The notes beneath the pieces are model-generated. The model saw only the letters and a list, made by a program, of their open reading frames with translations. It was not told the origin of the DNA and made no database searches. From an uncultured Flavobacteriales bacterium (GTDB lineage: Bacteria; Bacteroidota; Bacteroidia; Flavobacteriales_D; Sanyastnellaceae), in the NCBI GenBank assembly GCA_943787435.1, contig CALSMK010000008.1, positions 1 through 64,000 on the forward strand: a DNA stretch of 64,000 nucleotides. Direction: 5' to 3'. The translations under genes and the position numbers were made by a program. Every line of letters begins with the position of its first letter. The first letter of the stretch is position 1. Below are positions 1 through 64,000 of the stretch, piece after piece.

Positions 1-1438
1 CTTCAGACCGGAAGACTTCAAATCCCCATCGGTTGTAGATGGTCATTTCAAACAGCCCAATTCCATCGCCATAGCCACCAAACGTGTCGTTGATCAAATC
101 GTCATCTGGGGTAAACGCCGTGGGAAAGAACACGCTGTCTTGGGGGCAGAAATCAACGAGTTCTATGCTGGCTGAATCCTGACAACCGTTCGAAAGCAAG
201 GTCAAAGTGACCGTATAGGTCCCCTCCTCAGACAAGAGCGCCCCCGGCTGGTCGCCCCCCATGGACCAGGAATAAGACACCCCTGGTTGAGTCACGTCCA
301 CCCAGATGGGTCCGTCTTCATCCAAACAAAGCGAAGTGTCGCTGGCCAACTCAGGCACGGGCGCGGGTAAATATTCAGGAGAGGCCGAGCCGGTGCCCGT
401 GCAGCCGGTCACATCCACAGCAATGGCTTCGTAGGTGCCTGAACCGTTGACCACAATCGAGTTTCCCGCCTCACCAGTGGACCAACCCACCCCGGCTACC
501 GTGGTGTCTGAGGACACGTTGGCCGTCAGCACAACAGGCTCACCTTCACAGGCGGCACCACCCGATTCAACATCGATGACGGGGTTGCTGTAGACCCACA
601 CTTGAACCGTATCGGTGCGTTCGCACCCCGCCGGGTTCAGCGCCGTGACCCAGTACACATCTGACGTGTCTGCAGTGATGCTTTGTGCGCTGTCACCTGT
701 GTTCCACGTGATCGTTTCAATGGCAGGATTCAAGCCGCAGTCCAAAGTGGCTGTTTCGCCTTCGCACAACTCCAAATCCGGACCAAGGTCAATGGAGGCC
801 ACGTTGGCCGTCACAAAAATGCTGTCCTCATAGGTACAGCCTCCAGGTGGCGGGGTCGTGGCCGTCACGTAATACCATTGGTCCGCATCCACCAGCAACT
901 GAGGGGTGGCCGTTTGCGGATCCAAAAGCAACAGGGATGGCTCCCAATCCCAGCTGACGCCGGACATGGCTTGGGCCTCTGCAGAGGGCTGCAGCGTAAA
1001 TCCATAGAGGTCGCAGACCAACGTGTCATCGGCCAGACCAATGTCGATGGCTTCGGACACTTGAACCACAATGGTGTCTGTCCAAAAGCAATTGTTTTGC
1101 AAGTCTTGGGCGACGCACCAGATGGTCACGGTGCTGTCAAACACCGTTTCAAAGCTTTGCGTGTCTGTCCCTCCAAGCAGGTCAAAAGGGTACCAACTGA
1201 AATTGAAGTTTTCTGGCGCTGCATCCGATGGGTTGGCATAACCCTGCGCCACATTGATGTAGACAAACGTCTCCTGAGCCTCGCAAACGTAGTTGGGGTT
1301 GGTGGAGACGTATGGGAACCCGGATCCTGTGGAAACACAGGGGTCCTGCGCCCACGCACCCAACATTCCAATCAGGAAGATTCCCAGCAACAGAGCGTTG
1401 CGTTGAATGGCACCAATCATCTGCCTAAAGTTACCCAT
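1..1438 (-). CDS. Gliding-motility-associated / T9SS type B sorting domain protein (3' end cut by window)
   Basis: An open frame runs from an ATG at 1438 off the left edge. It begins with a signal peptide (hydrophobic run ending LGAWAQ) followed by Cys-rich Ig/PKD-like repeats with 'VCDLYGF', 'LCEGETATLDCG' and 'ACEGEPVVLTANVS' strand motifs. The last readable residues, FFPTAFTPDDDLINDTFG followed by YNRWG, are the hallmark of the gliding-motility-associated C-terminal (CHU_C) domain used for type IX secretion type B sorting in Bacteroidota. The protein is therefore inferred to be exported across the outer membrane and attached to the surface or released. Its ligand is unknown. Only the last few dozen residues should lie outside the window. 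It is the last gene of a minus-strand cluster, 41 bp after the Ig-like lipoprotein. Confidence 0.85.
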   Translation of the reverse strand, partial: MGNFRQMIGAIQRNALLLGIFLIGMLGAWAQDPCVSTGSGFPYVSTNPNYVCEAQETFVYINVAQGYANPSDAAPENFNFSWYPFDLLGGTDTQSFETVFDSTVTIWCVAQDLQNNCFWTDTIVVQVSEAIDIGLADDTLVCDLYGFTLQPSAEAQAMSGVSWDWEPSLLLLDPQTATPQLLVDADQWYYVTATTPPPGGCTYEDSIFVTANVASIDLGPDLELCEGETATLDCGLNPAIETITWNTGDSAQSITADTSDVYWVTALNPAGCERTDTVQVWVYSNPVIDVESGGAACEGEPVVLTANVSSDTTVAGVGWSTGEAGNSIVVNGSGTYEAIAVDVTGCTGTGSASPEYLPAPVPELASDTSLCLDEDGPIWVDVTQPGVSYSWSMGGDQPGALLSEEGTYTVTLTLLSNGCQDSASIELVDFCPQDSVFFPTAFTPDDDLINDTFGGYGDGIGLFEMTIYNRWGFEVFRSE

Positions 1439-1479
1439 GTCGCCACTCCTTTGACATGCCGCCGGAACCGGTCATCAAA

Positions 1480-3122
1480 TCACGGGCGTGGACGGGGAGA
1501 TTCTGTCAATTCCACCTCCCATCCTGCGCGGACTTCAAGGTCATTAGCCAACACCTTGATGCGCTCCGGATGGCGCCCATACAAAGGCTCAGCCCCTGAC
1601 CATCGGCCATTGCCATCCTTGTCGAGGATGCGCACCACGCCGTATCGACCTGGCGGCAACCCAGAAAAACGGCGGTCTTTCCCCAAAGGCCGGTCGTACA
1701 TCGGATCCCCAGCTGCATCCGTCAACACATGCAACACCCCCGGTTCAGGTGCTCGATCTGTGCTCAGCAAAATGGATCCTTGGCCATCCTCACCCAACAC
1801 CGAGAAAGAAAAAGACAGCGTATCAACATGGGTCACCCCTTGCCTCCGCAACGCCCCGGGTGCGAGTTCTATGGAATACCGGGCGGCCTCCACCAATGGG
1901 GCGCCTTTCAATCTGCCGCCGTCCAAAGACAACAAGGAAAGGTCCAGTTCTGATGTGTCACCCTCCAAAACCCACTCGCCAGAACAAAAACTCAGGTCAA
2001 GCGAGTCGGGCAAGGGTGCCATGCGCAATGAAAATCCACCCTGGGCATCGACTTGACGCTTGACCGACTCCACCGGAATGGGGCCCATGGCCCTTTCCAC
2101 TTTGCCAAACTTCAATGAATCCAAACCGCCGGGGTACACCAGCTGCCATGAATGGGATGCACTGTCAACAGTGAAACCGGTGAGTTCTGCCCACAAGCTG
2201 TCCCCCTCCAGATGAAGGTCAATGGCCGAATCTGGCCCCATCAAGGCCAATCCCAATTCCGATTCAAACCTCCCATCTGGGCCCTGCATCAGGTCGGCCA
2301 ACCCCTCCAGTTTTCCACGCCAAAAGCCGCTGGAGTCCACGCGAGAGCCGCTCAAATACAACGCTGGCTCTAGAGGGGGGGCATCCATCCTCAATTCAGG
2401 CCCTTCACTCAAGCTGTCCCACTGTGCAGAAGCCACCGGTTGATCCAACCAAGCCAGGGCCTCCCCTTCGTCGGCCCGGTAATTGCCGTTGACATCGTCC
2501 AAAGCCACAACGGCAAATTCACCCACGGGCAAAAACCCGATGTCAAACACGCCACTGTCGTTCACCAAGCCCACGTATTCAGGCATGGGTCGCAGAGAGT
2601 CCGGAAGCGCGCATTCTATGGCCCCCAGGGGAAGGCTGTCGGCATAAAGCAAGACCCTCGCCCCCGGCCTTTCTTTGGAAGTCCAGGCATCGACAGCCGT
2701 GCCCACAATCCGACCAGAATCCAATGCGGTGCCCGTGGAAAAAAACATGGGTAAGCCCCGCGGCCACGTTGGACTCCCTGAGGTCTCGAATCGCATTGCC
2801 AAACTGAACCACATAGGTCCTATCGGCCATCAATTCCTCCTCGCCCAAGTCCACCAGGACGGACCTCCCTTTGACCAGCAGGCGAGGAGGCTCATTCAAA
2901 GGAGGGGAAACCAAAACCTGCATCCTGGCGTCCTGAAGCTTGACAAACTCATCGAAGGTGGAGCACCAATTGGGTCTCTGCGAACCCAGTTTGCCCAAAA
3001 GGAGGATTCGCCTCCACCACTTGAGGTGGCGTTCGGTCCTGTTCACCTCCCCCAGGCGCACCCACCTGGGCACAACTGGCCAAAATCAGCAAGCACCCGA
3101 TTCCCCAATAGACTTGGCGCAT
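1480..3122 (-). CDS. Ig-like (Big_5) domain lipoprotein, two frameshifts
   Basis: The N-terminus MRQVYWGIGCLLILASC is a lipoprotein signal with Cys at the lipobox, followed by a 'DRTPPQVVEANPPFGQTGF' segment typical of the Bacteroidota Ig-like (Big_5) lipoproteins of about 550 residues. The reading frame changes twice. Near 2957 the frame passes from ...LVLH to FDEFVKLQDARMQV, which needs one fewer base. At 2739-2745 a run of seven A must be six to read THVF-STGTALDSG. After correction the whole family pattern is present (Ig-like first domain, then CarboxypepD-like and beta-rich repeats, for example FDIGFLPVGEFAVVALDDVNGN). The start 4 bp after the sulfoxide reductase stop fits an operon. The function is unknown; outer-membrane lipoprotein is an inference. 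The frameshifts are probably sequence errors. Confidence 0.72.
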
Positions 3123-3126
3123 TGAA

Positions 3127-3627
3127 TCAACCATGTGTTGGGGTGTAAAGCCGGTCGGCATTCTGATCAACGAGCCGTTGAACCCGAATCGCATCCTCAT
3201 CCTCAAAACCATTCAACTCGGCACTGTCCAGATCCAAGACGGCCTGTACCCCACCTTTGGGGTCTCGGATTGGAACCACCAACTCGCTTCGACTTAATGG
3301 GCTGCAGGCCACGTGGCCGGGAAAAGCATCCACATCGGGAACCAACACCGCAGAATTGGTTTCCCAAGCCTTGGCGCAAACCCCTCGCCCTTTCGACAAC
3401 CTTGTGCACGCCACAGGGCCCTGAAACGGACCGAGCACCAACTCCTCCTTGAGCACCCGGTAGAAACCCACCCAATGCCAACCAAAAGCCTCCTTCAGGA
3501 TGGCAGTGAGGTTGGCCTGGTTGGCCACCACATCCTCATCAGAAAGCAAAGCAGGACACTGCAATTCAAGCTGATCGTATCTGTCTGAGCGGGGGCTCTT
3601 GGAATCAAAGCTGGAGGCCATTGACAT
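3127..3627 (-). CDS. Free methionine-(R)-sulfoxide reductase, GAF domain
   Basis: A single 166-residue GAF domain. The segment GPVACTRLSKGRGVCAKAW ... VPDVDAFPGHVACSPLSRSE matches the fRMsr family (E. coli YebR/MsrC type) and keeps all three cysteines used for catalysis and disulfide exchange. The enzyme reduces free L-methionine (R)-sulfoxide in the cytoplasm, using thioredoxin as reductant. The length is normal. The start is ATG at 3627; a second ATG at 3621 is equally possible. It lies between the DUF72 gene and the Ig-like lipoprotein on the same strand with short gaps, suggesting co-transcription. Confidence 0.88.
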   Translation of the reverse strand: MSMASSFDSKSPRSDRYDQLELQCPALLSDEDVVANQANLTAILKEAFGWHWVGFYRVLKEELVLGPFQGPVACTRLSKGRGVCAKAWETNSAVLVPDVDAFPGHVACSPLSRSELVVPIRDPKGGVQAVLDLDSAELNGFEDEDAIRVQRLVDQNADRLYTPTHG

Positions 3628-3657
3628 GCGGCGAAGTTCGCGGTTCAGGAAGAAGGG

Positions 3658-4621
3658 TCAAAAGAGGGTGGGAATCGGGGCGCGGACCTTCAATTTCAGG
3701 CGCTCTTCCACCAAGTCGGCAAAAAGTCGGCAGGTGTCCGGCGTCTTCACGCTGTCGGGCTGATGCACCAAAAGGTCCACAGACTTCAGGCCTTGTTCGC
3801 TCCAGATGGCAAGCCGGTCACACCACGCTTTCAGTCGCAATGCATCCGAGGCATGACCAGAGTAGCCCCCGAACCGCAACAGCAAAAAAGGAGCGGTCAT
3901 CCTCATGTGCATGGCATCCCTGCGAAGGGCCGTATCGCTGATCACGGCACCCATGCCCAATTCCAACATTGTGGCCCACGTGCCCTCAGCTTCTGGCGAA
4001 CCCGTAAACCAGTCTGGATGACGGAATTCCACAGCCACCTCAAGCTCTCTGGGCCATGCCTTCAAATAGGCATTCAACTTCTCCGCATGTCGAGGAGAAA
4101 AATGGGGCGGCAACTGAATGAAGGACGGTCCCCGCTTCTTTCCCAACGCCAAGATGCCTTCTATGAAATCATCTGTGGGCCCCACGCAATCATTGAACCT
4201 CCGGTAATGGCTGATGATGGCCGGAAACTTGGGACAGAATCGAAAGTCATCGGGCATGGCGTCTGCCCATTGGGCCCATGCGATCTGGGGGGTGAATCCG
4301 ATAGTGGGTGGCATTGAGCTCAATGGTTCCAAACGCCGCCCCATAGTGAACGGGCCAAGTGCGCTGTGGCTCCTTTGCCGGATACACCGTCCCTCGCCAT
4401 GGCTTGATCGTCCACATGGTGCCTCCGGCACGGACCTCCAAAGGCGAATTGCCTGCGATTCCAGAACTCAGTCCTTGGACGGTGTCGGCATGATCTGAGG
4501 GCATTGAAAAGTCAATGCCCGGCAATGCAACCGCTGCCCCGTCTTCTGGAATCTTGCCATACTTCACAGCAACAAAGTAAGCGGGTACAGCCTCAAAATT
4601 CACACCCGAACGTATGTCCAT
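3658..4621 (-). CDS. DUF72 family protein, one frameshift
   Basis: The N-terminal part contains AFGTIELNATHYRI and the C-terminal part QWADAMPDDFRFCPKFPAIISH ... GPSFIQLPPHFSPRH ... VAVEFRHPDWF, the ordered signatures of DUF72, a TIM-barrel-like family of unknown activity. The two parts lie in different frames joined at a run of six G (4287-4292, C on the coding strand) that must be five for the frame to continue; everything else is intact, so a homopolymer error is the likeliest cause. ATG at 4621 was chosen because the earlier ATG at 4648 would run toward the divergent ComF-like gene. A GTG at about 4576 is an alternative start closer to the family's usual N-terminus. Confidence 0.75.
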
Positions 4622-4657
4622 TGGCCCTTGTTTGCAGCGGTGATTCAATCCCTTTCC

Positions 4658-5324
4658 ATGCTGGCCAGCGCGGTGATTCCTAGACGATGCTCCTGCTGCA
4701 TGACGCCGCTTACCTCAGGAGAATTAAAATGGTGCGGGCCTTGTGAATTTGGGTTGGATTCGACACGCGGCCAACCCATTGGAGCGATTCGACGACCGGC
4801 TCGACTGGTGCTTTGGGTGGTCCTGGCTCAGCATGGCCAGCAGAGGAGAGCGCCAGTTGGTGCACCAACTGAAATACGGCGGTCATGCATCCCTTGGGCA
4901 CACATTGGGAGAGGCCATGGCGCGAGAATTCCTCGGGTCCCAAGATTGGAATTCGGCTCAAAGCTGGGGCATCGTGCCCATACCCCTCCATCGAAAACGT
5001 CTGCGCCGTCGTGGATACAATCAAAGTGAACAGCTGGCCTCAGGATGGGCTACCGTGACCAAAATGAAGGCCATGAACCCTTTGATCCGCGCAAAAGCAG
5101 GAGCCTCCTTGACCAAAATGTCCAGAACCCAGCGCCTCTCCCATGGTGAAAACCCCTTCAGTTGGATTCCCCCGAAAGCCCCCCTCCTTGGGTCCATCCA
5201 AGGGCTGTTGATCGTGGACGACGTGGTCACCACGGGCAGCACATTAGAACGCGCACATTCCACCGTCCGTCAGCATTGGCCAGGGCCTTTGGGCTTTGTG
5301 ACCATGCTCGACGCCATCCTTTGA
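4658..5324 (+). CDS. ComF-like phosphoribosyltransferase, one frameshift
   Basis: The N-terminus carries a four-cysteine zinc-finger pattern (RRCSCCMTPL ... WCGPC) and the rest a phosphoribosyltransferase domain: LVHQLKYGG, GIVPIPLHRKRLRRRGYNQSEQLA and the PRPP loop LLIVDDVVTTGSTLE. This is the layout of ComF/GntX proteins, involved in DNA uptake in competent bacteria and of uncertain role elsewhere. The frame shifts once between about 4755 and 4775, after CEFGLDSTR and before AANPLERFDDRLDW. The start at 4658 leaves a 36-bp divergent gap to the DUF72 gene. The corrected length, about 220 residues, is normal for the family. Confidence 0.75.
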
Positions 5325-5505
5325 CTCAGAGCAAGCCGAACTGACGGAAATGGCGGCCCGTAAAGGTCCATATATCGACTGCAATGGCGAAGCATCTAGA
5401 TGGCAAACGTCTGGTCACAACTCGGGGCCATCTTCGCCTGCAAACCCACCAAGGCTGTCCGCAGCTCCGGAAAAGACGGGGTGTCCTGGGGTGCCTGAGG
5501 AAGCT

Positions 5506-8500
5506 TCAGAGACCGTGGCACTTCTTGTACTTCTTACCAGAGCCACAGGGGCAGGGCTCGTTGGGCAAGGTCTTCTTCTCCACGCGCACTGGCTCCACTT
5601 TGGGTGGTGGTGGCGGAGGCATCGCTCCCGCTTGGCCTCCAGGCCCAGCTTGTTGGACTCCTGCACGTGCCGCCGAAATGCGCTGCTCATTCAAGTTTTG
5701 GACCCCCTGTTTGGAGGTTTGAACCCGTGGAGTTGGAGTTGGGCGACCCGATGGTGCGCGACGAACTTGGTCGGGCTGGCTGGGCAACTGGCACTTGAGC
5801 AAAAAGCTGGCCACGTCTTGGTTCATCTTCCGAACCATGTGCTTGAACAGCTCATAGGATTCGAACTTGTAAATCAACAAGGGGTCTTTTTGCTCGAATC
5901 GGGCATGCTGAACATTGGACCTCAAGTCGTCCATGTTGCGCAAGTGCTCTTTCCAAAGCTGGTCCAGCACACCCAAAACAACAGACTTTTCCAGCTCGTC
6001 GACCAAGGTTGTGCCCGATGAGTCCACCGCCTCTTGAATGTTGGTCAGGACCTGCATGTTGCGCCGGCCATCGGTAAAGGGCACCGCAATGTTGACGAAC
6101 TGATTGGAGTCGTCTTCCAACACGCGCTGAATGACGGGCGTGGCGTGTTCTGCCAACGAAGCCATTCTGTCGTGGTAATGCTTTTCAGCCGTGCCATGCA
6201 AAGACTGAGACTGGGCCTCAGGAGCTCCTGTCCCAAAGTCATTGGAGGTGAAAGGCGGGTCGACACCCAACTCAGCCAAGCTGCGGATCCGCAGCCCTTC
6301 AAAGTCTTTGGATGGTGTGAATTCGGTGATCAATGCATCGGACAGCTCATAGAACATCCCGGAGATGTCAAACTTCAATCGCTCCCCATGCAAGGCATTC
6401 CGGCGGCGACGGTAAATCACCTCGCGCTGGCTGTTCATGACGTCGTCATACTCCAGCAAACGCTTGCGGATTCCAAAGTTGTTCTCCTCCACTTTTCGCT
6501 GGGCGCGCTCAATGGATTTGGTGATCATGGAATGCTGGATGACTTCTCCATCCTTGTGCCCAAGGCGGTCCATCATTTTGGAGACGCGCTCGCTTTGGAA
6601 CAAGCGCATCAAATCGTCCTCCAAGGAGACATAGAATTGGCTGCTGCCTGGGTCCCCTTGGCGACCTGAACGGCCCCTCAATTGGCGGTCTACCCGCCGG
6701 CTGTCGTGTCGTTCGGTTCCAATGATGCCCAAACCACCAGCGGCCTTGACCTCATCGCTGAGCTTGATGTCGGTTCCCCGACCCGCCATGTTGGTCGCAA
6801 TCGTCACTGCCCCCGGTTGGCCAGCCTTGGCGACCACTTCTGCTTCTGCCTGGTGGCGCTTGGCGTTCAAAACCTGGTGTTCAATTTTCCGAATGTCCAA
6901 CATCCGGCTGAGCAGTTCACTGACCTCCACAGTCGTGGTTCCCACCAAAACAGGACGTCCTGCATCCCGCATTTTGACCACGTCATCAATCACCGCATTG
7001 AACTTCTCCCGCTTGGTCTTGAAGACCATGTCATCCTCGTCGTTCCTGGCAATGGGACGGTTGGTTGGAATGCTCATCACATCCAACTCGTAAATGTCCC
7101 ACAGCTCCTGAGCCTCGGTTTCGGCCGTACCCGTCATGCCCGAAAGCTTGTGGTACATGCGGAAATAGTTTTGGAGCGTGATCGTGGCGTAGGTCTGCGT
7201 GGCCGCTTCGATTCGAACCCCCTCCTTGGCCTCGATGGCTTGGTGCAACCCGTCTGAATACCGCCGCCCCTCCATGATCCGACCGGTCTGCTCATCCACA
7301 ATTTTGACCTTGTTGTCCATCACCACGTAGTCCACGTCTTTCTCAAACAAGGCGTAGGACTTGAGCAGCTGGTTCATGGTGTGAAGGCGGGCGGACTTGA
7401 TTCCCTGCTCTCGAAACAAGGATTCCCGCTTTTCTTGCTTCACCGCATCCGAATCTTCAGAAGCATCAATCTCCACAAGGGAACCCGGAACATCAGGCAT
7501 GGTGAAGAAGTGGTCGTCCTCCATGTTCGCCGTCAGCATGGCGATTCCCATTTCGGTCAACTCCACCTGGTTTTGCTTTTCATCAATGACGAAGTAGAGC
7601 TCTTCGTCGGCTTCAGGCATCATCCGCTTGTTGTCCTGGAGGTAAAACCCTTCAGTCTTCAGCAATTGCTGCCTCATGCCATCCTCACTCAAAAACTTGA
7701 TGAGAGACTTGGTCTTTGGCAGACCTCGGTACGCCCGAAACAAGGACAATCCTCCGGTGCGGGTGGTCTCCTTGTCAGAGGCATTGTCTCCCAATTTCTT
7801 CTTGGCATCGGTGATGAAGCCGTTGACCACTTGCCGTTGCTTTTGAACCAACTGCACGACTTTCGGCCGAAGCTGCTCGAATTCATGCTCGTCTCCTTTG
7901 GGCGTCGGGCCTGAGATGATCAAAGGTGTACGGGCCTCATCGATCAATACGCTGTCCACCTCGTCGACGATGGCGTAGTGGTGCTTGCGCTGAACCAACT
8001 GGTCTGGCCGCATGGCCATGTTGTCCCTCAAGTAGTCAAATCCAAATTCATTGTTGGTCCCGTAGACCACATCGCACTTGTAGGCCTCGCGACGGGCTTC
8101 GGAGTTGGGCTGGTGCTTGTCAATGCAATCCACCGTGAGGCCGTGGAATTGAAAAATGGGACCCATCCATTCCGAGTCCCTTCGCGCCAAATAATCATTG
8201 ACCGTGACCAAATGCACACCTCGTCCGGTCAATGCATTCAAAAACATCGGAAGGGTGGCCACCAAAGTCTTTCCCTCACCCGTCTGCATTTCGGCCACCT
8301 TGCCTCTGTGCAGTGCAACACCCCCAATCAATTGCACATCGTAGTGGACCATGTTCCATTCCACATCTGACCCTGCCGCTTTCCATGAACGGGCCCAAAA
8401 CGACCGCTCTCCTTCTACCCTCACAAAGTCCCTCGCAGCCGCAAGATCCCTGTCCATGTCGGACGCTGTGACTTCTATTTCTCCATCCGCAGCGAAGCGA

Positions 8501-8883
8501 CTCGCTGTCTCTTTGAGCAGAGCAAAACCCTCTGGCAACAACGTTTCTAATGCCTCTTCCAAGCCAGCATCGATGTCCTTCTCCAAGGCATCCACCTTGT
8601 CGTAAATGACCTCCTTGGCCTCGAACGGCATGGCGGGGTTGGTGCTCACTTGCGCCTTGAGCTCGTCGGACTCCCGAACCAGGTTCTCGACGTGGGCCAG
8701 AATCCGGCGCTTCAAGTCGGCACTGCGCTCACGCAAACCATCTGCCGTCAGACCGGCCATTTCCGCCTCATGCGTTTTGATCGCATCGATGGCGGGCTGG
8801 ATGGCCTGCACGTCTGTCGCCGCCTTGTCTCCAACCAGCTTCTTGACGATTTTATTGAAAGCTCCAATCATGGGGTTCTTCAT
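5506..8883 (-). CDS. secA: Preprotein translocase ATPase SecA
   Basis: A 1125-residue SecA, the cytoplasmic motor that drives unfolded proteins through SecYEG. Walker A is at residues 199-206 (MQTGEGKT), the DEAD-like motif is in IVDEVDSVLIDEARTPLI, and the helicase II motifs VATNMAGRGTDIKL and QLRGRSGRQGDPG are intact. The protein is longer than the E. coli enzyme (about 900), in line with Bacteroidota SecAs that have N-proximal and central insertions. The C-terminus has a proline-rich linker and the zinc-binding tail PCPCGSGKKYKKCHG, which binds SecB and ribosomes in other bacteria. It is transcribed alone, divergent from nrdB. Confidence 0.98.
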   Translation of the reverse strand: MKNPMIGAFNKIVKKLVGDKAATDVQAIQPAIDAIKTHEAEMAGLTADGLRERSADLKRRILAHVENLVRESDELKAQVSTNPAMPFEAKEVIYDKVDALEKDIDAGLEEALETLLPEGFALLKETASRFAADGEIEVTASDMDRDLAAARDFVRVEGERSFWARSWKAAGSDVEWNMVHYDVQLIGGVALHRGKVAEMQTGEGKTLVATLPMFLNALTGRGVHLVTVNDYLARRDSEWMGPIFQFHGLTVDCIDKHQPNSEARREAYKCDVVYGTNNEFGFDYLRDNMAMRPDQLVQRKHHYAIVDEVDSVLIDEARTPLIISGPTPKGDEHEFEQLRPKVVQLVQKQRQVVNGFITDAKKKLGDNASDKETTRTGGLSLFRAYRGLPKTKSLIKFLSEDGMRQQLLKTEGFYLQDNKRMMPEADEELYFVIDEKQNQVELTEMGIAMLTANMEDDHFFTMPDVPGSLVEIDASEDSDAVKQEKRESLFREQGIKSARLHTMNQLLKSYALFEKDVDYVVMDNKVKIVDEQTGRIMEGRRYSDGLHQAIEAKEGVRIEAATQTYATITLQNYFRMYHKLSGMTGTAETEAQELWDIYELDVMSIPTNRPIARNDEDDMVFKTKREKFNAVIDDVVKMRDAGRPVLVGTTTVEVSELLSRMLDIRKIEHQVLNAKRHQAEAEVVAKAGQPGAVTIATNMAGRGTDIKLSDEVKAAGGLGIIGTERHDSRRVDRQLRGRSGRQGDPGSSQFYVSLEDDLMRLFQSERVSKMMDRLGHKDGEVIQHSMITKSIERAQRKVEENNFGIRKRLLEYDDVMNSQREVIYRRRRNALHGERLKFDISGMFYELSDALITEFTPSKDFEGLRIRSLAELGVDPPFTSNDFGTGAPEAQSQSLHGTAEKHYHDRMASLAEHATPVIQRVLEDDSNQFVNIAVPFTDGRRNMQVLTNIQEAVDSSGTTLVDELEKSVVLGVLDQLWKEHLRNMDDLRSNVQHARFEQKDPLLIYKFESYELFKHMVRKMNQDVASFLLKCQLPSQPDQVRRAPSGRPTPTPRVQTSKQGVQNLNEQRISAARAGVQQAGPGGQAGAMPPPPPPKVEPVRVEKKTLPNEPCPCGSGKKYKKCHGL

Positions 8884-8898
8884 GTTCCTCTCTCATGC

Positions 8899-8934
8899 CC
8901 TGAAAAATTTCAGGACACCACACAAGAGGTGTGG
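8899..8934 (-). promoter_or_regulatory. Two inverted repeats in the secA leader
   Basis: CCTGAAA-AA-TTTCAGG at 8899-8914 (7-bp arms) and CCACAC-N5-GTGTGG at 8918-8934 (6-bp arms) lie side by side between the putative -7 box and the secA start. The outer repeat begins 1 bp from the -7 box, where a repressor would block transcription initiation; the inner one would form a hairpin in the 5' leader. Their function is not known. Confidence 0.45.
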
Positions 8935-8935
8935 A

Positions 8936-8943
8936 CAAAATTA
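8936..8943 (-). promoter_or_regulatory. Candidate secA -7 box TAATTTTG
   Basis: On the minus strand the octamer TAATTTTG matches the Bacteroidota sigma-ABfr -7 element TAnnTTTG. It lies 52 bp upstream of the secA ATG. No clear TTG sits at the ideal -33 spacing, so the call rests mainly on the -7 box. Confidence 0.45.
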
Positions 8944-9250
8944 AGCGTTGAAGAGGCGACTATCATTCCCAAAGGATGCAACTCAACCATTGAATTTTCA
9001 GGCGACTACATCACAATAAATTGATTCAACTCCCATGACTCACTCTTTGACACTCACGACCCTATTAACAAAACAAGTGTCTAAATAACAGTCATTTAAG
9101 GTGTTTATCTACACCCGTGTTGACAAAAGAAGCCGGGTGTTCATCCTTTCCGATTGCCTGAGAAAAAAGACCTCTGCAAATTTGAAGACTCTCCTTTTGT
9201 GGGTGTCAAAACTCCTTTGACCCCTTCGAAAAACCCTTATCGCAAGCAAC

Positions 9251-10339
9251 ATGATCGACGAGCAGAACGGCACCACGCAAGACCCAAACGAAGCCATGGC
9301 TCCGGCCGCAACCCAAGACGGTCAGTTGGCCATTGATGCGGTGCTTCCAGAGAACACCACGGTTTCCGAACCGATCCTGGAAGACAATCCGAATCGTTTT
9401 GTCTTGTTCCCGATTCAGCACGACGACATCTGGAACTTCTACAAGAAATCAGAGGCCAGCTTTTGGACCGCGGAAGAGATTGATCTCGCTGCAGACCTCG
9501 TTGATTGGAGCGAAAAGCTCAATGACAACGAGCGTTACTTCATCAAGCACATCCTCGCATTTTTTGCCGCCTCTGATGGCATTGTCAACGAAAATCTCGC
9601 AGAGAATTTTGTGGCTGAGGTGCAATACACGGAAGCCAAGTTCTTCTATGGTTTCCAAATCATGATGGAGAACATTCACTCGGAGACTTACTCCTTGCTG
9701 ATTGACACTTACATCAAAGACAAGGAGGAGAAAAACCACTTGTTCAACGCCATCGAAACCCTCGACTGCGTGAAGAAAAAAGCCGACTGGGCTTTGGAGT
9801 GGATCGACAATGGAAGCTTCGCAGAACGGATTGTTGCTTTTGCGGCTGTCGAAGGGATTTTCTTCAGCGGAAGTTTCTGCTCCATCTTCTGGCTCAAGAA
9901 GCGTGGCTTGATGCCAGGCTTGAGCTTCTCGAACGAACTCATCTCTAGAGACGAGGGCATGCACTGCGACTTCGCTTGCCTGCTCTACACCCGCCACTTG
10001 GTCAACAAGCTGCCAAAGTCCAAAATCGAGCGCATCATCAAGGATGCCGTTGCCATCGAAAAAGAGTTCGTCTGCGATGCACTCCCTGTTCGCTTGATCG
10101 GCATGAATTCCGACTTGATGAGTCAGTACATTGAGTTTGTAGCAGACCGCCTGTTGGTCGAACTCGGAAACGAGAAGATCTACAACACATCGAATCCATT
10201 TGACTTCATGGAAATGATCTCGCTCCAGGGCAAGACCAACTTCTTTGAGAAGCGGGTGGCTGAATACCAGAAGGCTGGAGTCAACCAAACCGGCGAGGAT
10301 CAAGGGTCTCAAGGCTTCACCTTGGACGCGGACTTCTGA
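9251..10339 (+). CDS. nrdB: Class Ia ribonucleotide reductase, small (radical) subunit
   Basis: A 362-residue R2 subunit that houses the di-iron centre and tyrosyl radical needed to reduce ribonucleoside diphosphates. The segment MENIHSETY has the ligands Glu140 and His143 and the radical Tyr147 in the canonical ExxHxxxY spacing. The second ligand set is visible in FAAVEGIFF and [11 protein letters not shown]. The C-terminal tail rich in Asp/Phe (FTLDADF) is the usual docking peptide for NrdA. The start is ATG at 9251. It lies 226 bp ahead of nrdA, with which it forms the functional enzyme. Confidence 0.96.
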
Positions 10340-10493
10340 TATCCACGGAAAGAAAGTTCAAAACTGTCACTGGGCTCACCTCTGACCCGACTTGAACAAG
10401 CCCCATATTGAGGCTCATCGCTTGAAGGCAAACCCCACTGCATAGGGTACGCTCTCATTGCCTGCATCTACCTTATCGCAAGCACACATTTTT

Positions 10494-10513
10494 TCGGGTC
10501 ATTGTCAACCCGA
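10494..10513 (+). promoter_or_regulatory. Small hairpin in the nrdB-nrdA spacer
   Basis: TCGGGT-N8-ACCCGA forms a 6-bp stem 52 bp before the nrdA ATG, preceded by a short T tract. It is too short for a confident terminator and could be an operator or a leader structure. Confidence 0.3.
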
Positions 10514-10565
10514 CATTAAGAATCTTCGCCTCCTGTCATGGGGGCAAAACCCAGTCGAGCACAGC

Positions 10566-12960
10566 ATGTATGTCGTCAAACGGGATGGACGCCGGGAACA
10601 GGTCCAATTCGACAAGATCACCGCTAGGGTGAAAAAGCTTTGTTACGGGCTTCACAAAAATGTGGACCCCGTATCTGTCGCCATGCGCGTCATTGAAGGT
10701 GTGTACGATGGAGTGACCACTTCCGAGCTGGACAACCTCGCCGCTGAAGTGGCGGCCACCAACGCGGTCAATCACCCTGACTACGCGTCACTCGCATCGC
10801 GAATTGCCGTCTCCAACCTGCACAAAACGACCAAGAAGTCGTTCGCAGAAGTGATGCGGGAACTTCACACTTACCGCGACCCAGTGACCGACGAGCCAGC
10901 CTCATTGGTGGCCGATGATGTGATGGAAATCATTGAGGCCAATGCAGAAGCGTTGGATTCAGCCATCATTTATGACCGCGACTTCAGCTATGACTACTTC
11001 GGGTTCAAAACCCTGGAGCGTTCGTACCTGCTGAAGGTCGACGGCAAGGTGGCAGAGCGTCCACAGCAGATGCTGATGCGCGTCTCCGTTGGCATCCACA
11101 AGGATGACATCGAAAGCGCCATCAACACCTACAACATGATGTCAGAGGGCTGGTTTACCCACGCCACTCCGACCCTGTTCAACGCGGGCACACCCAAGCC
11201 ACAAATGTCCAGTTGCTTCCTCCTCACCATGCAAGAGGACAGCATCAGCGGCATTTATGACACGTTGCAGCAGTGTGCGAAAATCTCACAGAATGCCGGT
11301 GGCATCGGCCTCGCCATTCATGACGTCCGCGCCACAGGATCCTACATCCGTGGAACCAACGGCACATCCAACGGCATTGTGCCCATGCTCCGTGTCTTCA
11401 ACGACACAGCGCGTTACGTTGACCAAGGCGGCGGAAAGCGCAAGGGGTCATTTGCCATCTACATTGAGCCTTGGCACGCCGACGTCTTCGACTTCTTGGA
11501 TCTGAAAAAGAACCACGGAAAAGAAGAGCAGCGCGCCCGCGATTTGTTCTACGCCCTTTGGGTGCCGGACCTGTTCATGAAGCGCGTCGAGTCCGACGGA
11601 GATTGGACCCTGATGTGTCCCAATGAATGCCCCGGATTGACCGACACTTGGGGAGATGAGTTCGAAGCCCTCTACACCAAGTACGAGGCCGAAGGCAAAG
11701 GCCGCAAGACCATCAAAGCCCAAGAACTCTGGTTCAAAGTGGTGGAGAGTCAGATCGAGACCGGCGTTCCATACATGTTGTACAAGGACGCTGCCAATGG
11801 CAAGTCCAACCAGCAAAACCTGGGAACGATTCGCTCTTCCAACCTGTGCACAGAGATCATCGAGTACACCTCCAAAGACGAGGTGGCGGTATGCAACCTC
11901 GCATCGGTCGCCCTGCCCAAGTTTGTGACCGAAAATGGCACTTTCGACCACGACAAGTTGTTCGAGGTCACCTACCAGGTCACCCGCAACCTGAACCGCG
12001 TCATCGATCGCAACTATTACCCGATCATTGAAGCGCGCAATTCCAACATGCGTCACCGTCCAGTTGGACTTGGTGTGCAAGGTTTGGCTGACGCCTTCAT
12101 TTTGATGCGCCACCCCTTTGATTCAGAAGAGGCCAAGCAGCTCAACAAAGACATCTTCGAGACCATTTACTACGCCGCCTGTTGTGCGTCGAAAGACTTG
12201 GCCATTGAAGAAGGTGCCTACGAGACCTTCGAAGGCTCTCCCGCCTCCAAAGGCCAAGTTGCAATTCGACATGTGGGGCGTCACCCCAAGTGACCGCTGG
12301 GAGTGGGACATCTTGAAAGAGGAGATCAAGGAAAAAGGAATGCGCAACAGCTTGCTCGTTGCCCCCATGCCCACAGCCTCTACCGCTCAAATCCTGGGCA
12401 ACAACGAGTGCTTCGAGCCCTACACCTCCAACATCTACACCCGACGAACACTCAGCGGAGAGTTCATCATCGTGAACAAGCACCTGCTTCGCGACTTGAC
12501 CCGACTCGGACTTTGGGATGAGGACATGAAGAACCAGCTCATTGCAGCCAACGGTTCCATTCAATCCATTCCGAACATTCCCGAAAACCTGAAGCTGTTG
12601 TACCGCACAGCTTGGGAGATTCCACAGCGCGCCATTTTGGACATGGCTGCAGACCGCGGAGCCTACATCTGTCAGTCACAATCACTGAACGTGTTCATGG
12701 AAAATGCCAGTGCTCCAAAACTGACCTCCATGCACTTCCACGCGTGGCGATCAGGACTGAAAACCGGCATGTACTACCTCCGTACCAAGGCGGCCACAGA
12801 CGCCATCAAGTTCACAGTCGACAAGAAGTACAAGGAGCAACCAACCGAAGAGGTACAGGTTGTTCAAGAAGCAAAAGATGTCGCCGACATGACCCACGAG
12901 GAGCAGGTCGCAGCGTGCTCCATCGACAATGGTCCAGACTGCGAAATGTGCAGCGGCTGA
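10566..12960 (+). CDS. nrdA: Ribonucleotide reductase, large (catalytic) subunit, one frameshift
   Basis: The R1 subunit of class I ribonucleotide reductase, with an N-terminal ATP-cone ([18 protein letters not shown]), the barrel motifs [21 protein letters not shown] and [32 protein letters not shown], and the redox-active tail CEMC. The frame breaks once near 12257, between EGSPASKGQ and [14 protein letters not shown]: one base too many in CCAAGTTGC. Both halves are otherwise full and align end to end, so this is a probable sequence error in an essential gene, not a pseudogene. ATG at 10566 was chosen because it gives the normal ATP-cone start; an upstream ATG-like extension to 10458 has no family support. 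Confidence 0.93.
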
Positions 12961-12985
12961 TCGCTTCTCAAAGACCCTAAAAAGA

Positions 12986-13016
12986 AAAAGCGGCTTCCCA
13001 TTGGGGGCCGCTTTTT
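12986..13016 (+). terminator. Rho-independent terminator after nrdA
   Basis: A 9-bp stem AAAAGCGGC/GCCGCTTTT with a 13-base loop followed by further T residues, 25 bp after the nrdA stop. Confidence 0.85.
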
Positions 13017-13097
13017 TCATGCCCTGCACCCACATCCCGACCCAATGAAGCCCAAATCGACCGTCAGTTCGTCAGCCTGAACGACCTTTGCCCGACC

Positions 13098-14333
13098 GTG
13101 CAGACGGAACACCTCCATATCGTCAGCCTCCATCACCGAAACGCCCCCATAGAGCGCATCGGTCAGTTGCACGTCCCAGAAGAACGTCAGGAGCTCTTTT
13201 TAAGCGAGCTCAAGAGCCAGCTCGGCCTGCAAGGCATGGCCTACCTGACCACTTGCAACCGCGTAGAGTTCATGATGGTCGACGAAGCCTACTTCTGCAT
13301 GGGCAGGCTTCAGCAACTCTTTCGGGCATTTGAGCCTTCGGATGAAGACATGCGTGACCTCATGGCCACCGCCATGGTGCTGCACGGAGAAGACGCTGCT
13401 CGACATTTGCTTCGGGTAGGAGCGGGCTTGGAGTCCATGGTCCTTGGGGAGCGTGAAATCTTGACTCAAGTCAGACTCGCCCTCGAAAAATCCCGCAACT
13501 GGGGCTTGGCCGGCGACCAATTGCGCATCACCGAGCGGATTGCCGTGGAAACCGCCAAGCGCATTTTTACCGAAACCGACATCGCACGGCGCAGTGTTTC
13601 GGTCAATGCACTGGGATGGAAAGCCTTCAAAGAATGGCACCTGCCGAAGGACGCCAGTATCCTCATGATTGGTGCAGGCCAGACCCACGCCAACATCGCC
13701 AGGTTCTTGGCCAAGGAAAACCACTCTAATGTGCACGTGCTCAACCGCACCGTGCCTAAAGCAGAAGAACTTGCTGCTGCGCGCCACTGGACTTGGGGCA
13801 ACTTGGACACCTTGCCCTCGGCGTTGGAAATGGGGCCAGACGCCATTTTCCTCTGCACCGGAAGCGACCAACCCGTCCTTGACCAAATGGCCTCAGCACA
13901 CTTGCCTGAAGGTCCCCTCCACGTCTTGGACTTAAGCGTTCCTTCTGGCGTCGATGCAGAGTTCCGCTCCAGGCCCCAAACCACGGTGGTGGGCATCGAA
14001 GAGCTCAAACCCATTGCCGATCAAAACGCGGAGGGACGCAGGGCTGCCCTTGGCGATTGCCAGCGCATTGTTGAAGAAGGCATGGCTGATTTAGCCAGCC
14101 GCTTGCAACAGCGACAGGTCGAACTGGCCTTGAGGGAGTTGCCCACACTTTTGGCCGCAGTCCGCAATACGGCTTTGGGAGAGGTCTTTTCTGATGAGCT
14201 CGCCCAACTCGATGAAGACTCTCGAGACCTCGTAGACCGCATCGTGACCTACCTCGAAAAAAAATACGTCTCTCTGCCCATGAAACTGGCCAAAGAAGTG
14301 GTGATGGAGCAACTGGACAAGGGCCAATCTTAA
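13098..14333 (+). CDS. hemA: Glutamyl-tRNA reductase
   Basis: This enzyme converts glutamyl-tRNA to glutamate-1-semialdehyde with NADPH, the first step of C5-type tetrapyrrole synthesis. The catalytic cysteine is Cys53 in YLTTCNRVE, followed by the GLESMVLGEREILTQV segment and an NADPH-binding domain starting at ILMIGAGQTHANIARFL. The C-terminal helical dimerisation domain is complete; 411 residues is the normal length. The start is GTG at 13098, as there is no in-frame ATG before the active site. It is separated by a single base from hemCD, implying translational coupling. Confidence 0.95.
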   Translation: MQTEHLHIVSLHHRNAPIERIGQLHVPEERQELFLSELKSQLGLQGMAYLTTCNRVEFMMVDEAYFCMGRLQQLFRAFEPSDEDMRDLMATAMVLHGEDAARHLLRVGAGLESMVLGEREILTQVRLALEKSRNWGLAGDQLRITERIAVETAKRIFTETDIARRSVSVNALGWKAFKEWHLPKDASILMIGAGQTHANIARFLAKENHSNVHVLNRTVPKAEELAAARHWTWGNLDTLPSALEMGPDAIFLCTGSDQPVLDQMASAHLPEGPLHVLDLSVPSGVDAEFRSRPQTTVVGIEELKPIADQNAEGRRAALGDCQRIVEEGMADLASRLQQRQVELALRELPTLLAAVRNTALGEVFSDELAQLDEDSRDLVDRIVTYLEKKYVSLPMKLAKEVVMEQLDKGQS

Positions 14334-14334
14334 C

Positions 14335-15861
14335 ATGGCAAGCACCCCTCATTTCAGGATTGGAACGCGCGGAAGCGACCTCGCCCAATGGCAAGCCCGT
14401 CACGTCCGAGATTTGATCCAATCCAAGGGAGGGAGTTGTGAAATCATCATCCTGTCCACCCAAGGAGATCGCGAACAGGTCCAAGCCTTCGAAAAGCTAG
14501 AAGGCAAAGGATTCTTCACCAAAGAAATTGAGCAAGCCCTGCTCGAAAACAAAGTGGACTTGGCTGTTCACAGCCACAAAGACCTGGAAACCATCCAGCC
14601 AGAAGGGTTGACCATTGCTGCCGTACCACAGCGCGCCAATCCCACAGATGTGTTGTTGATTCACCCCGATGCACACGCCCTGAGGCCTTGGTTGCCCTTG
14701 CCCAAAAATGCCAAGGTGGGCACCTCATCCGTTCGCCGTCGAGATCAACTGCTGCTGCTTCGTCCTGACTTGGACATTCAAGCCCTCCGAGGCAATGTCC
14801 CCACGCGCATAGAACGGCTTCGAAAAAAGAACTACGACGCCATTGTCCTCGCCTCTGCGGGCATCGAAAGACTAGAGCTCGATCTCGGTGACTTGATTCA
14901 AGTCGAGCTCAATCCACGTTGGTTTGTCCCCGCCCCTGCCCAAGGTGCCCTTGCACTTCAAATGCGTTCAAAGGACCCTCAGTTGGGGTGGCTCCAGGCC
15001 CTCTCGAACGAAGAGGCCGAGGGGAACATTGAAATGGAACGCAGCGTACTCCGTGCGCTCGAAGGGGGGTGCCAATTGCCTTTTGGCGCCCACCATTCAC
15101 CCGGTGAGAATGGCCTGCGGTGCTTCTTGCAATCTTCACTTGGGCCGCTCAGGGTTGTCGCCAAAGACAGCCTCTCCGCTTTGGAAAGGCTGGCCAACCC
15201 CTCGTCACAGCGCATCCTCATCACCCGCACCCCTCGAGGTTCCGACGTCTTAAAAAGGCTGGCCCAAGCCACAACGTCTACACTCATCGAATGGCCCGTG
15301 GCCAGACCCAAGCCAAGTGAAACCGATTTGGAACCCATGTGGAATGGCGCGTCTCCGAATTGGGTTTGGCTCGGCAGCCCTGGGGCTGTCTCCATGGCCT
15401 TGCCTTGGCTGCATGATCACCCCAATGCTCGCATCGCGGTTCCCGGCTCTGGAACAGCTTCTGCTCTTCCCATTGCCCTTCAGGCCAGAATCGGCCATTG
15501 TGGAACAGGGGACCCCAAAGCCGCTTGGCGCTCATTTGCGCAGTCACTCGGAACCGATGACCATGTGGCCATCCCGCACAGCAGCCATTCCTTGAAACGC
15601 TGGACAGAAACACCGTGTGCCGCTCACCTTCACTCTTGGGTCCATTACGAACTCGAGGCGGCTTCAGAAACACCCCCCGATTTTGATGTGGTTTGTTTTA
15701 CCTCTCCCTCCAACGTTGAGCTCTGGACCTGGCCCCCTCCTTCCAAAATTGTGGCCATTGGCAAGACCACGTCCCGCAGCCTGACTCAAAAAGGTTGGTC
15801 CCACATTGTCGCCAGCCAGCCTGACGCTTTCGGCCTGTGGGAGGCCATTGCAGAGGCGTAA
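14335..15861 (+). CDS. hemC: Fused hydroxymethylbilane synthase / uroporphyrinogen-III synthase (HemC-HemD)
   Basis: Residues 1 to about 285 are porphobilinogen deaminase: IGTRGSDLAQWQARHV, HSHKDLE, GTSSVRRRDQLLLLRPDL, and the cofactor-attachment Cys246 in EGGCQLPFGA. From about residue 291 (RILITRTPRGSDVLKRL) the chain continues as a poorly conserved uroporphyrinogen-III synthase ending near FDVVCFTSPSNVELW and TTSRSLTQKGWS. The fusion would pass the linear tetrapyrrole directly to the cyclising enzyme. It starts one base after hemA. The HemC half is certain; the HemD half is inferred from position, size and the FTSPSN motif. Confidence 0.92.
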   Translation: MASTPHFRIGTRGSDLAQWQARHVRDLIQSKGGSCEIIILSTQGDREQVQAFEKLEGKGFFTKEIEQALLENKVDLAVHSHKDLETIQPEGLTIAAVPQRANPTDVLLIHPDAHALRPWLPLPKNAKVGTSSVRRRDQLLLLRPDLDIQALRGNVPTRIERLRKKNYDAIVLASAGIERLELDLGDLIQVELNPRWFVPAPAQGALALQMRSKDPQLGWLQALSNEEAEGNIEMERSVLRALEGGCQLPFGAHHSPGENGLRCFLQSSLGPLRVVAKDSLSALERLANPSSQRILITRTPRGSDVLKRLAQATTSTLIEWPVARPKPSETDLEPMWNGASPNWVWLGSPGAVSMALPWLHDHPNARIAVPGSGTASALPIALQARIGHCGTGDPKAAWRSFAQSLGTDDHVAIPHSSHSLKRWTETPCAAHLHSWVHYELEAASETPPDFDVVCFTSPSNVELWTWPPPSKIVAIGKTTSRSLTQKGWSHIVASQPDAFGLWEAIAEA

Positions 15862-15916
15862 ACGTCCTTACAGGTAGGGGCGGTTTGACCCGATTTGAGA
15901 ACGACACCCCCAATAG

Positions 15917-15948
15917 TTTTCAACCCTGCCCGAAATCACGTACCTTCG
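15917..15948 (+). promoter_or_regulatory. Promoter of rplU-rpmA
   Basis: A -7 box TACCTTCG at 15941-15948 (variant of TAnnTTTG) is preceded 20 bp upstream by TTTTC at the -33 position. The box ends 25 bp before the rplU ATG, which is preceded by the purine-rich AAAAGGGGAA ribosome binding site. Confidence 0.6.
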
Positions 15949-15973
15949 CACCCCTCAAAAAAAGGGGAACATT

Positions 15974-16580
15974 ATGTACGCCATCGTAGAAATTGCAGGG
16001 CACCAGTATAAGGTACAGCAAGATCAACGGCTCTACGTGAACCGTCTGAAGCACGAAGAAGGAGACAAGGTCAGCTTTGATCAGGTCCTTCTCGTCGACG
16101 ACGGGACCAAAGTGTCCGTTGGCGCCCCCGCAGTCCAAGGCGCAGCCGTGAATGCCACGGTTGAGCGCCATTTGAAAGGTGACAAAGTGCTGGTCTTCAA
16201 AAAGAAGCGCCGCAAGGGTTACCAAAAGTTGAACGGATTCCGTCCGTCTCTCACCGAGCTCGTGATCAAGGGGATTTCCCTTGACGGCAAGGCCACCAAG
16301 GCCAAAGCGAAAGCCAAGCCAGCCGATGAGGCCAAGGCAGAGGCCAAGCCAAAAGCCGAAGCGAAGCCAAAGGCCAAGGCAGCAGCCAAGCCGAAGGCAG
16401 AGGCCAAGCCAAAAGCAGCAGCCAAGCCGAAGGCAGAGGCAAGCCAAAAGCAGCAGCCAAGCCGAAGGCAGAGGCAGCCAGCAGCAGCCAAGCCAAGCAG
16501 CAGCCAAGCCTAAGGCAGAGCCCAAGCCCAAGGCGAAAAAGGCACCTGCTGCCAAGGACGCCAGCAAGAACGAAGAATAA
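15974..16580 (+). CDS. rplU: 50S ribosomal protein L21 with long Lys/Ala/Pro-rich tail (frame disturbed in tail)
   Basis: The first ~103 residues are a normal bacterial L21 (MYAIVEIAGHQYKV ... GYQKLNGFRPSLTELVIKGI). It is followed by an unusual tail built of short repeats such as AEAKPKAK and AAAKPKAE, resembling histone-H1-like basic tails. Within the repeated DNA around 16438-16510 the frame is broken: the uninterrupted frame stops at 16513 with a Gln/Arg/Ser-rich nonsense end, while the true-looking end KAEPKPKAKKAPAAKDASKNEE lies in another frame and stops at 16580. At least two indels are needed, and exact repeat number is uncertain. The core binds 23S rRNA; the tail could contact rRNA or be accessory. 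It is followed 15 bp later by rpmA. Confidence 0.9.
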
Positions 16581-16595
16581 GCAAACCCCCGAACC

Positions 16596-16859
16596 ATGGC
16601 TCACAAAAAGGCGGCGGCCTCGACCAAGAACGGCCGCGAATCGGAAAGCAAACGACTGGGTGTCAAAATCTATGGCGGTCAGCTTTGCATCTCTGGCAAC
16701 ATTCTCGTCCGCCAACGCGGAACGCAGCATCACCCAGGCAACAATGTCGGAATCGGCAAGGATCACACGCTTTACGCCCTCACAGATGGCGTTGTGGAGT
16801 TCCGTCGTCGTCGCGGCAACAAGAGCTTTGTCTCCGTCGTTCCGACGGCCGAAGCTTGA
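16596..16859 (+). CDS. rpmA: 50S ribosomal protein L27
   Basis: An 87-residue protein with the conserved N-terminus [24 protein letters not shown], whose tail reaches the peptidyl-transferase centre, and the core [31 protein letters not shown]. It forms the standard rplU-rpmA pair and is not preceded by the N-terminal cleavage extension found in Firmicutes. Confidence 0.98.
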
Positions 16860-16908
16860 TCTGTCCCTCACAAGGGATTAAAAAACCTGCACCCCAATGG
16901 TGCTGATG

Positions 16909-16951
16909 GCGGTGCCCTCTCCTGAAAAGGCGGGGGCACCGTTGTATTTTT
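16909..16951 (+). terminator. Terminator after rplU-rpmA
   Basis: CGGTGCCC (16910-16917) pairs with GGGCACCG (16934-16941), followed by TTGTATTTTT. It lies between rpmA and serS. Confidence 0.75.
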
Positions 16952-16958
16952 ACACGCC

Positions 16959-18230
16959 ATGTTGACCCTCCAGGCCCTCCGAAACGACCGCACCGCTCTT
17001 CAAGCGGCATTGAAAAAGCGCGGTCTCGACGCCGCCCCTCTGCTCGATCGCATTCTCAACCTCGACCTCGAGAGGCGGACCACCCAAAAAAAGGTGGACG
17101 ACTTAAAAGCCCAGCAAAACACCGCCAGTCGTGAGATTGGGGACTTGTTCAAGTCTGGAAAGAAAGAGGAAGCTGAATCACGTCGCGCCCAAATGGGGGA
17201 GCTCAAAGAGCAAATCCATCAACTGGACGAACTGCAGAAAACGCTGATCCACGATCAAGAAGCGGCCTTGCTTGAACTGCCCAATCGTCCACATGAAAGT
17301 GTGCCCGCAGGGCAAAGTGATGCTGACAACGAAGTGGTTTCAGAAGAAGGCGACAAACCCAGTCTCCACGAGAAGGCCATGCCCCATTGGGAGCTGGCCG
17401 ACCGCTACAAGCTCATCGACTTCGAAGCTGGCGTGAAGATCACCGGTGCAGGGTTTCCGGTTTACCGCGGAAAAGGCGCCAAACTTCAACGGGCACTGAT
17501 CCAATTCTTTTTGGACCGGGCCGATGCCGCTGGCTACGAAGAATTCATCCCCCCACACTTGGTCAATCCTGACTCGGGACGGGGCACTGGACAACTGCCC
17601 GACAAAGAAGGACAGATGTACCACTGCGCCGATGATGACTTGTATCTGATTCCCACGGCCGAAGTTCCGCTGACCAACCTCTTCCGCGGAGACATGCTCA
17701 ACGCAGAAGAATTGCCCATGCAACTCTGCGGATACACCCCTTGCTTTCGAAGAGAAGCTGGATCCTATGGCAAGGATGTCCGCGGACTGAATCGCCTGCA
17801 TCAATTCGACAAGGTTGAAATCGTTCGGTTCGAGAGACCTGAGAACAGCTACACCGCCTTGGAAGGCATGGTGGAGCACGTCCGGAACTTGCTTCGTGAC
17901 CTTGAACTGCCTTTCAGAACCTTGCGGCTTTGCGGAGGAGATCTCGGATTCACCGCTGCACTCACCTTTGACCTTGAAGTTTGGTCGGCAGCGCAACAGC
18001 GTTGGCTGGAAGTCTCCAGCGTCTCCAATTTCGAGACCTACCAATCCAACCGCCTTCACTGCCGCTTCCGCAATGATGAAGGAAAGCCTGAGTTGGTCCA
18101 CACACTGAATGGAAGTGCATTGGCCCTCCCCAGGATTGTGGCGGCCTTATTGGAAAACCACCAAACGGAAAACGGCATCCGAATTCCAGCAGCGTTGCAA
18201 CCCTACACAGGATTCGACACCATCGCATGA
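16959..18230 (+). CDS. serS: Seryl-tRNA synthetase
   Basis: A class II aminoacyl-tRNA synthetase of 423 residues that charges tRNA-Ser. The N-terminal coiled-coil arm spans about residues 25-105. The catalytic domain carries the serine/ATP motifs TAEVPLTNLFRGD, PCFRREAGSYGKDVRGLNRLHQFDKVE (motif 2) and NGSALALPRIVAALLENHQTENG (motif 3). The ATG at 16959 immediately follows a terminator. The next gene overlaps the stop by 4 bp (ATGA), so serS probably heads a three-gene operon. Confidence 0.97.
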   Translation: MLTLQALRNDRTALQAALKKRGLDAAPLLDRILNLDLERRTTQKKVDDLKAQQNTASREIGDLFKSGKKEEAESRRAQMGELKEQIHQLDELQKTLIHDQEAALLELPNRPHESVPAGQSDADNEVVSEEGDKPSLHEKAMPHWELADRYKLIDFEAGVKITGAGFPVYRGKGAKLQRALIQFFLDRADAAGYEEFIPPHLVNPDSGRGTGQLPDKEGQMYHCADDDLYLIPTAEVPLTNLFRGDMLNAEELPMQLCGYTPCFRREAGSYGKDVRGLNRLHQFDKVEIVRFERPENSYTALEGMVEHVRNLLRDLELPFRTLRLCGGDLGFTAALTFDLEVWSAAQQRWLEVSSVSNFETYQSNRLHCRFRNDEGKPELVHTLNGSALALPRIVAALLENHQTENGIRIPAALQPYTGFDTIA

Positions 18231-18805
18231 AGTTGAACATGTTGATTTTTGGATTGGTGCTGTTGAGCGCTTGTGGCCCGAAGCCAGGGTCCCAACACTT
18301 GCCCCAACTGCGCGAAGCATTGCAGGCCGTTGACAGCGCAGCCAATCGGTTCGAAATGGCCCCCCACTTCGATGTGGCCAAAGCCAGAAGCCGCGCAGAC
18401 AGCGCCCTCGCTTCTGTTGAGGCCCGAATGCAAGGACTCGTTGTGAACCTCGAACAGGGACGGCCATTTTCCCTGTTGGACGAGCGATGCAGACTGCTCA
18501 AAAAACAGCCGGGAAGACAACGGCGCATTGAACAAGAAATTGACCGAACCCGCAGACAGATTGGGCAATTGATCGAAGCCATTGTCGATGGCGCCAAGGT
18601 CGATGCCTTGGGCGCTCCCATCGATGATCTCTACCTGGAAAATGCCACCGCTGACGAGTTGCGGATTTCTTCCCACCTGACCGAGGAAATCGACATCGCT
18701 TTGAATTTTCTCGAGCGCGGTTTAACCAACCTAGACGGACTCATTGCAGACGCCGATTCTGCCTCAAGGGCCTTGGTTGCCATTCCTGCAACATCCCGTC
18801 CATGA
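18227..18805 (+). CDS. Hypothetical lipoprotein
   Basis: A 192-residue protein that starts with a lipoprotein signal (MKLNMLIFGLVLLSAC, lipobox LSAC). The mature part is charged and predominantly helical, with Arg/Glu-rich stretches (EQEIDRTRRQIGQLIEAIVDGAK) that could form coiled coils. I do not recognise a family. It overlaps serS by 4 bp at its start and the TPR gene by 4 bp at its end, so its product probably acts with the TPR protein at the envelope; that is inference. Confidence 0.75.
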   Translation: MKLNMLIFGLVLLSACGPKPGSQHLPQLREALQAVDSAANRFEMAPHFDVAKARSRADSALASVEARMQGLVVNLEQGRPFSLLDERCRLLKKQPGRQRRIEQEIDRTRRQIGQLIEAIVDGAKVDALGAPIDDLYLENATADELRISSHLTEEIDIALNFLERGLTNLDGLIADADSASRALVAIPATSRP

Positions 18806-20628
18806 AAGCCGGCACCTCCTTTCTTCCTGGCTTGGCCATTCTGGCCCTCAGTTGGTTCAACACTCCTTCGGTTCAAGCTCAGAGCGACCTAGAGCTGGCC
18901 ACCTACTACTACAACAGCGGGGCTTTTGAACAGGCAAGGCTATACCTAGACAACCTGTACAAAAAAGACCCCTCCACCTACGACATGTTCCTGAACACGT
19001 TGTTGGAACTGGAGGATTACGAGGCGGCCGAAAAACTGGTCAAAGCCAGGTTGAAAAAGCGCAAAGACAAAACCATGGCCCAAGTGGACCTGGGGTCTTT
19101 GTACCTGAGAATCGGCCGAGAAGTAGAGGCCGATGAAGCGTTTAACAGTGCCCTTTCTGAGCTCGCCGCAGGACGCGGGCCCGCCAAACGCTTGGCCGAT
19201 GCCTTTGTCAAGCTGGATCAGCTCGATTTGGCCTTGGCCACCTATGAAAAAGCCATGCGCATCGGCAAGGATGGCTATGGCTTCCATTATGAACTCGCCA
19301 ACCTCCAAGGCTTGAGGGGCGATTACGAAGGCATGGTGGACAGCTTCATGTCCTTGCTTCACGACCGCCCCAACTATTTAAGAACGGTTCAAAACAGCTT
19401 CAACCGCAACCTTCGCGTCTCCACTGACGCAAGGCAAGCGGACATGGTTCGGAGAAAGGTTCTCAAGTCTTCACAAGAGAACCCGGATGACACTGTATTC
19501 CTGGAATTGTTGGTTTGGGTGTTCAACCAGCAACGGGATTTCATGAGCGCCATGCCCCACGTTCGCGCCTTGGACGAGCGGAAAGGCGAGGGAGGTCGGC
19601 GGTTGATGGAGCTGGCCGAAGTGGCGGCCAAAAACCAAGACCTTGAGACGGCCTATGAATGCTATGCCATCGTTTCGTCCAAAGGCCCCAACAGCACCCG
19701 TTACGCCGAAGCCCGCCAAGCCATGCTCAAGGTCCGAACCGAGCAAGTCGTGAGGCAATTCCCCATCGACACCGCCGCCGCGCAAGACCTATCCAGCCAG
19801 TATGAGCTCACCCTGCGTGACTTGGGAGAGGCCCCAGAAACAGCGGGCCTCATGTCGGATTGGGCGACCCTTCTCGCCTTCCATTTGAATGATCCACAGG
19901 CTGCAGAACGCGTTCTCGATCGCGCTGTGAACATGCCAGGTCTCAGCCAAGACCTTCGAAGCAACATTAAGCTCACTCTGGGCGACATTTTGGTCTTTCA
20001 GGACGACGTCTGGACCGCGTCTCTGCTCTTCAGCCAAGTTGACCTCGACCACAAAGAGGGCTTGCTTGGACAAAAAGCCAAGTTCCGCAACGCACGGGTG
20101 AGCTATTACACGGGCGATTTCAATTGGGCCCAAGCCCAACTCGACATTTTGAAGGCCAGCACCTCCAAACTGATCTCCAACGATGCCATTGATTTGAGCT
20201 TGCTCATTTCCGACAACTTCAACATGGATACGCTGACTGCGCCCATGGAGATGTTCGCCCGCGCGGACCTGTTGCGCTATCGCAACCAGAGGGAAGAGGC
20301 ACTGGCCACATTGGACTCTTTGACCTTGGCTTTTCCTGGACACACCCTAGAAGACGAGATTCTGCTCATTCGTGCCGAAATCGCGGAGCAGCGCGGTCAA
20401 TTCGACGTTGCCCTCGGGCATTATGAAGACATCCTTGGGCTCTACTTCATGGACATTTTGGCGGACGACGCCCTGTTTGGAATGGCCAAAATTCACGACG
20501 TGCAACTGGGCGATCCCGATGCTGCGCAATCGCTCTATGAGCGCTTGCTCAATGAGTTTCCTGGCAGCTTGTATGTGGTTGAGGCCCGCAAGCGGTTTAG
20601 GTCGCTTCGCGGCGACATTTTAGAGTGA
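18802..20628 (+). CDS. Secreted/periplasmic tetratricopeptide-repeat protein
   Basis: A 608-residue protein with a signal peptide ending near SVQAQS, followed by many 34-residue TPR-like helical pairs (DLELATYYYNSGAFEQARLYL, DLGSLYLRIGREVEADEAFNSAL, FHYELANLQGLRGDYEGMVDSF, and again near the C-terminus IAEQRGQFDVALGHYEDIL, DPDAAQSLYERLLNEFP). TPR arrays serve as protein-binding scaffolds; no enzymatic domain is visible. It is coupled (ATGA) to the upstream lipoprotein gene. Similar periplasmic TPR proteins in Bacteroidota often belong to envelope assembly machines, but the partner cannot be named from sequence. Confidence 0.8.
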   Translation: MKAGTSFLPGLAILALSWFNTPSVQAQSDLELATYYYNSGAFEQARLYLDNLYKKDPSTYDMFLNTLLELEDYEAAEKLVKARLKKRKDKTMAQVDLGSLYLRIGREVEADEAFNSALSELAAGRGPAKRLADAFVKLDQLDLALATYEKAMRIGKDGYGFHYELANLQGLRGDYEGMVDSFMSLLHDRPNYLRTVQNSFNRNLRVSTDARQADMVRRKVLKSSQENPDDTVFLELLVWVFNQQRDFMSAMPHVRALDERKGEGGRRLMELAEVAAKNQDLETAYECYAIVSSKGPNSTRYAEARQAMLKVRTEQVVRQFPIDTAAAQDLSSQYELTLRDLGEAPETAGLMSDWATLLAFHLNDPQAAERVLDRAVNMPGLSQDLRSNIKLTLGDILVFQDDVWTASLLFSQVDLDHKEGLLGQKAKFRNARVSYYTGDFNWAQAQLDILKASTSKLISNDAIDLSLLISDNFNMDTLTAPMEMFARADLLRYRNQREEALATLDSLTLAFPGHTLEDEILLIRAEIAEQRGQFDVALGHYEDILGLYFMDILADDALFGMAKIHDVQLGDPDAAQSLYERLLNEFPGSLYVVEARKRFRSLRGDILE

Positions 20629-20631
20629 CCC

Positions 20632-21543
20632 TTAGCCTCGGGCCACCAAACGCACGCCACTGAGGATCACTGCGCCATATGCTGCGTGGGCCCACCCAAT
20701 CCACTCGCCATCCATCCAGCCCCAAAACAGGGCAAACAAGGGAATCACGTAAGTGACTGAGCTGGCAAACAAGGCATTGGTTTTTTGAATCAGCGCATTG
20801 AACACCACCAAAGCGACGGCAGTGCCCACGACCGCGAGGACGGCCACAGCCAAAAAGGCAAGCGCCCCTTCGGGATGGCCCTGCAACGCCCCGACGCCTC
20901 CTGTGGCCACAAATCCAACAGACGATGGAATGGCTGTCATTGAAAGCGCCATGGCACTGATGGCCATGGGATCCAATTCAGACAAACGGTTGCGAACCAC
21001 ATTGATGCTGAATCCATAACAAGCCGTGGCGCAGACCAACATGGCTGCGGCGCCCCAATGAACTTCTCCCGATCCGTCTTTGAGCGACATCAAGCCCACT
21101 GCACCGACGAATCCCAAAATCAAGCCCATGGCCTGCCGCTTGCGAACCACTGTGCCATACAAGACCACCGCAATGACCAGAGTCCAAAGCGGACTCAGCG
21201 CATTGAGCATTCCGGCCGTCGCACTGGGAAGCCGGGTCTGTGCCAACGCAAACAAGACCGCCGGTGTGAGGCTGCCTATAAACCCGTTGACCAACAATGC
21301 ACCCCAAATCCAGCGGTTCCACTTCTTGAGTCGCTTGACGGCAAAGGGAAGCAGGACCAAGCCCGCGAGGGAAATGCGGAGCAAGCCCAACTGGACGCCC
21401 GAAAGCACGGGGCTCGAGCCCGGGGAGCCCGTCCACCCGAACAGGCCCACTTTCATCAAAATGAAGGAACTTCCCCAAACCGCAGCCAGCACGAACAACA
21501 GCACGTATTGACCCAGTGAAGGCCGGTTAATATCAGAGGGCAT
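20632..21543 (-). CDS. EamA/DMT-family transporter
   Basis: A 303-residue membrane protein with about ten hydrophobic segments arranged as two EamA repeats (first beginning LFVLAAVWGSSFILMKVGL, second near GLILGFVGAVGLMSL and AAMLVCATACYGFSINVV). The drug/metabolite transporter superfamily exports amino acids, metabolites or drugs; the substrate cannot be deduced. It converges on the TPR gene with a 3-bp gap and is divergent from the HMA-like lipoprotein gene. Confidence 0.88.
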   Translation of the reverse strand: MPSDINRPSLGQYVLLFVLAAVWGSSFILMKVGLFGWTGSPGSSPVLSGVQLGLLRISLAGLVLLPFAVKRLKKWNRWIWGALLVNGFIGSLTPAVLFALAQTRLPSATAGMLNALSPLWTLVIAVVLYGTVVRKRQAMGLILGFVGAVGLMSLKDGSGEVHWGAAAMLVCATACYGFSINVVRNRLSELDPMAISAMALSMTAIPSSVGFVATGGVGALQGHPEGALAFLAVAVLAVVGTAVALVVFNALIQKTNALFASSVTYVIPLFALFWGWMDGEWIGWAHAAYGAVILSGVRLVARG

Positions 21544-21589
21544 CGCGCTTGTTAACAGCCCAGAGGCGCTGGTGTTGCCCCTCCAGAAT

Positions 21590-21597
21590 TAAATTCG
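21590..21597 (+). promoter_or_regulatory. Candidate -7 box TAAATTCG before the HMA-ctaA pair
   Basis: TAAATTCG fits the TAnnTTCG variant seen before rplU and queA and ends 18 bp before the ATG at 21616. No -33 TTG sits at the ideal distance. Confidence 0.35.
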
Positions 21598-21615
21598 TTG
21601 CGAATTACGTCTTTC

Positions 21616-22020
21616 ATGCTCACTTCAGTCCGCACCGTCGCCAAACACCACAGCCTCTTTCTGGGGGTGACTTTGGGTGTTTTGTCTTTCGCCAGTTGTG
21701 ACCAATGCGATGTGAAGGTCGAGCACGTGAATCGCACAGGCGCCGTAGAAGAAACCGTGGCCCAATTGGCCATCTGTGGCATGATGTGCGAAATCGCTTG
21801 CGTCTCAAAAGTGAAAAAAGAGCTTTATGATTTGCCCGGGGTCACCCGCGCGGACATCCAATTCAAGGAGCAAAACAAGGTGGACACGGCCTTGGTCGTT
21901 TTTGACCCTTCTGTGATTCAAGTGGAGACCCTGATTGCCACGGTTCAAGCCATTGGCGACGGCCTGTACGACGTGAAGGCCGCGCAAGTGGTCCATTACG
22001 CCCCTGAAGCTTCCCGTTAA
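21616..22020 (+). CDS. HMA-like metal-binding lipoprotein with CxxxCxxxC motif
   Basis: From the ATG at 21616 the protein has a lipoprotein-like signal (VTLGVLSFASC) and a short mature part with a ferredoxin-like heavy-metal-associated fold: CGMMCEIACVSKVKKELYDLPGVTRADIQF. The metal site differs from the classic GMTCxxC: three cysteines are spaced CxxxCxxxC. Copper or another soft metal is the likely ligand. Its stop is followed after only 2 bp by the GTG start of ctaA, so the two are translationally coupled, pointing to a role in cytochrome oxidase metal or cofactor supply. An in-frame TTG at 21598 is a less likely start. Confidence 0.75.
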   Translation: MLTSVRTVAKHHSLFLGVTLGVLSFASCDQCDVKVEHVNRTGAVEETVAQLAICGMMCEIACVSKVKKELYDLPGVTRADIQFKEQNKVDTALVVFDPSVIQVETLIATVQAIGDGLYDVKAAQVVHYAPEASR

Positions 22021-22022
22021 CC

Positions 22023-23066
22023 GTGGCTGAAAACCCCACCGAACGCAGTTTGCTCGGGATTCGAAAAGTCGCTCGAGTGGCCTTCGTTTCTGCGTTCTTG
22101 GTGGTATTGGCCGGAAGCATTGTGCGCATGACCGGCTCGGGAATGGGTTGCCCCGACTGGCCCCAGTGCTTTGGACTCACCATTCCGCCGACTTCTGAGA
22201 CACAAGTGCGCTGGCAACCCGACGAAGACTATTCCTCGGGCCGAATGATCTTGGAGAAGGACTCCCTGTGGTCCACGCCCACAGACCACCTTTCTGGAAC
22301 ATCCTTTGAGGCCGATCGCGCCACAGGACTTTGGACGCACTATACACGACACGACTACGCCACCTTCAACCCCTTCCACACATGGGTGGAGTTCATCAAC
22401 CGGTTGTTGGGTGCATTTGCCGGTCTCCCCGCCTTGATTCTGGTGGCATTGACACTGCTGCTGGGCATCAAGCACGGACAGTGGCGGCCGCTGGTTCCTG
22501 CAGTGGGCGCCTTGTTTGCCCTGGCATTTGTGGCATGGTTGGGCAAAAAAGTGGTGGATGGCAATCTGATTCCAGGGTCGATCACCCTTCACATGATGGG
22601 CGCATTGGCCATACTCGGACTTCAGCTGGCCACCCTTCGTGTGGCCGGGGCCAAAGCCCCAAAACTCCATCGCGTTTCGAAAGTTTGGTTGGCTTTGGCC
22701 CTCATCGTCACCCTGGCCCAATTGGTCTTTGGTACGCAAGTTCGCGAGGCCGTGGACCAGCTCGTACATGATGGGGTCCAGCGTTCCGAATGGATCGCCA
22801 ATCTGCCTGCATGGTGGACAGGCCACAGAACGGCATTCTGGATGGTGTTGGCGGTGCATATCGCTGCACTCTGGCCAGGGCTGCGCTCTGGCCGGCCCAC
22901 ACGTTGGGAATGGACCGCGATCCTTCTCCTGTCCGCCCAATTTGCCACTGGATTGGCATTTGGCTGGCTCGGCATGCCCGCCGCAGCCCAGCCCATTCAC
23001 TTGATGCTGGCCGTTGGGCTGGTCCTCACGGACGGCTGGCTGCTCGGTGCAAAGCCACTTCGGTAA
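22023..23066 (+). CDS. ctaA: Heme A synthase (CtaA/COX15)
   Basis: A polytopic membrane protein of 347 residues that oxidises the C8 methyl of heme O to give heme A for cytochrome c oxidase. Family signatures are GSGMGCPDWPQCFG near the first helix, HTWVEFINRLLGA, ITLHMMGALAIL and QPIHLMLAVGL, supplying conserved histidines for heme binding. The gene starts with GTG 2 bp after the HMA-like lipoprotein. Its 3' end overlaps the convergent YhhN gene by 41 bp. No other cox genes are in the window. Confidence 0.93.
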   Translation: MAENPTERSLLGIRKVARVAFVSAFLVVLAGSIVRMTGSGMGCPDWPQCFGLTIPPTSETQVRWQPDEDYSSGRMILEKDSLWSTPTDHLSGTSFEADRATGLWTHYTRHDYATFNPFHTWVEFINRLLGAFAGLPALILVALTLLLGIKHGQWRPLVPAVGALFALAFVAWLGKKVVDGNLIPGSITLHMMGALAILGLQLATLRVAGAKAPKLHRVSKVWLALALIVTLAQLVFGTQVREAVDQLVHDGVQRSEWIANLPAWWTGHRTAFWMVLAVHIAALWPGLRSGRPTRWEWTAILLLSAQFATGLAFGWLGMPAAAQPIHLMLAVGLVLTDGWLLGAKPLR

Positions 23067-23796
23067 AACCGATGGTCAAGGCCCATTGGGCCAAGATGTA
23101 AGTGCCCATCACCCAAAGGTGCCCATTCGGAATGGGTGCGTCTCCAAAGCGGCCAAAAGCCAAGGTCAAGTCACTGAACATGAAGAACAGTGCTCCGATG
23201 CGCAAGGCCATCACGCCGGGCCCATTCCCCAGCACCCAACTGAAGTAGGCCATGGTGGCAATAACAGCGGCATAGACCGCGACAGCCGGCGCAAGGTCAC
23301 CCGCCATTCCCCAGAGGTGAGACATGGTGGGCGTCAAGACACCGAACAGCAACACCATTGTCACAGCCTGGTTCCGTTTAGAAGAACGCGAAGCCCCTTG
23401 ACTCAAAAGGTGACGGAACGCCATCAGGAACATCACATGTCCCGCCAAGAAGCTCACAAGGCCGATGAGGAAGGCCGTTTCTCCGGAAAAGGTCAAGGCG
23501 ACATCGCCAATCCAACAGAACGCCATGGCGATCAAAACCCGATTGCGCAGAACCCGATCATCTGACCGGCTATACAAGGCCAAACCAAACCGAAGAGCTA
23601 GCAGAGGAAGAATCAATCCCTTGGCGCAATCGTGAACCCCTTTCCATTCCTTGGGCATCCACTCGGATGCGCCTCCCGGAAGCTCCTTTAAACCAAACCC
23701 AGCTGCAACAAACAAAGCGATCACGATGGTCAACAAGGCCGCATCCAAGGTTCGGTCAGCTCGCATAGAGGGCTCCTGAGATGGTCCTGTTTTCAT
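23026..23796 (-). CDS. YhhN-family protein (lysoplasmalogenase-like)
   Basis: A 256-residue membrane protein with about eight hydrophobic helices. Motifs such as FCWIGDVALTF and ALFFMFSDLTLAF, with conserved Asp and Ser residues in the membrane, match the YhhN/TMEM86 family, whose animal members hydrolyse lysoplasmalogens. The bacterial substrate is uncertain. The last 41 bp overlap the end of ctaA on the opposite strand. Confidence 0.85.
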   Translation of the reverse strand: MKTGPSQEPSMRADRTLDAALLTIVIALFVAAGFGLKELPGGASEWMPKEWKGVHDCAKGLILPLLALRFGLALYSRSDDRVLRNRVLIAMAFCWIGDVALTFSGETAFLIGLVSFLAGHVMFLMAFRHLLSQGASRSSKRNQAVTMVLLFGVLTPTMSHLWGMAGDLAPAVAVYAAVIATMAYFSWVLGNGPGVMALRIGALFFMFSDLTLAFGRFGDAPIPNGHLWVMGTYILAQWALTIGFTEVALHRAASRP

Positions 23797-23812
23797 GGGT
23801 CAAAAATTGCCT

Positions 23813-23852
23813 AAAAAAAATGGAGGACAAACCCCGTTGGGAATGCCCTCCT
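23813..23852 (-). terminator. Terminator of the dockerin-like/giant-protein unit
   Basis: On the minus strand a GGAGG/CCTCC hairpin with an internal CCC/GGGG pairing is followed by a run of eight T. It lies 44 bp after the end of the small dockerin-like gene. Confidence 0.6.
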
Positions 23853-23895
23853 TTCCTTGAACCAAACCAAAAGTTCAAACGGAATTATTCTCAGC

Positions 23896-24300
23896 TCATT
23901 CGCAAATGGAGCCGTAGTAACCGAGGATGTACAGCAGGTCGGGAGCACCGACTACGCCATCCCCATTCGTGTCGTAATCCCCACAGTTCGAGAGGCACCC
24001 GTAATAACCGAGCACATCCAAAATGTCCGTTGTCGAAACAAGGCCGTCGTTGTTGACGTCCCCCGGACAAGGGGTGTTGTTCTCAGGCTGGTGAAAACCC
24101 TGCGTGAGGTACTGATCTGGGATGCTAACCGTTCCAGTGATGGATTGGCCGATCGTTCCATCGAGGTCAAGGCCGTCCGCCGTTCCAGCATGGTAGCCGG
24201 AAGTGATGGCGTGGCGCCCGAGAACCGCCTGAGCGGAAACCTCAGTGGTGAACAACCCGCACCCGGCGAGCAGCATGACGAGGAATAGGATTCGCTTCAT
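23896..24300 (-). CDS. Small secreted protein with paired dockerin-like EF-hand loops
   Basis: A 134-residue protein with a signal peptide (MKRILFLVMLLAGCGL ... SAQA), a middle segment containing GTIGQSITGTV, and a C-terminal module CPGDVNNDGLVSTTDILDVL followed by CGDYDTNGDGVVGAPDLLYIL, each ending in GYYG and a cysteine. The two DxNxDGxxxxxDLL loops are dockerin-like calcium sites. It starts 38 bp downstream of the giant repeat protein and is probably co-transcribed. Related modules occur in two other proteins of this window (45.4-46.7 and 56.4-58.4 kb), suggesting a general attachment or stabilisation tail in this organism; no cohesin is seen. Confidence 0.75.
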   Translation of the reverse strand: MKRILFLVMLLAGCGLFTTEVSAQAVLGRHAITSGYHAGTADGLDLDGTIGQSITGTVSIPDQYLTQGFHQPENNTPCPGDVNNDGLVSTTDILDVLGYYGCLSNCGDYDTNGDGVVGAPDLLYILGYYGSICE

Positions 24301-24337
24301 AATTGTGCTGTCTATTGGGTGATTTCGGGTTCCTAAA

Positions 24338-27300
24338 TCAGAGGTTCACGAAGATGTTCAAACCGGAAGCCGTTCCGTTGATGCTCAGCTGAGCAGCCAG
24401 CAATCCAGTGCGGGCCGTCATGCCAGAAACATCAGCAGAAGTCAGAACAAACGTCAGTGAATTGGCGTCCACAACAGTCACAGTCAAAGCCAGTTCAGCA
24501 CCATCCAAGTGGAGCTTGTACGTGCCTGCTGCCAAGTTGGCACCGGTCACCGTGATCGTGGCGCCATCGGCATCCACATCTGCACCCAAGCCCGTGTAAG
24601 CTTCATTGCTCAAGTAGCTGTATGCCTGTGGCTGTGTGCTCTCGTGATTGTCAACGTAGCTCTTGTTGGCTGCTGCTGCACCCAAGGAAGGTGTAGGTAC
24701 AGTCAAAGTGGTGCTCACACTCATGGTTTGAACGTCCACACTGTTCAGTGTAGTCGCACCCGAGACTTGCAATCCGCCAGCAACAATGGTTCCGTTGGTC
24801 ATGACCAGGTCACCTGAAGTGGTGATTGCACCTGAAGCCGCATCCACACTGAACTTAGACGCTCCTGATGCTCCAACGCGCAAGTTGCCATCCACACCCA
24901 AGGTGCTTTCCAACTCAGCGGCATCTGTTACATCCAAGGTTCCGCCAACCGTGGCATTGCCCGTTGTGGTCGCAGAAGCGAAGGTCACCGCATCTGTGGT
25001 GGCCACAGCCTGACCGATGGCCACTGCGCCACTTGTGATCGTCACACCCGTGCCTGCAGTGAAGTGAGCACGTGTCTCAGCAGCACTTGGCCCTGTGTAC
25101 GTCATCACACCCGAAGTGCTGTTGTAGCTGAAGCTACCGTCGCCACCTGCATCCGTAGCGCTCACAGCTGCGCGGCTGCGGGCATCCGTGAAGAACAGGT
25201 TGGTGGCACCAACTTCTTCCGTCAGGTCATCCGTATCGTGGTTTGCAATGCTGCTCACCGTTCCAGTTACGTTGCCTGTCAAGTTGCCCAAGATGGCACT
25301 GCTGAAGGTCTTGGTGCCTGCAATCGTCTCATCTCCTGAGTTCATGACCGCACCAGCCGCTGCAACATTGGCCGCATCAGTTACGTCCGCTGATGCCTCA
25401 ACAGCAGCAAGCTTGTCGAACTGTGCGTCCGTGAAGGCTTTCGCCTCAGCTTCGTAAGCCGTCTTGATCTCAGCGCCGGTCTGGTCGGCAGTAGCACCGG
25501 CCTCTACAGCAGCAAGCTTGTCGAACTGTGCGTCCGTGAAGGCTTTCGCCTCAGCCTCGTAAGCCGTCTTAATCTCAGCACCTGTCTGGTCGGCAGCAGC
25601 ACCGGCCTCAACAGCAGCGAGCTTGTCGAACTGTGCGTCCGTGAAGGCTTTCAACTCGGCCTCGTAAGCCGTCTTGATCTCAGCGCCGGTCTGGTCGGCA
25701 GTAGCACCGGCCTCAACAGCAGCGAGCTTGTCGAACTGTGCGTCCGTGAAGGCTTTCAACTCGGCCTCGTAAGCCGTCTTAATCTCAGCGCCAGTCTGGT
25801 CGGCAGCAGCACCGGCCTCAACGGCAGCAAGCTTGTCGAACTGTGCGTCCGTGAAGGCTTTCGCCTCAGCCTCGTAAGCCGTCTTAATCTCAGCACCTGT
25901 CTGGTCGGCAGCAGCACCGGCCTCAACAGCAGCGAGCTTGTCGAACTGTGCGTCCGTGAAGGCTTTCGCCTCAGCTTCGTAAGCCGTCTTGATCTCAGCG
26001 CCGGTCTGGTCGGCAGTAGCACCGGCCTCAACAGCAGCAAGCTTGTCGAACTGTGCGTCCGTGAAGGCTTTCAACTCGGCCTCGTAAGCCGTCTTAATCT
26101 CAGCGCCAGTCTGGTCGGCAGTAGCACCGGCCTCAACAGCAGCGAGCTTGTCGAACTGTGCGTCCGTGAAGGCTTTCAACTCGGCCTCGTAAGCCGTCTT
26201 GATCTCAGCGCCGGTCTGGTCGGCAGTAGCACCGGCCTCTACAGCAGCAAGCTTATCGAACTGTGCGTCCGTGAAGGCTTTCAACTCAGCTTCATATGCC
26301 GTCTTGATCTCAGCGCCGGTCTGGTCGGCAGTAGCACCGGCCTCTACAGCAGCAAGCTTGTCGAACTGTGCGTCCGTGAAGGCTTTCGCCTCAGCTTCGT
26401 AAGCCGTCTTGATCTCAGCGCCGGTCTGGTCGGCAGTAGCACCGGCCTCTACAGCAGCAAGCTTATCGAACTGTGCGTCCGTGAAGGCTTTCAACTCGGC
26501 CTCGTAAGCCGTCTTGATCTCAGCGCCGGTCTGGTCGGCAGTAGCACCGGCCTCTACAGCAGCAAGCTTATCGAACTGTGCGTCCGTGAAGGCTTTCAAC
26601 TCAGCTTCATAAGCCGTCTTGATCTCAGCGCCGGTCTGGTCGGCAGTAGCACCGGCCTCTACAGCAGCAAGCTTGTCGAATTGTGCGTCCGTGAAGGCTT
26701 TCGCCTCAGCTTCGTATGCCGTCTTGATCTCAGCGCCGGTCTGGTCGGCAGTAGCACCGGCCTCTACAGCAGCAAGCTTGTCGAACTGTGCGTCCGTGAA
26801 GGCTTTCGCCTCAGCTTCGTATGCCGTCTTGATCTCAGCGCCGGTCTGGTCGGCAGTAGCAGCCGTCTCGATGTTGCCCAGGTGTGTGCGCTCAGCGTCT
26901 GTAATGATGGCTCCGCTTCCAGCACTGGTCACGTCATTCAAAGCAGCAACAGAACTCGTTGTGTAGACTCCGTTGGTCACCGTTCCTGCGTTTCCAGAAA
27001 CATTGCCTGTTACGTCTCCAGTGAGGTCGCCGGTCAAGCCTGCGCTAAATACTGCAGCACCCGTGAATGTTGCTGTTCCCGCAACGTCAAGCTCGTCGCC
27101 TACGACCACGTCACCTGTGGTCTCCACCTCTGCGGTAGCAATGGAGTTCACTTCAAACAATCCACCCACATCAAGGTCGTCGAGCGTGGTCGATCCGGTG
27201 ACGTCCAACTCAGGCAAGGTCACAGAAGAAACCGTGTTCTCAGCAAAGACACCTCCGAATCCATCGTCATCGAAATAGTCATTGTTTTCCACTTCTTCAG

Positions 27301-30300
27301 CAATGGCTGCTGGACTGGTGGGCAAGTTGTCAATCTGACTTTGAAGGTTGGTGACGTCACCATTGGTGGCGTTGATTTCGTTGGTCAAATTGGTCTCGAG
27401 GGTTTCAATGTCATCCTCATTGGTGTTGGCTGTGGTTTGCACCGTGGTCAGCGTGGCACTCGTCTGAGCGTTGCTGATTGTGTTCGCCGTAATGAATTGG
27501 TTCAAAAGGACGTCACCAGCCGTGCTCTCATCACGGGCTGACTTGATTTGACCATCCAAAACATCGTCCGCATCGAAGAGGCTCACAGCGCTGCCCAAGT
27601 AGTTGGTTGAGCCGTCCGCAGTGTAAGTCCCGTCGGTTCCCAAACCTGCACCTGTCTGGCTCGCATCCAATTCGGATTGCAATCCTGTGATGTCGCCATC
27701 GTTGCTCTGAATCGCAGACAGGTTCGTTCCAATGTTCGTCGCGTTCGTGCTGATGTTGCTAGCATTGGTGCTGATGTCACCGTCATTGCTCTGGATGGCA
27801 GACAGGTTCGTTCCGATGTTCGTCGCGTTCGTGCTGATTCCACCAGCATTGGTGCTGATGTCACCGTCGTTGCCCTGGATGGCAGTCAAGTTCGTTCCGA
27901 TGTTCGTCGCATTCGTGCTGATGTTGCCAGCATTGGTGCTGATGTCACCGTCGTTGCTCTGGATCGCAGACAGGTTCGTTCCAATGTTCGTCGCATTCGT
28001 GCTGATGTTGCCAGCATTGGTGCTGATGTCACCGTCATTGCTCTGGATCGCAGACAAGTTCGTTCCGATGTTCGTCGCGTTCGTGCTGATATCGCCAGCG
28101 TTGGTGCTGATGTCTCCGTCGTTGGAGAGGATCGCAGCCGCATTGGCATTCACGTCCACAGCCAAAGTGTCGTCCACACCCTGAAGGGCCGTGATGTCAC
28201 CGTCGTTGCCCTGGATGGCAGTCAAATTCGTTCCGATGTTCGTCGCATTCGTGCTGATGTTGCCAGCATTGGTGCTGATGTCACCGTCGTTGCTCTGGAT
28301 CGCAGACAGGTTCGTTCCAATGTTCGTCGCATTCGTGCTGATGTTGCCAGCATTGGTGCTGATGTCACCGTCATTGCTCTGGATCGCAGACAAGTTCGTT
28401 CCGATGTTCGTCGCGTTCGTGCTGATATCGCCAGCGTTGGTGCTGATGTCTCCGTCGTTGGAGAGGATCGCAGCCGCATTGGCATTCACGTCCACAGCCA
28501 AAGTGTCGTCCACACCCTGAAGGGCCGTGATGTCACCGTCGTTGCCCTGGATGGCAGTCAAATTCGTTCCGATGTTCGTCGCATTCGTGCTGATGTTGCC
28601 AGCATTGGTGCTGATGTCACCGTCGTTGCTCTGGATCGCAGACAGGTTCGTTCCAATGTTCGTCGCATTCGTGCTGATGTTGCCAGCATTGGTGCTGATG
28701 TCACCGTCATTGCTCTGGATCGCAGACAAGTTCGTTCCGATGTTCGTCGCGTTCGTGCTGATATCGCCAGCGTTGGTGCTGATGTCTCCGTCGTTGGAGA
28801 GGATCGCAGCCGCATTGGCATTCACGTCCACAGCCAAAGTGTCGTCCACACCCTGAAGGGTTGTGATGTCACCGTCGTTGCTGCTGATGTCGGAAGCATT
28901 CGTGCTGATGCCGCCAGCGTTGGTGCTGATGTCTCCGTCATTGGAGAGAATGGCAGCCGCATTGGCGTTCACGTCAACAGCGAGCGTGTCATCCACGCCC
29001 TGGAGGGCTGTGATGTCGCCGTCATTGCTGCTGATGTCAGAAGCGTTCGTGCTGATTGCTCCTGCGTTCGTGGAGATGGCACCCGCGTTGGTGCTGATGT
29101 CGCCATCGTTTGACAAGATCGCAGCCGCGTTGGCGTTTACATCCACAGCCAACGTGTCGTCCACACCCTGGAGGGCTGTGATGTCACCATCATTGCTGCT
29201 GATGTCAGAAGCGTTCGTGCTGATTGCTCCTGCGTTCGTGGAGATGGCACCCGCATTCGTTCCAATCCCCCCAGCATTCGTAGAGATGGCACCCGCATTC
29301 GTGCTGATTCCTCCAGCATTCGTGGAGATGTCACCATCGTTTGACGTGATCTGCCCTTCCAAAGCGGTCAGGTCACCATTGGTCGCCAGAATCTCAGCAT
29401 CCAAATTGGATTGAACTTGAGCAATTTCGGAGCTGTGCGCTCCGTCCAATGAATCAATGCGTGCGTCAAGTGCACCCTCGGCCAAAGTGGCGCGGTCAGC
29501 TTCGTCAATCACCGCCTGGGTGTATCCTGCAATTTCGGTGCCCACTACGTTGTCAACGTACCCTTTGTTGGCCAAGTGATCGTCTGCGATGGGGGCTTCT
29601 GTGCTCAAAACATTGCCAGTGAAGGATGCGCTTCCACCGGTGATATTGTCGCTAACAGTCAGGTCATTCTGAACGGTCATGTTGGTCGTCAAAATCTTAC
29701 CCGTTACCGCCAGTTGAACACTGGAAGCAGCAGAACCAAGAATGCTAACGGTCGATCCGACTTGCACAACGTTCACGTCGTCTTCGGTGCTCAAAACACC
29801 ATCAACAAGGTCAAAGTGGTCGTTGGCATCCACCAAGTTGGTGAGGTCAGTCAAATCTGATTGGAGCTGACCCACGGAGGTGTTCAGCGCCAAGATCTCT
29901 CCATCATTGGACTGAATCAATCCGAGCAATGTTGCATCCTCAGATTGGCGCTCGGAAACTTCACTTCCCAAGTCCGTTTGCAGTTGGGCGATGTCGCCAG
30001 CATTGGTGCTGATTCCTCCAACGTTTGTGGAGATGGCACCTGCGTTGGTGCTGACCCCTGAAGCGTTTGTGGAAATGTCACCAGAATTCGTGCTGATTCC
30101 TCCAGCGTTCGTGGAGATGGCTCCAGCATTCGTGCTGATCCCTCCAGCGTTTGTGGAGATGGCTCCAGCATTCGTGCTGATGTCACCATCGTTTGACAGG
30201 ATCGCAGCCGCATTGGCGTTCACGTCCACAGCCAAAGTGTCGTCCACGCCTTGGAGGGCCGTGATGGCACCGGCGTTGGTGCTAACTCCTCCAGCGTTCG

Positions 30301-30865
30301 TGGAGATGTCGCCAGCATTGGTGCCGATGGCTCCAGCGTTTGTGGAGATCGCTCCAGCATTGGTGCTGATGGATCCAGCGTTCGTGGAGATGTCAGCCGC
30401 AAGACCAGCATCGCCTGAAACACGGTCAGCCATTTCTTGGGCCAGCACAGTCGCCAGACTGTCCGCTGTTCCTTCCGGGGCGTTTGCCGCAAACAGAGCA
30501 ACCGGGACAGCTGAAACAGCAAGGTTGCCAAAGGAGGCAAAACCATCACCACTGTTGACTTCCACCTGGAAGGCATAGTCGCCAGCAGACCAATCCACAT
30601 CAGCCAATCCATCTGGACCTTCGACACTGCCGATGGTCAAGTTGATCAGGCCGAATTCATCGGTCATGATTCCGGAGTGGGTTTCCGTCCAAACAGCGGC
30701 ATCTGCCGCGTCTAAAAGGGTAAACCTGACATCCAGGGTGGCGTTTTCTAGGGCGTCGCCGCCGGCATCACGGGCTACTGCCTGGTAGGCAATCCCGTAG
30801 TTTTGCTGGGCTTGGGCGGCAAAAGCCGTCACCAAAATCATCGCAGCTATTAAGAGTGAGCGCAT
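24338..30865 (-). CDS. Giant tail-fibre/adhesin-like repeat protein (about 2175 residues)
   Basis: From ATG 30865 the protein has a signal peptide (MRSLLIAAMILVTAFAAQAQ) and a conserved ~110-residue N-terminal domain (YGIAYQAVARDAGGDALENATLDVRFTLL) found in Bacteroidota surface proteins. It continues with (i) a long low-complexity array of DISTNAG / NIGTNLSAIQSNDG units spaced every 7 residues, likely a trimeric coiled-coil or beta-stalk; (ii) mixed segments; (iii) 14 copies of a 35-residue repeat containing ADQTGAEIKTAYEAE and FTDAQFDKLAAVEAGA, familiar from phage tail fibres; and (iv) a C-terminal part with SFTGNVLSTEAPIADDH-like and Ig/IPT-like strands ending SGLNIFVNL. It is probably an elongated fibrous surface protein. 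ATG at 30898 also opens the frame but overlaps the predicted promoter. Confidence 0.85.
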   Translation of the reverse strand: MRSLLIAAMILVTAFAAQAQQNYGIAYQAVARDAGGDALENATLDVRFTLLDAADAAVWTETHSGIMTDEFGLINLTIGSVEGPDGLADVDWSAGDYAFQVEVNSGDGFASFGNLAVSAVPVALFAANAPEGTADSLATVLAQEMADRVSGDAGLAADISTNAGSISTNAGAISTNAGAIGTNAGDISTNAGGVSTNAGAITALQGVDDTLAVDVNANAAAILSNDGDISTNAGAISTNAGGISTNAGAISTNAGGISTNSGDISTNASGVSTNAGAISTNVGGISTNAGDIAQLQTDLGSEVSERQSEDATLLGLIQSNDGEILALNTSVGQLQSDLTDLTNLVDANDHFDLVDGVLSTEDDVNVVQVGSTVSILGSAASSVQLAVTGKILTTNMTVQNDLTVSDNITGGSASFTGNVLSTEAPIADDHLANKGYVDNVVGTEIAGYTQAVIDEADRATLAEGALDARIDSLDGAHSSEIAQVQSNLDAEILATNGDLTALEGQITSNDGDISTNAGGISTNAGAISTNAGGIGTNAGAISTNAGAISTNASDISSNDGDITALQGVDDTLAVDVNANAAAILSNDGDISTNAGAISTNAGAISTNASDISSNDGDITALQGVDDTLAVDVNANAAAILSNDGDISTNAGGISTNASDISSNDGDITTLQGVDDTLAVDVNANAAAILSNDGDISTNAGDISTNATNIGTNLSAIQSNDGDISTNAGNISTNATNIGTNLSAIQSNDGDISTNAGNISTNATNIGTNLTAIQGNDGDITALQGVDDTLAVDVNANAAAILSNDGDISTNAGDISTNATNIGTNLSAIQSNDGDISTNAGNISTNATNIGTNLSAIQSNDGDISTNAGNISTNATNIGTNLTAIQGNDGDITALQGVDDTLAVDVNANAAAILSNDGDISTNAGDISTNATNIGTNLSAIQSNDGDISTNAGNISTNATNIGTNLSAIQSNDGDISTNAGNISTNATNIGTNLTAIQGNDGDISTNAGGISTNATNIGTNLSAIQSNDGDISTNASNISTNATNIGTNLSAIQSNDGDITGLQSELDASQTGAGLGTDGTYTADGSTNYLGSAVSLFDADDVLDGQIKSARDESTAGDVLLNQFITANTISNAQTSATLTTVQTTANTNEDDIETLETNLTNEINATNGDVTNLQSQIDNLPTSPAAIAEEVENNDYFDDDGFGGVFAENTVSSVTLPELDVTGSTTLDDLDVGGLFEVNSIATAEVETTGDVVVGDELDVAGTATFTGAAVFSAGLTGDLTGDVTGNVSGNAGTVTNGVYTTSSVAALNDVTSAGSGAIITDAERTHLGNIETAATADQTGAEIKTAYEAEAKAFTDAQFDKLAAVEAGATADQTGAEIKTAYEAEAKAFTDAQFDKLAAVEAGATADQTGAEIKTAYEAELKAFTDAQFDKLAAVEAGATADQTGAEIKTAYEAELKAFTDAQFDKLAAVEAGATADQTGAEIKTAYEAEAKAFTDAQFDKLAAVEAGATADQTGAEIKTAYEAELKAFTDAQFDKLAAVEAGATADQTGAEIKTAYEAELKAFTDAQFDKLAAVEAGATADQTGAEIKTAYEAELKAFTDAQFDKLAAVEAGATADQTGAEIKTAYEAEAKAFTDAQFDKLAAVEAGAAADQTGAEIKTAYEAEAKAFTDAQFDKLAAVEAGAAADQTGAEIKTAYEAELKAFTDAQFDKLAAVEAGATADQTGAEIKTAYEAELKAFTDAQFDKLAAVEAGAAADQTGAEIKTAYEAEAKAFTDAQFDKLAAVEAGATADQTGAEIKTAYEAEAKAFTDAQFDKLAAVEASADVTDAANVAAAGAVMNSGDETIAGTKTFSSAILGNLTGNVTGTVSSIANHDTDDLTEEVGATNLFFTDARSRAAVSATDAGGDGSFSYNSTSGVMTYTGPSAAETRAHFTAGTGVTITSGAVAIGQAVATTDAVTFASATTTGNATVGGTLDVTDAAELESTLGVDGNLRVGASGASKFSVDAASGAITTSGDLVMTNGTIVAGGLQVSGATTLNSVDVQTMSVSTTLTVPTPSLGAAAANKSYVDNHESTQPQAYSYLSNEAYTGLGADVDADGATITVTGANLAAGTYKLHLDGAELALTVTVVDANSLTFVLTSADVSGMTARTGLLAAQLSINGTASGLNIFVNL
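25390..26858 (-). repeat. 14 tandem 105-bp repeats encoding 35-residue units
   Basis: Fourteen direct repeats without spacers, each coding for one ADQTGAEIKTAYEAE(A/L)KAFTDAQ-type unit. Copies differ by a few substitutions (GCC/CAACTC, TCT/TCA, AGT/AGC), often at silent positions, and the variants are shuffled along the array as expected from unequal recombination. The array is inside the giant repeat gene. Confidence 0.95.
27855..28862 (-). repeat. Three near-identical 336-bp higher-order repeats
   Basis: Three copies of a 336-bp (112-residue) block stand head to tail at about 27855-28190, 28191-28526 and 28527-28862. Each is itself made of TNAG/IGTNLSAIQSNDG subunits plus one DITALQGVDDTLAVDVNANAAAIL segment. 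The second and third copies appear identical at the nucleotide level, pointing to very recent duplication. Confidence 0.9.
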
Positions 30866-30897
30866 CAAATTCATCTCAGTTAAGATTTCTCGAAGCA

Positions 30898-30926
30898 TGA
30901 AGATAGTTACAATATTCGATAAACAA
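30898..30926 (-). promoter_or_regulatory. Promoter of the giant repeat protein
   Basis: On the minus strand TTG (30924-30926) is followed after 18 bp by TATCTTCA (30898-30905), close to the TAnnTTyG -7 box used elsewhere in the window. The predicted transcription start near 30893 favours ATG 30865 or 30874 over 30898. Confidence 0.45.
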
Positions 30927-30985
30927 GCAATTTTCTTCGACTAATTTGTTTTTTTCATAAACTCATCTATTAAAACAAGGCATTC

Positions 30986-31321
30986 ATGGCAAGTATTACC
31001 CTCTTATATAATGTAACAATCAGCATAGAACCTGAGGTCCAGGAAGACTGGCTCACCTGGATGCTGGAAACCCACCTTCGCGAAATGCTGGCCACAGGAT
31101 GCTTCCTCGGTTTTCGATTCTGTCAACTTCAAAGCACGGAAGACATGGGGCCCACCTATACTGTACAGTATGAGCTCGCCAGCGAGAAGGACTTCCAACT
31201 CTATGAAAAGGAGCATGCACCCGGCATGCGAGAAAAAGGGCTCAAAAAGTTCGGAACGAAAGCCCTTTCTTTCCGAACCACAATGAATGTCATTGCCCAA
31301 GGGGCTTTGCGCGATCAATGA
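30986..31321 (+). CDS. DUF4286 family protein
   Basis: A 111-residue protein. The opening ITLLYNVTISIEPEVQEDWLTWMLETHLREMLATGCF and the middle TYTVQYELASEKDFQLYEKEHAPGMRE are the signature of DUF4286, a small Bacteroidota family of ferredoxin-like fold and unknown function. Its stop overlaps the rsmA start by 4 bp (ATGA), a linkage that fits translational coupling with rRNA methylation. Confidence 0.85.
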   Translation: MASITLLYNVTISIEPEVQEDWLTWMLETHLREMLATGCFLGFRFCQLQSTEDMGPTYTVQYELASEKDFQLYEKEHAPGMREKGLKKFGTKALSFRTTMNVIAQGALRDQ

Positions 31322-32112
31322 GCAAACACAAGGATTCTGGTGTCACCGCCAAAAAACACCTCGGCCAGCATTTCTTGAAAGACCCCTCGGTCTCTCAACG
31401 CATTGCGGGTTTGGTGTCGCCCTCGGAAGAGGTTCGCATTTTAGAAATCGGACCGGGAACAGGTGCATTGACCCGTCCACTCATTGAGCGTTTTGACCAA
31501 CGGGTACATGTGGTCGAAGTGGATGCAGAATCTGTCGTTCACCTGCAAGGCAGCGATTGGATCGCCAATGACCACATCCACTCTGCCGACATTTTGCGCA
31601 GCACACCCGAAGAGTTGGGGCTCACCGGCGACTTCGCTTTGGTGGGGAACTTCCCGTATAACATCAGCAGTCAAATTTTATTCAAGCTTCTTGAATGGCG
31701 GGGCCGCGTGCCCGAATGCGTCGGCATGTTCCAGAAAGAAGTCGCCGAGCGCGTGTGCGCTTCTCATGGCTCTAAAGTCTACGGCATTCTATCGGTGCTG
31801 CTTCAGAACTACTACCGGTGTGACTACGAATTCACCGTGGGGCCCGATGCGTTCATCCCTCCCCCAAAAGTCCAATCGGGAGTGATTCGACTCACACGTA
31901 CCCCTGAAAACGACCCGGATGTTGACCATGACGTTCTGCGAAAGGTGGTCAAGGCCGGTTTTGGTCAGCGCAGAAAGACATTGAGAAATGCACTTCGGGC
32001 TGGCGGATTCGACGGAGACTCCATCCCCCAGCAATGGCTGGGGCAAAGGGCAGAACAATTGTCCCCCACCGAGTTTGTTGAGCTCGCCAAACAAGTGAGA
32101 CCGGCCACCTGA
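31318..32112 (+). CDS. rsmA: 16S rRNA (adenine-N6,N6)-dimethyltransferase RsmA (KsgA)
   Basis: A 264-residue SAM-dependent methyltransferase that dimethylates two adjacent adenines near the 3' end of 16S rRNA. The start KKHLGQHFLKDPSVSQRI, the SAM loop LEIGPGTGALTRPL and the catalytic NFPY at about residues 110-113 in GNFPYNISSQI are present, as is the C-terminal FGQRRKTLRNAL. It starts inside the last codons of the DUF4286 gene. Confidence 0.96.
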   Translation: MSKHKDSGVTAKKHLGQHFLKDPSVSQRIAGLVSPSEEVRILEIGPGTGALTRPLIERFDQRVHVVEVDAESVVHLQGSDWIANDHIHSADILRSTPEELGLTGDFALVGNFPYNISSQILFKLLEWRGRVPECVGMFQKEVAERVCASHGSKVYGILSVLLQNYYRCDYEFTVGPDAFIPPPKVQSGVIRLTRTPENDPDVDHDVLRKVVKAGFGQRRKTLRNALRAGGFDGDSIPQQWLGQRAEQLSPTEFVELAKQVRPAT

Positions 32113-32279
32113 CCCATTTGGATTGAGCAAAGAAATTGGGCCTGTTCATGCCATGACCGTTTACCCAGCCTCTCTTCATCCAACATGCATGAATGGGGGT
32201 TTTGGAGGCCCGCAGTGTTCCTACAAGGGAATCAGTTGAAGACTTCGCAGCCGGCGCAAGAAAGCGGCGGCCCCCTTCG

Positions 32280-32287
32280 TATCTTCG
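32280..32287 (+). promoter_or_regulatory. Candidate fbp -7 box TATCTTCG
   Basis: TATCTTCG matches TAnnTTCG and ends 16 bp before the ATG at 32304. A proper -33 TTG is not visible, so confidence is moderate. Confidence 0.4.
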
Positions 32288-32303
32288 AACGAAGCTCTCT
32301 GCA

Positions 32304-33329
32304 ATGATCGGAGCGAACACGCTACAAGAATTCGTTGTGGCGCGTCAAGCGGAATTCGCTGGCGCCACAGGTGACCTTTCACGGCTGCTGACCGACATCG
32401 GGACAGCGGCCAAGATGGTCAACCGGCACGTGAACAGTGCCGGGCTTTCGGGGATACTCGGAACCCACCAAGAAAACGGCCAAGGCAGCCAAAACGTCCA
32501 AGGAGAGACCCAACAAAAGTTGGATGTCTATGCCGATGATACGTTCAACCGCGTTTTGGGCTCCTGCCTGAAGGTGGGTGGCATTGTTTCCGAAGAACAG
32601 CCGAGCATCATTCATGTGGACCATTCCGGGCGAGGCGAAGGCAGGGGCTATGGCAAATACGTGGTCTGCATAGACCCCTTAGATGGGTCATCCAATGTCG
32701 ATGTGAACATCAGTGTTGGCACCATCTTCGGCATTCATCGGCGCAAGTCTCCGTTGACCCAACCCGCTGAAGCCACGGACTTTCTTCAACCAGCCAAAGA
32801 CCTGGTCGCTGCGGGATATGTGCTTTACGGCAGCTCCACCATGTTGGTGTATTCGACCGGTTGCGGGGTGAATGGGTTCACTTTTGACCCCTCCATTGGA
32901 GAGTTCTTCCTGTCCCATCCCGACATGAAGTACCCCGAAGCGTCTACAGTGTACAGCATCAACGACGCCAACCTCGATACCGCCGTTCCAGGGGTCAAGC
33001 CATACGTAAAAGATTGCCGGAGTCGGGGCCTCACAGCCCGGTACACCGGGGCACTGGTCGCCGACTTTCATCGCAACCTGATTCAAGGGGGCATCTATAT
33101 GTATCCCGGAAGCACGGACAAACCCGAAGGAAAACTGCGGATGTTGTACGAGGCCCAACCGCTTGCTTTTCTGGCCAATCAAGCCGGAGGAAGCACCAGG
33201 TGCCACCTCCACGACCTTCTTCATGTCACCCCAACATCGCTGCATCAGCGCACGCCCCTCTTCACGGGACATGCCGAAGAGGTCCAAAATCTGGTCCAAG
33301 CCATGGATGCTCAAACGCTCCACGTTTAA
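32304..33329 (+). CDS. fbp: Fructose-1,6-bisphosphatase class 1
   Basis: A 341-residue gluconeogenic enzyme that hydrolyses fructose-1,6-bisphosphate to fructose-6-phosphate. The metal site VCIDPLDGSSNVDVNISVGTIFGI and the substrate loop YMYPGSTDKPEGKLRMLYEAQPLAFLANQAGG are intact. ATG 32304 (MIGANTLQEFVVARQ) was chosen because it gives the normal family N-terminus and lies just after the TATCTTCG box; the frame stays open upstream to 32193 but without family support. Confidence 0.95.
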   Translation: MIGANTLQEFVVARQAEFAGATGDLSRLLTDIGTAAKMVNRHVNSAGLSGILGTHQENGQGSQNVQGETQQKLDVYADDTFNRVLGSCLKVGGIVSEEQPSIIHVDHSGRGEGRGYGKYVVCIDPLDGSSNVDVNISVGTIFGIHRRKSPLTQPAEATDFLQPAKDLVAAGYVLYGSSTMLVYSTGCGVNGFTFDPSIGEFFLSHPDMKYPEASTVYSINDANLDTAVPGVKPYVKDCRSRGLTARYTGALVADFHRNLIQGGIYMYPGSTDKPEGKLRMLYEAQPLAFLANQAGGSTRCHLHDLLHVTPTSLHQRTPLFTGHAEEVQNLVQAMDAQTLHV

Positions 33330-33397
33330 ATCCCACGTTGCACCACACAGGATATGCGGGCTGCACTTCGTAGGCTTGTGCTGCGCAAACCTGACCC

Positions 33398-35374
33398 ATG
33401 CTCAACCGCATTTTCTTCGCCATTTCTCTTTTGTCGAGTGCTTCCCTCGGTGTGGCCCAAGACACGACTGTGACCCCTGAAGCTGTCATTCAGTCGGGGT
33501 TTTCTGACTCCCCACAAACCCTGCCCCGAAACCTTGTCACATTGGGGACAGAAGACATTCAAGGGGCAGCCCAACCCTCTTTGGATGGGGTCCTAGAGAA
33601 CATCCCCGGTGTTGACGCGCGACAACGCGGTCCATGGGGTGCACAAACCGACCTGTCCATCCGAGGCGGCACTTTTGAGCAAGTTGCACTTTGGGTGGAT
33701 GGCGTCCGTTGGAGCGCGCCGCACACCGGCCACCACCTGCTGAACCTGCCCATCGATCCCGAAGACATTCAACAAATCAGGGTCATTCGTGGTGGAGGCG
33801 GTTCACTGGGCAGTGGAGGCATGACCGGCGGCATCATGCTCCATGCTGGACCTGGCTTCGAAAATGGAACAAGGGTTTCTGCGGAAGGAGGTTCATACGG
33901 TTGGAGCCGCATTCGCGCCAGTCATGATTGGGGAAGCAGTCAAGTGCGCCATCGAATCAGTGCCAGCCAATCTTCCACCGATGGGTTTAAAAACAACACC
34001 GATTTGACAATGTCTCGGGTGCGTTACTCAGGACGCGCGAGCACGGACTTCGGCCTTTGGAATTGGAGCCTGGGCCATTTGTCTTCTGCATTTGGTGCTC
34101 AAGACTTCTACACCGCCAACTTCCCCGAACAGTTTGAACAGGTGAAACTGTGGCAAGGCCAATTGACCTGGACACACTCCGCCGGAGATTGGACATGGGA
34201 AGGCAGCGTTCACCACAGAAACCACCAAGACCGGTTTGAACTGTTTCGCGAGGGCGAAGGGTTTTATGCGGCGGATACTTCGGGACAACTTGTATCGGCC
34301 AACGGACCGGCACCCTCGTGGTACCAAGGCGCCAACCTTCATCGGTCCTCCACAACTGGGGCCAGAGGGCTTGCCCGCTTTGTCTCCTCTGCTGGTGAAA
34401 GCCTGATGTCTTTTGATGTTCGAAGGGAGGGAGTCGTGAGCAACCGTTTGGGCACGGAAGAGTACGGAAAGAGCGGAGACAGCCCTTACACCTTGGGCGA
34501 CCAAAGGATCAACCTGGATGTGTCTGCTGGTCATCTCTTCCAATGGAAAAGGCTGACTCTGCGTGGGCTGGCTGCATGGAACCTGAATTCCGCTGCCGAC
34601 CAACCCCGTTTCGTCCCCGAAGCCTCGATGTCCTTGCGAATCGATGACTCCGGTCGGGCAGTCGCCTTTGCTTCGGCCCGGCGTTCGGTGCGAATGCCTT
34701 CCTTCACCGACCTCTACTATACTGTTGGCGGCGCCCAAGGAAGTCAGGATTTGCTGCCCGAACAGGCCGACCACTTGGAATTGGGATACCGCTTGAGCAC
34801 CGACCTCGCATCTGGGCATCGCCTGATGCTCTCGCAACACATCTTCCACCGTTGGGGCAGCAACCTCATCGACTGGGTAAGGTTCAACGGCTCTGCCATC
34901 ACGGAAGCCACCAACCTTCGAGAGGTTCATTTTTCGGGTCAGGAATTGTCCTTGTCCGCCAGGGCCACCAACGATGACCAACGCATGCGCCACATGACCA
35001 TCGGGCTCACATTCGTGAACGCAGATGAGACCAGCGGAGGGTTCGAAAGCAATTATGTTTTGGACGTGCTCAACACCAAGGTAGACGCCCTGCTCAGGTA
35101 TCGCATCGCACGCACTTGCGATGTGGACCTTCGATGGAGCGCTCAAGATCGTAACGGTGGCTACTTCGATCCGGTGCTCAATGAAGAAGTGGAGTTTGAA
35201 CCCGTTCAATGGCTGGGAGCCACCGTTCGTTGGTCTCCGACGTCTTTGCCCGTGGCCCTTCACCTGCGTGTGGACAATGCCCTTGACGTTCAGTTTGTGG
35301 ACATTGGCAATGTGGACCAACCAGGACGATGGGTCCGCGCTGGACTCACCTGGTCCCCCAAAAAAGAAGACTGA
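33398..35374 (+). CDS. TonB-dependent outer-membrane receptor
   Basis: A 658-residue protein with a signal peptide ending near SASLGVAQ. The plug domain is clear (LVTLGTEDIQGAAQPSLDGVLENIPGVDARQRGPWGAQTDLSIRGG, then IRVIRGGGGSLGSGGMTGGIML), followed by a 22-strand beta-barrel rich in alternating aromatic strands. It lacks the N-terminal CarboxypepD domain of SusC proteins and is of BtuB-like size, so small substrates such as cobalamin or siderophores are plausible but not shown. Its 3' end nearly touches the convergent mfd. Confidence 0.9.
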   Translation: MLNRIFFAISLLSSASLGVAQDTTVTPEAVIQSGFSDSPQTLPRNLVTLGTEDIQGAAQPSLDGVLENIPGVDARQRGPWGAQTDLSIRGGTFEQVALWVDGVRWSAPHTGHHLLNLPIDPEDIQQIRVIRGGGGSLGSGGMTGGIMLHAGPGFENGTRVSAEGGSYGWSRIRASHDWGSSQVRHRISASQSSTDGFKNNTDLTMSRVRYSGRASTDFGLWNWSLGHLSSAFGAQDFYTANFPEQFEQVKLWQGQLTWTHSAGDWTWEGSVHHRNHQDRFELFREGEGFYAADTSGQLVSANGPAPSWYQGANLHRSSTTGARGLARFVSSAGESLMSFDVRREGVVSNRLGTEEYGKSGDSPYTLGDQRINLDVSAGHLFQWKRLTLRGLAAWNLNSAADQPRFVPEASMSLRIDDSGRAVAFASARRSVRMPSFTDLYYTVGGAQGSQDLLPEQADHLELGYRLSTDLASGHRLMLSQHIFHRWGSNLIDWVRFNGSAITEATNLREVHFSGQELSLSARATNDDQRMRHMTIGLTFVNADETSGGFESNYVLDVLNTKVDALLRYRIARTCDVDLRWSAQDRNGGYFDPVLNEEVEFEPVQWLGATVRWSPTSLPVALHLRVDNALDVQFVDIGNVDQPGRWVRAGLTWSPKKED

Positions 35375-35377
35375 AAA

Positions 35378-38300
35378 TCAGTCCTGAGGCGATTCAGACT
35401 GGGCCCGCACCGGCGCTTTGGTGCCGCTGAGCTTCCTCAAAATCGCCATGGCCGCATCGAGGTCGGCCACAGGCTCAACCCGCAACCGCAACGCCCCATT
35501 GCGCTGGTACATCTGCACCCCTTTTAAGTTGGCCTGCAGGTAATCCAACACGCGTTGAAAACGCACGCCCTTGTAGTAATCGCTTCCCTCTTCGTCGTGG
35601 AAGACCCCAATCAGCTTGCCCCCCTTGAGCACCAATTTCCCAAAGCCCACCACCTGCGCCATCCAACGCAGCCGGATGGTTTCCAGCAAGTCTGCAGCCT
35701 CCTCGGGCAGGGGTCCAAAACGATCAATGAGGCGCGACTCGTAGGCCTGCAACCCCTCTTCATCCTCCATCTCATCCAGCTCTCGGTACAACGCAATGCG
35801 CTCTGCAATGTCGGAGATGTAGTGGTCGGGAAGCATGAGTGCGAGGTCCGTTTCGAGCACGGTCTCTTCGACGTAATGCTCTCTCGAGTCCGCCTCTTCC
35901 TTGGCCAACTCCGCAAACTCTTCGTCTTTGAGCTCCCGGATCGCCTCGCTCAAAATCTTCTGATACATCTCAAAACCGATGTCGGTGATGAATCCACTTT
36001 GCTCACCGCCCAATAGGTTTCCAGCCCCTCGGATGTCCAAATCGCGCATGGCGATGTTCATGCCACTGCCCAATTCACTGAACTGCTCCATCGCTTGGAG
36101 CCGCTTTCTCGACTCAGTGGGCAACGCATGCAAAGGCGGAGCCAACAGGAAGCAAAAGGCCCGCTTGTTGGATCGCCCAACACGGCCTCGCAATTGGTGC
36201 AGGTCACTCAACCCGAAAGTGTGCGCCTCGTTGATGAAAATGGTGTTGGCGTTGGAGATGTCGATTCCACTTTCAATGATGGTGGTGGCCACCAACACGT
36301 CATAGGCCCCGTCAATGAAGTCCGACATGACCCGTTCGAGTTGTTCACCATCCATTTGACCGTGCCCAATCCCCACGCGGGCATCCGGAACCAAACGATT
36401 GATCATCCCGGCCACATCCCGGATGTTGGCCACACGGTTGTGCACGAAATAAGCTTGGCCTCCCCTCGACAGCTCGTAAGCAATGGCATCGCGTATCAAT
36501 TCTTCGTTGAATGAACCCACCTCCGTCTCTACTGGGTAGCGGTTGGGTGGCGGCGTGGAGATGATGCTCAAGTCACGTGCCCCCATCAATGAAAATTGCA
36601 GGGTGCGCGGAATTGGGGTGGCCGTCAAGGTCAGGGTGTCCACAGTGGCGCGCAAAGTCTTGAGCTTGTCTTTCACACCCACGCCGAATTTTTGCTCTTC
36701 GTCAATGATGAGCAAACCCAAATCTTTCCACTTGATCCTCTTGCCCACGATGGCATGCGTGCCAATCAAGATGTCCACTTTGCCCGCCTCAAGCGCCTTG
36801 ACCGTTTCGGTCATTTTCTTGCCTGTCTTGAACCGGTTCACATAATCGACAGTCACTGGAAACTCTTTCAGTCGCCTGGAGAAACTCCGAAAGTGCTGCA
36901 TGGACAAAATGGTGGTCGGCACCAGCACCGCCACTTGCTTTCCGTCTGTGGCCGCTTTGAACGCTGCGCGTATCGCGATCTCTGTTTTGCCAAAGCCCAC
37001 ATCACCACACACGAGCCGGTCCATGGGAACCTCCTTCTCCATGTCCTCCTTCACCGCTTCAGTAGAGGTCAACTGATCCGGGGTGTCCTGGTACATGAAG
37101 CTGGCCTCAAGCTCTGTCTGCAAATAGGTGTCTGGGGTGTAGGCAAAGCCCCGAGAAGCCCTGCGCTTGGCATACAACTGAAGGAGGTCGTACGCAATCT
37201 CCTTGACCCGCTTTTTGGTTTTGCTTTTGGTGGTTGCCCAAGTGGAGGAACCCAACTTGTGCACCTTCGGAGGCATCCCCTCTTTGCCCGTGTATTTGGA
37301 GATGCGATGCAAAGAGTGCACGCTCACATACAAGATGTCTCCCCCCTTGTACTTCAGGCGAATCGCTTCCTGCTCTTTGCCGCCAACGTCCACCTTTTGC
37401 AAGCCGCTGAACTCTCCAATGCCATGGTCGATGTGCACCACAAAGTCCCCTGGCTCCAGGCTCATCAATTCTTTAATCGTGAGGGCCTGTTTGTTCTTTT
37501 TGAATCCGTCTTTGAGCCGGAAGCGGTGATAGCGCTCAAAAATCTGGTGATCAGTGTACACCGCCAACTTGAGCCCTTGGTCCACAAACCCTTCACTGAG
37601 TTCTGAAGGGATGGGCTGGTACTTCACCTCATCTCCTCGGTCGGCAAAAATGTCGTGAAGCCGCTCCAATTGTGTGCCTTGACCAGCCACCACAAACGTG
37701 GCGAATCCATCTTGATGTCTGTGCTTCAAATGCTCGGCGAGCAAGTCAAAGTTCTTGTTGAAACCGGGCTGATCCTTCTGTCCAAACTCCACCGTGACCC
37801 GGTCTGTGAACCCCGCGCTTCCGCCGAGCTCCACCACCCGATGCACATCCAATCTGCGTTCAAAACGAAGTCCGGTGGTGTAAATCTCTCCCGGTCGCAG
37901 GGCTTGGGTTTGACCTGTTCTTCGCTCATAAAACGACTCGGCCTTTTCCACCTCTTTGTCGAGCTGGTCCAACACCCCCTTCACATCCCATGCCCACACA
38001 CAACAATCTTCCCCAAGGAATTCCAAGAAAGGCTCGCGCGCCTCGCGAACCAGCTGATCCTGCACATCCGGAACGATGACCGCACGGTCCATTTTGCCCA
38101 CGCTGAGCTGGTCCGAGGGATCAAACTTTCGAATGCCGTCCACCTCGTCACCAAAGAGCTCGATCCGATAAGGGTGGTCAAACGCGAAACTGAAAATGTC
38201 GATGATGCCGCCACGAATGGCATACTCGCCCGGCTCGTAGACATACTCCACCTTTTCGAATCCATAATCGATGAGCAGTTCATCCAAGAAGTCCTGTGAA

Positions 38301-38758
38301 ATCCGGTCCCCCCTTTGGATGGTGTAGGTGTTCTTGGTGAGCTCTTTGCGGGTGGTCACCTGTTCGGCCACGGCTTCAGGAAAACTCACCACACAAACCT
38401 TGCCCCGGAGGGCACCCAGTTTGCTCATCACCTCGGCCCGCATGGCAATGTTGGCGTTGTCTGCCCCTTCCTCTTGGTAGGGAATTCGCGCGCTTCGGGG
38501 ATAGAACAGAATCTGATGGCCACCCTCTCCAAGCAAGGTCTCCAGGTCGTTCATGAAGTAAGCCGCGCGCTCTTTGTCCTCCAACAAAAACAGGTGGTCA
38601 CCCCCTTGTCGCTTCACCACCTGCGCAGCCAAGAAAGCCCGGGCTGAACCAATCAATCCTCGGGCCTCCACCTTGGCTTTTGGCAATGCCAATGCCTCCA
38701 CAACGCGGCCGGTTCTGGCGTCGTGGTCATAGAAAGCAAGAAGGTCTTGAACATTCAT
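35378..38758 (-). CDS. mfd: Transcription-repair coupling factor
   Basis: A 1126-residue ATPase that removes RNA polymerase stalled at lesions and recruits UvrA. In order: UvrB-like N-terminal module (residues ~1-330), RNA-polymerase interacting domain (SLEPGDFVVHIDHGIGEFSGL ... YKGGDILYVSVHSLHRISKY), SF2 helicase with Walker A GDVGFGKTE, DEEQ box and the motifs TATPIPRTLQFSL and QLRGRVGRS, and the C-terminal D7 domain. All motifs are intact and length is normal. It is preceded by a TATCTTCG promoter box and diverges from truB. Confidence 0.97.
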   Translation of the reverse strand: MNVQDLLAFYDHDARTGRVVEALALPKAKVEARGLIGSARAFLAAQVVKRQGGDHLFLLEDKERAAYFMNDLETLLGEGGHQILFYPRSARIPYQEEGADNANIAMRAEVMSKLGALRGKVCVVSFPEAVAEQVTTRKELTKNTYTIQRGDRISQDFLDELLIDYGFEKVEYVYEPGEYAIRGGIIDIFSFAFDHPYRIELFGDEVDGIRKFDPSDQLSVGKMDRAVIVPDVQDQLVREAREPFLEFLGEDCCVWAWDVKGVLDQLDKEVEKAESFYERRTGQTQALRPGEIYTTGLRFERRLDVHRVVELGGSAGFTDRVTVEFGQKDQPGFNKNFDLLAEHLKHRHQDGFATFVVAGQGTQLERLHDIFADRGDEVKYQPIPSELSEGFVDQGLKLAVYTDHQIFERYHRFRLKDGFKKNKQALTIKELMSLEPGDFVVHIDHGIGEFSGLQKVDVGGKEQEAIRLKYKGGDILYVSVHSLHRISKYTGKEGMPPKVHKLGSSTWATTKSKTKKRVKEIAYDLLQLYAKRRASRGFAYTPDTYLQTELEASFMYQDTPDQLTSTEAVKEDMEKEVPMDRLVCGDVGFGKTEIAIRAAFKAATDGKQVAVLVPTTILSMQHFRSFSRRLKEFPVTVDYVNRFKTGKKMTETVKALEAGKVDILIGTHAIVGKRIKWKDLGLLIIDEEQKFGVGVKDKLKTLRATVDTLTLTATPIPRTLQFSLMGARDLSIISTPPPNRYPVETEVGSFNEELIRDAIAYELSRGGQAYFVHNRVANIRDVAGMINRLVPDARVGIGHGQMDGEQLERVMSDFIDGAYDVLVATTIIESGIDISNANTIFINEAHTFGLSDLHQLRGRVGRSNKRAFCFLLAPPLHALPTESRKRLQAMEQFSELGSGMNIAMRDLDIRGAGNLLGGEQSGFITDIGFEMYQKILSEAIRELKDEEFAELAKEEADSREHYVEETVLETDLALMLPDHYISDIAERIALYRELDEMEDEEGLQAYESRLIDRFGPLPEEAADLLETIRLRWMAQVVGFGKLVLKGGKLIGVFHDEEGSDYYKGVRFQRVLDYLQANLKGVQMYQRNGALRLRVEPVADLDAAMAILRKLSGTKAPVRAQSESPQD

Positions 38759-38766
38759 GGGCGCGC

Positions 38767-38774
38767 GAAGATAA
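38767..38774 (-). promoter_or_regulatory. mfd -7 box TATCTTCG
   Basis: TATCTTCG on the minus strand ends 8 bp before the mfd ATG, so the mRNA would have a very short leader of about 4 bases. A weak -33 element (CTGAAC) lies about 22 bp upstream. Confidence 0.45.
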
Positions 38775-38826
38775 CCGCCGTCACAGCCGACTGTTCAGCT
38801 TGGTTCTCGTTGACGAACTTCGCGTC

Positions 38827-39570
38827 ATGAATGGATGGCCTGTGCACACCTTCCAAACTTGGGAAGATTTCCTAGAAGGACAAGTGCTTTTGATCGACAA
38901 GCCCTTGGAGTGGACCTCGTTTGACGTGGTGAACAAAGTCCGCCATTTGATCCGCCATGGAGGCAGGTTCAAAAAAATCAAAGTGGGCCATGCTGGCACC
39001 CTCGACCCGCTGGCAACGGGGGTCTTGGTTCTCTGCACGGGCCGCATGACCAAGCGAATCAACGAACTCACGGCTGAAGACAAGACCTACGACGGTCACA
39101 TGACATTCGGGGCCACCACAGACAGCCACGATCGAGAATGCGAAGTGAAGCCCCAGGGCGACCCCTCTGCTCTGACCCTCTCGGACCTGGAATCCGCAGC
39201 TCAAGAATTGACCGGCACCATTTCACAAATGCCGCCGATGTACAGCGCCAAAAAAGTGGGGGGTCAAACCGCATACAAGGCAGCCCGAAAAGGCAAAGAA
39301 ATTGCCCTTCAACCTGTCGATGTGACGGTGCAAGGGTTCAAAATTTGCGGCTGGAACAGCCCACAAATGGAGTTTGACATTCGATGCTCCAAGGGCACTT
39401 ACATCCGTGCCTTGGCCAGGGATATGGGTGAAAAAACCTCGGTTGGGGCTTACCTGTCGGCCCTGAGACGCACGGCCAGTGGGGATTTCCCGCTGTCGGA
39501 CTGCCTTTCTATCGACGCCTTCACTGAACGGCTTCAAACCTTGCCCGCCCCGATTCCCAAGGCCGATTGA
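38827..39570 (+). CDS. truB: tRNA pseudouridine-55 synthase TruB
   Basis: From ATG 38827 the protein has 247 residues. The catalytic aspartate is Asp60 in KVGHAGTLDPLATGVLVL; further family motifs are LLIDKPLEWTSFDVVNKVR, ISQMPPMYSAKKVGGQTAYKAARKG and CSKGTYIRALARDMG. It isomerises U55 in the T-loop of tRNAs. The C-terminal PUA domain of the E. coli enzyme is missing or very short, as in other Bacteroidota. It precedes queA on the same strand by 85 bp. Confidence 0.95.
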   Translation: MNGWPVHTFQTWEDFLEGQVLLIDKPLEWTSFDVVNKVRHLIRHGGRFKKIKVGHAGTLDPLATGVLVLCTGRMTKRINELTAEDKTYDGHMTFGATTDSHDRECEVKPQGDPSALTLSDLESAAQELTGTISQMPPMYSAKKVGGQTAYKAARKGKEIALQPVDVTVQGFKICGWNSPQMEFDIRCSKGTYIRALARDMGEKTSVGAYLSALRRTASGDFPLSDCLSIDAFTERLQTLPAPIPKAD

Positions 39571-39600
39571 GTCCCGTTGAGCCCCAGATTCGAAGGACCC

Positions 39601-39631
39601 TTGAACCCCGTCGAGCCATTGCCTAACTTCG
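39601..39631 (+). promoter_or_regulatory. queA promoter
   Basis: TTG at 39601-39603, a 20-bp spacer and TAACTTCG at 39624-39631 give the best complete -33/-7 pair in the window. The box ends 24 bp before the queA ATG. Confidence 0.65.
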
Positions 39632-39655
39632 CCCGCCCCTGAAACCCCCTTCGAG

Positions 39656-40720
39656 ATGAGTGTAGAGCGGATGAAACTCAGCCAATTCAAGTTCGATGTC
39701 CCCCAGGACCTCGTGGCGCAATACCCGCTCGTCAATCGGGACGAGAGCCGCATGATGGTGGTTCATCGAGAGACCGGTGAAATCGAGCACAAACAATTCA
39801 GCGACATCATCGACTACTTCGACGAAGGAGACGTGATGGTCATGAACGACACCAAGGTCTTTCCTGCCCGCATGTACGGCAACAAGGAAAAAACGGGAGC
39901 GGTCATTGAGGTGTTTTTGCTTCGCGAACTCAACCGTGAATCCCTGCTTTGGGACGTGTTGGTGGATCCCGCGAGAAAGATTCGAATCGGCAACAAGTTG
40001 TACTTCGGCGAAGACGAAGATTTGGTGGCCGAGGTCATCGACAACACCACCAGCCGAGGGCGCACACTGAGGTTCTTGTTTGACGGGACCAATGAAGAGT
40101 TTCGCCAGAAGGTGTTCTCCTTGGGAGAAACCCCTCTCCCCAAGTACATCGACCGGCCCGTTGAGCCGGAAGATGCCGAGCGCTTCCAGACCATTTACGC
40201 CAATAAAGAAGGCGCCGTTGCGGTTCCAACTGCAGGTCTGCACATGAGCAAGCAGCTCATGAAGCGTTTCGAAATCAAAGGAATCGACACGGCATTCCTG
40301 ACACTCCACATTGGCTTGGGCACTTTCCGTGAAGTCGAAGTGGAAGACCTGACCAAGCACAAGGTGGATTCCGAGCAACTCATCATCCCCAAGGATTGTG
40401 TAGATGTGGTGAACCGCAGCATCACCAATGGAGGCAAAGTGATTGCCGTTGGAACTTCTGTGGTTCGCGCCATGGAGTCCACGCACAGCACCATGCGCCA
40501 GTTGAAGACCTATGATGGTTGGACCTCGCGCTTCATCTTCCCTCCATACAAGTTCAAGTTGGCGGACGCCCTGGTGACCAACTTCCACACGCCGCAATCC
40601 ACCCTGTTGATGCTGACCTCTGCATTTGGCGGATACGACCTCATCATGGAGGCCTATCAGACGGCCATCAAGGAGAAGTACAGAATGCATGCCTACGGCG
40701 ACGCATTGCTGGTCATCTGA
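39656..40720 (+). CDS. queA: S-adenosylmethionine:tRNA ribosyltransferase-isomerase
   Basis: A 354-residue enzyme that transfers the ribosyl moiety of SAM to 7-aminomethyl-7-deazaguanine in tRNA, making epoxyqueuosine. Conserved blocks include [72 protein letters not shown] and [19 protein letters not shown]. Length is normal and it has its own promoter and terminator. Together with truB it makes a tRNA-modification pair. Confidence 0.95.
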
Positions 40721-40754
40721 TGAACGGATTCGCATTCCGAACGGGAATGCCAAA

Positions 40755-40789
40755 CGAAAAAAGCCGCCCCAATTGGGACGGCTTTTTCG
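40755..40789. terminator. Bidirectional terminator between queA and the thioredoxin gene
   Basis: GAAAAAAGCCG... pairs with CGGCTTTTTC around an AATT loop, giving U-runs on both strands. It serves the convergent queA and thioredoxin-like gene. Confidence 0.8.
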
Positions 40790-40813
40790 TTGAATGGGGT
40801 TTTGATTCTGAAA

Positions 40814-41449
40814 TCAGCTCACCCGCTTGATGGAACAACCAATGGCCTTGGTTGTGGCAGGCTTGATCTTCTTTCCACTGACCAATCTCGTGATGGCGTC
40901 CTCTACATAACGCTCAGTGACCTCATCGGCAGAGTTCACGTTGTCGTCAATCGCTCCTCGGTAGACCAAGCGAAACTCTGAATCAAACAAGTAAACATGC
41001 GGTGTCGAACGTGCACCAAAGGCATCGGCCAACTTGTGATTTTGATCCACCACGTAAGGCATGACATAGCCCGACTCTACGGCATGAATCTTCATCTGCT
41101 CCAGGCTGTCATCTCCTTTCCGCTTGGCTTCGTTGGAGTTCACCAAGACAGTGGATACACCCTGTTCGCGGGCCATGGATGACAAAGGGTTGTAGCGGCC
41201 CTCCCAGCCATCGCTCTTGCCCTCTCTGCCCACCACAAATGGACAAGTATTGCAACTGAAAATCACAAGGACTCCGTTTTCTCCTGCCAAATCAACAAGG
41301 CTCCATTCTTGGCCATCGATGTTGGTCATTTTCATGTTCGCAGAAGGGGCCTTGTCTCCAATGGCCAATTCATTAAAGTCACCACTCTGGGCAGACATGC
41401 CCATGATTAGGCCAGTAAAAAGAACAGCTGCAATTGCGTTACGCATCAT
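40814..41449 (-). CDS. Periplasmic thioredoxin-like (redoxin) protein
   Basis: A 211-residue protein with a signal peptide (MMRNAIAAVLFTGLIMGMSAQ). The redoxin/AhpC-TSA fold is shown by GDKAPSANMKMTNIDG, the VLVIFSCNTCP active site with Cys66-Asn-Thr-Cys69, FGARSTPHVYLFD and LVYRGAIDDN. It would catalyse thiol-disulfide exchange or peroxide reduction in the periplasm. Upstream codons in the same frame belong to an overlapping reading of pccB and were not included. It is 65 bp downstream of pccB. Confidence 0.85.
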   Translation of the reverse strand: MMRNAIAAVLFTGLIMGMSAQSGDFNELAIGDKAPSANMKMTNIDGQEWSLVDLAGENGVLVIFSCNTCPFVVGREGKSDGWEGRYNPLSSMAREQGVSTVLVNSNEAKRKGDDSLEQMKIHAVESGYVMPYVVDQNHKLADAFGARSTPHVYLFDSEFRLVYRGAIDDNVNSADEVTERYVEDAITRLVSGKKIKPATTKAIGCSIKRVS

Positions 41450-41514
41450 GATTCTATGTGTTTGTGTGTTAAAAGTAAATCCCAGATCCTTCGAGATGTT
41501 CCCAAGAAAACCCA

Positions 41515-43048
41515 TCAAAGCGGCAAGTTGCCGTGTTTGCGCCTTGGCCGACGCACCGTTTTGTTTTCGAGCATGCCAAAGCCTTTGATCAATCTTTCTC
41601 GGGTAGCGGAGGGTTCGATGACCTCGTCTACATAGCCCCTCGCAGCAGCGCGATAGGGGTGGGCAAACAAGTTGGCATACTCCGCCTCCTTTTCTGCCAG
41701 CTTGGCTGCCGGGTCGTCTGATCCAGCGATCTCCCTGCGGAAAATGATCTCTGCCGCACCCTTGGCGCCCATGACCGCAATCTCTGAGGTGGGCCAAGCA
41801 AAATTCAAGTCCGCACCAATGTGCTTGGAGTTCATGACGTCGTATGCGCCCCCATAAGCCTTGCGGGTGATCACGGTGATTCTTGGCACTGTGGCCTCGC
41901 TGAACGCATAAAGCAACTTGGCTCCGTTGGTGATGATGCCATTCCACTCCTGATCGGTTCCCGGCAGGAATCCAGGCACATCCTCCAACACAAGCAAAGG
42001 CACATTGAACGCATCGCAAGTGCGCACAAATCGCGCCGCTTTGGTGGAGGCTCCGATGTCCAAAACTCCGGCAAGAACAGCTGGCTGGTTGGCAACCACA
42101 CCTATGGAACGTCCCGCCAAACGGGCATAGCCGACCACAATGTTGGCCGCATAATCAGGTTGAATTTCAAGGAACTCACCGTCGTCCACAAGCTCCTTCA
42201 CCACATCGCCGCATGTCGTAAGGCTGCTGGGCGTTCTCAGGAATCAGGCCGTTCAACTTTGGACGCGTCTCCTCCCCACCTGCATATGGCAGGTTGGCCG
42301 GCGTTTCCTCGCAATTCTGTGGCAAATAAGAGAGCAACTCCTTGATGCGGTCCAAAGCGGCCACTTCATGTGGGGCCGTCAAATGCGCCACGCCACTTTT
42401 CGTGGCATGCGTCCTGGCTCCGCCCAGGTCCTCTGCAGTGACCTCTTCATGGGTGACCGTTTTGACCACATTGGGGCCCGTCACAAACATGTAACTGGTG
42501 CCTTCCGTCATGAGGATAAAGTCCGTCAATGCGGGGCTGTACACAGCTCCTCCAGCACAAGGCCCAAGTATCGCGCTGATTTGGGGAACCACCCCACTCG
42601 CTTGCACATTGCGGTGAAAGATGTCGGCGTATCCACCGAGACTGACCACGCCTTCTTGAATCCGTGCGCCACCAGAATCGTTCAGGCCAATGACCGGTGC
42701 CCCGTTGTCCAAGGCCAGGTCCATGATGCGACAAATTTTCTCCGCATGGGCCTCGGCGAGCGAGCCTCCCAAAACAGTGAAGTCTTGACTAAAGACGTAA
42801 ACGAGGCGTCCATCAACTGGTGCCATATCCGGTCACCACGCCGTCGCCCAGGAACTGCTGCTTGTCGAGACCAAACAAGTTGGACCGGTGGGTCACCAGC
42901 ATGCCCAACTCTTCAAAACTGCCTTCGTCGAGCAGCAAGGCCACACGCTCCCGCGCCGTCAGTTTGCCCTTTCCGTGCTGGGCTTCAATGCGCTTTCTCA
43001 CCTCCCGCCAAGTCGGGCTTCGGCCTTCATCGCCTCGAGGCGCGACAT
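41515..43048 (-). CDS. pccB: Acyl-CoA carboxylase carboxyltransferase (propionyl-CoA type), three frameshifts
   Basis: The complete carboxyltransferase of an acetyl/propionyl-CoA carboxylase is present in three frames plus a short start. [15 protein letters not shown] (start 43048) joins [28 protein letters not shown] near 42999; GVVTGYGT joins [19 protein letters not shown] near 42824; YDMR joins [15 protein letters not shown] near 42207. Signature segments are [52 protein letters not shown] and [14 protein letters not shown]. The corrected length, about 511 residues, is exactly normal, so indel errors are more likely than decay. The biotin carboxylase partner is outside the window. A TAGTTTCG -7 box sits about 30 bp upstream. 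Confidence 0.85.
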
Positions 43049-43077
43049 GGGATCTTGCGCTTGTTCATGCCATGTCC

Positions 43078-43085
43078 CGAAACTA
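43078..43085 (-). promoter_or_regulatory. pccB -7 box TAGTTTCG
   Basis: TAGTTTCG on the minus strand, 29 bp before the pccB ATG at 43048, fits TAnnTTCG. Confidence 0.4.
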
Positions 43086-43158
43086 CAGCGCAACACCCAC
43101 GCCTCACTCGTTGAAGACAACCCAACCTTGCCAGCGTCCAGCTGGACGTCGTGCTTCT

Positions 43159-43166
43159 TACCTTTG
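43159..43166 (+). promoter_or_regulatory. aspS -7 box TACCTTTG
   Basis: TACCTTTG is a full match to the Bacteroidota TAnnTTTG element and ends 38 bp before the aspS ATG. Confidence 0.5.
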
Positions 43167-43204
43167 CCGGGCGTTTCCGGCACCTCCGGTCGCACACCAT
43201 CGAC

Positions 43205-44958
43205 ATGCTCCGATCCAACACCTGCGGCGAGCTCCGCCCCGAACACATCGGCCAAACCGTCACTTTGAGCGGCTGGGTTCAACGCGCCCGCAACCTGGGC
43301 GGCCTCACTTTCGTCGATCTGCGCGACCGCTACGGCATCACGCAACTTGCCTTCAACATGGACACCAACTCGGACTTGTGCGGCCAAGCCCGCAAGCTGG
43401 GAAGGGAGTTTGTGATCCAAGCCGTCGGCACGGTCTGTGAGCGTGAGTCCAAAAACATGCAGATTCCAACCGGTGAAATCGAAATCGAAGTTTCGGCACT
43501 CACCATTCTGAATGCGGCTGACACCCCTCCATTCACCATCGAGGACGACACCGACGGAGGAGACGACTTGAGGATGCAATACCGCTACCTCGATCTGCGC
43601 CGCGGACCGGTCCAGCGCAATCTGTTGCTCCGCCATCGCATCAACATCGAGACCCGGAAGTACCTCGACAGCATCGATTTCATCGACGTAGAAACGCCCG
43701 TTCTCATCAAGTCCACGCCAGAAGGCGCCCGTGACTTTGTGGTGCCCAGCCGCATGAACCCCGGCCAGTTCTACGCCTTGCCTCAAAGCCCGCAGACCTT
43801 TAAGCAACTGCTCATGGTCAGCGGCATCGACAAGTACTACCAAATCGTCAAGTGCTTCCGGGACGAGGACCTGCGCGCCGACCGCCAGCCTGAGTTCACC
43901 CAGGTGGACTGCGAGATGAGCTTTGTGGAGCAAGAAGACATCCTCAACACCTTCGAGGGCTTGGTCCGCCACCTGTTCCAAACGGTGCTCGACCGCGAGA
44001 TTGGGGACTTCCCGCGCATGACCTACGACGACGCCATGGAGAAGTACGGCATCGACAAGCCGGACATCCGCTTCGGGATGGAGTTCCAAGACATGGCGCC
44101 TGTGACCCAAAATCAAGGCTTCAATGTGTTTGACAGCGCCGAAGCCGTGCTGGGCATCGTGGTGCCCGGCGCTGCCAGCTTCACGCGCAAACAGCTCGAC
44201 GGCCTCACCGATTGGGTGAAGCGCCCGCAAATCGGCGCCCGCGGACTCGTGTACTGCAAGGTCAACGACGACGGCACCTTCAAGTCCAGCGTCGACAAGT
44301 TCTACGACCAAGACGCCCTCGCCAAGTGGGCCGCCCACACCGGAGCCAAGCCCGGCGACCTGATGCTCGTTCTCTGCGGCGGCCTCGATGCCACCCGCAA
44401 ACAACTCGCCGAGCTTCGCCTGCACATGGGCTCAGAGATGGGCCTGCGCGACCCGTTCGACTTCAAGCCCTTGTGGGTGGTGGACTTCCCCCTCTCGAAT
44501 GGGACGAAGACACCGAGCGCTACCACGCGATGCACCACCCGTTCACCTCGCCCAAGCCCGAACACATGGACCTATCGATTCCGATCCAGGGGCTGTCGCG
44601 CCAACGCTTACGACATGGTCATCAACGGCGTGGAGATTGGAGGTGGCTCCATCCGTATCCACGACAAGGACGTCCAAGCGCGCATGTTCGACCTGCTCGG
44701 GTTCTCTCCCGAAGAGGCAGAAGCTCAGTTCGGCTTCTTGATGAATGCCTTCCGCTATGGTGCTCCTCCCCACGGCGGACTGGCCCTCGGTTTGACCGCC
44801 TGTGCTCCATGCTCGGCGGCGTCAACACCATCCGCGACTTCATCGCCTTCCCTAAAAACAACCAAGGTCGCGACGTCATGATCGATGCTCCAAGCCCCAT
44901 TCATGGCGATCAGTACGACGAGCTTTTCTTGGCTTCTACAGCCCCCAACAAAGAATAA
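43205..44958 (+). CDS. aspS: Aspartyl-tRNA synthetase, three frameshifts near the 3' end
   Basis: A class IIb synthetase with an N-terminal OB fold ([26 protein letters not shown]), motif 1 and 2 blocks ([49 protein letters not shown]) and a GAD insert. The frame is clean to about 44490, then shifts at about 44493 (to [21 protein letters not shown]), near 44597 (back to [23 protein letters not shown]) and near 44790 (to [29 protein letters not shown]). The corrected chain of about 584 residues is full-length and essential, so these are probable sequence errors. ATG 43205 gives the standard [10 protein letters not shown] start. Confidence 0.93.
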
Positions 44959-44967
44959 CTTTGCACC

Positions 44968-45378
44968 ATGTATCCCGCTGAGATTGTCAACCCCATGAAA
45001 GCCGAGCTCGTCGAAGCTGGCTTCTCTGAACTTCTGGATTCCGCTGCCGTTGATGCCGCCCTCGCTGAGGAAGGCACGTCCGTGGTGGTCCTCAACAGTG
45101 TCTGTGGCTGTGCCGCCGGCTCCATGCGCCCCGGCGTGAAGGCTTCCCTTGAGAATGCCAAACTCCCCAGCAAACTGCTCACCGCCTTTGCTGGCTTTGA
45201 CGTAGAAGCTGTGGAGCGCGTCCGCAAGCACACCCTGCCCTATCCACCGAGCAGCCCCGCTGTGGCCCTCTTCAAAGACGGCAAGCTGGTCCACATGGTG
45301 GAGCGCCATCACATCGAAGGCCGCACCGCCGAGATGCTCGCCGAGCACCTCAAGGCCGCCTACGACGAGTTCTGCTGA
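44968..45378 (+). CDS. BrxA/BrxB-family bacilliredoxin
   Basis: A 136-residue thioredoxin-fold protein with the characteristic Cys46-Gly-Cys48 motif in VLNSVCGCAAGSMRPGV, as in YphP/YqiW. Such proteins remove bacillithiol or other low-molecular-weight thiols from proteins after oxidative stress. It begins 9 bp after aspS and ends at a strong terminator. It is one of very few uninterrupted genes between 42 and 51 kb. Confidence 0.9.
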   Translation: MYPAEIVNPMKAELVEAGFSELLDSAAVDAALAEEGTSVVVLNSVCGCAAGSMRPGVKASLENAKLPSKLLTAFAGFDVEAVERVRKHTLPYPPSSPAVALFKDGKLVHMVERHHIEGRTAEMLAEHLKAAYDEFC

Positions 45379-45401
45379 TCAGCAGACCTCATCCCAACAT
45401 C

Positions 45402-45434
45402 AAAAAACCCGGCCTTTTCAGGACCGGGTTTTTT
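45402..45434. terminator. Bidirectional terminator overlapping the end of the beta-roll gene
   Basis: AAAAAACCCGG and CCGGGTTTTTT form a long stem with runs of A/T on both sides. It serves the bacilliredoxin gene on the plus strand, and the predicted stop of the convergent beta-roll gene (45418) lies inside its loop. Confidence 0.85.
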
Positions 45435-46713
45435 GTTGGGACCTGGCTCTCAGCAAACGGTCGTTCAGTCCGTTCCGTCCGGCATCATCCGGCGAATCCA
45501 TGTTGAACAATGGATTGGCGCTGTTTCCCACATAAACTCCAGGCTGTTGCTTCCTGGCGCAGAATTCCCGATGCCCACATCATCCGGCAGGGCCATAGAA
45601 GCCTTCGGCTCGCCCGCCGTAGTATGTTGCCGTATCCCGCGGCTCCAACACGAGGCCACTCTCCCCCGAGAATCGTGGAATACGAGTCTGCCACATTCAC
45701 GTTGTCCACCGTCCGCCCACGATGGTCTTTCCCTGGGACGAGTAGTTGCTCGGAGAGTTCAAACCTCCTGACAATGTGTTTGAAGCTCCCCCGAAAATGG
45801 CTCCGCAGTAGTCACTGGCATTGTTGAATCGCCCTCCAAATACTGCAGCGAACTGACCATTGCCCACCTCATCCGGTGAAGTTTGATTCCCCTGTCCTCC
45901 TACCAAAACGCTCTTGTACCCACTGGTCACGTTGTTGCCGCCTCCCGCCAAAACGGATATTCCACCCATGGCAACATTGTCTCTGCCACCCAACACAATG
46001 TCAGCGGTTCCATCAGCTTGATTGTCTTGCCCCCCAATGGCCAAGGTCACTGAGCCCTTGGCTTCGTTTCCAACACCACCAATGGCGACCACCTTGTTGC
46101 CGGAAGCCGTATTCTGATCGCCGCCAAACACTGCGCTCCGCACGCCGCTGACCACATTGTTGGACCCGGCGATGACGGCCGATTCATCATTCAGCACAGA
46201 GTTGCGCAAACCATGCGCAATGCCACTGAACGAACTGTATTGGTTCAATCGCCCCATCACCAGGTTGTGGGAGCCTCCGCGTTCGGTCGTGAGAGAGTCA
46301 GATTCATTGTACCCGACAATGAAATTGCCCAGTCCATTCACCGCGGATGTGGAGCCGGTACCGTTGACCACCTGAAGGTTCACCCCTGAAATCAGGAGTG
46401 TCTGGTCATCCTGAACGCTCACATGGTCTGACAAACCTGGCACGACGGCCGACTGCAAGGCCTCCACCTGACCCTGCAATTCGATGATCTGGGCCATCAT
46501 CATGAGGAACGCATTCTCGAGGGTCAGGGTATCAATCATGATGCCCTCCGCCTCGAAGTCCTGCGTGAACAGGGTCAGCACGGGCAGAAGGTCATTGATG
46601 CCGATGTTCCCGGTATTGTCGTAATCGGGATTGTAGGGGTAATCAATTTCGAGGGTCTGTGACGACGATGCCGTGTGCACGGAAATCAAGACCACAAGCA
46701 GAAAATATCTCAT
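45418..46713 (-). CDS. Secreted protein with dockerin-like loop, coiled coil and beta-roll head repeats; frameshifted 3' end
   Basis: The N-terminus is a signal peptide (MRYFLLVVLISVHTASS) followed by a single dockerin-like loop (DYDNTGNIGINDLLPVLTLF), a short coiled coil (MMMAQIIELQGQVEALQSAV) and a long array of ~14-residue repeats of the form SxVxGGxxNxASGxxSxAxGG, as in the beta-roll heads of YadA-like trimeric adhesins. The frame is intact down to 45697 (KTIVGGRWTT). It then continues in other frames through DNVNVADSYSTILGG, a GYGNILRR / YYGGRA segment and VYVGNSANPLFNMDSPDDAGRN to a stop at 45418, so two or more indels are needed. It is probably a trimeric surface or matrix protein. Confidence 0.7.
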
Positions 46714-46793
46714 CCTTTAAAGGTCACAAGCAAACGACAAATTCAAGTAGTGTATCAAATCCAATTTGTATCTGTGCACCTTCAATCTCCTTG

Positions 46794-46801
46794 TATTTTT
46801 G
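46794..46801 (+). promoter_or_regulatory. Candidate trpS -7 box TATTTTTG
   Basis: TATTTTTG matches TAnnTTTG and ends 4 bp before the trpS ATG, which would give an almost leaderless mRNA. No -33 TTG at ideal spacing. Confidence 0.35.
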
Positions 46802-46805
46802 AGCC

Positions 46806-47787
46806 ATGGCACGAATTCTGACCGGCATCCAAAGCACGGGCACACCCCACCTCGGGAACGTGCTCGGCGCCATCCGCCCCGCCATTCGCGCTGGCGCAGG
46901 ACTCCGCGTGACGAGTCGTTTCTCTTCATCGCCGACCTCCACAGCCTGACCCAAATCAAGGACGGCGCCGAACTCCGGGCCAACACCTATCGCTGTGGCC
47001 GCCGCTTGGCTCGCCTGTGGACTCGACACCGACAAGACGGTCTTCTACCGCCAAAGCGACGTGCCCCAGTGCACCGAGCTCGCCTGGTACCTCAGCTGCT
47101 TCTTCCCCTACAGCCGCATGGCTTTGGCCCACAGTTTCAAGGACAAAGCAGACCGCCTCGAAGACGTCAATGCCGGCCTCTTTAGCTACCCCATGCTCAT
47201 GGCCGCCGACATCCTGGCCTATGACGCCAACGAAGTGCCCGTGGGCAAGGACCAATTGCAGCACCTCGAAATGGCGCGCGATGTAGCGGGGCGCATCAAC
47301 CACAAAGTGGGCCGTGAGGTGTTGATTGAACCCGAGGCGCGGACCAACGAAAACACCATGTACGTGCCCGGCACGGACGGCGCCAAGATGTCCAAATCAA
47401 AAGGCAACATCATCGACCCTTTTGCCGACGAAAAGGCACTAAAGAAGACGATCAACAAGCAAATCGTCACCGACGCCACCCCTTTGGAAGACCCGAAGGA
47501 TCCAGACGGCGCTGTGGCTTATGACAGCTCTATCAAACTGGTGGCATCGCCTTCGACGCCGCAGACATGGCGGCCAAAGTTGCGGGCTGGCGGCTACGGC
47601 TGGGGCCACGCCAAAAAGGACCTCTTGGAGGCCTTGGTCGACGGGTTTGCCCAAGAGCGCGACACGTTTAACCGGTACATGGCCGACCTCCCCGCTCTCG
47701 ATGCCGAACTGGCCAAAGGCGCGGAAAAAGCACGGGCTGTGGCGCGGCACCACGATCGGCCGCCTGCGCGAGGCGCTCGGTTACTGA
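46806..47787 (+). CDS. trpS: Tryptophanyl-tRNA synthetase, several frameshifts
   Basis: A class I synthetase with the HIGH-like motif [13 protein letters not shown] and the KMSKS loop [13 protein letters not shown]. Three frames must be joined: [27 protein letters not shown], then [27 protein letters not shown] (shift near 46900), then [24 protein letters not shown] (shift near 46990) on to VAYDSSI. From 47530 to 47787 at least two more shifts restore [22 protein letters not shown] and the end GRLREALGY with a stop at 47787. The corrected length of about 327 residues is normal for TrpS. The gene is essential, so sequence errors are likely. Confidence 0.88.
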
Positions 47788-47812
47788 GTGCTGCCCCTTG
47801 CGGGCACAACCC

Positions 47813-48163
47813 TCAATAGAGCAAGTGCTGCTTGGATTTGTTGCGCCACCCTGCGCGGCTTTCGTAGTCCACGAAAAAGACCTTCAGGTCCGCCCTGCTC
47901 TCATACTCCACGAAGAAAGACCTTCTTGTCGGCGCGGCTCTCGTACTCCACAAAGTGCCACCGGCCTTCATTGCCATCGGCACGGCTCTCATACTCCTCC
48001 TTGAAGACCAACAAGTCGGCCCGGCTTTCGTAGTCCACCACGAAGACCTTGACGTCCGCCCGGCTTTCGTAGTCCACGGAAAAGATTTTTTGGGCCGCTG
48101 TTTCAAGGGGTGCAAACCCCAGTGAAAACAACAGGAAAGCAGAGAGAAGACAGATACGCGCAT
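47813..48163 (-). CDS. DUF6150-like secreted repeat protein (YESRAD repeats), two frameshifts
   Basis: A small protein built almost entirely from 11-13-residue repeats of the form V(D/E)YESRAD(x)KVF, about seven copies, ending YESRAGWRNKSK. This layout matches DUF6150, a family of tandem short repeats of unknown function. The signal peptide (SAFLLFSLGFAPLETAAQ) and the C-terminal repeats are in different frames; the frame moves near 48140 and back near 47915. ATG 48163 is the most likely start. It converges on trpS and diverges from the DUF4139 gene. The repeat DNA (CTTTCGTAGTCCAC and variants) is visible as a direct-repeat array. Confidence 0.6.
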   Translation of the reverse strand: MRVSVFSLLSCCFHWGLHPLKQRPKKSFPWTTKAGRTSRSSWWTTKAGPTCWSSRRSMRAVPMAMKAGGTLWSTRAAPTRRSFFVEYESRADLKVFFVDYESRAGWRNKSKQHLLY

Positions 48164-48230
48164 GGCCCCAAGTTCGGCATTTTTGGCACGGGACTTGGAA
48201 CGCAAGGGGTGAACGTCAAAACCCAAGCCC

Positions 48231-50182
48231 ATGTTCCCACGCCCCCTCCTCACCCTCCTCGCAGTGGTGCTCGTCCTCCCCGCCGCCCAAGCAGCAGAAG
48301 ACAACGAAAAGGAAGTCCGCCACGCCATAGACCACGTGACGGTATACCGACAAGGCGCCCAAATCAAGCGCACCGCCACCTCGGTCATCCCCAACGGGAC
48401 GGCGACGCTCGTCTTTCCCGACCTGCCCACCTCCATCGATCCCAGCGAGGTGCGCATCACCGGCACAGGCGATTTCACCATCCTGTCCGTCACCCACCGG
48501 TACCATACCGACACCTTGAGCGGCGCCGAGAGTCAGGCGAAGCGCGAGCGGTTGCAAAAAGAGCGCAACGACCTGCACCACCTCATGCAGCAGGAACAAC
48601 ACTGGTACTCCATCCTCGACAAAGAAGAACAACTGCTCGCCTCTCACACGCAATACAGCGTAAAGGACAGCGGGGTGGACCTCGCCCGGTTGATGGAGGC
48701 CACCAAATTCATGCGCGCACGCCGCATCGAACTGCTGCAAGAGCGACAGGCCATCGACAAGCGCATTGGCGACATGCAGGCCGAACTCACCACACTCGAT
48801 TTGGCCATGGGTGCCCTGCCACCGCTGCGCACAGAGACCCACCTCGAACTGCTCATCCACACCGAAGCCCAGGCCCAAACCAGCGGAGCCATCAGCTTTG
48901 GCTACTGGATGCAACAAGCAGGCTGGGATCCCGCCTACAACGCCCGCGTGGAGAGCGTAGCCAACCCGCTCAAGCTCGAAAGCATCGCCTTGGTCCACCA
49001 GCAAACCGGCGAAGCTTGGGAGCGTGTAGACCTGAGTGTCTCCACCGGTACGCCCAACCGCAACAGGTCGAAGCCCCACCTGACGCCCTGGTTCCTGCAT
49101 GCCAACCACCAAGGGCAGCGCGGCGCGGCCGCCTCCACCGCAGCCGCAGCCAACAACTGGCTGAAGGCGCAGGCGTACAACCCCGCTGTGCGCCAGGTCC
49201 GCGGTCAGCTGTACGACGCCCAAGGCCAACCGCTGATTGGCGCCACCGTCAGCGTCTCCTGGTGGGCGGTCTGTGGTCACCGACATCAACGGCTTCTATA
49301 TGATTGACGTGCCTCCGAACGCCCGCAACATCAGCTACCAGAGCATGGGCATGGTGGCCGAAAACATCGCCGTCTCCAACAGCGTGATGAACGTCGCCCT
49401 GGCACCCGCACTGGAAATGCTCGACGAGGTGTCCATTGCCTATTACGCGATGGCATCGCTCGGAAGATGAATCCGAGCGCGGCTCGCTCTTTGGAAGCCG
49501 CCGGGAGCGCGCTGCCAGAAGGCCGCACAGGCTTTTGATTATGCTTCGGTCACCGTCCAAAGCACCCCCACCCAGACGCGGTTCGACATCGCCGCCAAGT
49601 ACTCCATCGCCTCGGACGGTGTGGTGCAATCGGTCCGCATCAAAGACATGGAAGTGCCCGCCGAATTCCTGTATCAAGCCACACCCAAACTGGATGCCCA
49701 AGCCTATCTGATGGCCCACATCATGGATTGGGAAGAACTCGACCTCATCAGCGGCCGCCTGCGCATCTACTTCGAAGACGACTTCGTGGGCGAAAGCACG
49801 CTCGGCCTGAACCTCGCCTCGGATACCCTGAGCCTGTCCCTGGGACCCGACCCTGCCATACAAGTGCGCCGGAAACTGAGGCAGCACGACAACAAGTCCA
49901 ACGTCATCACAGGCAAACGCGAGCTCGCAGCGCGAATGGGAAATCACCGTCGACAACCGCAAGCAACAACCCATCCGCATCGTCATTGACGACCAACTCC
50001 CGCTGTCCAATGACGAAGATGTGGAGGTCAAAGCCGACAACCTTGGGCGGAGGCAAACTCGACAAAGACACGGGTCGCGTTGAGTGGGACATCACAGTCA
50101 ATCCCGAGCGAACGCGAGAACATCCGATTCAAATACAGCGTCCAGGCGCCCAAGAGAAGTCCCCATCCACTTGGACAGCTGA
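48231..50182 (+). CDS. DUF4139 / mucoidy-inhibitor-like protein with CarboxypepD-like insert, multiple frameshifts
   Basis: A protein of about 650 residues: signal peptide (LLTLLAVVLVLPAAQA), DUF4140 N-terminal strand region (IDHVTVYRQGAQIKRTATSVIPNGTATLVFPDLP), coiled coil, start of DUF4139 (YNARVESVANPLKLESIALVHQQTGEAWERVDLSVSTG), a CarboxypepD_reg-like domain (VRGQLYDAQGQPLIGATVSV ... VTDINGFYMIDVP), then the end of DUF4139 (TRFDIAAKYSIASDGVVQSVRIKDMEVPAEFLY ... REPIRIVIDD-like QQPIRIVIDDQLP). The frame is clean to 49255 and then shifts near 49255, 49470-49510, 49930 and 50040-50110. It is envelope-located by its signal; the function of this family in Bacteroidota is unknown. Confidence 0.72.
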
Positions 50183-50246
50183 AGGGGAAAAAGTCTGCGC
50201 TGGTCAGCATGGACCAAGGCGCATTTGCCTGCGATGGCAAGCCACA

Positions 50247-50278
50247 AAAAAGGCCCAGCATCTGCGCTGGGCCTTTTG
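50247..50278. terminator. Bidirectional terminator
   Basis: AAAAGGCCCAGC pairs with GCTGGGCCTTTT around ATCTGC, between the convergent DUF4139 gene and amidohydrolase gene. Confidence 0.85.
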
Positions 50279-50302
50279 TTGTTCTTGAGAATGCGCCACC
50301 GC

Positions 50303-51675
50303 TCATTGCCCCTTCGCTGCGCGTTGGGCGTCGTACTTGGCTTTGTACTTCTCGTAAAGTTGGATCTGCTTGTTGTCGAGCACCACATCGCGGCCTTGTA
50401 CCCAAGCGTGCTCCACATCGTTGCCCATCATGTCCAGCGCATCTCCAGCGGAAATGAACAGTGTGGCATCCTTGCCGGGCTCCAATGAGCCGCACGTGTC
50501 GTCGATGCCCAGAATCTTGGCCGTGGACAGGGTCAAAGCGCGAACCGCCTGCTCATACTCCAGGCCATAGGCCACGGCCGTACCGGCATAAAAAGGCAGG
50601 TTCCGCGTGTTCATCTCTGGCATCCGGCCCTCCCCTTGCAAGACAGTACTCCACGCCCTCGTCTTCCAGAAGCTTGGGCAGTTTGTAAGGCAGGTCGATG
50701 TCGTCCTCTGCATACCGAGGGCACCGTGTGGGTGCGCTGCAACATCACGGCGATGTCCGTTTTCCCGCAACGGATCGGCCATCATCCAACTGTCGGCTCC
50801 GCCCACAAGGACCACCCGCTCCAAGTCCTCGGCCCGCTTAAAGCGAATGACTTCGGCAATTTGCTTGGCGTCGCCGGCGTGGACGAACAAGCGTGGTGGT
50901 TCCCGATGCATTGCGAGCGCCTTCCTTGAACAAGCCGCGCATGGCTTCCATGCGCAAGTCCGCTTTGGTTTGGCGAGCCTTGGGAGTAAGCCCGGGCCCG
51001 GTCAAAGAAGTCCCGAATCTCGTGCAGTTTCTGGTCGTATGTCTTGCGTTTGCGGAGCTGCGCGCGACCGTCCTCGAAATGCTTGTGGTGGGTCGATGGC
51101 CAATACAAGTGGATGCCATCGTCTGCCCGAATCACGGCATCCTCCCAGTTCCAGGCATCGAATTGCACAATGGAGCTTGAGCCACCGATGACGCCACCTC
51201 GGGGGGTGATTTGGCCCATCAGTACGCCGTTGGTCCGCACCGTTGGCGTGATGTCTGATGCCGTGTTGTAGGCAATCAAACTGCGGACGTTGGGCTTGAA
51301 CGTACCCACCTCCTGATAATCGCGAGACGCCCGAACAGCGGCCACCTCCATCAAACCCAACGTGCTGTTGGGGGCAATGAAGCCGGGATAGATGTGCATG
51401 CCTTCGGCGTCCACCACCCGAGCATAGCGCTTGGGGTCAACATCGCCGGCCGTGCCCACAAAGTCGATGATGCCATCTTCAAATCCGATGGCGGCATTTT
51501 CGATGGCCTCGCCGGTTCCCAAGTGAGCCGTGCCTCCCAAAACGAGGATGCGCTCGGATTGTGGAGCACCAGGCGTCAAATTAGGCTGGGCCATCATCAC
51601 GGTGGTGATGGAAAGGAGCGCAAAGAGAAATGGAGCTTTCATGGCTTCGAGGTTCAATGTAATTGTGCGGCTCAT
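50303..51675 (-). CDS. Secreted amidohydrolase-like protein, several frameshifts
   Basis: The N-terminal half (signal peptide LFALLSITTVMMAQ, then ERILVLGGTAHLGTGEAIENAAIGFEDGIIDFVG and MHIYPGFIAPNSTLGLMEVAAVRAS) is an imidazolonepropionase-like amidohydrolase. The C-terminal half keeps AYGLEYEQAVRALTLSTAKILGIDDTCGSLEPGKDATLFISAGD. At least three frameshifts lie between about 51010 and 50640. The strand that normally carries the HxH zinc motif reads APNSTLGL, so the first metal pair is absent. The ATG at 51675 overlaps the stop of the upstream amidohydrolase (ATGA), showing coupling; ATG 51642 would give a shorter signal peptide. Confidence 0.72.
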
Positions 51676-54600
51676 CGGTTCTCTTCGGTCATGGTGTCAC
51701 AATGGTAATGGGGCGGAATCCGCTCCATCGGCTTTCGTTTGTCGGCGCCTGGAGCATCGAGCATGAGTTGAATCAAGCGGGCGCGCTCTGAGCGCATGGC
51801 GTCTCGCATGGCTTGGTCCTCATCGAGGTCAAACAAAAGGCGGCCGTCCACATACGTCTGCTCGCACTGGGCATAGACAGACAGCGGGTGGTCCGACCAC
51901 ATGACCATGTCGGCATCCTTGCCGGCTTCCAACGAACCCATGCGGTCGTCCAAGTGCAGCAAAATGGCGGGGTTCAACGTGACAAATTTGAGTGCTTCCT
52001 CCTCGGGAACCCCACCGTATTTGACCGCCTTGGCTGCCTCTTGATTCAAGCGACGTGCCATCTCACGGTCATCCGAATTGAACGCCGTAACCACCCCATT
52101 TTCCCAGAGCAACGCCCCGTTATAGGGGATGGCATCCTTCACCTCAAACTTGTAGGCCCACCAATCGCTAAAGCTCGAGCCTCCCGCACCGTGTTCGGCC
52201 ATCTTGTCGGCCACTTTGTAGCCCTCCAAAATGTGGGTGAAGGTGTTCAACGTGAAGCCCATGGAGTCTGCCACATGCATGAGCATGTTGATCTCGTCTT
52301 GCCTGTAACTGTGGCACGTCACGAAACGCTCACTTTCCAAAATCTGAAGCAAGGTCTCCAACTCCAAGTCCCGGCGCGGGACTTTCGGGCCTTTGCCCTG
52401 GCGGATGAGCCGACGAGGCGTGTTCTTGACTGCAGTTCGATAGGCATCCCAACCTTCACCGTACTCGCGGGCCCGATGGAAATGGTCGTAATACACCTGC
52501 TCCACACCCATTCGCGTCTGCGGAAAGCGGACCGTCTGGCGGTCTCCCCAATTGGATTGCTTCACATTCTCGCCCAAGGCGAACTTGATGAAGGGATCCG
52601 CATCGGCAATCTGCATCTCCTCTGGGGTCATGCCCCACCTGAATTTGATGATGCCACTCTGGCCCCCAATGGGGTTGGCCGACCCGTGCAAAATCTGACC
52701 TGCAGTGACCCCACCAGCCAAGTGTCGATAGACATTCACGTCTTCGCTGTTGACCACCGTTCCGACGCTCACCTCAGCGCTCGAGGCCTGGGTGCCTTCA
52801 TTGATGCCTCGGCTGGCCGCGATGTGTGTGTGCTCATCCAAAATACCGGGTGTCAAGTGCTTGCCTTTGGCATCGATCCGCACCAAATCAGGTGCATTCT
52901 TTCCAAAAACTGAGATGGGGTTCAGGTTTTGACCCACGGCCACGATTCGGCCTTGGTGGACCATGACTTCCCCGTTTTCGATTTTTCCTTCTGGACCGCA
53001 GGTCCAAACCGTTGCCCCCACAAAGTGCCAGCTGCCTTGCTCCGGACTTTGGGTGCGACCATATGCTGTGAATGGATACGTGATGGGGCCAGGGCCTTCT
53101 GGGCCTTGGGCACCGCCAACCTCTGGGGTCTCACCCGCTTCAGATGCTCCCTCTTGGCTTTCCTCGGCGCGTTCTTCTGCCAGCTCGGAAGACCCGGAAT
53201 CCCCTTGGCGCAATGCCGCCCATTCGACCCAAGTTCCGTCGGGGCGCTCCCCCCGGCCTTCAATGATTCGGCTCCCTTCGTAGACATTGCCCACCAGGCG
53301 ATATGCCCCGGCTTCTTCATCCAAAACCCTGAGAACCATGTCCCGGCCGTCCAAGGTGACCTTGGCCTTCCCCGACAACGAGTCCACATCTTCCTGGGCC
53401 GTGCCAGCCGGCCACCACTTTCCACTGGGGCCTTTGTCCCCAGTTTCCAATTCAAGGACAAGGTCCCGTCCGTCCAAATTCAAACTGTACCGCCCGGCCA
53501 CATCGGCTTCTGGCTCTGTATCTACATCGTAGCGCTTGCCTTGGACATAGGTGGCCCTGAGCGCGGATCCCTTTTCAAAGACAGGACCATCGGTGACGAT
53601 GAAGTTGGCTTCTAGGCCCACCGCGAGGCGTCCGACTCGGTCCTCCGCACCCACCAAACCGGCGGGCATTGTGGTCAATGCGGCCAACGCGTCCTTCTCA
53701 GAAAGCCCTTTGGACACCGCTTTGCGCAAATTGGCCAAGAACTCTCCCCCTTTGCTCACCCCGTGCATGGTCAAGGCCATGGGGATCCCCGCTTCGGACA
53801 CCTTTCCTGGATTGTAAGGGGCCCACTCCCAATGCTTCATCTCCTCCAAAGAAACCAGACGTGCCAAATAGGGGTCGGAAACATCGATGGCCGAAGGGAA
53901 GTCGAGCGGGACAATGATTGCACCGCCTGTGGCCGCGACTTCGTCTAACCTGCGGTAGGTTTCTCCGCCGCCCAAAAAGGCATATTGCATGCCAAACTCA
54001 TCCCCCAAGAGGTCCGCACGCAGAATGTCGAGCCAATTTTCGGCCGCGAAAAAATGGGGCGCATTCAAACCGCGATTGAACGCTTCCAATGAGAGGTTTC
54101 TCTCCTCTGGAGATTCGAATTGACCGTACCACTCTGCGTCGCAATAGGTTTGACGAAGCAACGCAATGCTGCCCATCAACGAACTGGGGTAGGATTGGGG
54201 CGAAGACCCCTTGGAAAAGCTGTGCCAAGCAGCGGCATTGGGAAGAAGGACCGCGTCGTGGGCATCTTCAGACAAAGCCACCAGCGTCGCAGAACCCCTC
54301 ACAATTCCATCTTGACGGTGGGTCAAAACCGCACCAAAACCCGCATTTCGATACTGCTTGGCTTCCTTCTCGGAAGGCACAAAGACTTCGGCAGCGTTGT
54401 ATTCCGGATGCAAAGCGCTGTTCCAGCCCATGGCCGCCTTGGTGTCTTCGCGGTCATAGTGAGGCTTTCCATCCCAACGGGCGCGTTCTCCGCGCTTCAG
54501 CCCCCAACCGGAGTAAACATCCACAAAAGCGGGGTACATGTGTTGGCCACTCAAGTCGTGGCGAATGGTAGGCTCTTGGGAAGAAAATCCGCCCACTCCA

Positions 54601-54803
54601 ACGGCATCAATCCGACCTCGACGCACCACCAAGTGGGCGTTGTCAAGGACAGAGCCATCGGCCATGTGCAGGGACATCCCCTCGTAAACATGAAGCTCTG
54701 CCCGAGCGTCAGGTGTTCCGTTGACGGGAAAAGTAGATCCAGATTGTGCCGCAGCCGAGGCGACGAGCAAGGAGAAAACAGTGGCGAATGAAAAACGAAA
54801 CAT
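51672..54803 (-). CDS. Two-module secreted amidohydrolase
   Basis: From ATG 54803 the protein has 1043 residues and a signal peptide (FATVFSLLVASAAAQS). It has two imidazolonepropionase-like modules. The first (residues ~30-440) has MYPAFVDVYSGWG in place of HxH and so lacks the first zinc pair. The second (~590 to the end) keeps the motif TPGILDEHTHIAAS near residue 658, CHSYRQDEINML, and FNSDDREMARRLNQEA, with the ending HLDDRMGSLEAGKDADMVMWSDHPL, so only it should be catalytic. Between them lies a beta-rich stretch (SGKAKVTLDGRDMVL, YSLNLDGRDLVLELETGDKG) and an acidic linker. The substrate is unknown; peptides or cyclic amides are plausible. It is coupled to the next amidohydrolase. Confidence 0.85.
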   Translation of the reverse strand: MFRFSFATVFSLLVASAAAQSGSTFPVNGTPDARAELHVYEGMSLHMADGSVLDNAHLVVRRGRIDAVGVGGFSSQEPTIRHDLSGQHMYPAFVDVYSGWGLKRGERARWDGKPHYDREDTKAAMGWNSALHPEYNAAEVFVPSEKEAKQYRNAGFGAVLTHRQDGIVRGSATLVALSEDAHDAVLLPNAAAWHSFSKGSSPQSYPSSLMGSIALLRQTYCDAEWYGQFESPEERNLSLEAFNRGLNAPHFFAAENWLDILRADLLGDEFGMQYAFLGGGETYRRLDEVAATGGAIIVPLDFPSAIDVSDPYLARLVSLEEMKHWEWAPYNPGKVSEAGIPMALTMHGVSKGGEFLANLRKAVSKGLSEKDALAALTTMPAGLVGAEDRVGRLAVGLEANFIVTDGPVFEKGSALRATYVQGKRYDVDTEPEADVAGRYSLNLDGRDLVLELETGDKGPSGKWWPAGTAQEDVDSLSGKAKVTLDGRDMVLRVLDEEAGAYRLVGNVYEGSRIIEGRGERPDGTWVEWAALRQGDSGSSELAEERAEESQEGASEAGETPEVGGAQGPEGPGPITYPFTAYGRTQSPEQGSWHFVGATVWTCGPEGKIENGEVMVHQGRIVAVGQNLNPISVFGKNAPDLVRIDAKGKHLTPGILDEHTHIAASRGINEGTQASSAEVSVGTVVNSEDVNVYRHLAGGVTAGQILHGSANPIGGQSGIIKFRWGMTPEEMQIADADPFIKFALGENVKQSNWGDRQTVRFPQTRMGVEQVYYDHFHRAREYGEGWDAYRTAVKNTPRRLIRQGKGPKVPRRDLELETLLQILESERFVTCHSYRQDEINMLMHVADSMGFTLNTFTHILEGYKVADKMAEHGAGGSSFSDWWAYKFEVKDAIPYNGALLWENGVVTAFNSDDREMARRLNQEAAKAVKYGGVPEEEALKFVTLNPAILLHLDDRMGSLEAGKDADMVMWSDHPLSVYAQCEQTYVDGRLLFDLDEDQAMRDAMRSERARLIQLMLDAPGADKRKPMERIPPHYHCDTMTEENR

Positions 54804-54910
54804 GGGTCGTGTCCAAATTGGAATCAGAGGTACCAAGATATCGGGAACTAAGCTTCAACACCCATGGACGGACATAGAGATAGAACGTCAAGCTGTTCGA
54901 TATTCGCACC

Positions 54911-55555
54911 ATGAGTCAACCCGTGAGCGTGTATGCTGAAATGACCCCGAATCCAGAGGTCATGAAATTCGTGGCCGACCGGCCCCTCATCGAGGGAACG
55001 GAGCAGGCTGAATTCACCGGAAAAGCTGAGTGTGCTGGGCATTCTTCGCTGGCCGAAGAGCTGTTCAACTTTCCTTTTGTGGTCGGAATTTTCATCAGCG
55101 GAAACTTCGTGTCCATCACCAAAGACGATACCCTGGGTTGGGAAATGATCGCCATGCAAATGCGCGAATACATCCAACAGTGGCTGTCGGAACACCCTGT
55201 TGCTGTAGAAAAGGTCCCCCCTGCAAAAGCGATATCGGATGCCTCGGCTGGGGCAGGCGCTCCGGACAACAGCGGCTCGGGAGCATCGGAATTGGTCGCC
55301 CTCAACGACAGTGACATTGTTCCCACCGAACACGACGAGGCCATCGCCGCCCTGTTGGAAGAGTTCGTCAGGCCCGCTGTCGAGGCCGACGGTGGCGCCA
55401 TCGATTTTCGAGCCTTTGTGAACGGAACGGTTCATGTTCGCCTCAGGGGCGCATGTGCCGGTTGTCCCTCTTCCACAGCCACCCTGAAAGATGGCATCGA
55501 ACGCTTGCTCACTTCCAAACTTGACGTGGTTCAGTCCGTCGTCGCCTCCACCTAA
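54911..55555 (+). CDS. Nfu-type Fe-S cluster scaffold protein
   Basis: A 214-residue protein with an N-terminal Nfu_N domain (YAEMTPNPEVMKFVADRPL), a Ser/Ala/Gly linker, and a C-terminal NifU domain whose CxxC motif CAGC is in VRLRGACAGCPSSTATLKDGIERLL. Nfu proteins carry a [4Fe-4S] cluster at a dimer interface and deliver it to apo-enzymes. It is followed after 1 bp by the S24/LexA-like repressor gene, so the two are transcribed together. Confidence 0.92.
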   Translation: MSQPVSVYAEMTPNPEVMKFVADRPLIEGTEQAEFTGKAECAGHSSLAEELFNFPFVVGIFISGNFVSITKDDTLGWEMIAMQMREYIQQWLSEHPVAVEKVPPAKAISDASAGAGAPDNSGSGASELVALNDSDIVPTEHDEAIAALLEEFVRPAVEADGGAIDFRAFVNGTVHVRLRGACAGCPSSTATLKDGIERLLTSKLDVVQSVVAST

Positions 55556-55556
55556 A

Positions 55557-56264
55557 ATGGCTGAGACCACGCGCATTGGGTCCCAACTCCGCGCATTGCG
55601 CAAATCCCGGGGTTGGACGCAAACAGATCTCGCAGACAAAGCGGGCATCAAACGCACGGCACTCGGCGCCTACGAAGAAGGAAGGGCGGAGCCCAGAATG
55701 GGCGTGCTTGTTCGGCTGGCACATACGCTCAACGTGTCGCTCGACACATTGGTGTTGGGTGGAGATGTGAGTCCCATGGAACAGGACCTTCGAATCCTTC
55801 CCATCCCCACCGACAGGGACACTGGGGCAGAAAGAATCACGGCAGTGAGCACCAAGGCCGCCGCTGGATATGCATTGGGGTATGGCGATCCCGACTGGAT
55901 AGGAAGCTTGCCCACATTCGACCTCCCTTTGCCTGAAGTGCCTCAGGACCGAACCCTGCGCTTCTTTCAAATCGAAGGGGACAGCATGCTGCCTCTGCCC
56001 AGCGGAACTTGGATTTTATGCGCTTTTGTAGAACGCCTTGAAGACGTGGGAAGCGGTCGCCCCTATGTGGTCGCCACCCAAGAAGATGGCTTGGTGTTTA
56101 AGCGCGTCGAAAACCGACTTGATGAGGAAGGAGACTTGCTTCTGACGTCCAACAACCCCCTGTTCGCGCCGTTCTCTTTGGATCCAGAAAACGTGAAAGA
56201 GGCCTGGCGCGCCATTGGATGGTTTTCCACGGTTTGGCCTTCTGGTCCAGTCGCATCGTCCTGA
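55557..56264 (+). CDS. XRE-family HTH / S24 LexA-like autocleaving repressor
   Basis: A 235-residue protein: an XRE helix-turn-helix at residues ~7-62 (LRALRKSRGWTQTDLADKAGIKRTALGAYEEGR), a hinge with the potential self-cleavage bond Ala103-Gly104 in TKAAAGYALG, and an S24 peptidase domain with catalytic Ser143 (IEGDSMLPLPSG) and Lys182 (LVFKRVENR). This is the layout of LexA/UmuD/CI-type regulators that cleave themselves when RecA is activated by DNA damage. ATG 55557 was chosen over the longer open frame from 55491, which runs inside nfu. The closest candidate target is the dinB operon with its palindrome at 58449-58473. Whether this is the genuine SOS repressor of the organism is inference. 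Confidence 0.88.
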   Translation: MAETTRIGSQLRALRKSRGWTQTDLADKAGIKRTALGAYEEGRAEPRMGVLVRLAHTLNVSLDTLVLGGDVSPMEQDLRILPIPTDRDTGAERITAVSTKAAAGYALGYGDPDWIGSLPTFDLPLPEVPQDRTLRFFQIEGDSMLPLPSGTWILCAFVERLEDVGSGRPYVVATQEDGLVFKRVENRLDEEGDLLLTSNNPLFAPFSLDPENVKEAWRAIGWFSTVWPSGPVASS

Positions 56265-56342
56265 CCCGTTTTTGGTGGGGCCTGAAAAAGGGCTCAACGG
56301 CCAATTAGTTGTGATGTAACAATAGTAATCGTCTACAAATTT

Positions 56343-56365
56343 CATTATTCAATTATATAATAATG
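56343..56365. promoter_or_regulatory. AT-rich inverted repeat upstream of the metalloprotease gene
   Basis: CATTATT-N9-AATAATG (7-bp perfect arms), 26 bp before the ATG at 56392, next to a TATCTTTC -7-like box (56380-56387). It could be an operator. The octamer GCCAATTA at 56300-56307 is shared with the dinB palindrome. Confidence 0.35.
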
Positions 56366-56391
56366 TGGCCATCTGTGGCTATCTTTCCTCC

Positions 56392-58404
56392 ATGACCTCA
56401 TCGCTTGTGCCGCACCACTTGGTCTGTGGACTGTTGACCCTCCTCTTGGGCTTGACCGAAGTGTCAGCACAAAAGATGTTTGGGCTTCCCGCTTCGGCCA
56501 TGCACGATCACGCCCAATGTGATGCCGCAGGTTGTGATGGCCTTGTTGGCATCCCAGAGGATCACTTTCACTTCACCCCTGCCCCGATGCAACGGCGCAG
56601 CTCCTCGGCCACAATAGAGGTCACCTACTTTGGTTTCCCTGTCGCTGCGCAAACCGCATTTCAGTATGCCGTCAACATCTGGGCGGGACAAATCAGCAGC
56701 CCAGTCGACATCGACGTGGAAGCCACATGGACCGACCTTGGCCCCAACATCCTCGGGTCTGCGTCGCCGGCCACGATTCACCGCAACTTCACAGGGGCCA
56801 CCGAAGCCGACGTTTACTACCCGGCAGCTTTGGCCAATCAACTCACCGAAGACGACCTTCAATCCAACTCGGCCGACATCACGTGCAACTTCGGAAGCGA
56901 CGTCAGCTGGTACTTTGGACTGGACGGGAATGTGCCTCCCGGCGCTTACGACTTTGTAACCGTGGTTCTGCACGAACTCTGCCATGGACTGGGGTTCATT
57001 GGCAGCGCCAACTTGGCGGGCAGCACTGGGTTTGTTGGACAAAGTGGATCGCCCTTCATCTACGACACGTTCATCAACGACAACAATTCTGGGGGCAGCC
57101 TCCTGGACTTGAGCAATGGAACGAGCAGCCTTGGAAACGCATTGACCGGTGGTGGTTTGGTCTGGTCGGGGGCCGAGGGCCTCGCCGCCTCCACTGCTCC
57201 TCCCGGGATTTATGCGCCAAACCCTTGGGAACCCGGAGCGAGCTTTTCCCATCTCCGAGAAGACATGTACCTGTCGGGAAATGCCAACGCCTTGATGACG
57301 CCCAACCTGAATACAGGTGAAGCCATTCACAATCCAGGTCCCATCGTCATGGGCATGTTTTCGGACATGGGATGGGGCGTTCAAGGCTGTAGCATTCAGG
57401 CCCTTTTGGCCGGTTCCCAATCCTCATGCAACCCGGCAACCAACACCTACAGCCAACAAGTCATCCTCATTTACAATGACGCCCCAGCCGGCCTGCTGAA
57501 CGTCAACGGCTCCTTGTTCACCGTCTCTGGCAGCCCGCAAACCGTGAGCCTCAACAACCTTCCCTCTGACGGCGGAAGTGTGGACGTGACCGCTTATTTC
57601 ACAGGAGACCCTTCTTGCTCAGCAACACAAGTTTCTCTGTTCACAGCCCCAGAGCCCTGCAGCGGCGGAACGTGCAACCTGCTGTCCAACACCATTGGCG
57701 CGCAAACCCCCTGCAATCCCATCAACGGAACCTACACCCAAGAGGTCACCCTCGAGTTCGAGTTTTCGGCCGGCGCTGGCGATGTGGACATCAATGGGCA
57801 GGTCTTTCCTGTCAACAACAACTTGGCCAACGTGACCTTGACAGGCCTGGTTGCGGACGGAAATCCGGTCAACATGTTGATCACCTTCACCGAAGATGAC
57901 GCCTGTGGTTTCGCCGTTTTCGATGCATGGACCGCGCCCGGCACATGTCCCTGTGCACTGGAATTGGAATTGGACGCCGTGGGCGATTGCGACCCGCAAA
58001 CCGACGGGCACATCGTCGACGTGTTCATTGACGTGACCAACCCCCCTGGAACCGGTCTGCTGAACATCGGAGGCACCTTGTATGAAGTGCCCGAAACCGA
58101 TGGCATCTATTTGGCCAGCCTCGACGGGTTTGCCTCCAACGGGCAAACCTATTCATTCGGGGGATACTTTACCGATTTGCCAGGGTGCAGCACCCCCCAA
58201 GACATCAGCTGGACTGCGCCTGAATCCTGCGCCTGCCCTTCCGATCTGGACGGAGATGGCATCATTGGCGTTTCAGACACCTTGGATCTCCTCGCCAACT
58301 TTGGCTGCAGCAACGACGACTGTGTGGGCGACATCGACGGAGACAACATCGTCGGTGTGTCGGACATCCTCGAACTGCTTTCCCTCTTCGGAACGGGCTG
58401 TTGA
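56392..58404 (+). CDS. Secreted zinc metalloprotease-like protein with three Ig-like repeats and dockerin-like tail
   Basis: From ATG 56392 the protein has 670 residues and a signal peptide (LTLLLGLTEVSA). The zincin motif HELCHGLGF begins at His194 with Glu195 as base; the third ligand of metzincins (HExxHxxGxxH) is not at the expected place, which reads Gly. After the catalytic domain come three ~85-residue Cys-rich repeats, each starting with SCNPATNTYSQQVIL, PCNPINGTYTQEVTL or DCDPQTDGHIVDVFI and ending TAPxxC. The C-terminus is a dockerin-like pair (CPSDLDGDGIIGVSDTLDLLANFG, then DIDGDNIVGVSDILELLSLFG). The start avoids the upstream GTG in the same frame, which lies in the promoter region. 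It lies between the S24 repressor and dinB. Confidence 0.8.
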   Translation: MTSSLVPHHLVCGLLTLLLGLTEVSAQKMFGLPASAMHDHAQCDAAGCDGLVGIPEDHFHFTPAPMQRRSSSATIEVTYFGFPVAAQTAFQYAVNIWAGQISSPVDIDVEATWTDLGPNILGSASPATIHRNFTGATEADVYYPAALANQLTEDDLQSNSADITCNFGSDVSWYFGLDGNVPPGAYDFVTVVLHELCHGLGFIGSANLAGSTGFVGQSGSPFIYDTFINDNNSGGSLLDLSNGTSSLGNALTGGGLVWSGAEGLAASTAPPGIYAPNPWEPGASFSHLREDMYLSGNANALMTPNLNTGEAIHNPGPIVMGMFSDMGWGVQGCSIQALLAGSQSSCNPATNTYSQQVILIYNDAPAGLLNVNGSLFTVSGSPQTVSLNNLPSDGGSVDVTAYFTGDPSCSATQVSLFTAPEPCSGGTCNLLSNTIGAQTPCNPINGTYTQEVTLEFEFSAGAGDVDINGQVFPVNNNLANVTLTGLVADGNPVNMLITFTEDDACGFAVFDAWTAPGTCPCALELELDAVGDCDPQTDGHIVDVFIDVTNPPGTGLLNIGGTLYEVPETDGIYLASLDGFASNGQTYSFGGYFTDLPGCSTPQDISWTAPESCACPSDLDGDGIIGVSDTLDLLANFGCSNDDCVGDIDGDNIVGVSDILELLSLFGTGC

Positions 58405-58448
58405 TTCCCCGTTTTTGACGAAAAATCACCCCTGACGTTCAACGTACG

Positions 58449-58473
58449 GGAATGCCAATTAAATTGGCATTCC
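58449..58473. promoter_or_regulatory. Perfect 25-bp palindrome before dinB (candidate SOS operator)
   Basis: A 12-bp arm GGAATGCCAATT is repeated exactly in inverse as AATTGGCATTCC around a single central A (58461). It ends 12 bp before the dinB ATG at 58486. With a 1-base loop it is a poor hairpin and has no clean T-run, so a dimeric repressor operator is more likely than a terminator. Confidence 0.7.
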
Positions 58474-58485
58474 ATTTTAGTTGAC

Positions 58486-59703
58486 ATGTCCACACAACGC
58501 ACCGTCCTTCACCTCGACCTCGACACCTTCTTTGTGTCGGTGGAGCGTTTGATGGACAGCCGTTTGCATGGAAAGCCCCTGCTGATCGGCGGAACCGGTG
58601 ACCGCGGCGTTGTGGCCTCATGCAGTTACGAGGCGCGCCGCTTTGGCATCCATTCGGGCATGCCCATGAAAATGGCTCGGGAACTTTGCCCAGAGGCCCT
58701 GGTCATTCGCGGCAACTCCGCCACATACTCCAAGTACTCGCACGCCGTCACCGACATCGTTCGCGAGGCCGTTCCCGTCTGCGAGAAGACCTCCATCGAT
58801 GAGTTTTACGCCGACCTCACGGGCATGGACCGCTTCTTCGGATGCTGGAAATACTCCGGTGAATTGCGTGAGCGGGTCATGCGCGAAACGGGGTTGCCCA
58901 TCTCCTTTGGGCTGTCCGAAAACAAGACCGTCTCCAAAGTAGCGACCGGAGAGGCCAAGCCCAACAACGCCTTGCGCATCGAACGCGGAACAGAACGTCC
59001 TTTTTTGGCCCCGTTGGGGATCCGAAAAATCCCCATGGTCGGAGAAAAGACCTACCAAATTCTCCGAAACTTGGGCGTCCGGCAAATCGCCACCGTGCAA
59101 GACATGCCCGTGGAGATGATGGAGCGCGTTCTGGGCAAATCTGGCCGTGTCATCTGGAGAAAGGCACAAGGAGAAGACCCCTCTCCGGTGATGCCCACCA
59201 GCGAACGAAAGTCCATCTCCACCGAACGCACCTTCCGCAAGGACACCACCGATGTGGAGCACCTTCGCGGCATCCTCATTGCCATGGCCGAAAACCTGGC
59301 CTTCCAACTTCGTCGGGGCAACAAGCTGACCGCTTGCATCACCCTAAAGGTTCGATACAGCGACTTCGATACGCGCACACTTCAGGCCCGCATTCCATAC
59401 ACCGCCGCAGACCACCGACTGGTTCCAAAAGCCTTGGAACTCTTCGAGCGCCTGTACGACCGCAGGGTTCTGGTTCGGCTCGTTGGGGTGCGATACAGCC
59501 ACTTGGTTGGCGGGGGCATGCAAATGGACCTGTTCGATGAAGACGAAGACCGGCAGGCCTTGTACCAAGCCATGGACGGCCTTCGCGAACGCTTTGGCGA
59601 CCGCACCATTGTATCGGCCGCCAGCCTCGGTGCACGCACCATTGGCCGTTCCAACCCTTTCTCCGGAGACGCCCCACTCCTTCTCGCCAACCGCCACCAG
59701 TAA
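58486..59703 (+). CDS. dinB: Y-family translesion DNA polymerase (DinB/Pol IV type)
   Basis: A 405-residue polymerase. The palm catalytic residues are Asp11 and Asp13 (HLDLDTFFVSVE) and Asp105-Glu106 (SIDEFYADLTG), so it is predicted active, unlike ImuB proteins. The thumb and little-finger domains follow, with the helix-hairpin-helix region VGEKTYQILRNLGVRQIATVQ. The motif QMDLF at residues 346-350 is a sliding-clamp binding peptide. It synthesises across damaged template bases at low fidelity. First gene of a three-gene operon (14-bp gap to the SRAP gene), preceded by a 25-bp palindrome. Confidence 0.94.
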   Translation: MSTQRTVLHLDLDTFFVSVERLMDSRLHGKPLLIGGTGDRGVVASCSYEARRFGIHSGMPMKMARELCPEALVIRGNSATYSKYSHAVTDIVREAVPVCEKTSIDEFYADLTGMDRFFGCWKYSGELRERVMRETGLPISFGLSENKTVSKVATGEAKPNNALRIERGTERPFLAPLGIRKIPMVGEKTYQILRNLGVRQIATVQDMPVEMMERVLGKSGRVIWRKAQGEDPSPVMPTSERKSISTERTFRKDTTDVEHLRGILIAMAENLAFQLRRGNKLTACITLKVRYSDFDTRTLQARIPYTAADHRLVPKALELFERLYDRRVLVRLVGVRYSHLVGGGMQMDLFDEDEDRQALYQAMDGLRERFGDRTIVSAASLGARTIGRSNPFSGDAPLLLANRHQ

Positions 59704-59717
59704 ATTCACCTCCTCTC

Positions 59718-60560
59718 ATGTGTGGACGCTACGTCACTGTCACCTCCGTTCAAGCGATTGAAAAACGCTTCCAAGTCACCGCAGGGCCCGATTACACGGA
59801 CGCCCCTGCGCCACCCAACACCAATGTTTCTCACGGTGACCTCGCGCCCATCGTGACCGGAGACCGCCCAGGCGCGCTGCAGACCATGCAGTTCGGCTTT
59901 ACCCCTTCCTGGGCCAAGAAGCAGTTCTACATGATCAACGCGCGCAGCGAGGGCGACCACAACGCCGACAACCAACCCGGCTACCGAGGCGCCATGGGCA
60001 TTCTGCAAAAACCCATGTTCCGGCAATCCATTCGAACGCGGCGGTGCCTGGTCATTGCCGACGCCTTCATCGAAGGACCACAGAGAGAAAAACTCGCCAA
60101 ACCTTATGTGGTCTATGCCCGAGATGGACAAAGGCCCTTTGCATTGGCGGGAATCTGGGACGAATGGGCCGACTCCACCACAGGAGAACTGATCCGGTCG
60201 TTTGCCATCATCACCACCACGGCCTGCGACGTCCTGAACAACATTGGCCACCACCGGTCACCCGTGCTGCTCCACCCGGAAGACGAACGCACTTGGATTG
60301 ATCCCGTGACCCCATTGAGCGATGTCACTGCGCTCCTTCGCCCCATTCCCGACGGAACCCTCAACGCCTACCCCATTGATCCCGGCATCAAAAACCCCCG
60401 CCTCAACGGAACCAGCCTCCTCCAGCCCGTGGGCCAACGGGTCTTTCCGGAATGTGACTACGACCTGCACCAATCCCTCGACATGTTTGGGATGGGAGAG
60501 TCCCGAGCAAAAAGGCGACGCGACTCCGAGTCCGAAGCCGGCCAAAGCCGTTTGTTCTGA
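59718..60560 (+). CDS. SRAP / YedK-type abasic-site processing protein
   Basis: A 280-residue protein of the HMCES/YedK family. Cys2 of MCGRY becomes the N-terminal residue after methionine removal and forms a covalent thiazolidine link with abasic sites in single-stranded DNA. The other conserved residues are Asn74 (MINARSEG), Glu119 (DAFIEGP) and His178 (NNIGHHRSPVLL). The C-terminal 30 residues are basic and Ser-rich. The gene sits between dinB and dnaE (14 and 18 bp gaps), which supports a role in protecting abasic sites during translesion synthesis. Confidence 0.94.
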   Translation: MCGRYVTVTSVQAIEKRFQVTAGPDYTDAPAPPNTNVSHGDLAPIVTGDRPGALQTMQFGFTPSWAKKQFYMINARSEGDHNADNQPGYRGAMGILQKPMFRQSIRTRRCLVIADAFIEGPQREKLAKPYVVYARDGQRPFALAGIWDEWADSTTGELIRSFAIITTTACDVLNNIGHHRSPVLLHPEDERTWIDPVTPLSDVTALLRPIPDGTLNAYPIDPGIKNPRLNGTSLLQPVGQRVFPECDYDLHQSLDMFGMGESRAKRRRDSESEAGQSRLF

Positions 60561-60578
60561 TCACAGCGGATTTCGGTC

Positions 60579-63500
60579 ATGTATCTGAATACCCACTCGT
60601 GGTTCAGCCTGCGATACGGCGTGATGCGCCCAGAGGAACTGCTGGCAGAGGCCCAAGCAGCCGGCGTGACCTGCATGGCCCTCACCGACGTTCACGGGAC
60701 CTCCGGCGGACCTGACTTTGTTCGCCTCGCCGCCAAATACGGCATTCGCCCTGTGCTGGGCGTGGACTTCCGCCAAGGTGCCACCCAACAATACATCGGC
60801 CTGGCTCGGGACCACGATGGCTACGAGCAGCTGTGTTCCTTTCTGTCCGATGGGCTTCACAAAGGACATTCTGGCAAGCCACGTCGCATGCCCAATCGCC
60901 CCCCTGTCCTCCATGGCGTGGTTTGGGTCTATCCATGGGAGCGCAGAACCGAACCCAACACGTGGATTCACCCCAACACTTTGCGCACCGATGAATTCGT
61001 GGGGGTCCGACCCCAAGAACTCGGGTCCCTTCGCCTGGCTTTGCAAAGGGAGCCCGACCGCACACCTCACGCTCGAATGGTGGCCCTTCAAACATCCACA
61101 TTCAGGCACCACAGAGACCACAACGCACACCGCCTGTTGCGCGCCATCGACAACAACACCCTCTTGGCCAAACTGCCAAAGGACCAAGTGGCACCCGACA
61201 CCGACCGACTTCTGCGCGCCGGCGAGCTCGAGGGGGCATACGCAGAATTCCCCTGGCTCATCGAACGCGCCAACGCCTTGCTTGACGCCTGTCACATCGA
61301 CTTTGACGGCGACCTGGGAGATCAGGAGGACGGAGCCACACACCGCAACCTCCGCACCTTCACAAATTCCATTGTCGAGGACGAACGTCTGCTGCGCGAC
61401 CTGTGTGCAGAAGGCCTCGCTTACCGCTATCCTGATGCCACAGAAGTGATCCTCGACCGGATGGAACACGAGATCGAAGTGCTGCGCGAAAAAGAGTTCC
61501 TCGCCTACTTCCTCGTCAATTGGGACATCACCACGTACGCCAGGTCCAAAGGCTACTTCCACGTTGGAAGGGGCAGTGGCGCCAACAGCTTGGTCGCCTA
61601 TTTGCTTCGCATCACCGATGTAGACCCCATTGAACTCGACCTGTACTTCGAACGGTTCATCAACCTCTATCGGTCCAACCCTCCCGACTTTGACCTGGAC
61701 TTCTCTTGGACAGACCGCGATGACGTCACGCAGTACATTTTTGATCGGTACGAACACGTAGCCCTGCTTGGCGCCTACAACACGTTTCAATACCGAGCCG
61801 TCGTGCGGGAACTTGGAAAGGTCTTCGGGTTGCCCAAACACGAAATCGACGCCCTGGCCCATGGTCGATTTGACCCAGGGAAACTCGGAGAAGTGGAACG
61901 CGCCGTCATCCGCTATGCAGGGGTGCTCCGTGACTTCCCCAACCAGATCTCGATTCACGCCTGCGGCATCCTCATCTCAGATCGCCCCATCCACAGAACC
62001 TGCGCCACTTTCTTGCCGCCAAAAGGGTTTCCCACCACCCAATATGACATGGTGGTTGCAGAGGACTTGGCGCTCCACAAATTCGACATCCTCTCCCAAC
62101 GCGGCCTGGCCAAAATCAAAGACGCCCTGGACCTCATCGCCGAAACCGACCCCGATGCCCACATCGACATCCATGACATGAAACGGTTCAAGGCCGATCC
62201 ACGGGTGCAACACCTGTTGCGCGAAGCCGAGGCCATAGGATGCTTCTATGTTGAGTCACCAGCCATGCGCATGCTCATGCGCAAACTCCGGGTCGACGAC
62301 TACTTGGGTCTGGTTGCCGCCAGTTCCGTCATCCGCCCAGGCGTGGCGCGAAGTGGCATGATGCGCACTTACATAGAACGACACCGCTTCCCCGACCGGA
62401 GGCATGAAGCCCACCCCATCCTCTTGCAAATCATGCCAGAGACCTATGGGGTGATGGTCTACCAAGAGGATGTCATCAAGGTCGCCAACCGGTTCGCCGG
62501 GCTTGATCTTGGGGAAGCCGATGTGCTCCGGCGCGGAATGTCCGGGAAGTTTCGGTCCAGGGCAGAGTTTCAAAAGGCCAAGCAAGCCTTCTTCGACAAA
62601 GCCAAGGAAAAGGGACACCCCACCGACATGGTCACCGAAGTATGGCGCCAAGTCGAAAGCTTTGCCGGCTACGCATTTGCCAAGGGCCACTCGGCTTCAT
62701 TTGCCGTCGAAAGCTATCAAAGCCTCTTCCTCAAGGCGCATTGGCCCCTCGAATACATGACCGCCTGCATCAACAACTTTGGTGGTTTTTACCGCACGGA
62801 GTTTTACGTCCACGAAGCCCGACTGCTCGGGGGAAGCATCGCCGCGCCGTGCGTGAACAGCGGCGGCTACCGGACCCGCTACACCGGCGGTACAAAAACC
62901 ATCACCCTGGGGTTCAACTTGGTCAAGGGAGTGGAAGGCGAAACCGCAGCCACCATTGAGCGAGAACGTCGCCAAAATGGTCCCTACCACAACATCGAGG
63001 GCTTTGTTCGGCGAACCGGAACCGGACTGGAACAACTGCTCACCATCATTCGCATTGGCGCCTTCCGTTGGACTGGCCGGTCCAAGCAACAGCTTCAATG
63101 GGAAGCCCACTTTCTCCTAGGCCACCTGCCCAAGCGCTCCCCAACGGCCGACTTGTTCCAAGAACAGGACACAACCTCTGCCCACCACACACTGAACGCC
63201 CTTCCCCAGCTGTCCGGCGGTACAGAGGAGGACGCGTACGACGAAATTGAGCTCCTCGGGTTTCCCCTTTCTTCTCCATTCGGGCTGCTCACTTCAAACG
63301 CAAAAGACCAAGCGAATGCCGGCATCCCCGCGCGTGCTCTTCCAGAATTCATCGGTCGGAACGTCGCCATTGCCGGATACTTGGTGACCGTCAAAGAAAC
63401 CTCCACCGTCAAAGGCGATCGCATGCTGTTTGGGTGCTTTGTGGACCGCGAAGGCCTGTGGATTGACACCGTGCACTTTCCACAAGTTGCCTCTGCCTTT

Positions 63501-63704
63501 CCCTTTCGAGGACGCGGCGTCTACCTGCTCAACGGAACCGCAAAAGAAGAGTTTGGGTGTGTCAATGTGGAGGTCTCCTCTATGGAAAAACTGGACCTCA
63601 TGCCCGACCCTCGCTACGACGAAAGCACACCTTCAAAACTGCGGCCATCGGGCAGCCGACACAGAAAAGTTCCTCAAGCCAGGCGACTTCCCAACGCCTC
63701 TTAA
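60579..63704 (+). CDS. Second DNA polymerase III alpha subunit (DnaE2-like, error-prone)
   Basis: A 1041-residue C-family polymerase, shorter than a replicative DnaE (about 1150-1500 in Bacteroidota). It opens with a PHP domain (MYLNTHSWFSLRYGVMRPEELLAEAQAAG ... ALTDVHGTSG), followed by the palm with catalytic Asp370 and Asp372 in NPPDFDLDFSW, HVGRGSGANSLVAYLL, and helix-hairpin-helix and OB domains near the C-terminus (IAGYLVTVKETSTVKGDRMLFGCFVD). The context after dinB and SRAP marks it as the mutagenic polymerase, not the replicase. The C-terminal 25 residues are basic and not conserved-looking; a frame error there cannot be excluded. Confidence 0.9.
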   Translation: MYLNTHSWFSLRYGVMRPEELLAEAQAAGVTCMALTDVHGTSGGPDFVRLAAKYGIRPVLGVDFRQGATQQYIGLARDHDGYEQLCSFLSDGLHKGHSGKPRRMPNRPPVLHGVVWVYPWERRTEPNTWIHPNTLRTDEFVGVRPQELGSLRLALQREPDRTPHARMVALQTSTFRHHRDHNAHRLLRAIDNNTLLAKLPKDQVAPDTDRLLRAGELEGAYAEFPWLIERANALLDACHIDFDGDLGDQEDGATHRNLRTFTNSIVEDERLLRDLCAEGLAYRYPDATEVILDRMEHEIEVLREKEFLAYFLVNWDITTYARSKGYFHVGRGSGANSLVAYLLRITDVDPIELDLYFERFINLYRSNPPDFDLDFSWTDRDDVTQYIFDRYEHVALLGAYNTFQYRAVVRELGKVFGLPKHEIDALAHGRFDPGKLGEVERAVIRYAGVLRDFPNQISIHACGILISDRPIHRTCATFLPPKGFPTTQYDMVVAEDLALHKFDILSQRGLAKIKDALDLIAETDPDAHIDIHDMKRFKADPRVQHLLREAEAIGCFYVESPAMRMLMRKLRVDDYLGLVAASSVIRPGVARSGMMRTYIERHRFPDRRHEAHPILLQIMPETYGVMVYQEDVIKVANRFAGLDLGEADVLRRGMSGKFRSRAEFQKAKQAFFDKAKEKGHPTDMVTEVWRQVESFAGYAFAKGHSASFAVESYQSLFLKAHWPLEYMTACINNFGGFYRTEFYVHEARLLGGSIAAPCVNSGGYRTRYTGGTKTITLGFNLVKGVEGETAATIERERRQNGPYHNIEGFVRRTGTGLEQLLTIIRIGAFRWTGRSKQQLQWEAHFLLGHLPKRSPTADLFQEQDTTSAHHTLNALPQLSGGTEEDAYDEIELLGFPLSSPFGLLTSNAKDQANAGIPARALPEFIGRNVAIAGYLVTVKETSTVKGDRMLFGCFVDREGLWIDTVHFPQVASAFPFRGRGVYLLNGTAKEEFGCVNVEVSSMEKLDLMPDPRYDESTPSKLRPSGSRHRKVPQARRLPNAS

Positions 63705-63719
63705 CCCCCCCTAAAGAAA

Positions 63720-64000
63720 TCAGCGGCCGAAGGCCCAGCGCACCCCTGCATACACGTTTCGCCCAAAAATCGGGGCGTAAACGATGGACGCATCAAACGA
63801 TGGGTTGTCAGCAGCATCCAGCGACCCTGGCTGCGCTCCTGGAGCAATGATTGGGTCAGCTTGGCGGTAATTGGTCACGTTTTCCACGCCCACATAAATC
63901 TGCTTGCCCTCTCCAAAGTTGCGGCTCACCTGAATGTTGCCTGTCACAAATGTGGGGGCGTAATCAGGGCGGTGATATGCGACTGGATTCCCCTCGACAG
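63720..64000 (-). CDS. TonB-dependent receptor C-terminus (5' part outside window)
   Basis: An open frame enters from the right edge and stops at 63720. The last residues, GKQIYVGVENVTNYRQADPI ... NPSFDASIVYAPIFGRNVYAGVRWAFGR, form the final beta-strands of a TonB-dependent outer-membrane barrel, including the ENVTNYRQ strand and a terminal aromatic-containing strand. It converges on dnaE with a 15-bp gap. Confidence 0.75.
   Translation of the reverse strand, partial: VEGNPVAYHRPDYAPTFVTGNIQVSRNFGEGKQIYVGVENVTNYRQADPIIAPGAQPGSLDAADNPSFDASIVYAPIFGRNVYAGVRWAFGR

Follow-up and report, generated by a model that had tools for sequence, protein, structure and literature searches.

The window analysed here is a 64,000-nucleotide stretch of DNA from an uncultured Flavobacteriales bacterium, and the genes of interest lie on its forward strand. 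The nfu gene (54911-55555), encoding an Fe-S scaffold with Nfu_N and NifU domains, is followed by a gene (55557-56264) for a 235 aa repressor with an XRE/CI-type HTH and an S24 peptidase domain. We assign this protein to the non-canonical LexA type on the basis of its Pfam domains (HTH_3 and Peptidase_S24), its invariant residues and AlphaFold2/Foldseek comparisons. The longest S24 ORF begins at 55491; alignment with the closest congeners starts at the 55557 ATG, 1 base past the nfu stop codon. With its ATG directly after that stop codon, the S24 gene is probably co-transcribed with nfu. Next is a gene (56365-58404) for a secreted metalloprotease-like protein with a dockerin/EF-hand-like C-terminus, annotated from a match to NF038122 below the cut-off and from locus comparison. 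As far as can be seen it lies outside the repressor circuit. A metalloprotease-like gene with dockerin/EF-hand-like repeats sits between the repressor and dinB in several genera.

Downstream are dinB (58486-59703; Y-family DNA polymerase IV, with IMS and IMS_C domains and matches to DNA polymerase IV models), a gene for SRAP, the SOS response associated peptidase (59718-60560; PF02586), and a gene for a DnaE-type polymerase (60579-63704; error-prone, DnaE2-like, with DNA_pol3_alpha, finger and PHP domains), for which the best NCBIfam models are PolIII alpha and error-prone polymerase. The gaps between them are 14 bases (dinB to SRAP) and 18 bases (SRAP to dnaE), suggesting that the three genes are likely to form an operon in that order. 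Elsewhere in the window, at 50248-50277, there is a 12-bp perfect inverted repeat, AAAAGGCCCAGC-N6-GCTGGGCCTTTT, that resembles a bidirectional terminator.

There is a perfect 25-bp palindrome, GGAATGCCAATT-A-AATTGGCATTCC, at 58449-58473 (arms 58449-58460 and 58462-58473, centre 58461), and 12 bases separate it from the dinB ATG at 58486. The original prediction had described it in these terms, and both its sequence and its coordinates are exact. The palindrome had also been held to be beyond chance, and the simulations agree: no perfect palindrome with arms of at least 12 and a centre of 0-1 base arose in 60 Markov-1 simulated windows, and arms of at least 10 occurred at 0.23 per window. It is the sole match in the window at up to 3 mismatches (shuffle expectation 0.00), and the window's own assembly (2.12 Mb, 78.5% complete) contains no second site that matches the 17-bp core TGCCAATTNAATTGGCA with 2 mismatches or fewer. 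A further copy of the octamer GCCAATTA is indeed present at 56300-56307, as had been pointed out, but the proposed link to an operator falls away: the copy there is neither a dyad nor conserved and is thus a coincidence.

Of 60 related genomes, 56 yielded a DinB relative, and the upstream regions of 12 congeneric species were aligned as a footprint. The sequence AATGCCAA-Y-TAAW-TTGGCAT is invariant or nearly so in the 12 species, whereas the other intergenic DNA varies freely. The outer GGA/TCC symmetry of the 25-bp palindrome is not kept, which suggests that the functional element is about 19 bp, ATGCCAA-N5-TTGGCAT, and that the perfect 25 bp are partly fortuitous. In the window this candidate operator core reads ATGCCAA-TTAAA-TTGGCAT (58452-58470), with an inner dyad of CCAA (58455-58458), five spacer bases (58459-58463) and TTGG (58464-58467). 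The 5-bp spacer is kept in all congeners for which the dinB upstream region was retrieved. That the sequence itself is conserved, spacer included, points to a DNA-bound protein and not to an RNA stem. Two congeners (L146 and L148), and these only, have a small inverted repeat, CCGAAGTGTCTTCGG, about 25 bp before the operator.

The S24 protein scores above the Pfam cut-off for both HTH_3 (62.4 bits) and Peptidase_S24 (31.5 bits), and so has both domains of non-canonical Bacteroidetes LexA, the CI-type HTH (PF01381) and the S24 domain (PF00717). A PF00717 profile search of the window's own genome missed even this gene, and S24 relatives were sought by protein query. The Ala103-Gly104 cleavage site and the Ser143 and Lys182 dyad are invariant in 32 sequences. 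In the AlphaFold2 model (mean pLDDT 86), compared domain by domain using Foldseek, the C-terminal part resembles the C-terminal domains of LexA and CI, and the HTH resembles P22 c2 and DdrO. The window protein and those most closely related to it are 235-236 residues long; the outgroup proteins reach about 255-265 residues and include a C-terminal helix. This helix has been speculated to fix the operator spacing in non-canonical LexA (Sanchez-Osuna et al., 2021; PMC8565304). Judging from the alignments, it is lost in the window subclade, yet the operator spacing is unchanged, a combination that offers a direct natural test of the spacing proposal of Sanchez-Osuna et al.

The published operator of the non-canonical Bacteroidetes LexA proteins, which have an XRE/CI-type HTH and an S24 domain, is CTAA-N5-TTAG; homologues of the S24 repressor bind their sites and are damage-inducible (Sanchez-Osuna et al., 2021, NAR; PMC8565304). 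The window site, CCAA-TTAAA-TTGG (58455-58467), has the same geometry, with half-sites of 4 bp and a fixed spacer of 5 bp. Each half-site differs at one position, so that the exact CTAA is absent and CCAA stands in its place. Two genomes that the S24 tree places as sister to the window clade (G003 and G005, support 100/98) have GCTAA-N5-TTGGC before dinB. Further genera have GCTAA-N5-TTAGC, TTGCTMA-N5-TTAGCAA (including TTGCTCA-N5-TTAGCAA) or TTGCCAA-N5-TTGGCAA. The occurrence of CTAA on one side in the sister genomes and on both sides in further genera suggests that the window site is a diverged variant, and the operator appears to have been caught changing at constant spacing, with CTAA/TTAG in the outgroup, CTAA/TTGG in the sister and CCAA/TTGG in the window clade. 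The relatives that have exact CTAA-N5-TTAG sites share 40-50% identity with the window S24 protein. As a positive control, the same script recovered the published GGA-N5-TCC doublets upstream of dinB when applied to Flavobacteriaceae (L207-L223).

The S24 gene is near dinB in most S24-bearing genomes, although the arrangement is variable. The window genus has nfu> S24> protease> dinB>, and one group (L174) has nfu> <S24 protease> dinB>, where S24 and dinB are each preceded by a site. At two loci (L155 and L157) S24 and dinB are divergent and share the region between them, and at others (L158-L172) there is an S24-dinB operon with CTAA-N5-TTAG before S24. The S24 gene is preceded by its own TTGCCAA-N5-TTGGC in G003 and G005, and by TTGCYAA-like sites in a further four genomes (G017, G020, G025 and G050). 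Among the 39 genomes with S24, 23 have a significant site upstream of dinB; among the 9 without S24, only 1 does. One genus supplies 15 of the 23 positive genomes, so this association is supportive and not conclusive; outside that genus the counts are 8 of 24 and 1 of 9, which is not strong alone. In several of the S24-bearing genomes that were scored as having no dinB site, the operon begins with S24.

The data directly show the site itself, its sequence conservation, its gradation into the published LexA operator, its link to the S24 and dinB genes and the intact cleavage residues. On these comparisons we consider it highly likely that the palindrome is the operator of a damage-inducible dinB-SRAP-dnaE2 operon and is bound by the S24 repressor encoded 2.2 kb upstream. 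It had been predicted to be a repressor site suited to the control of dinB, and the conservation of the site and the S24-dinB linkage suggest that it is very probably the operator of this nearby repressor. The comparisons give high confidence that it is a diverged form, particular to this lineage, of an operator known from the Bacteroidetes, apparently reduced to a single operon.

We infer binding, promoter overlap, cleavage and induction, in outline as follows. A dimer of the CI-like S24 repressor would bind ATGCCAA-N5-TTGGCAT and overlap the dinB promoter region, so that transcription would be blocked. Upon DNA damage, RecA filaments would trigger self-cleavage of the repressor at Ala103-Gly104; the cleaved repressor would leave the DNA and the mutagenic cassette dinB-SRAP-dnaE2 would be made. 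In the window lineage the repressor gene would have joined the nfu operon, where it has no operator of its own, and the repressor appears to keep one target. A scan for sigma-70 promoters gave no match, as is expected for Bacteroidota, and no -33/-7 promoter could be fixed.

The palindrome lies 45 bp past the stop codon of the metalloprotease gene (56365-58404) and might instead be its intrinsic terminator. It is flagged by a simple terminator scan, and as RNA it would form an 11-bp hairpin (z -4.1) followed by ATTTTAG. However, this tail is a poor U-run, and homologous sites range from -0.2 to -14.7 kcal/mol as RNA while the DNA dyad is kept. The original prediction had named a terminator-like placement as what would speak against a repressor site; the dyad instead recurs directly before S24 genes, and it persists where no such gene end precedes dinB, as between the divergent S24 and dinB genes of L155 and L157. 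Additionally, a terminator 12 bp before the ATG leaves no room for a dinB promoter. We regard a terminator as improbable, and translational control by a hairpin in the dinB leader RNA as more improbable still, to the point of being hardly credible. The hairpin is stable and close to the start codon, but it is the exact sequence including the spacer that is conserved, and not pairing by compensatory change; at the homologous sites the RNA fold is unstable and the distance to the start varies, from about 30 to 120 bp.

A regulator other than the linked S24 protein could also bind the operator. This would fit with the lack of a copy of the site at the S24 gene of the window clade, and the recA promoter suggests that a second palindrome-binding factor is probably present. 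It is nevertheless unlikely, if a little less so than a terminator, because sites occur before S24 itself in sister genomes, the S24-dinB linkage is conserved, the site co-occurs with S24, and homologues are published as binding at the same dyad geometry (PMC8565304).

The S24 repressor, taken as the regulator of the dinB operon, appears to have few other sites. Across 17 congeneric genomes, matches to the core are essentially limited to the dinB site in each, apart from a few scattered others, and when 1 mismatch is allowed there are 251 matches as against 199 in the control, which is near the control level. Sites before recA, dinB and the S24 gene had been proposed as the outcome to look for in a genome scan; dinB stands essentially alone, and no site accompanies the window S24 gene. 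The palindrome had further been offered as a usable general SOS motif. This does not hold for a core that is essentially confined to dinB in the congeners, where the recA palindrome is a different one, and a canonical multi-gene SOS regulon, in which recA and further SOS genes would share one motif, was not found. The pattern GCYAA-N5-TTRGC gave 13 matches in the window's own genome as against 13 in the control, and those examined besides dinB are inside ORFs. An AT-spaced match (C31:14725, L053) was rejected as an operator because it is inside a 341-aa ORF.

Across the genus's main clade, the 200 bp upstream of S24 showed no operator, and none was seen between nfu and its divergent neighbour. 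This suggests that autoregulation has been lost and that the level of repressor should follow nfu expression. The site before the regulator's own gene that is characteristic of non-canonical LexA is absent from the window clade and present in G003 and G005.

Like the published CTAA-N5-TTAG operator, the window site is a 13-bp dyad with 4-bp half-sites and a 5-bp spacer, placed before error-prone polymerase genes and accompanied by a regulator with a CI-type HTH and an S24 domain, and the homologous sites of neighbouring genera read exactly CTAA/TTAG. It differs in having CCAA/TTGG with extended ATG/CAT flanks, and the window clade differs from the published system in having one operon only, with recA excluded and no site at the gene of the regulator. 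A diverged LexA site, TTAC-AAATT-GTAA, is bound by its cognate S24 regulator in EMSA in Elizabethkingia anophelis (PMC8565304). There too the palindrome has diverged at unchanged spacing next to an error-prone polymerase, but the half-site is another one and the regulator is duplicated, in contrast with the one full-length regulator in nearly every congeneric genome here. HdiR of Streptococcus uberis, also a CI-like S24 regulator, is described as acting on a mutagenic gene cassette and nothing else (as cited in PMC8565304). The window repressor appears to be similarly tied to a mutagenic cassette alone, whereas HdiR is from the Firmicutes and has another operator. The Crocinitomicaceae/Cryomorphaceae/Schleiferiaceae group is not named in the main text of PMC8565304, and we found no later literature on the CTAA motif or the recA palindrome in the window's group. 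On these data, an uncultured marine group of Flavobacteriales would be added to the known range of non-canonical LexA.

Finally, recA is missing from the 78.5% complete assembly, and recA promoters were read in relatives (L088-L113 and L291-L310). In the congeners, as in many other members of the order, these promoters have CGTAA-N5-TTACG or TTGTAA-N5-TTACAA, and the CCAA/CTAA site only rarely. Six genomes yielded no full-length S24 (G019, G024, G029, G034, G035 and G036), as judged on drafts of which five are at least 96% complete and one (G036) is 78% complete, and all six have the recA-type palindrome. This suggests that another factor must read CGTAA-N5-TTACG, and the conservation at recA of a palindrome unlike the one at dinB leads us to predict that the order has a second damage regulator. 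A split damage response is quite possible, and we propose it tentatively: a LexA-type repressor in the nfu operon may have lost autoregulation and its C-terminal helix, changed its half-site and retained one target, the mutagenesis cassette, with recA under the separate CGTAA-N5-TTACG via another regulator, also where S24 is absent. There are usually two CGTAA-N5-TTACG sites per congeneric genome, and one in the window's assembly, which has no recA (G000:C23:16512-16526, L239). The second site in most congeneric genomes precedes a small ORF, followed by an uncharacterised gene and then by a gene that is SiaB-type-like by resemblance.
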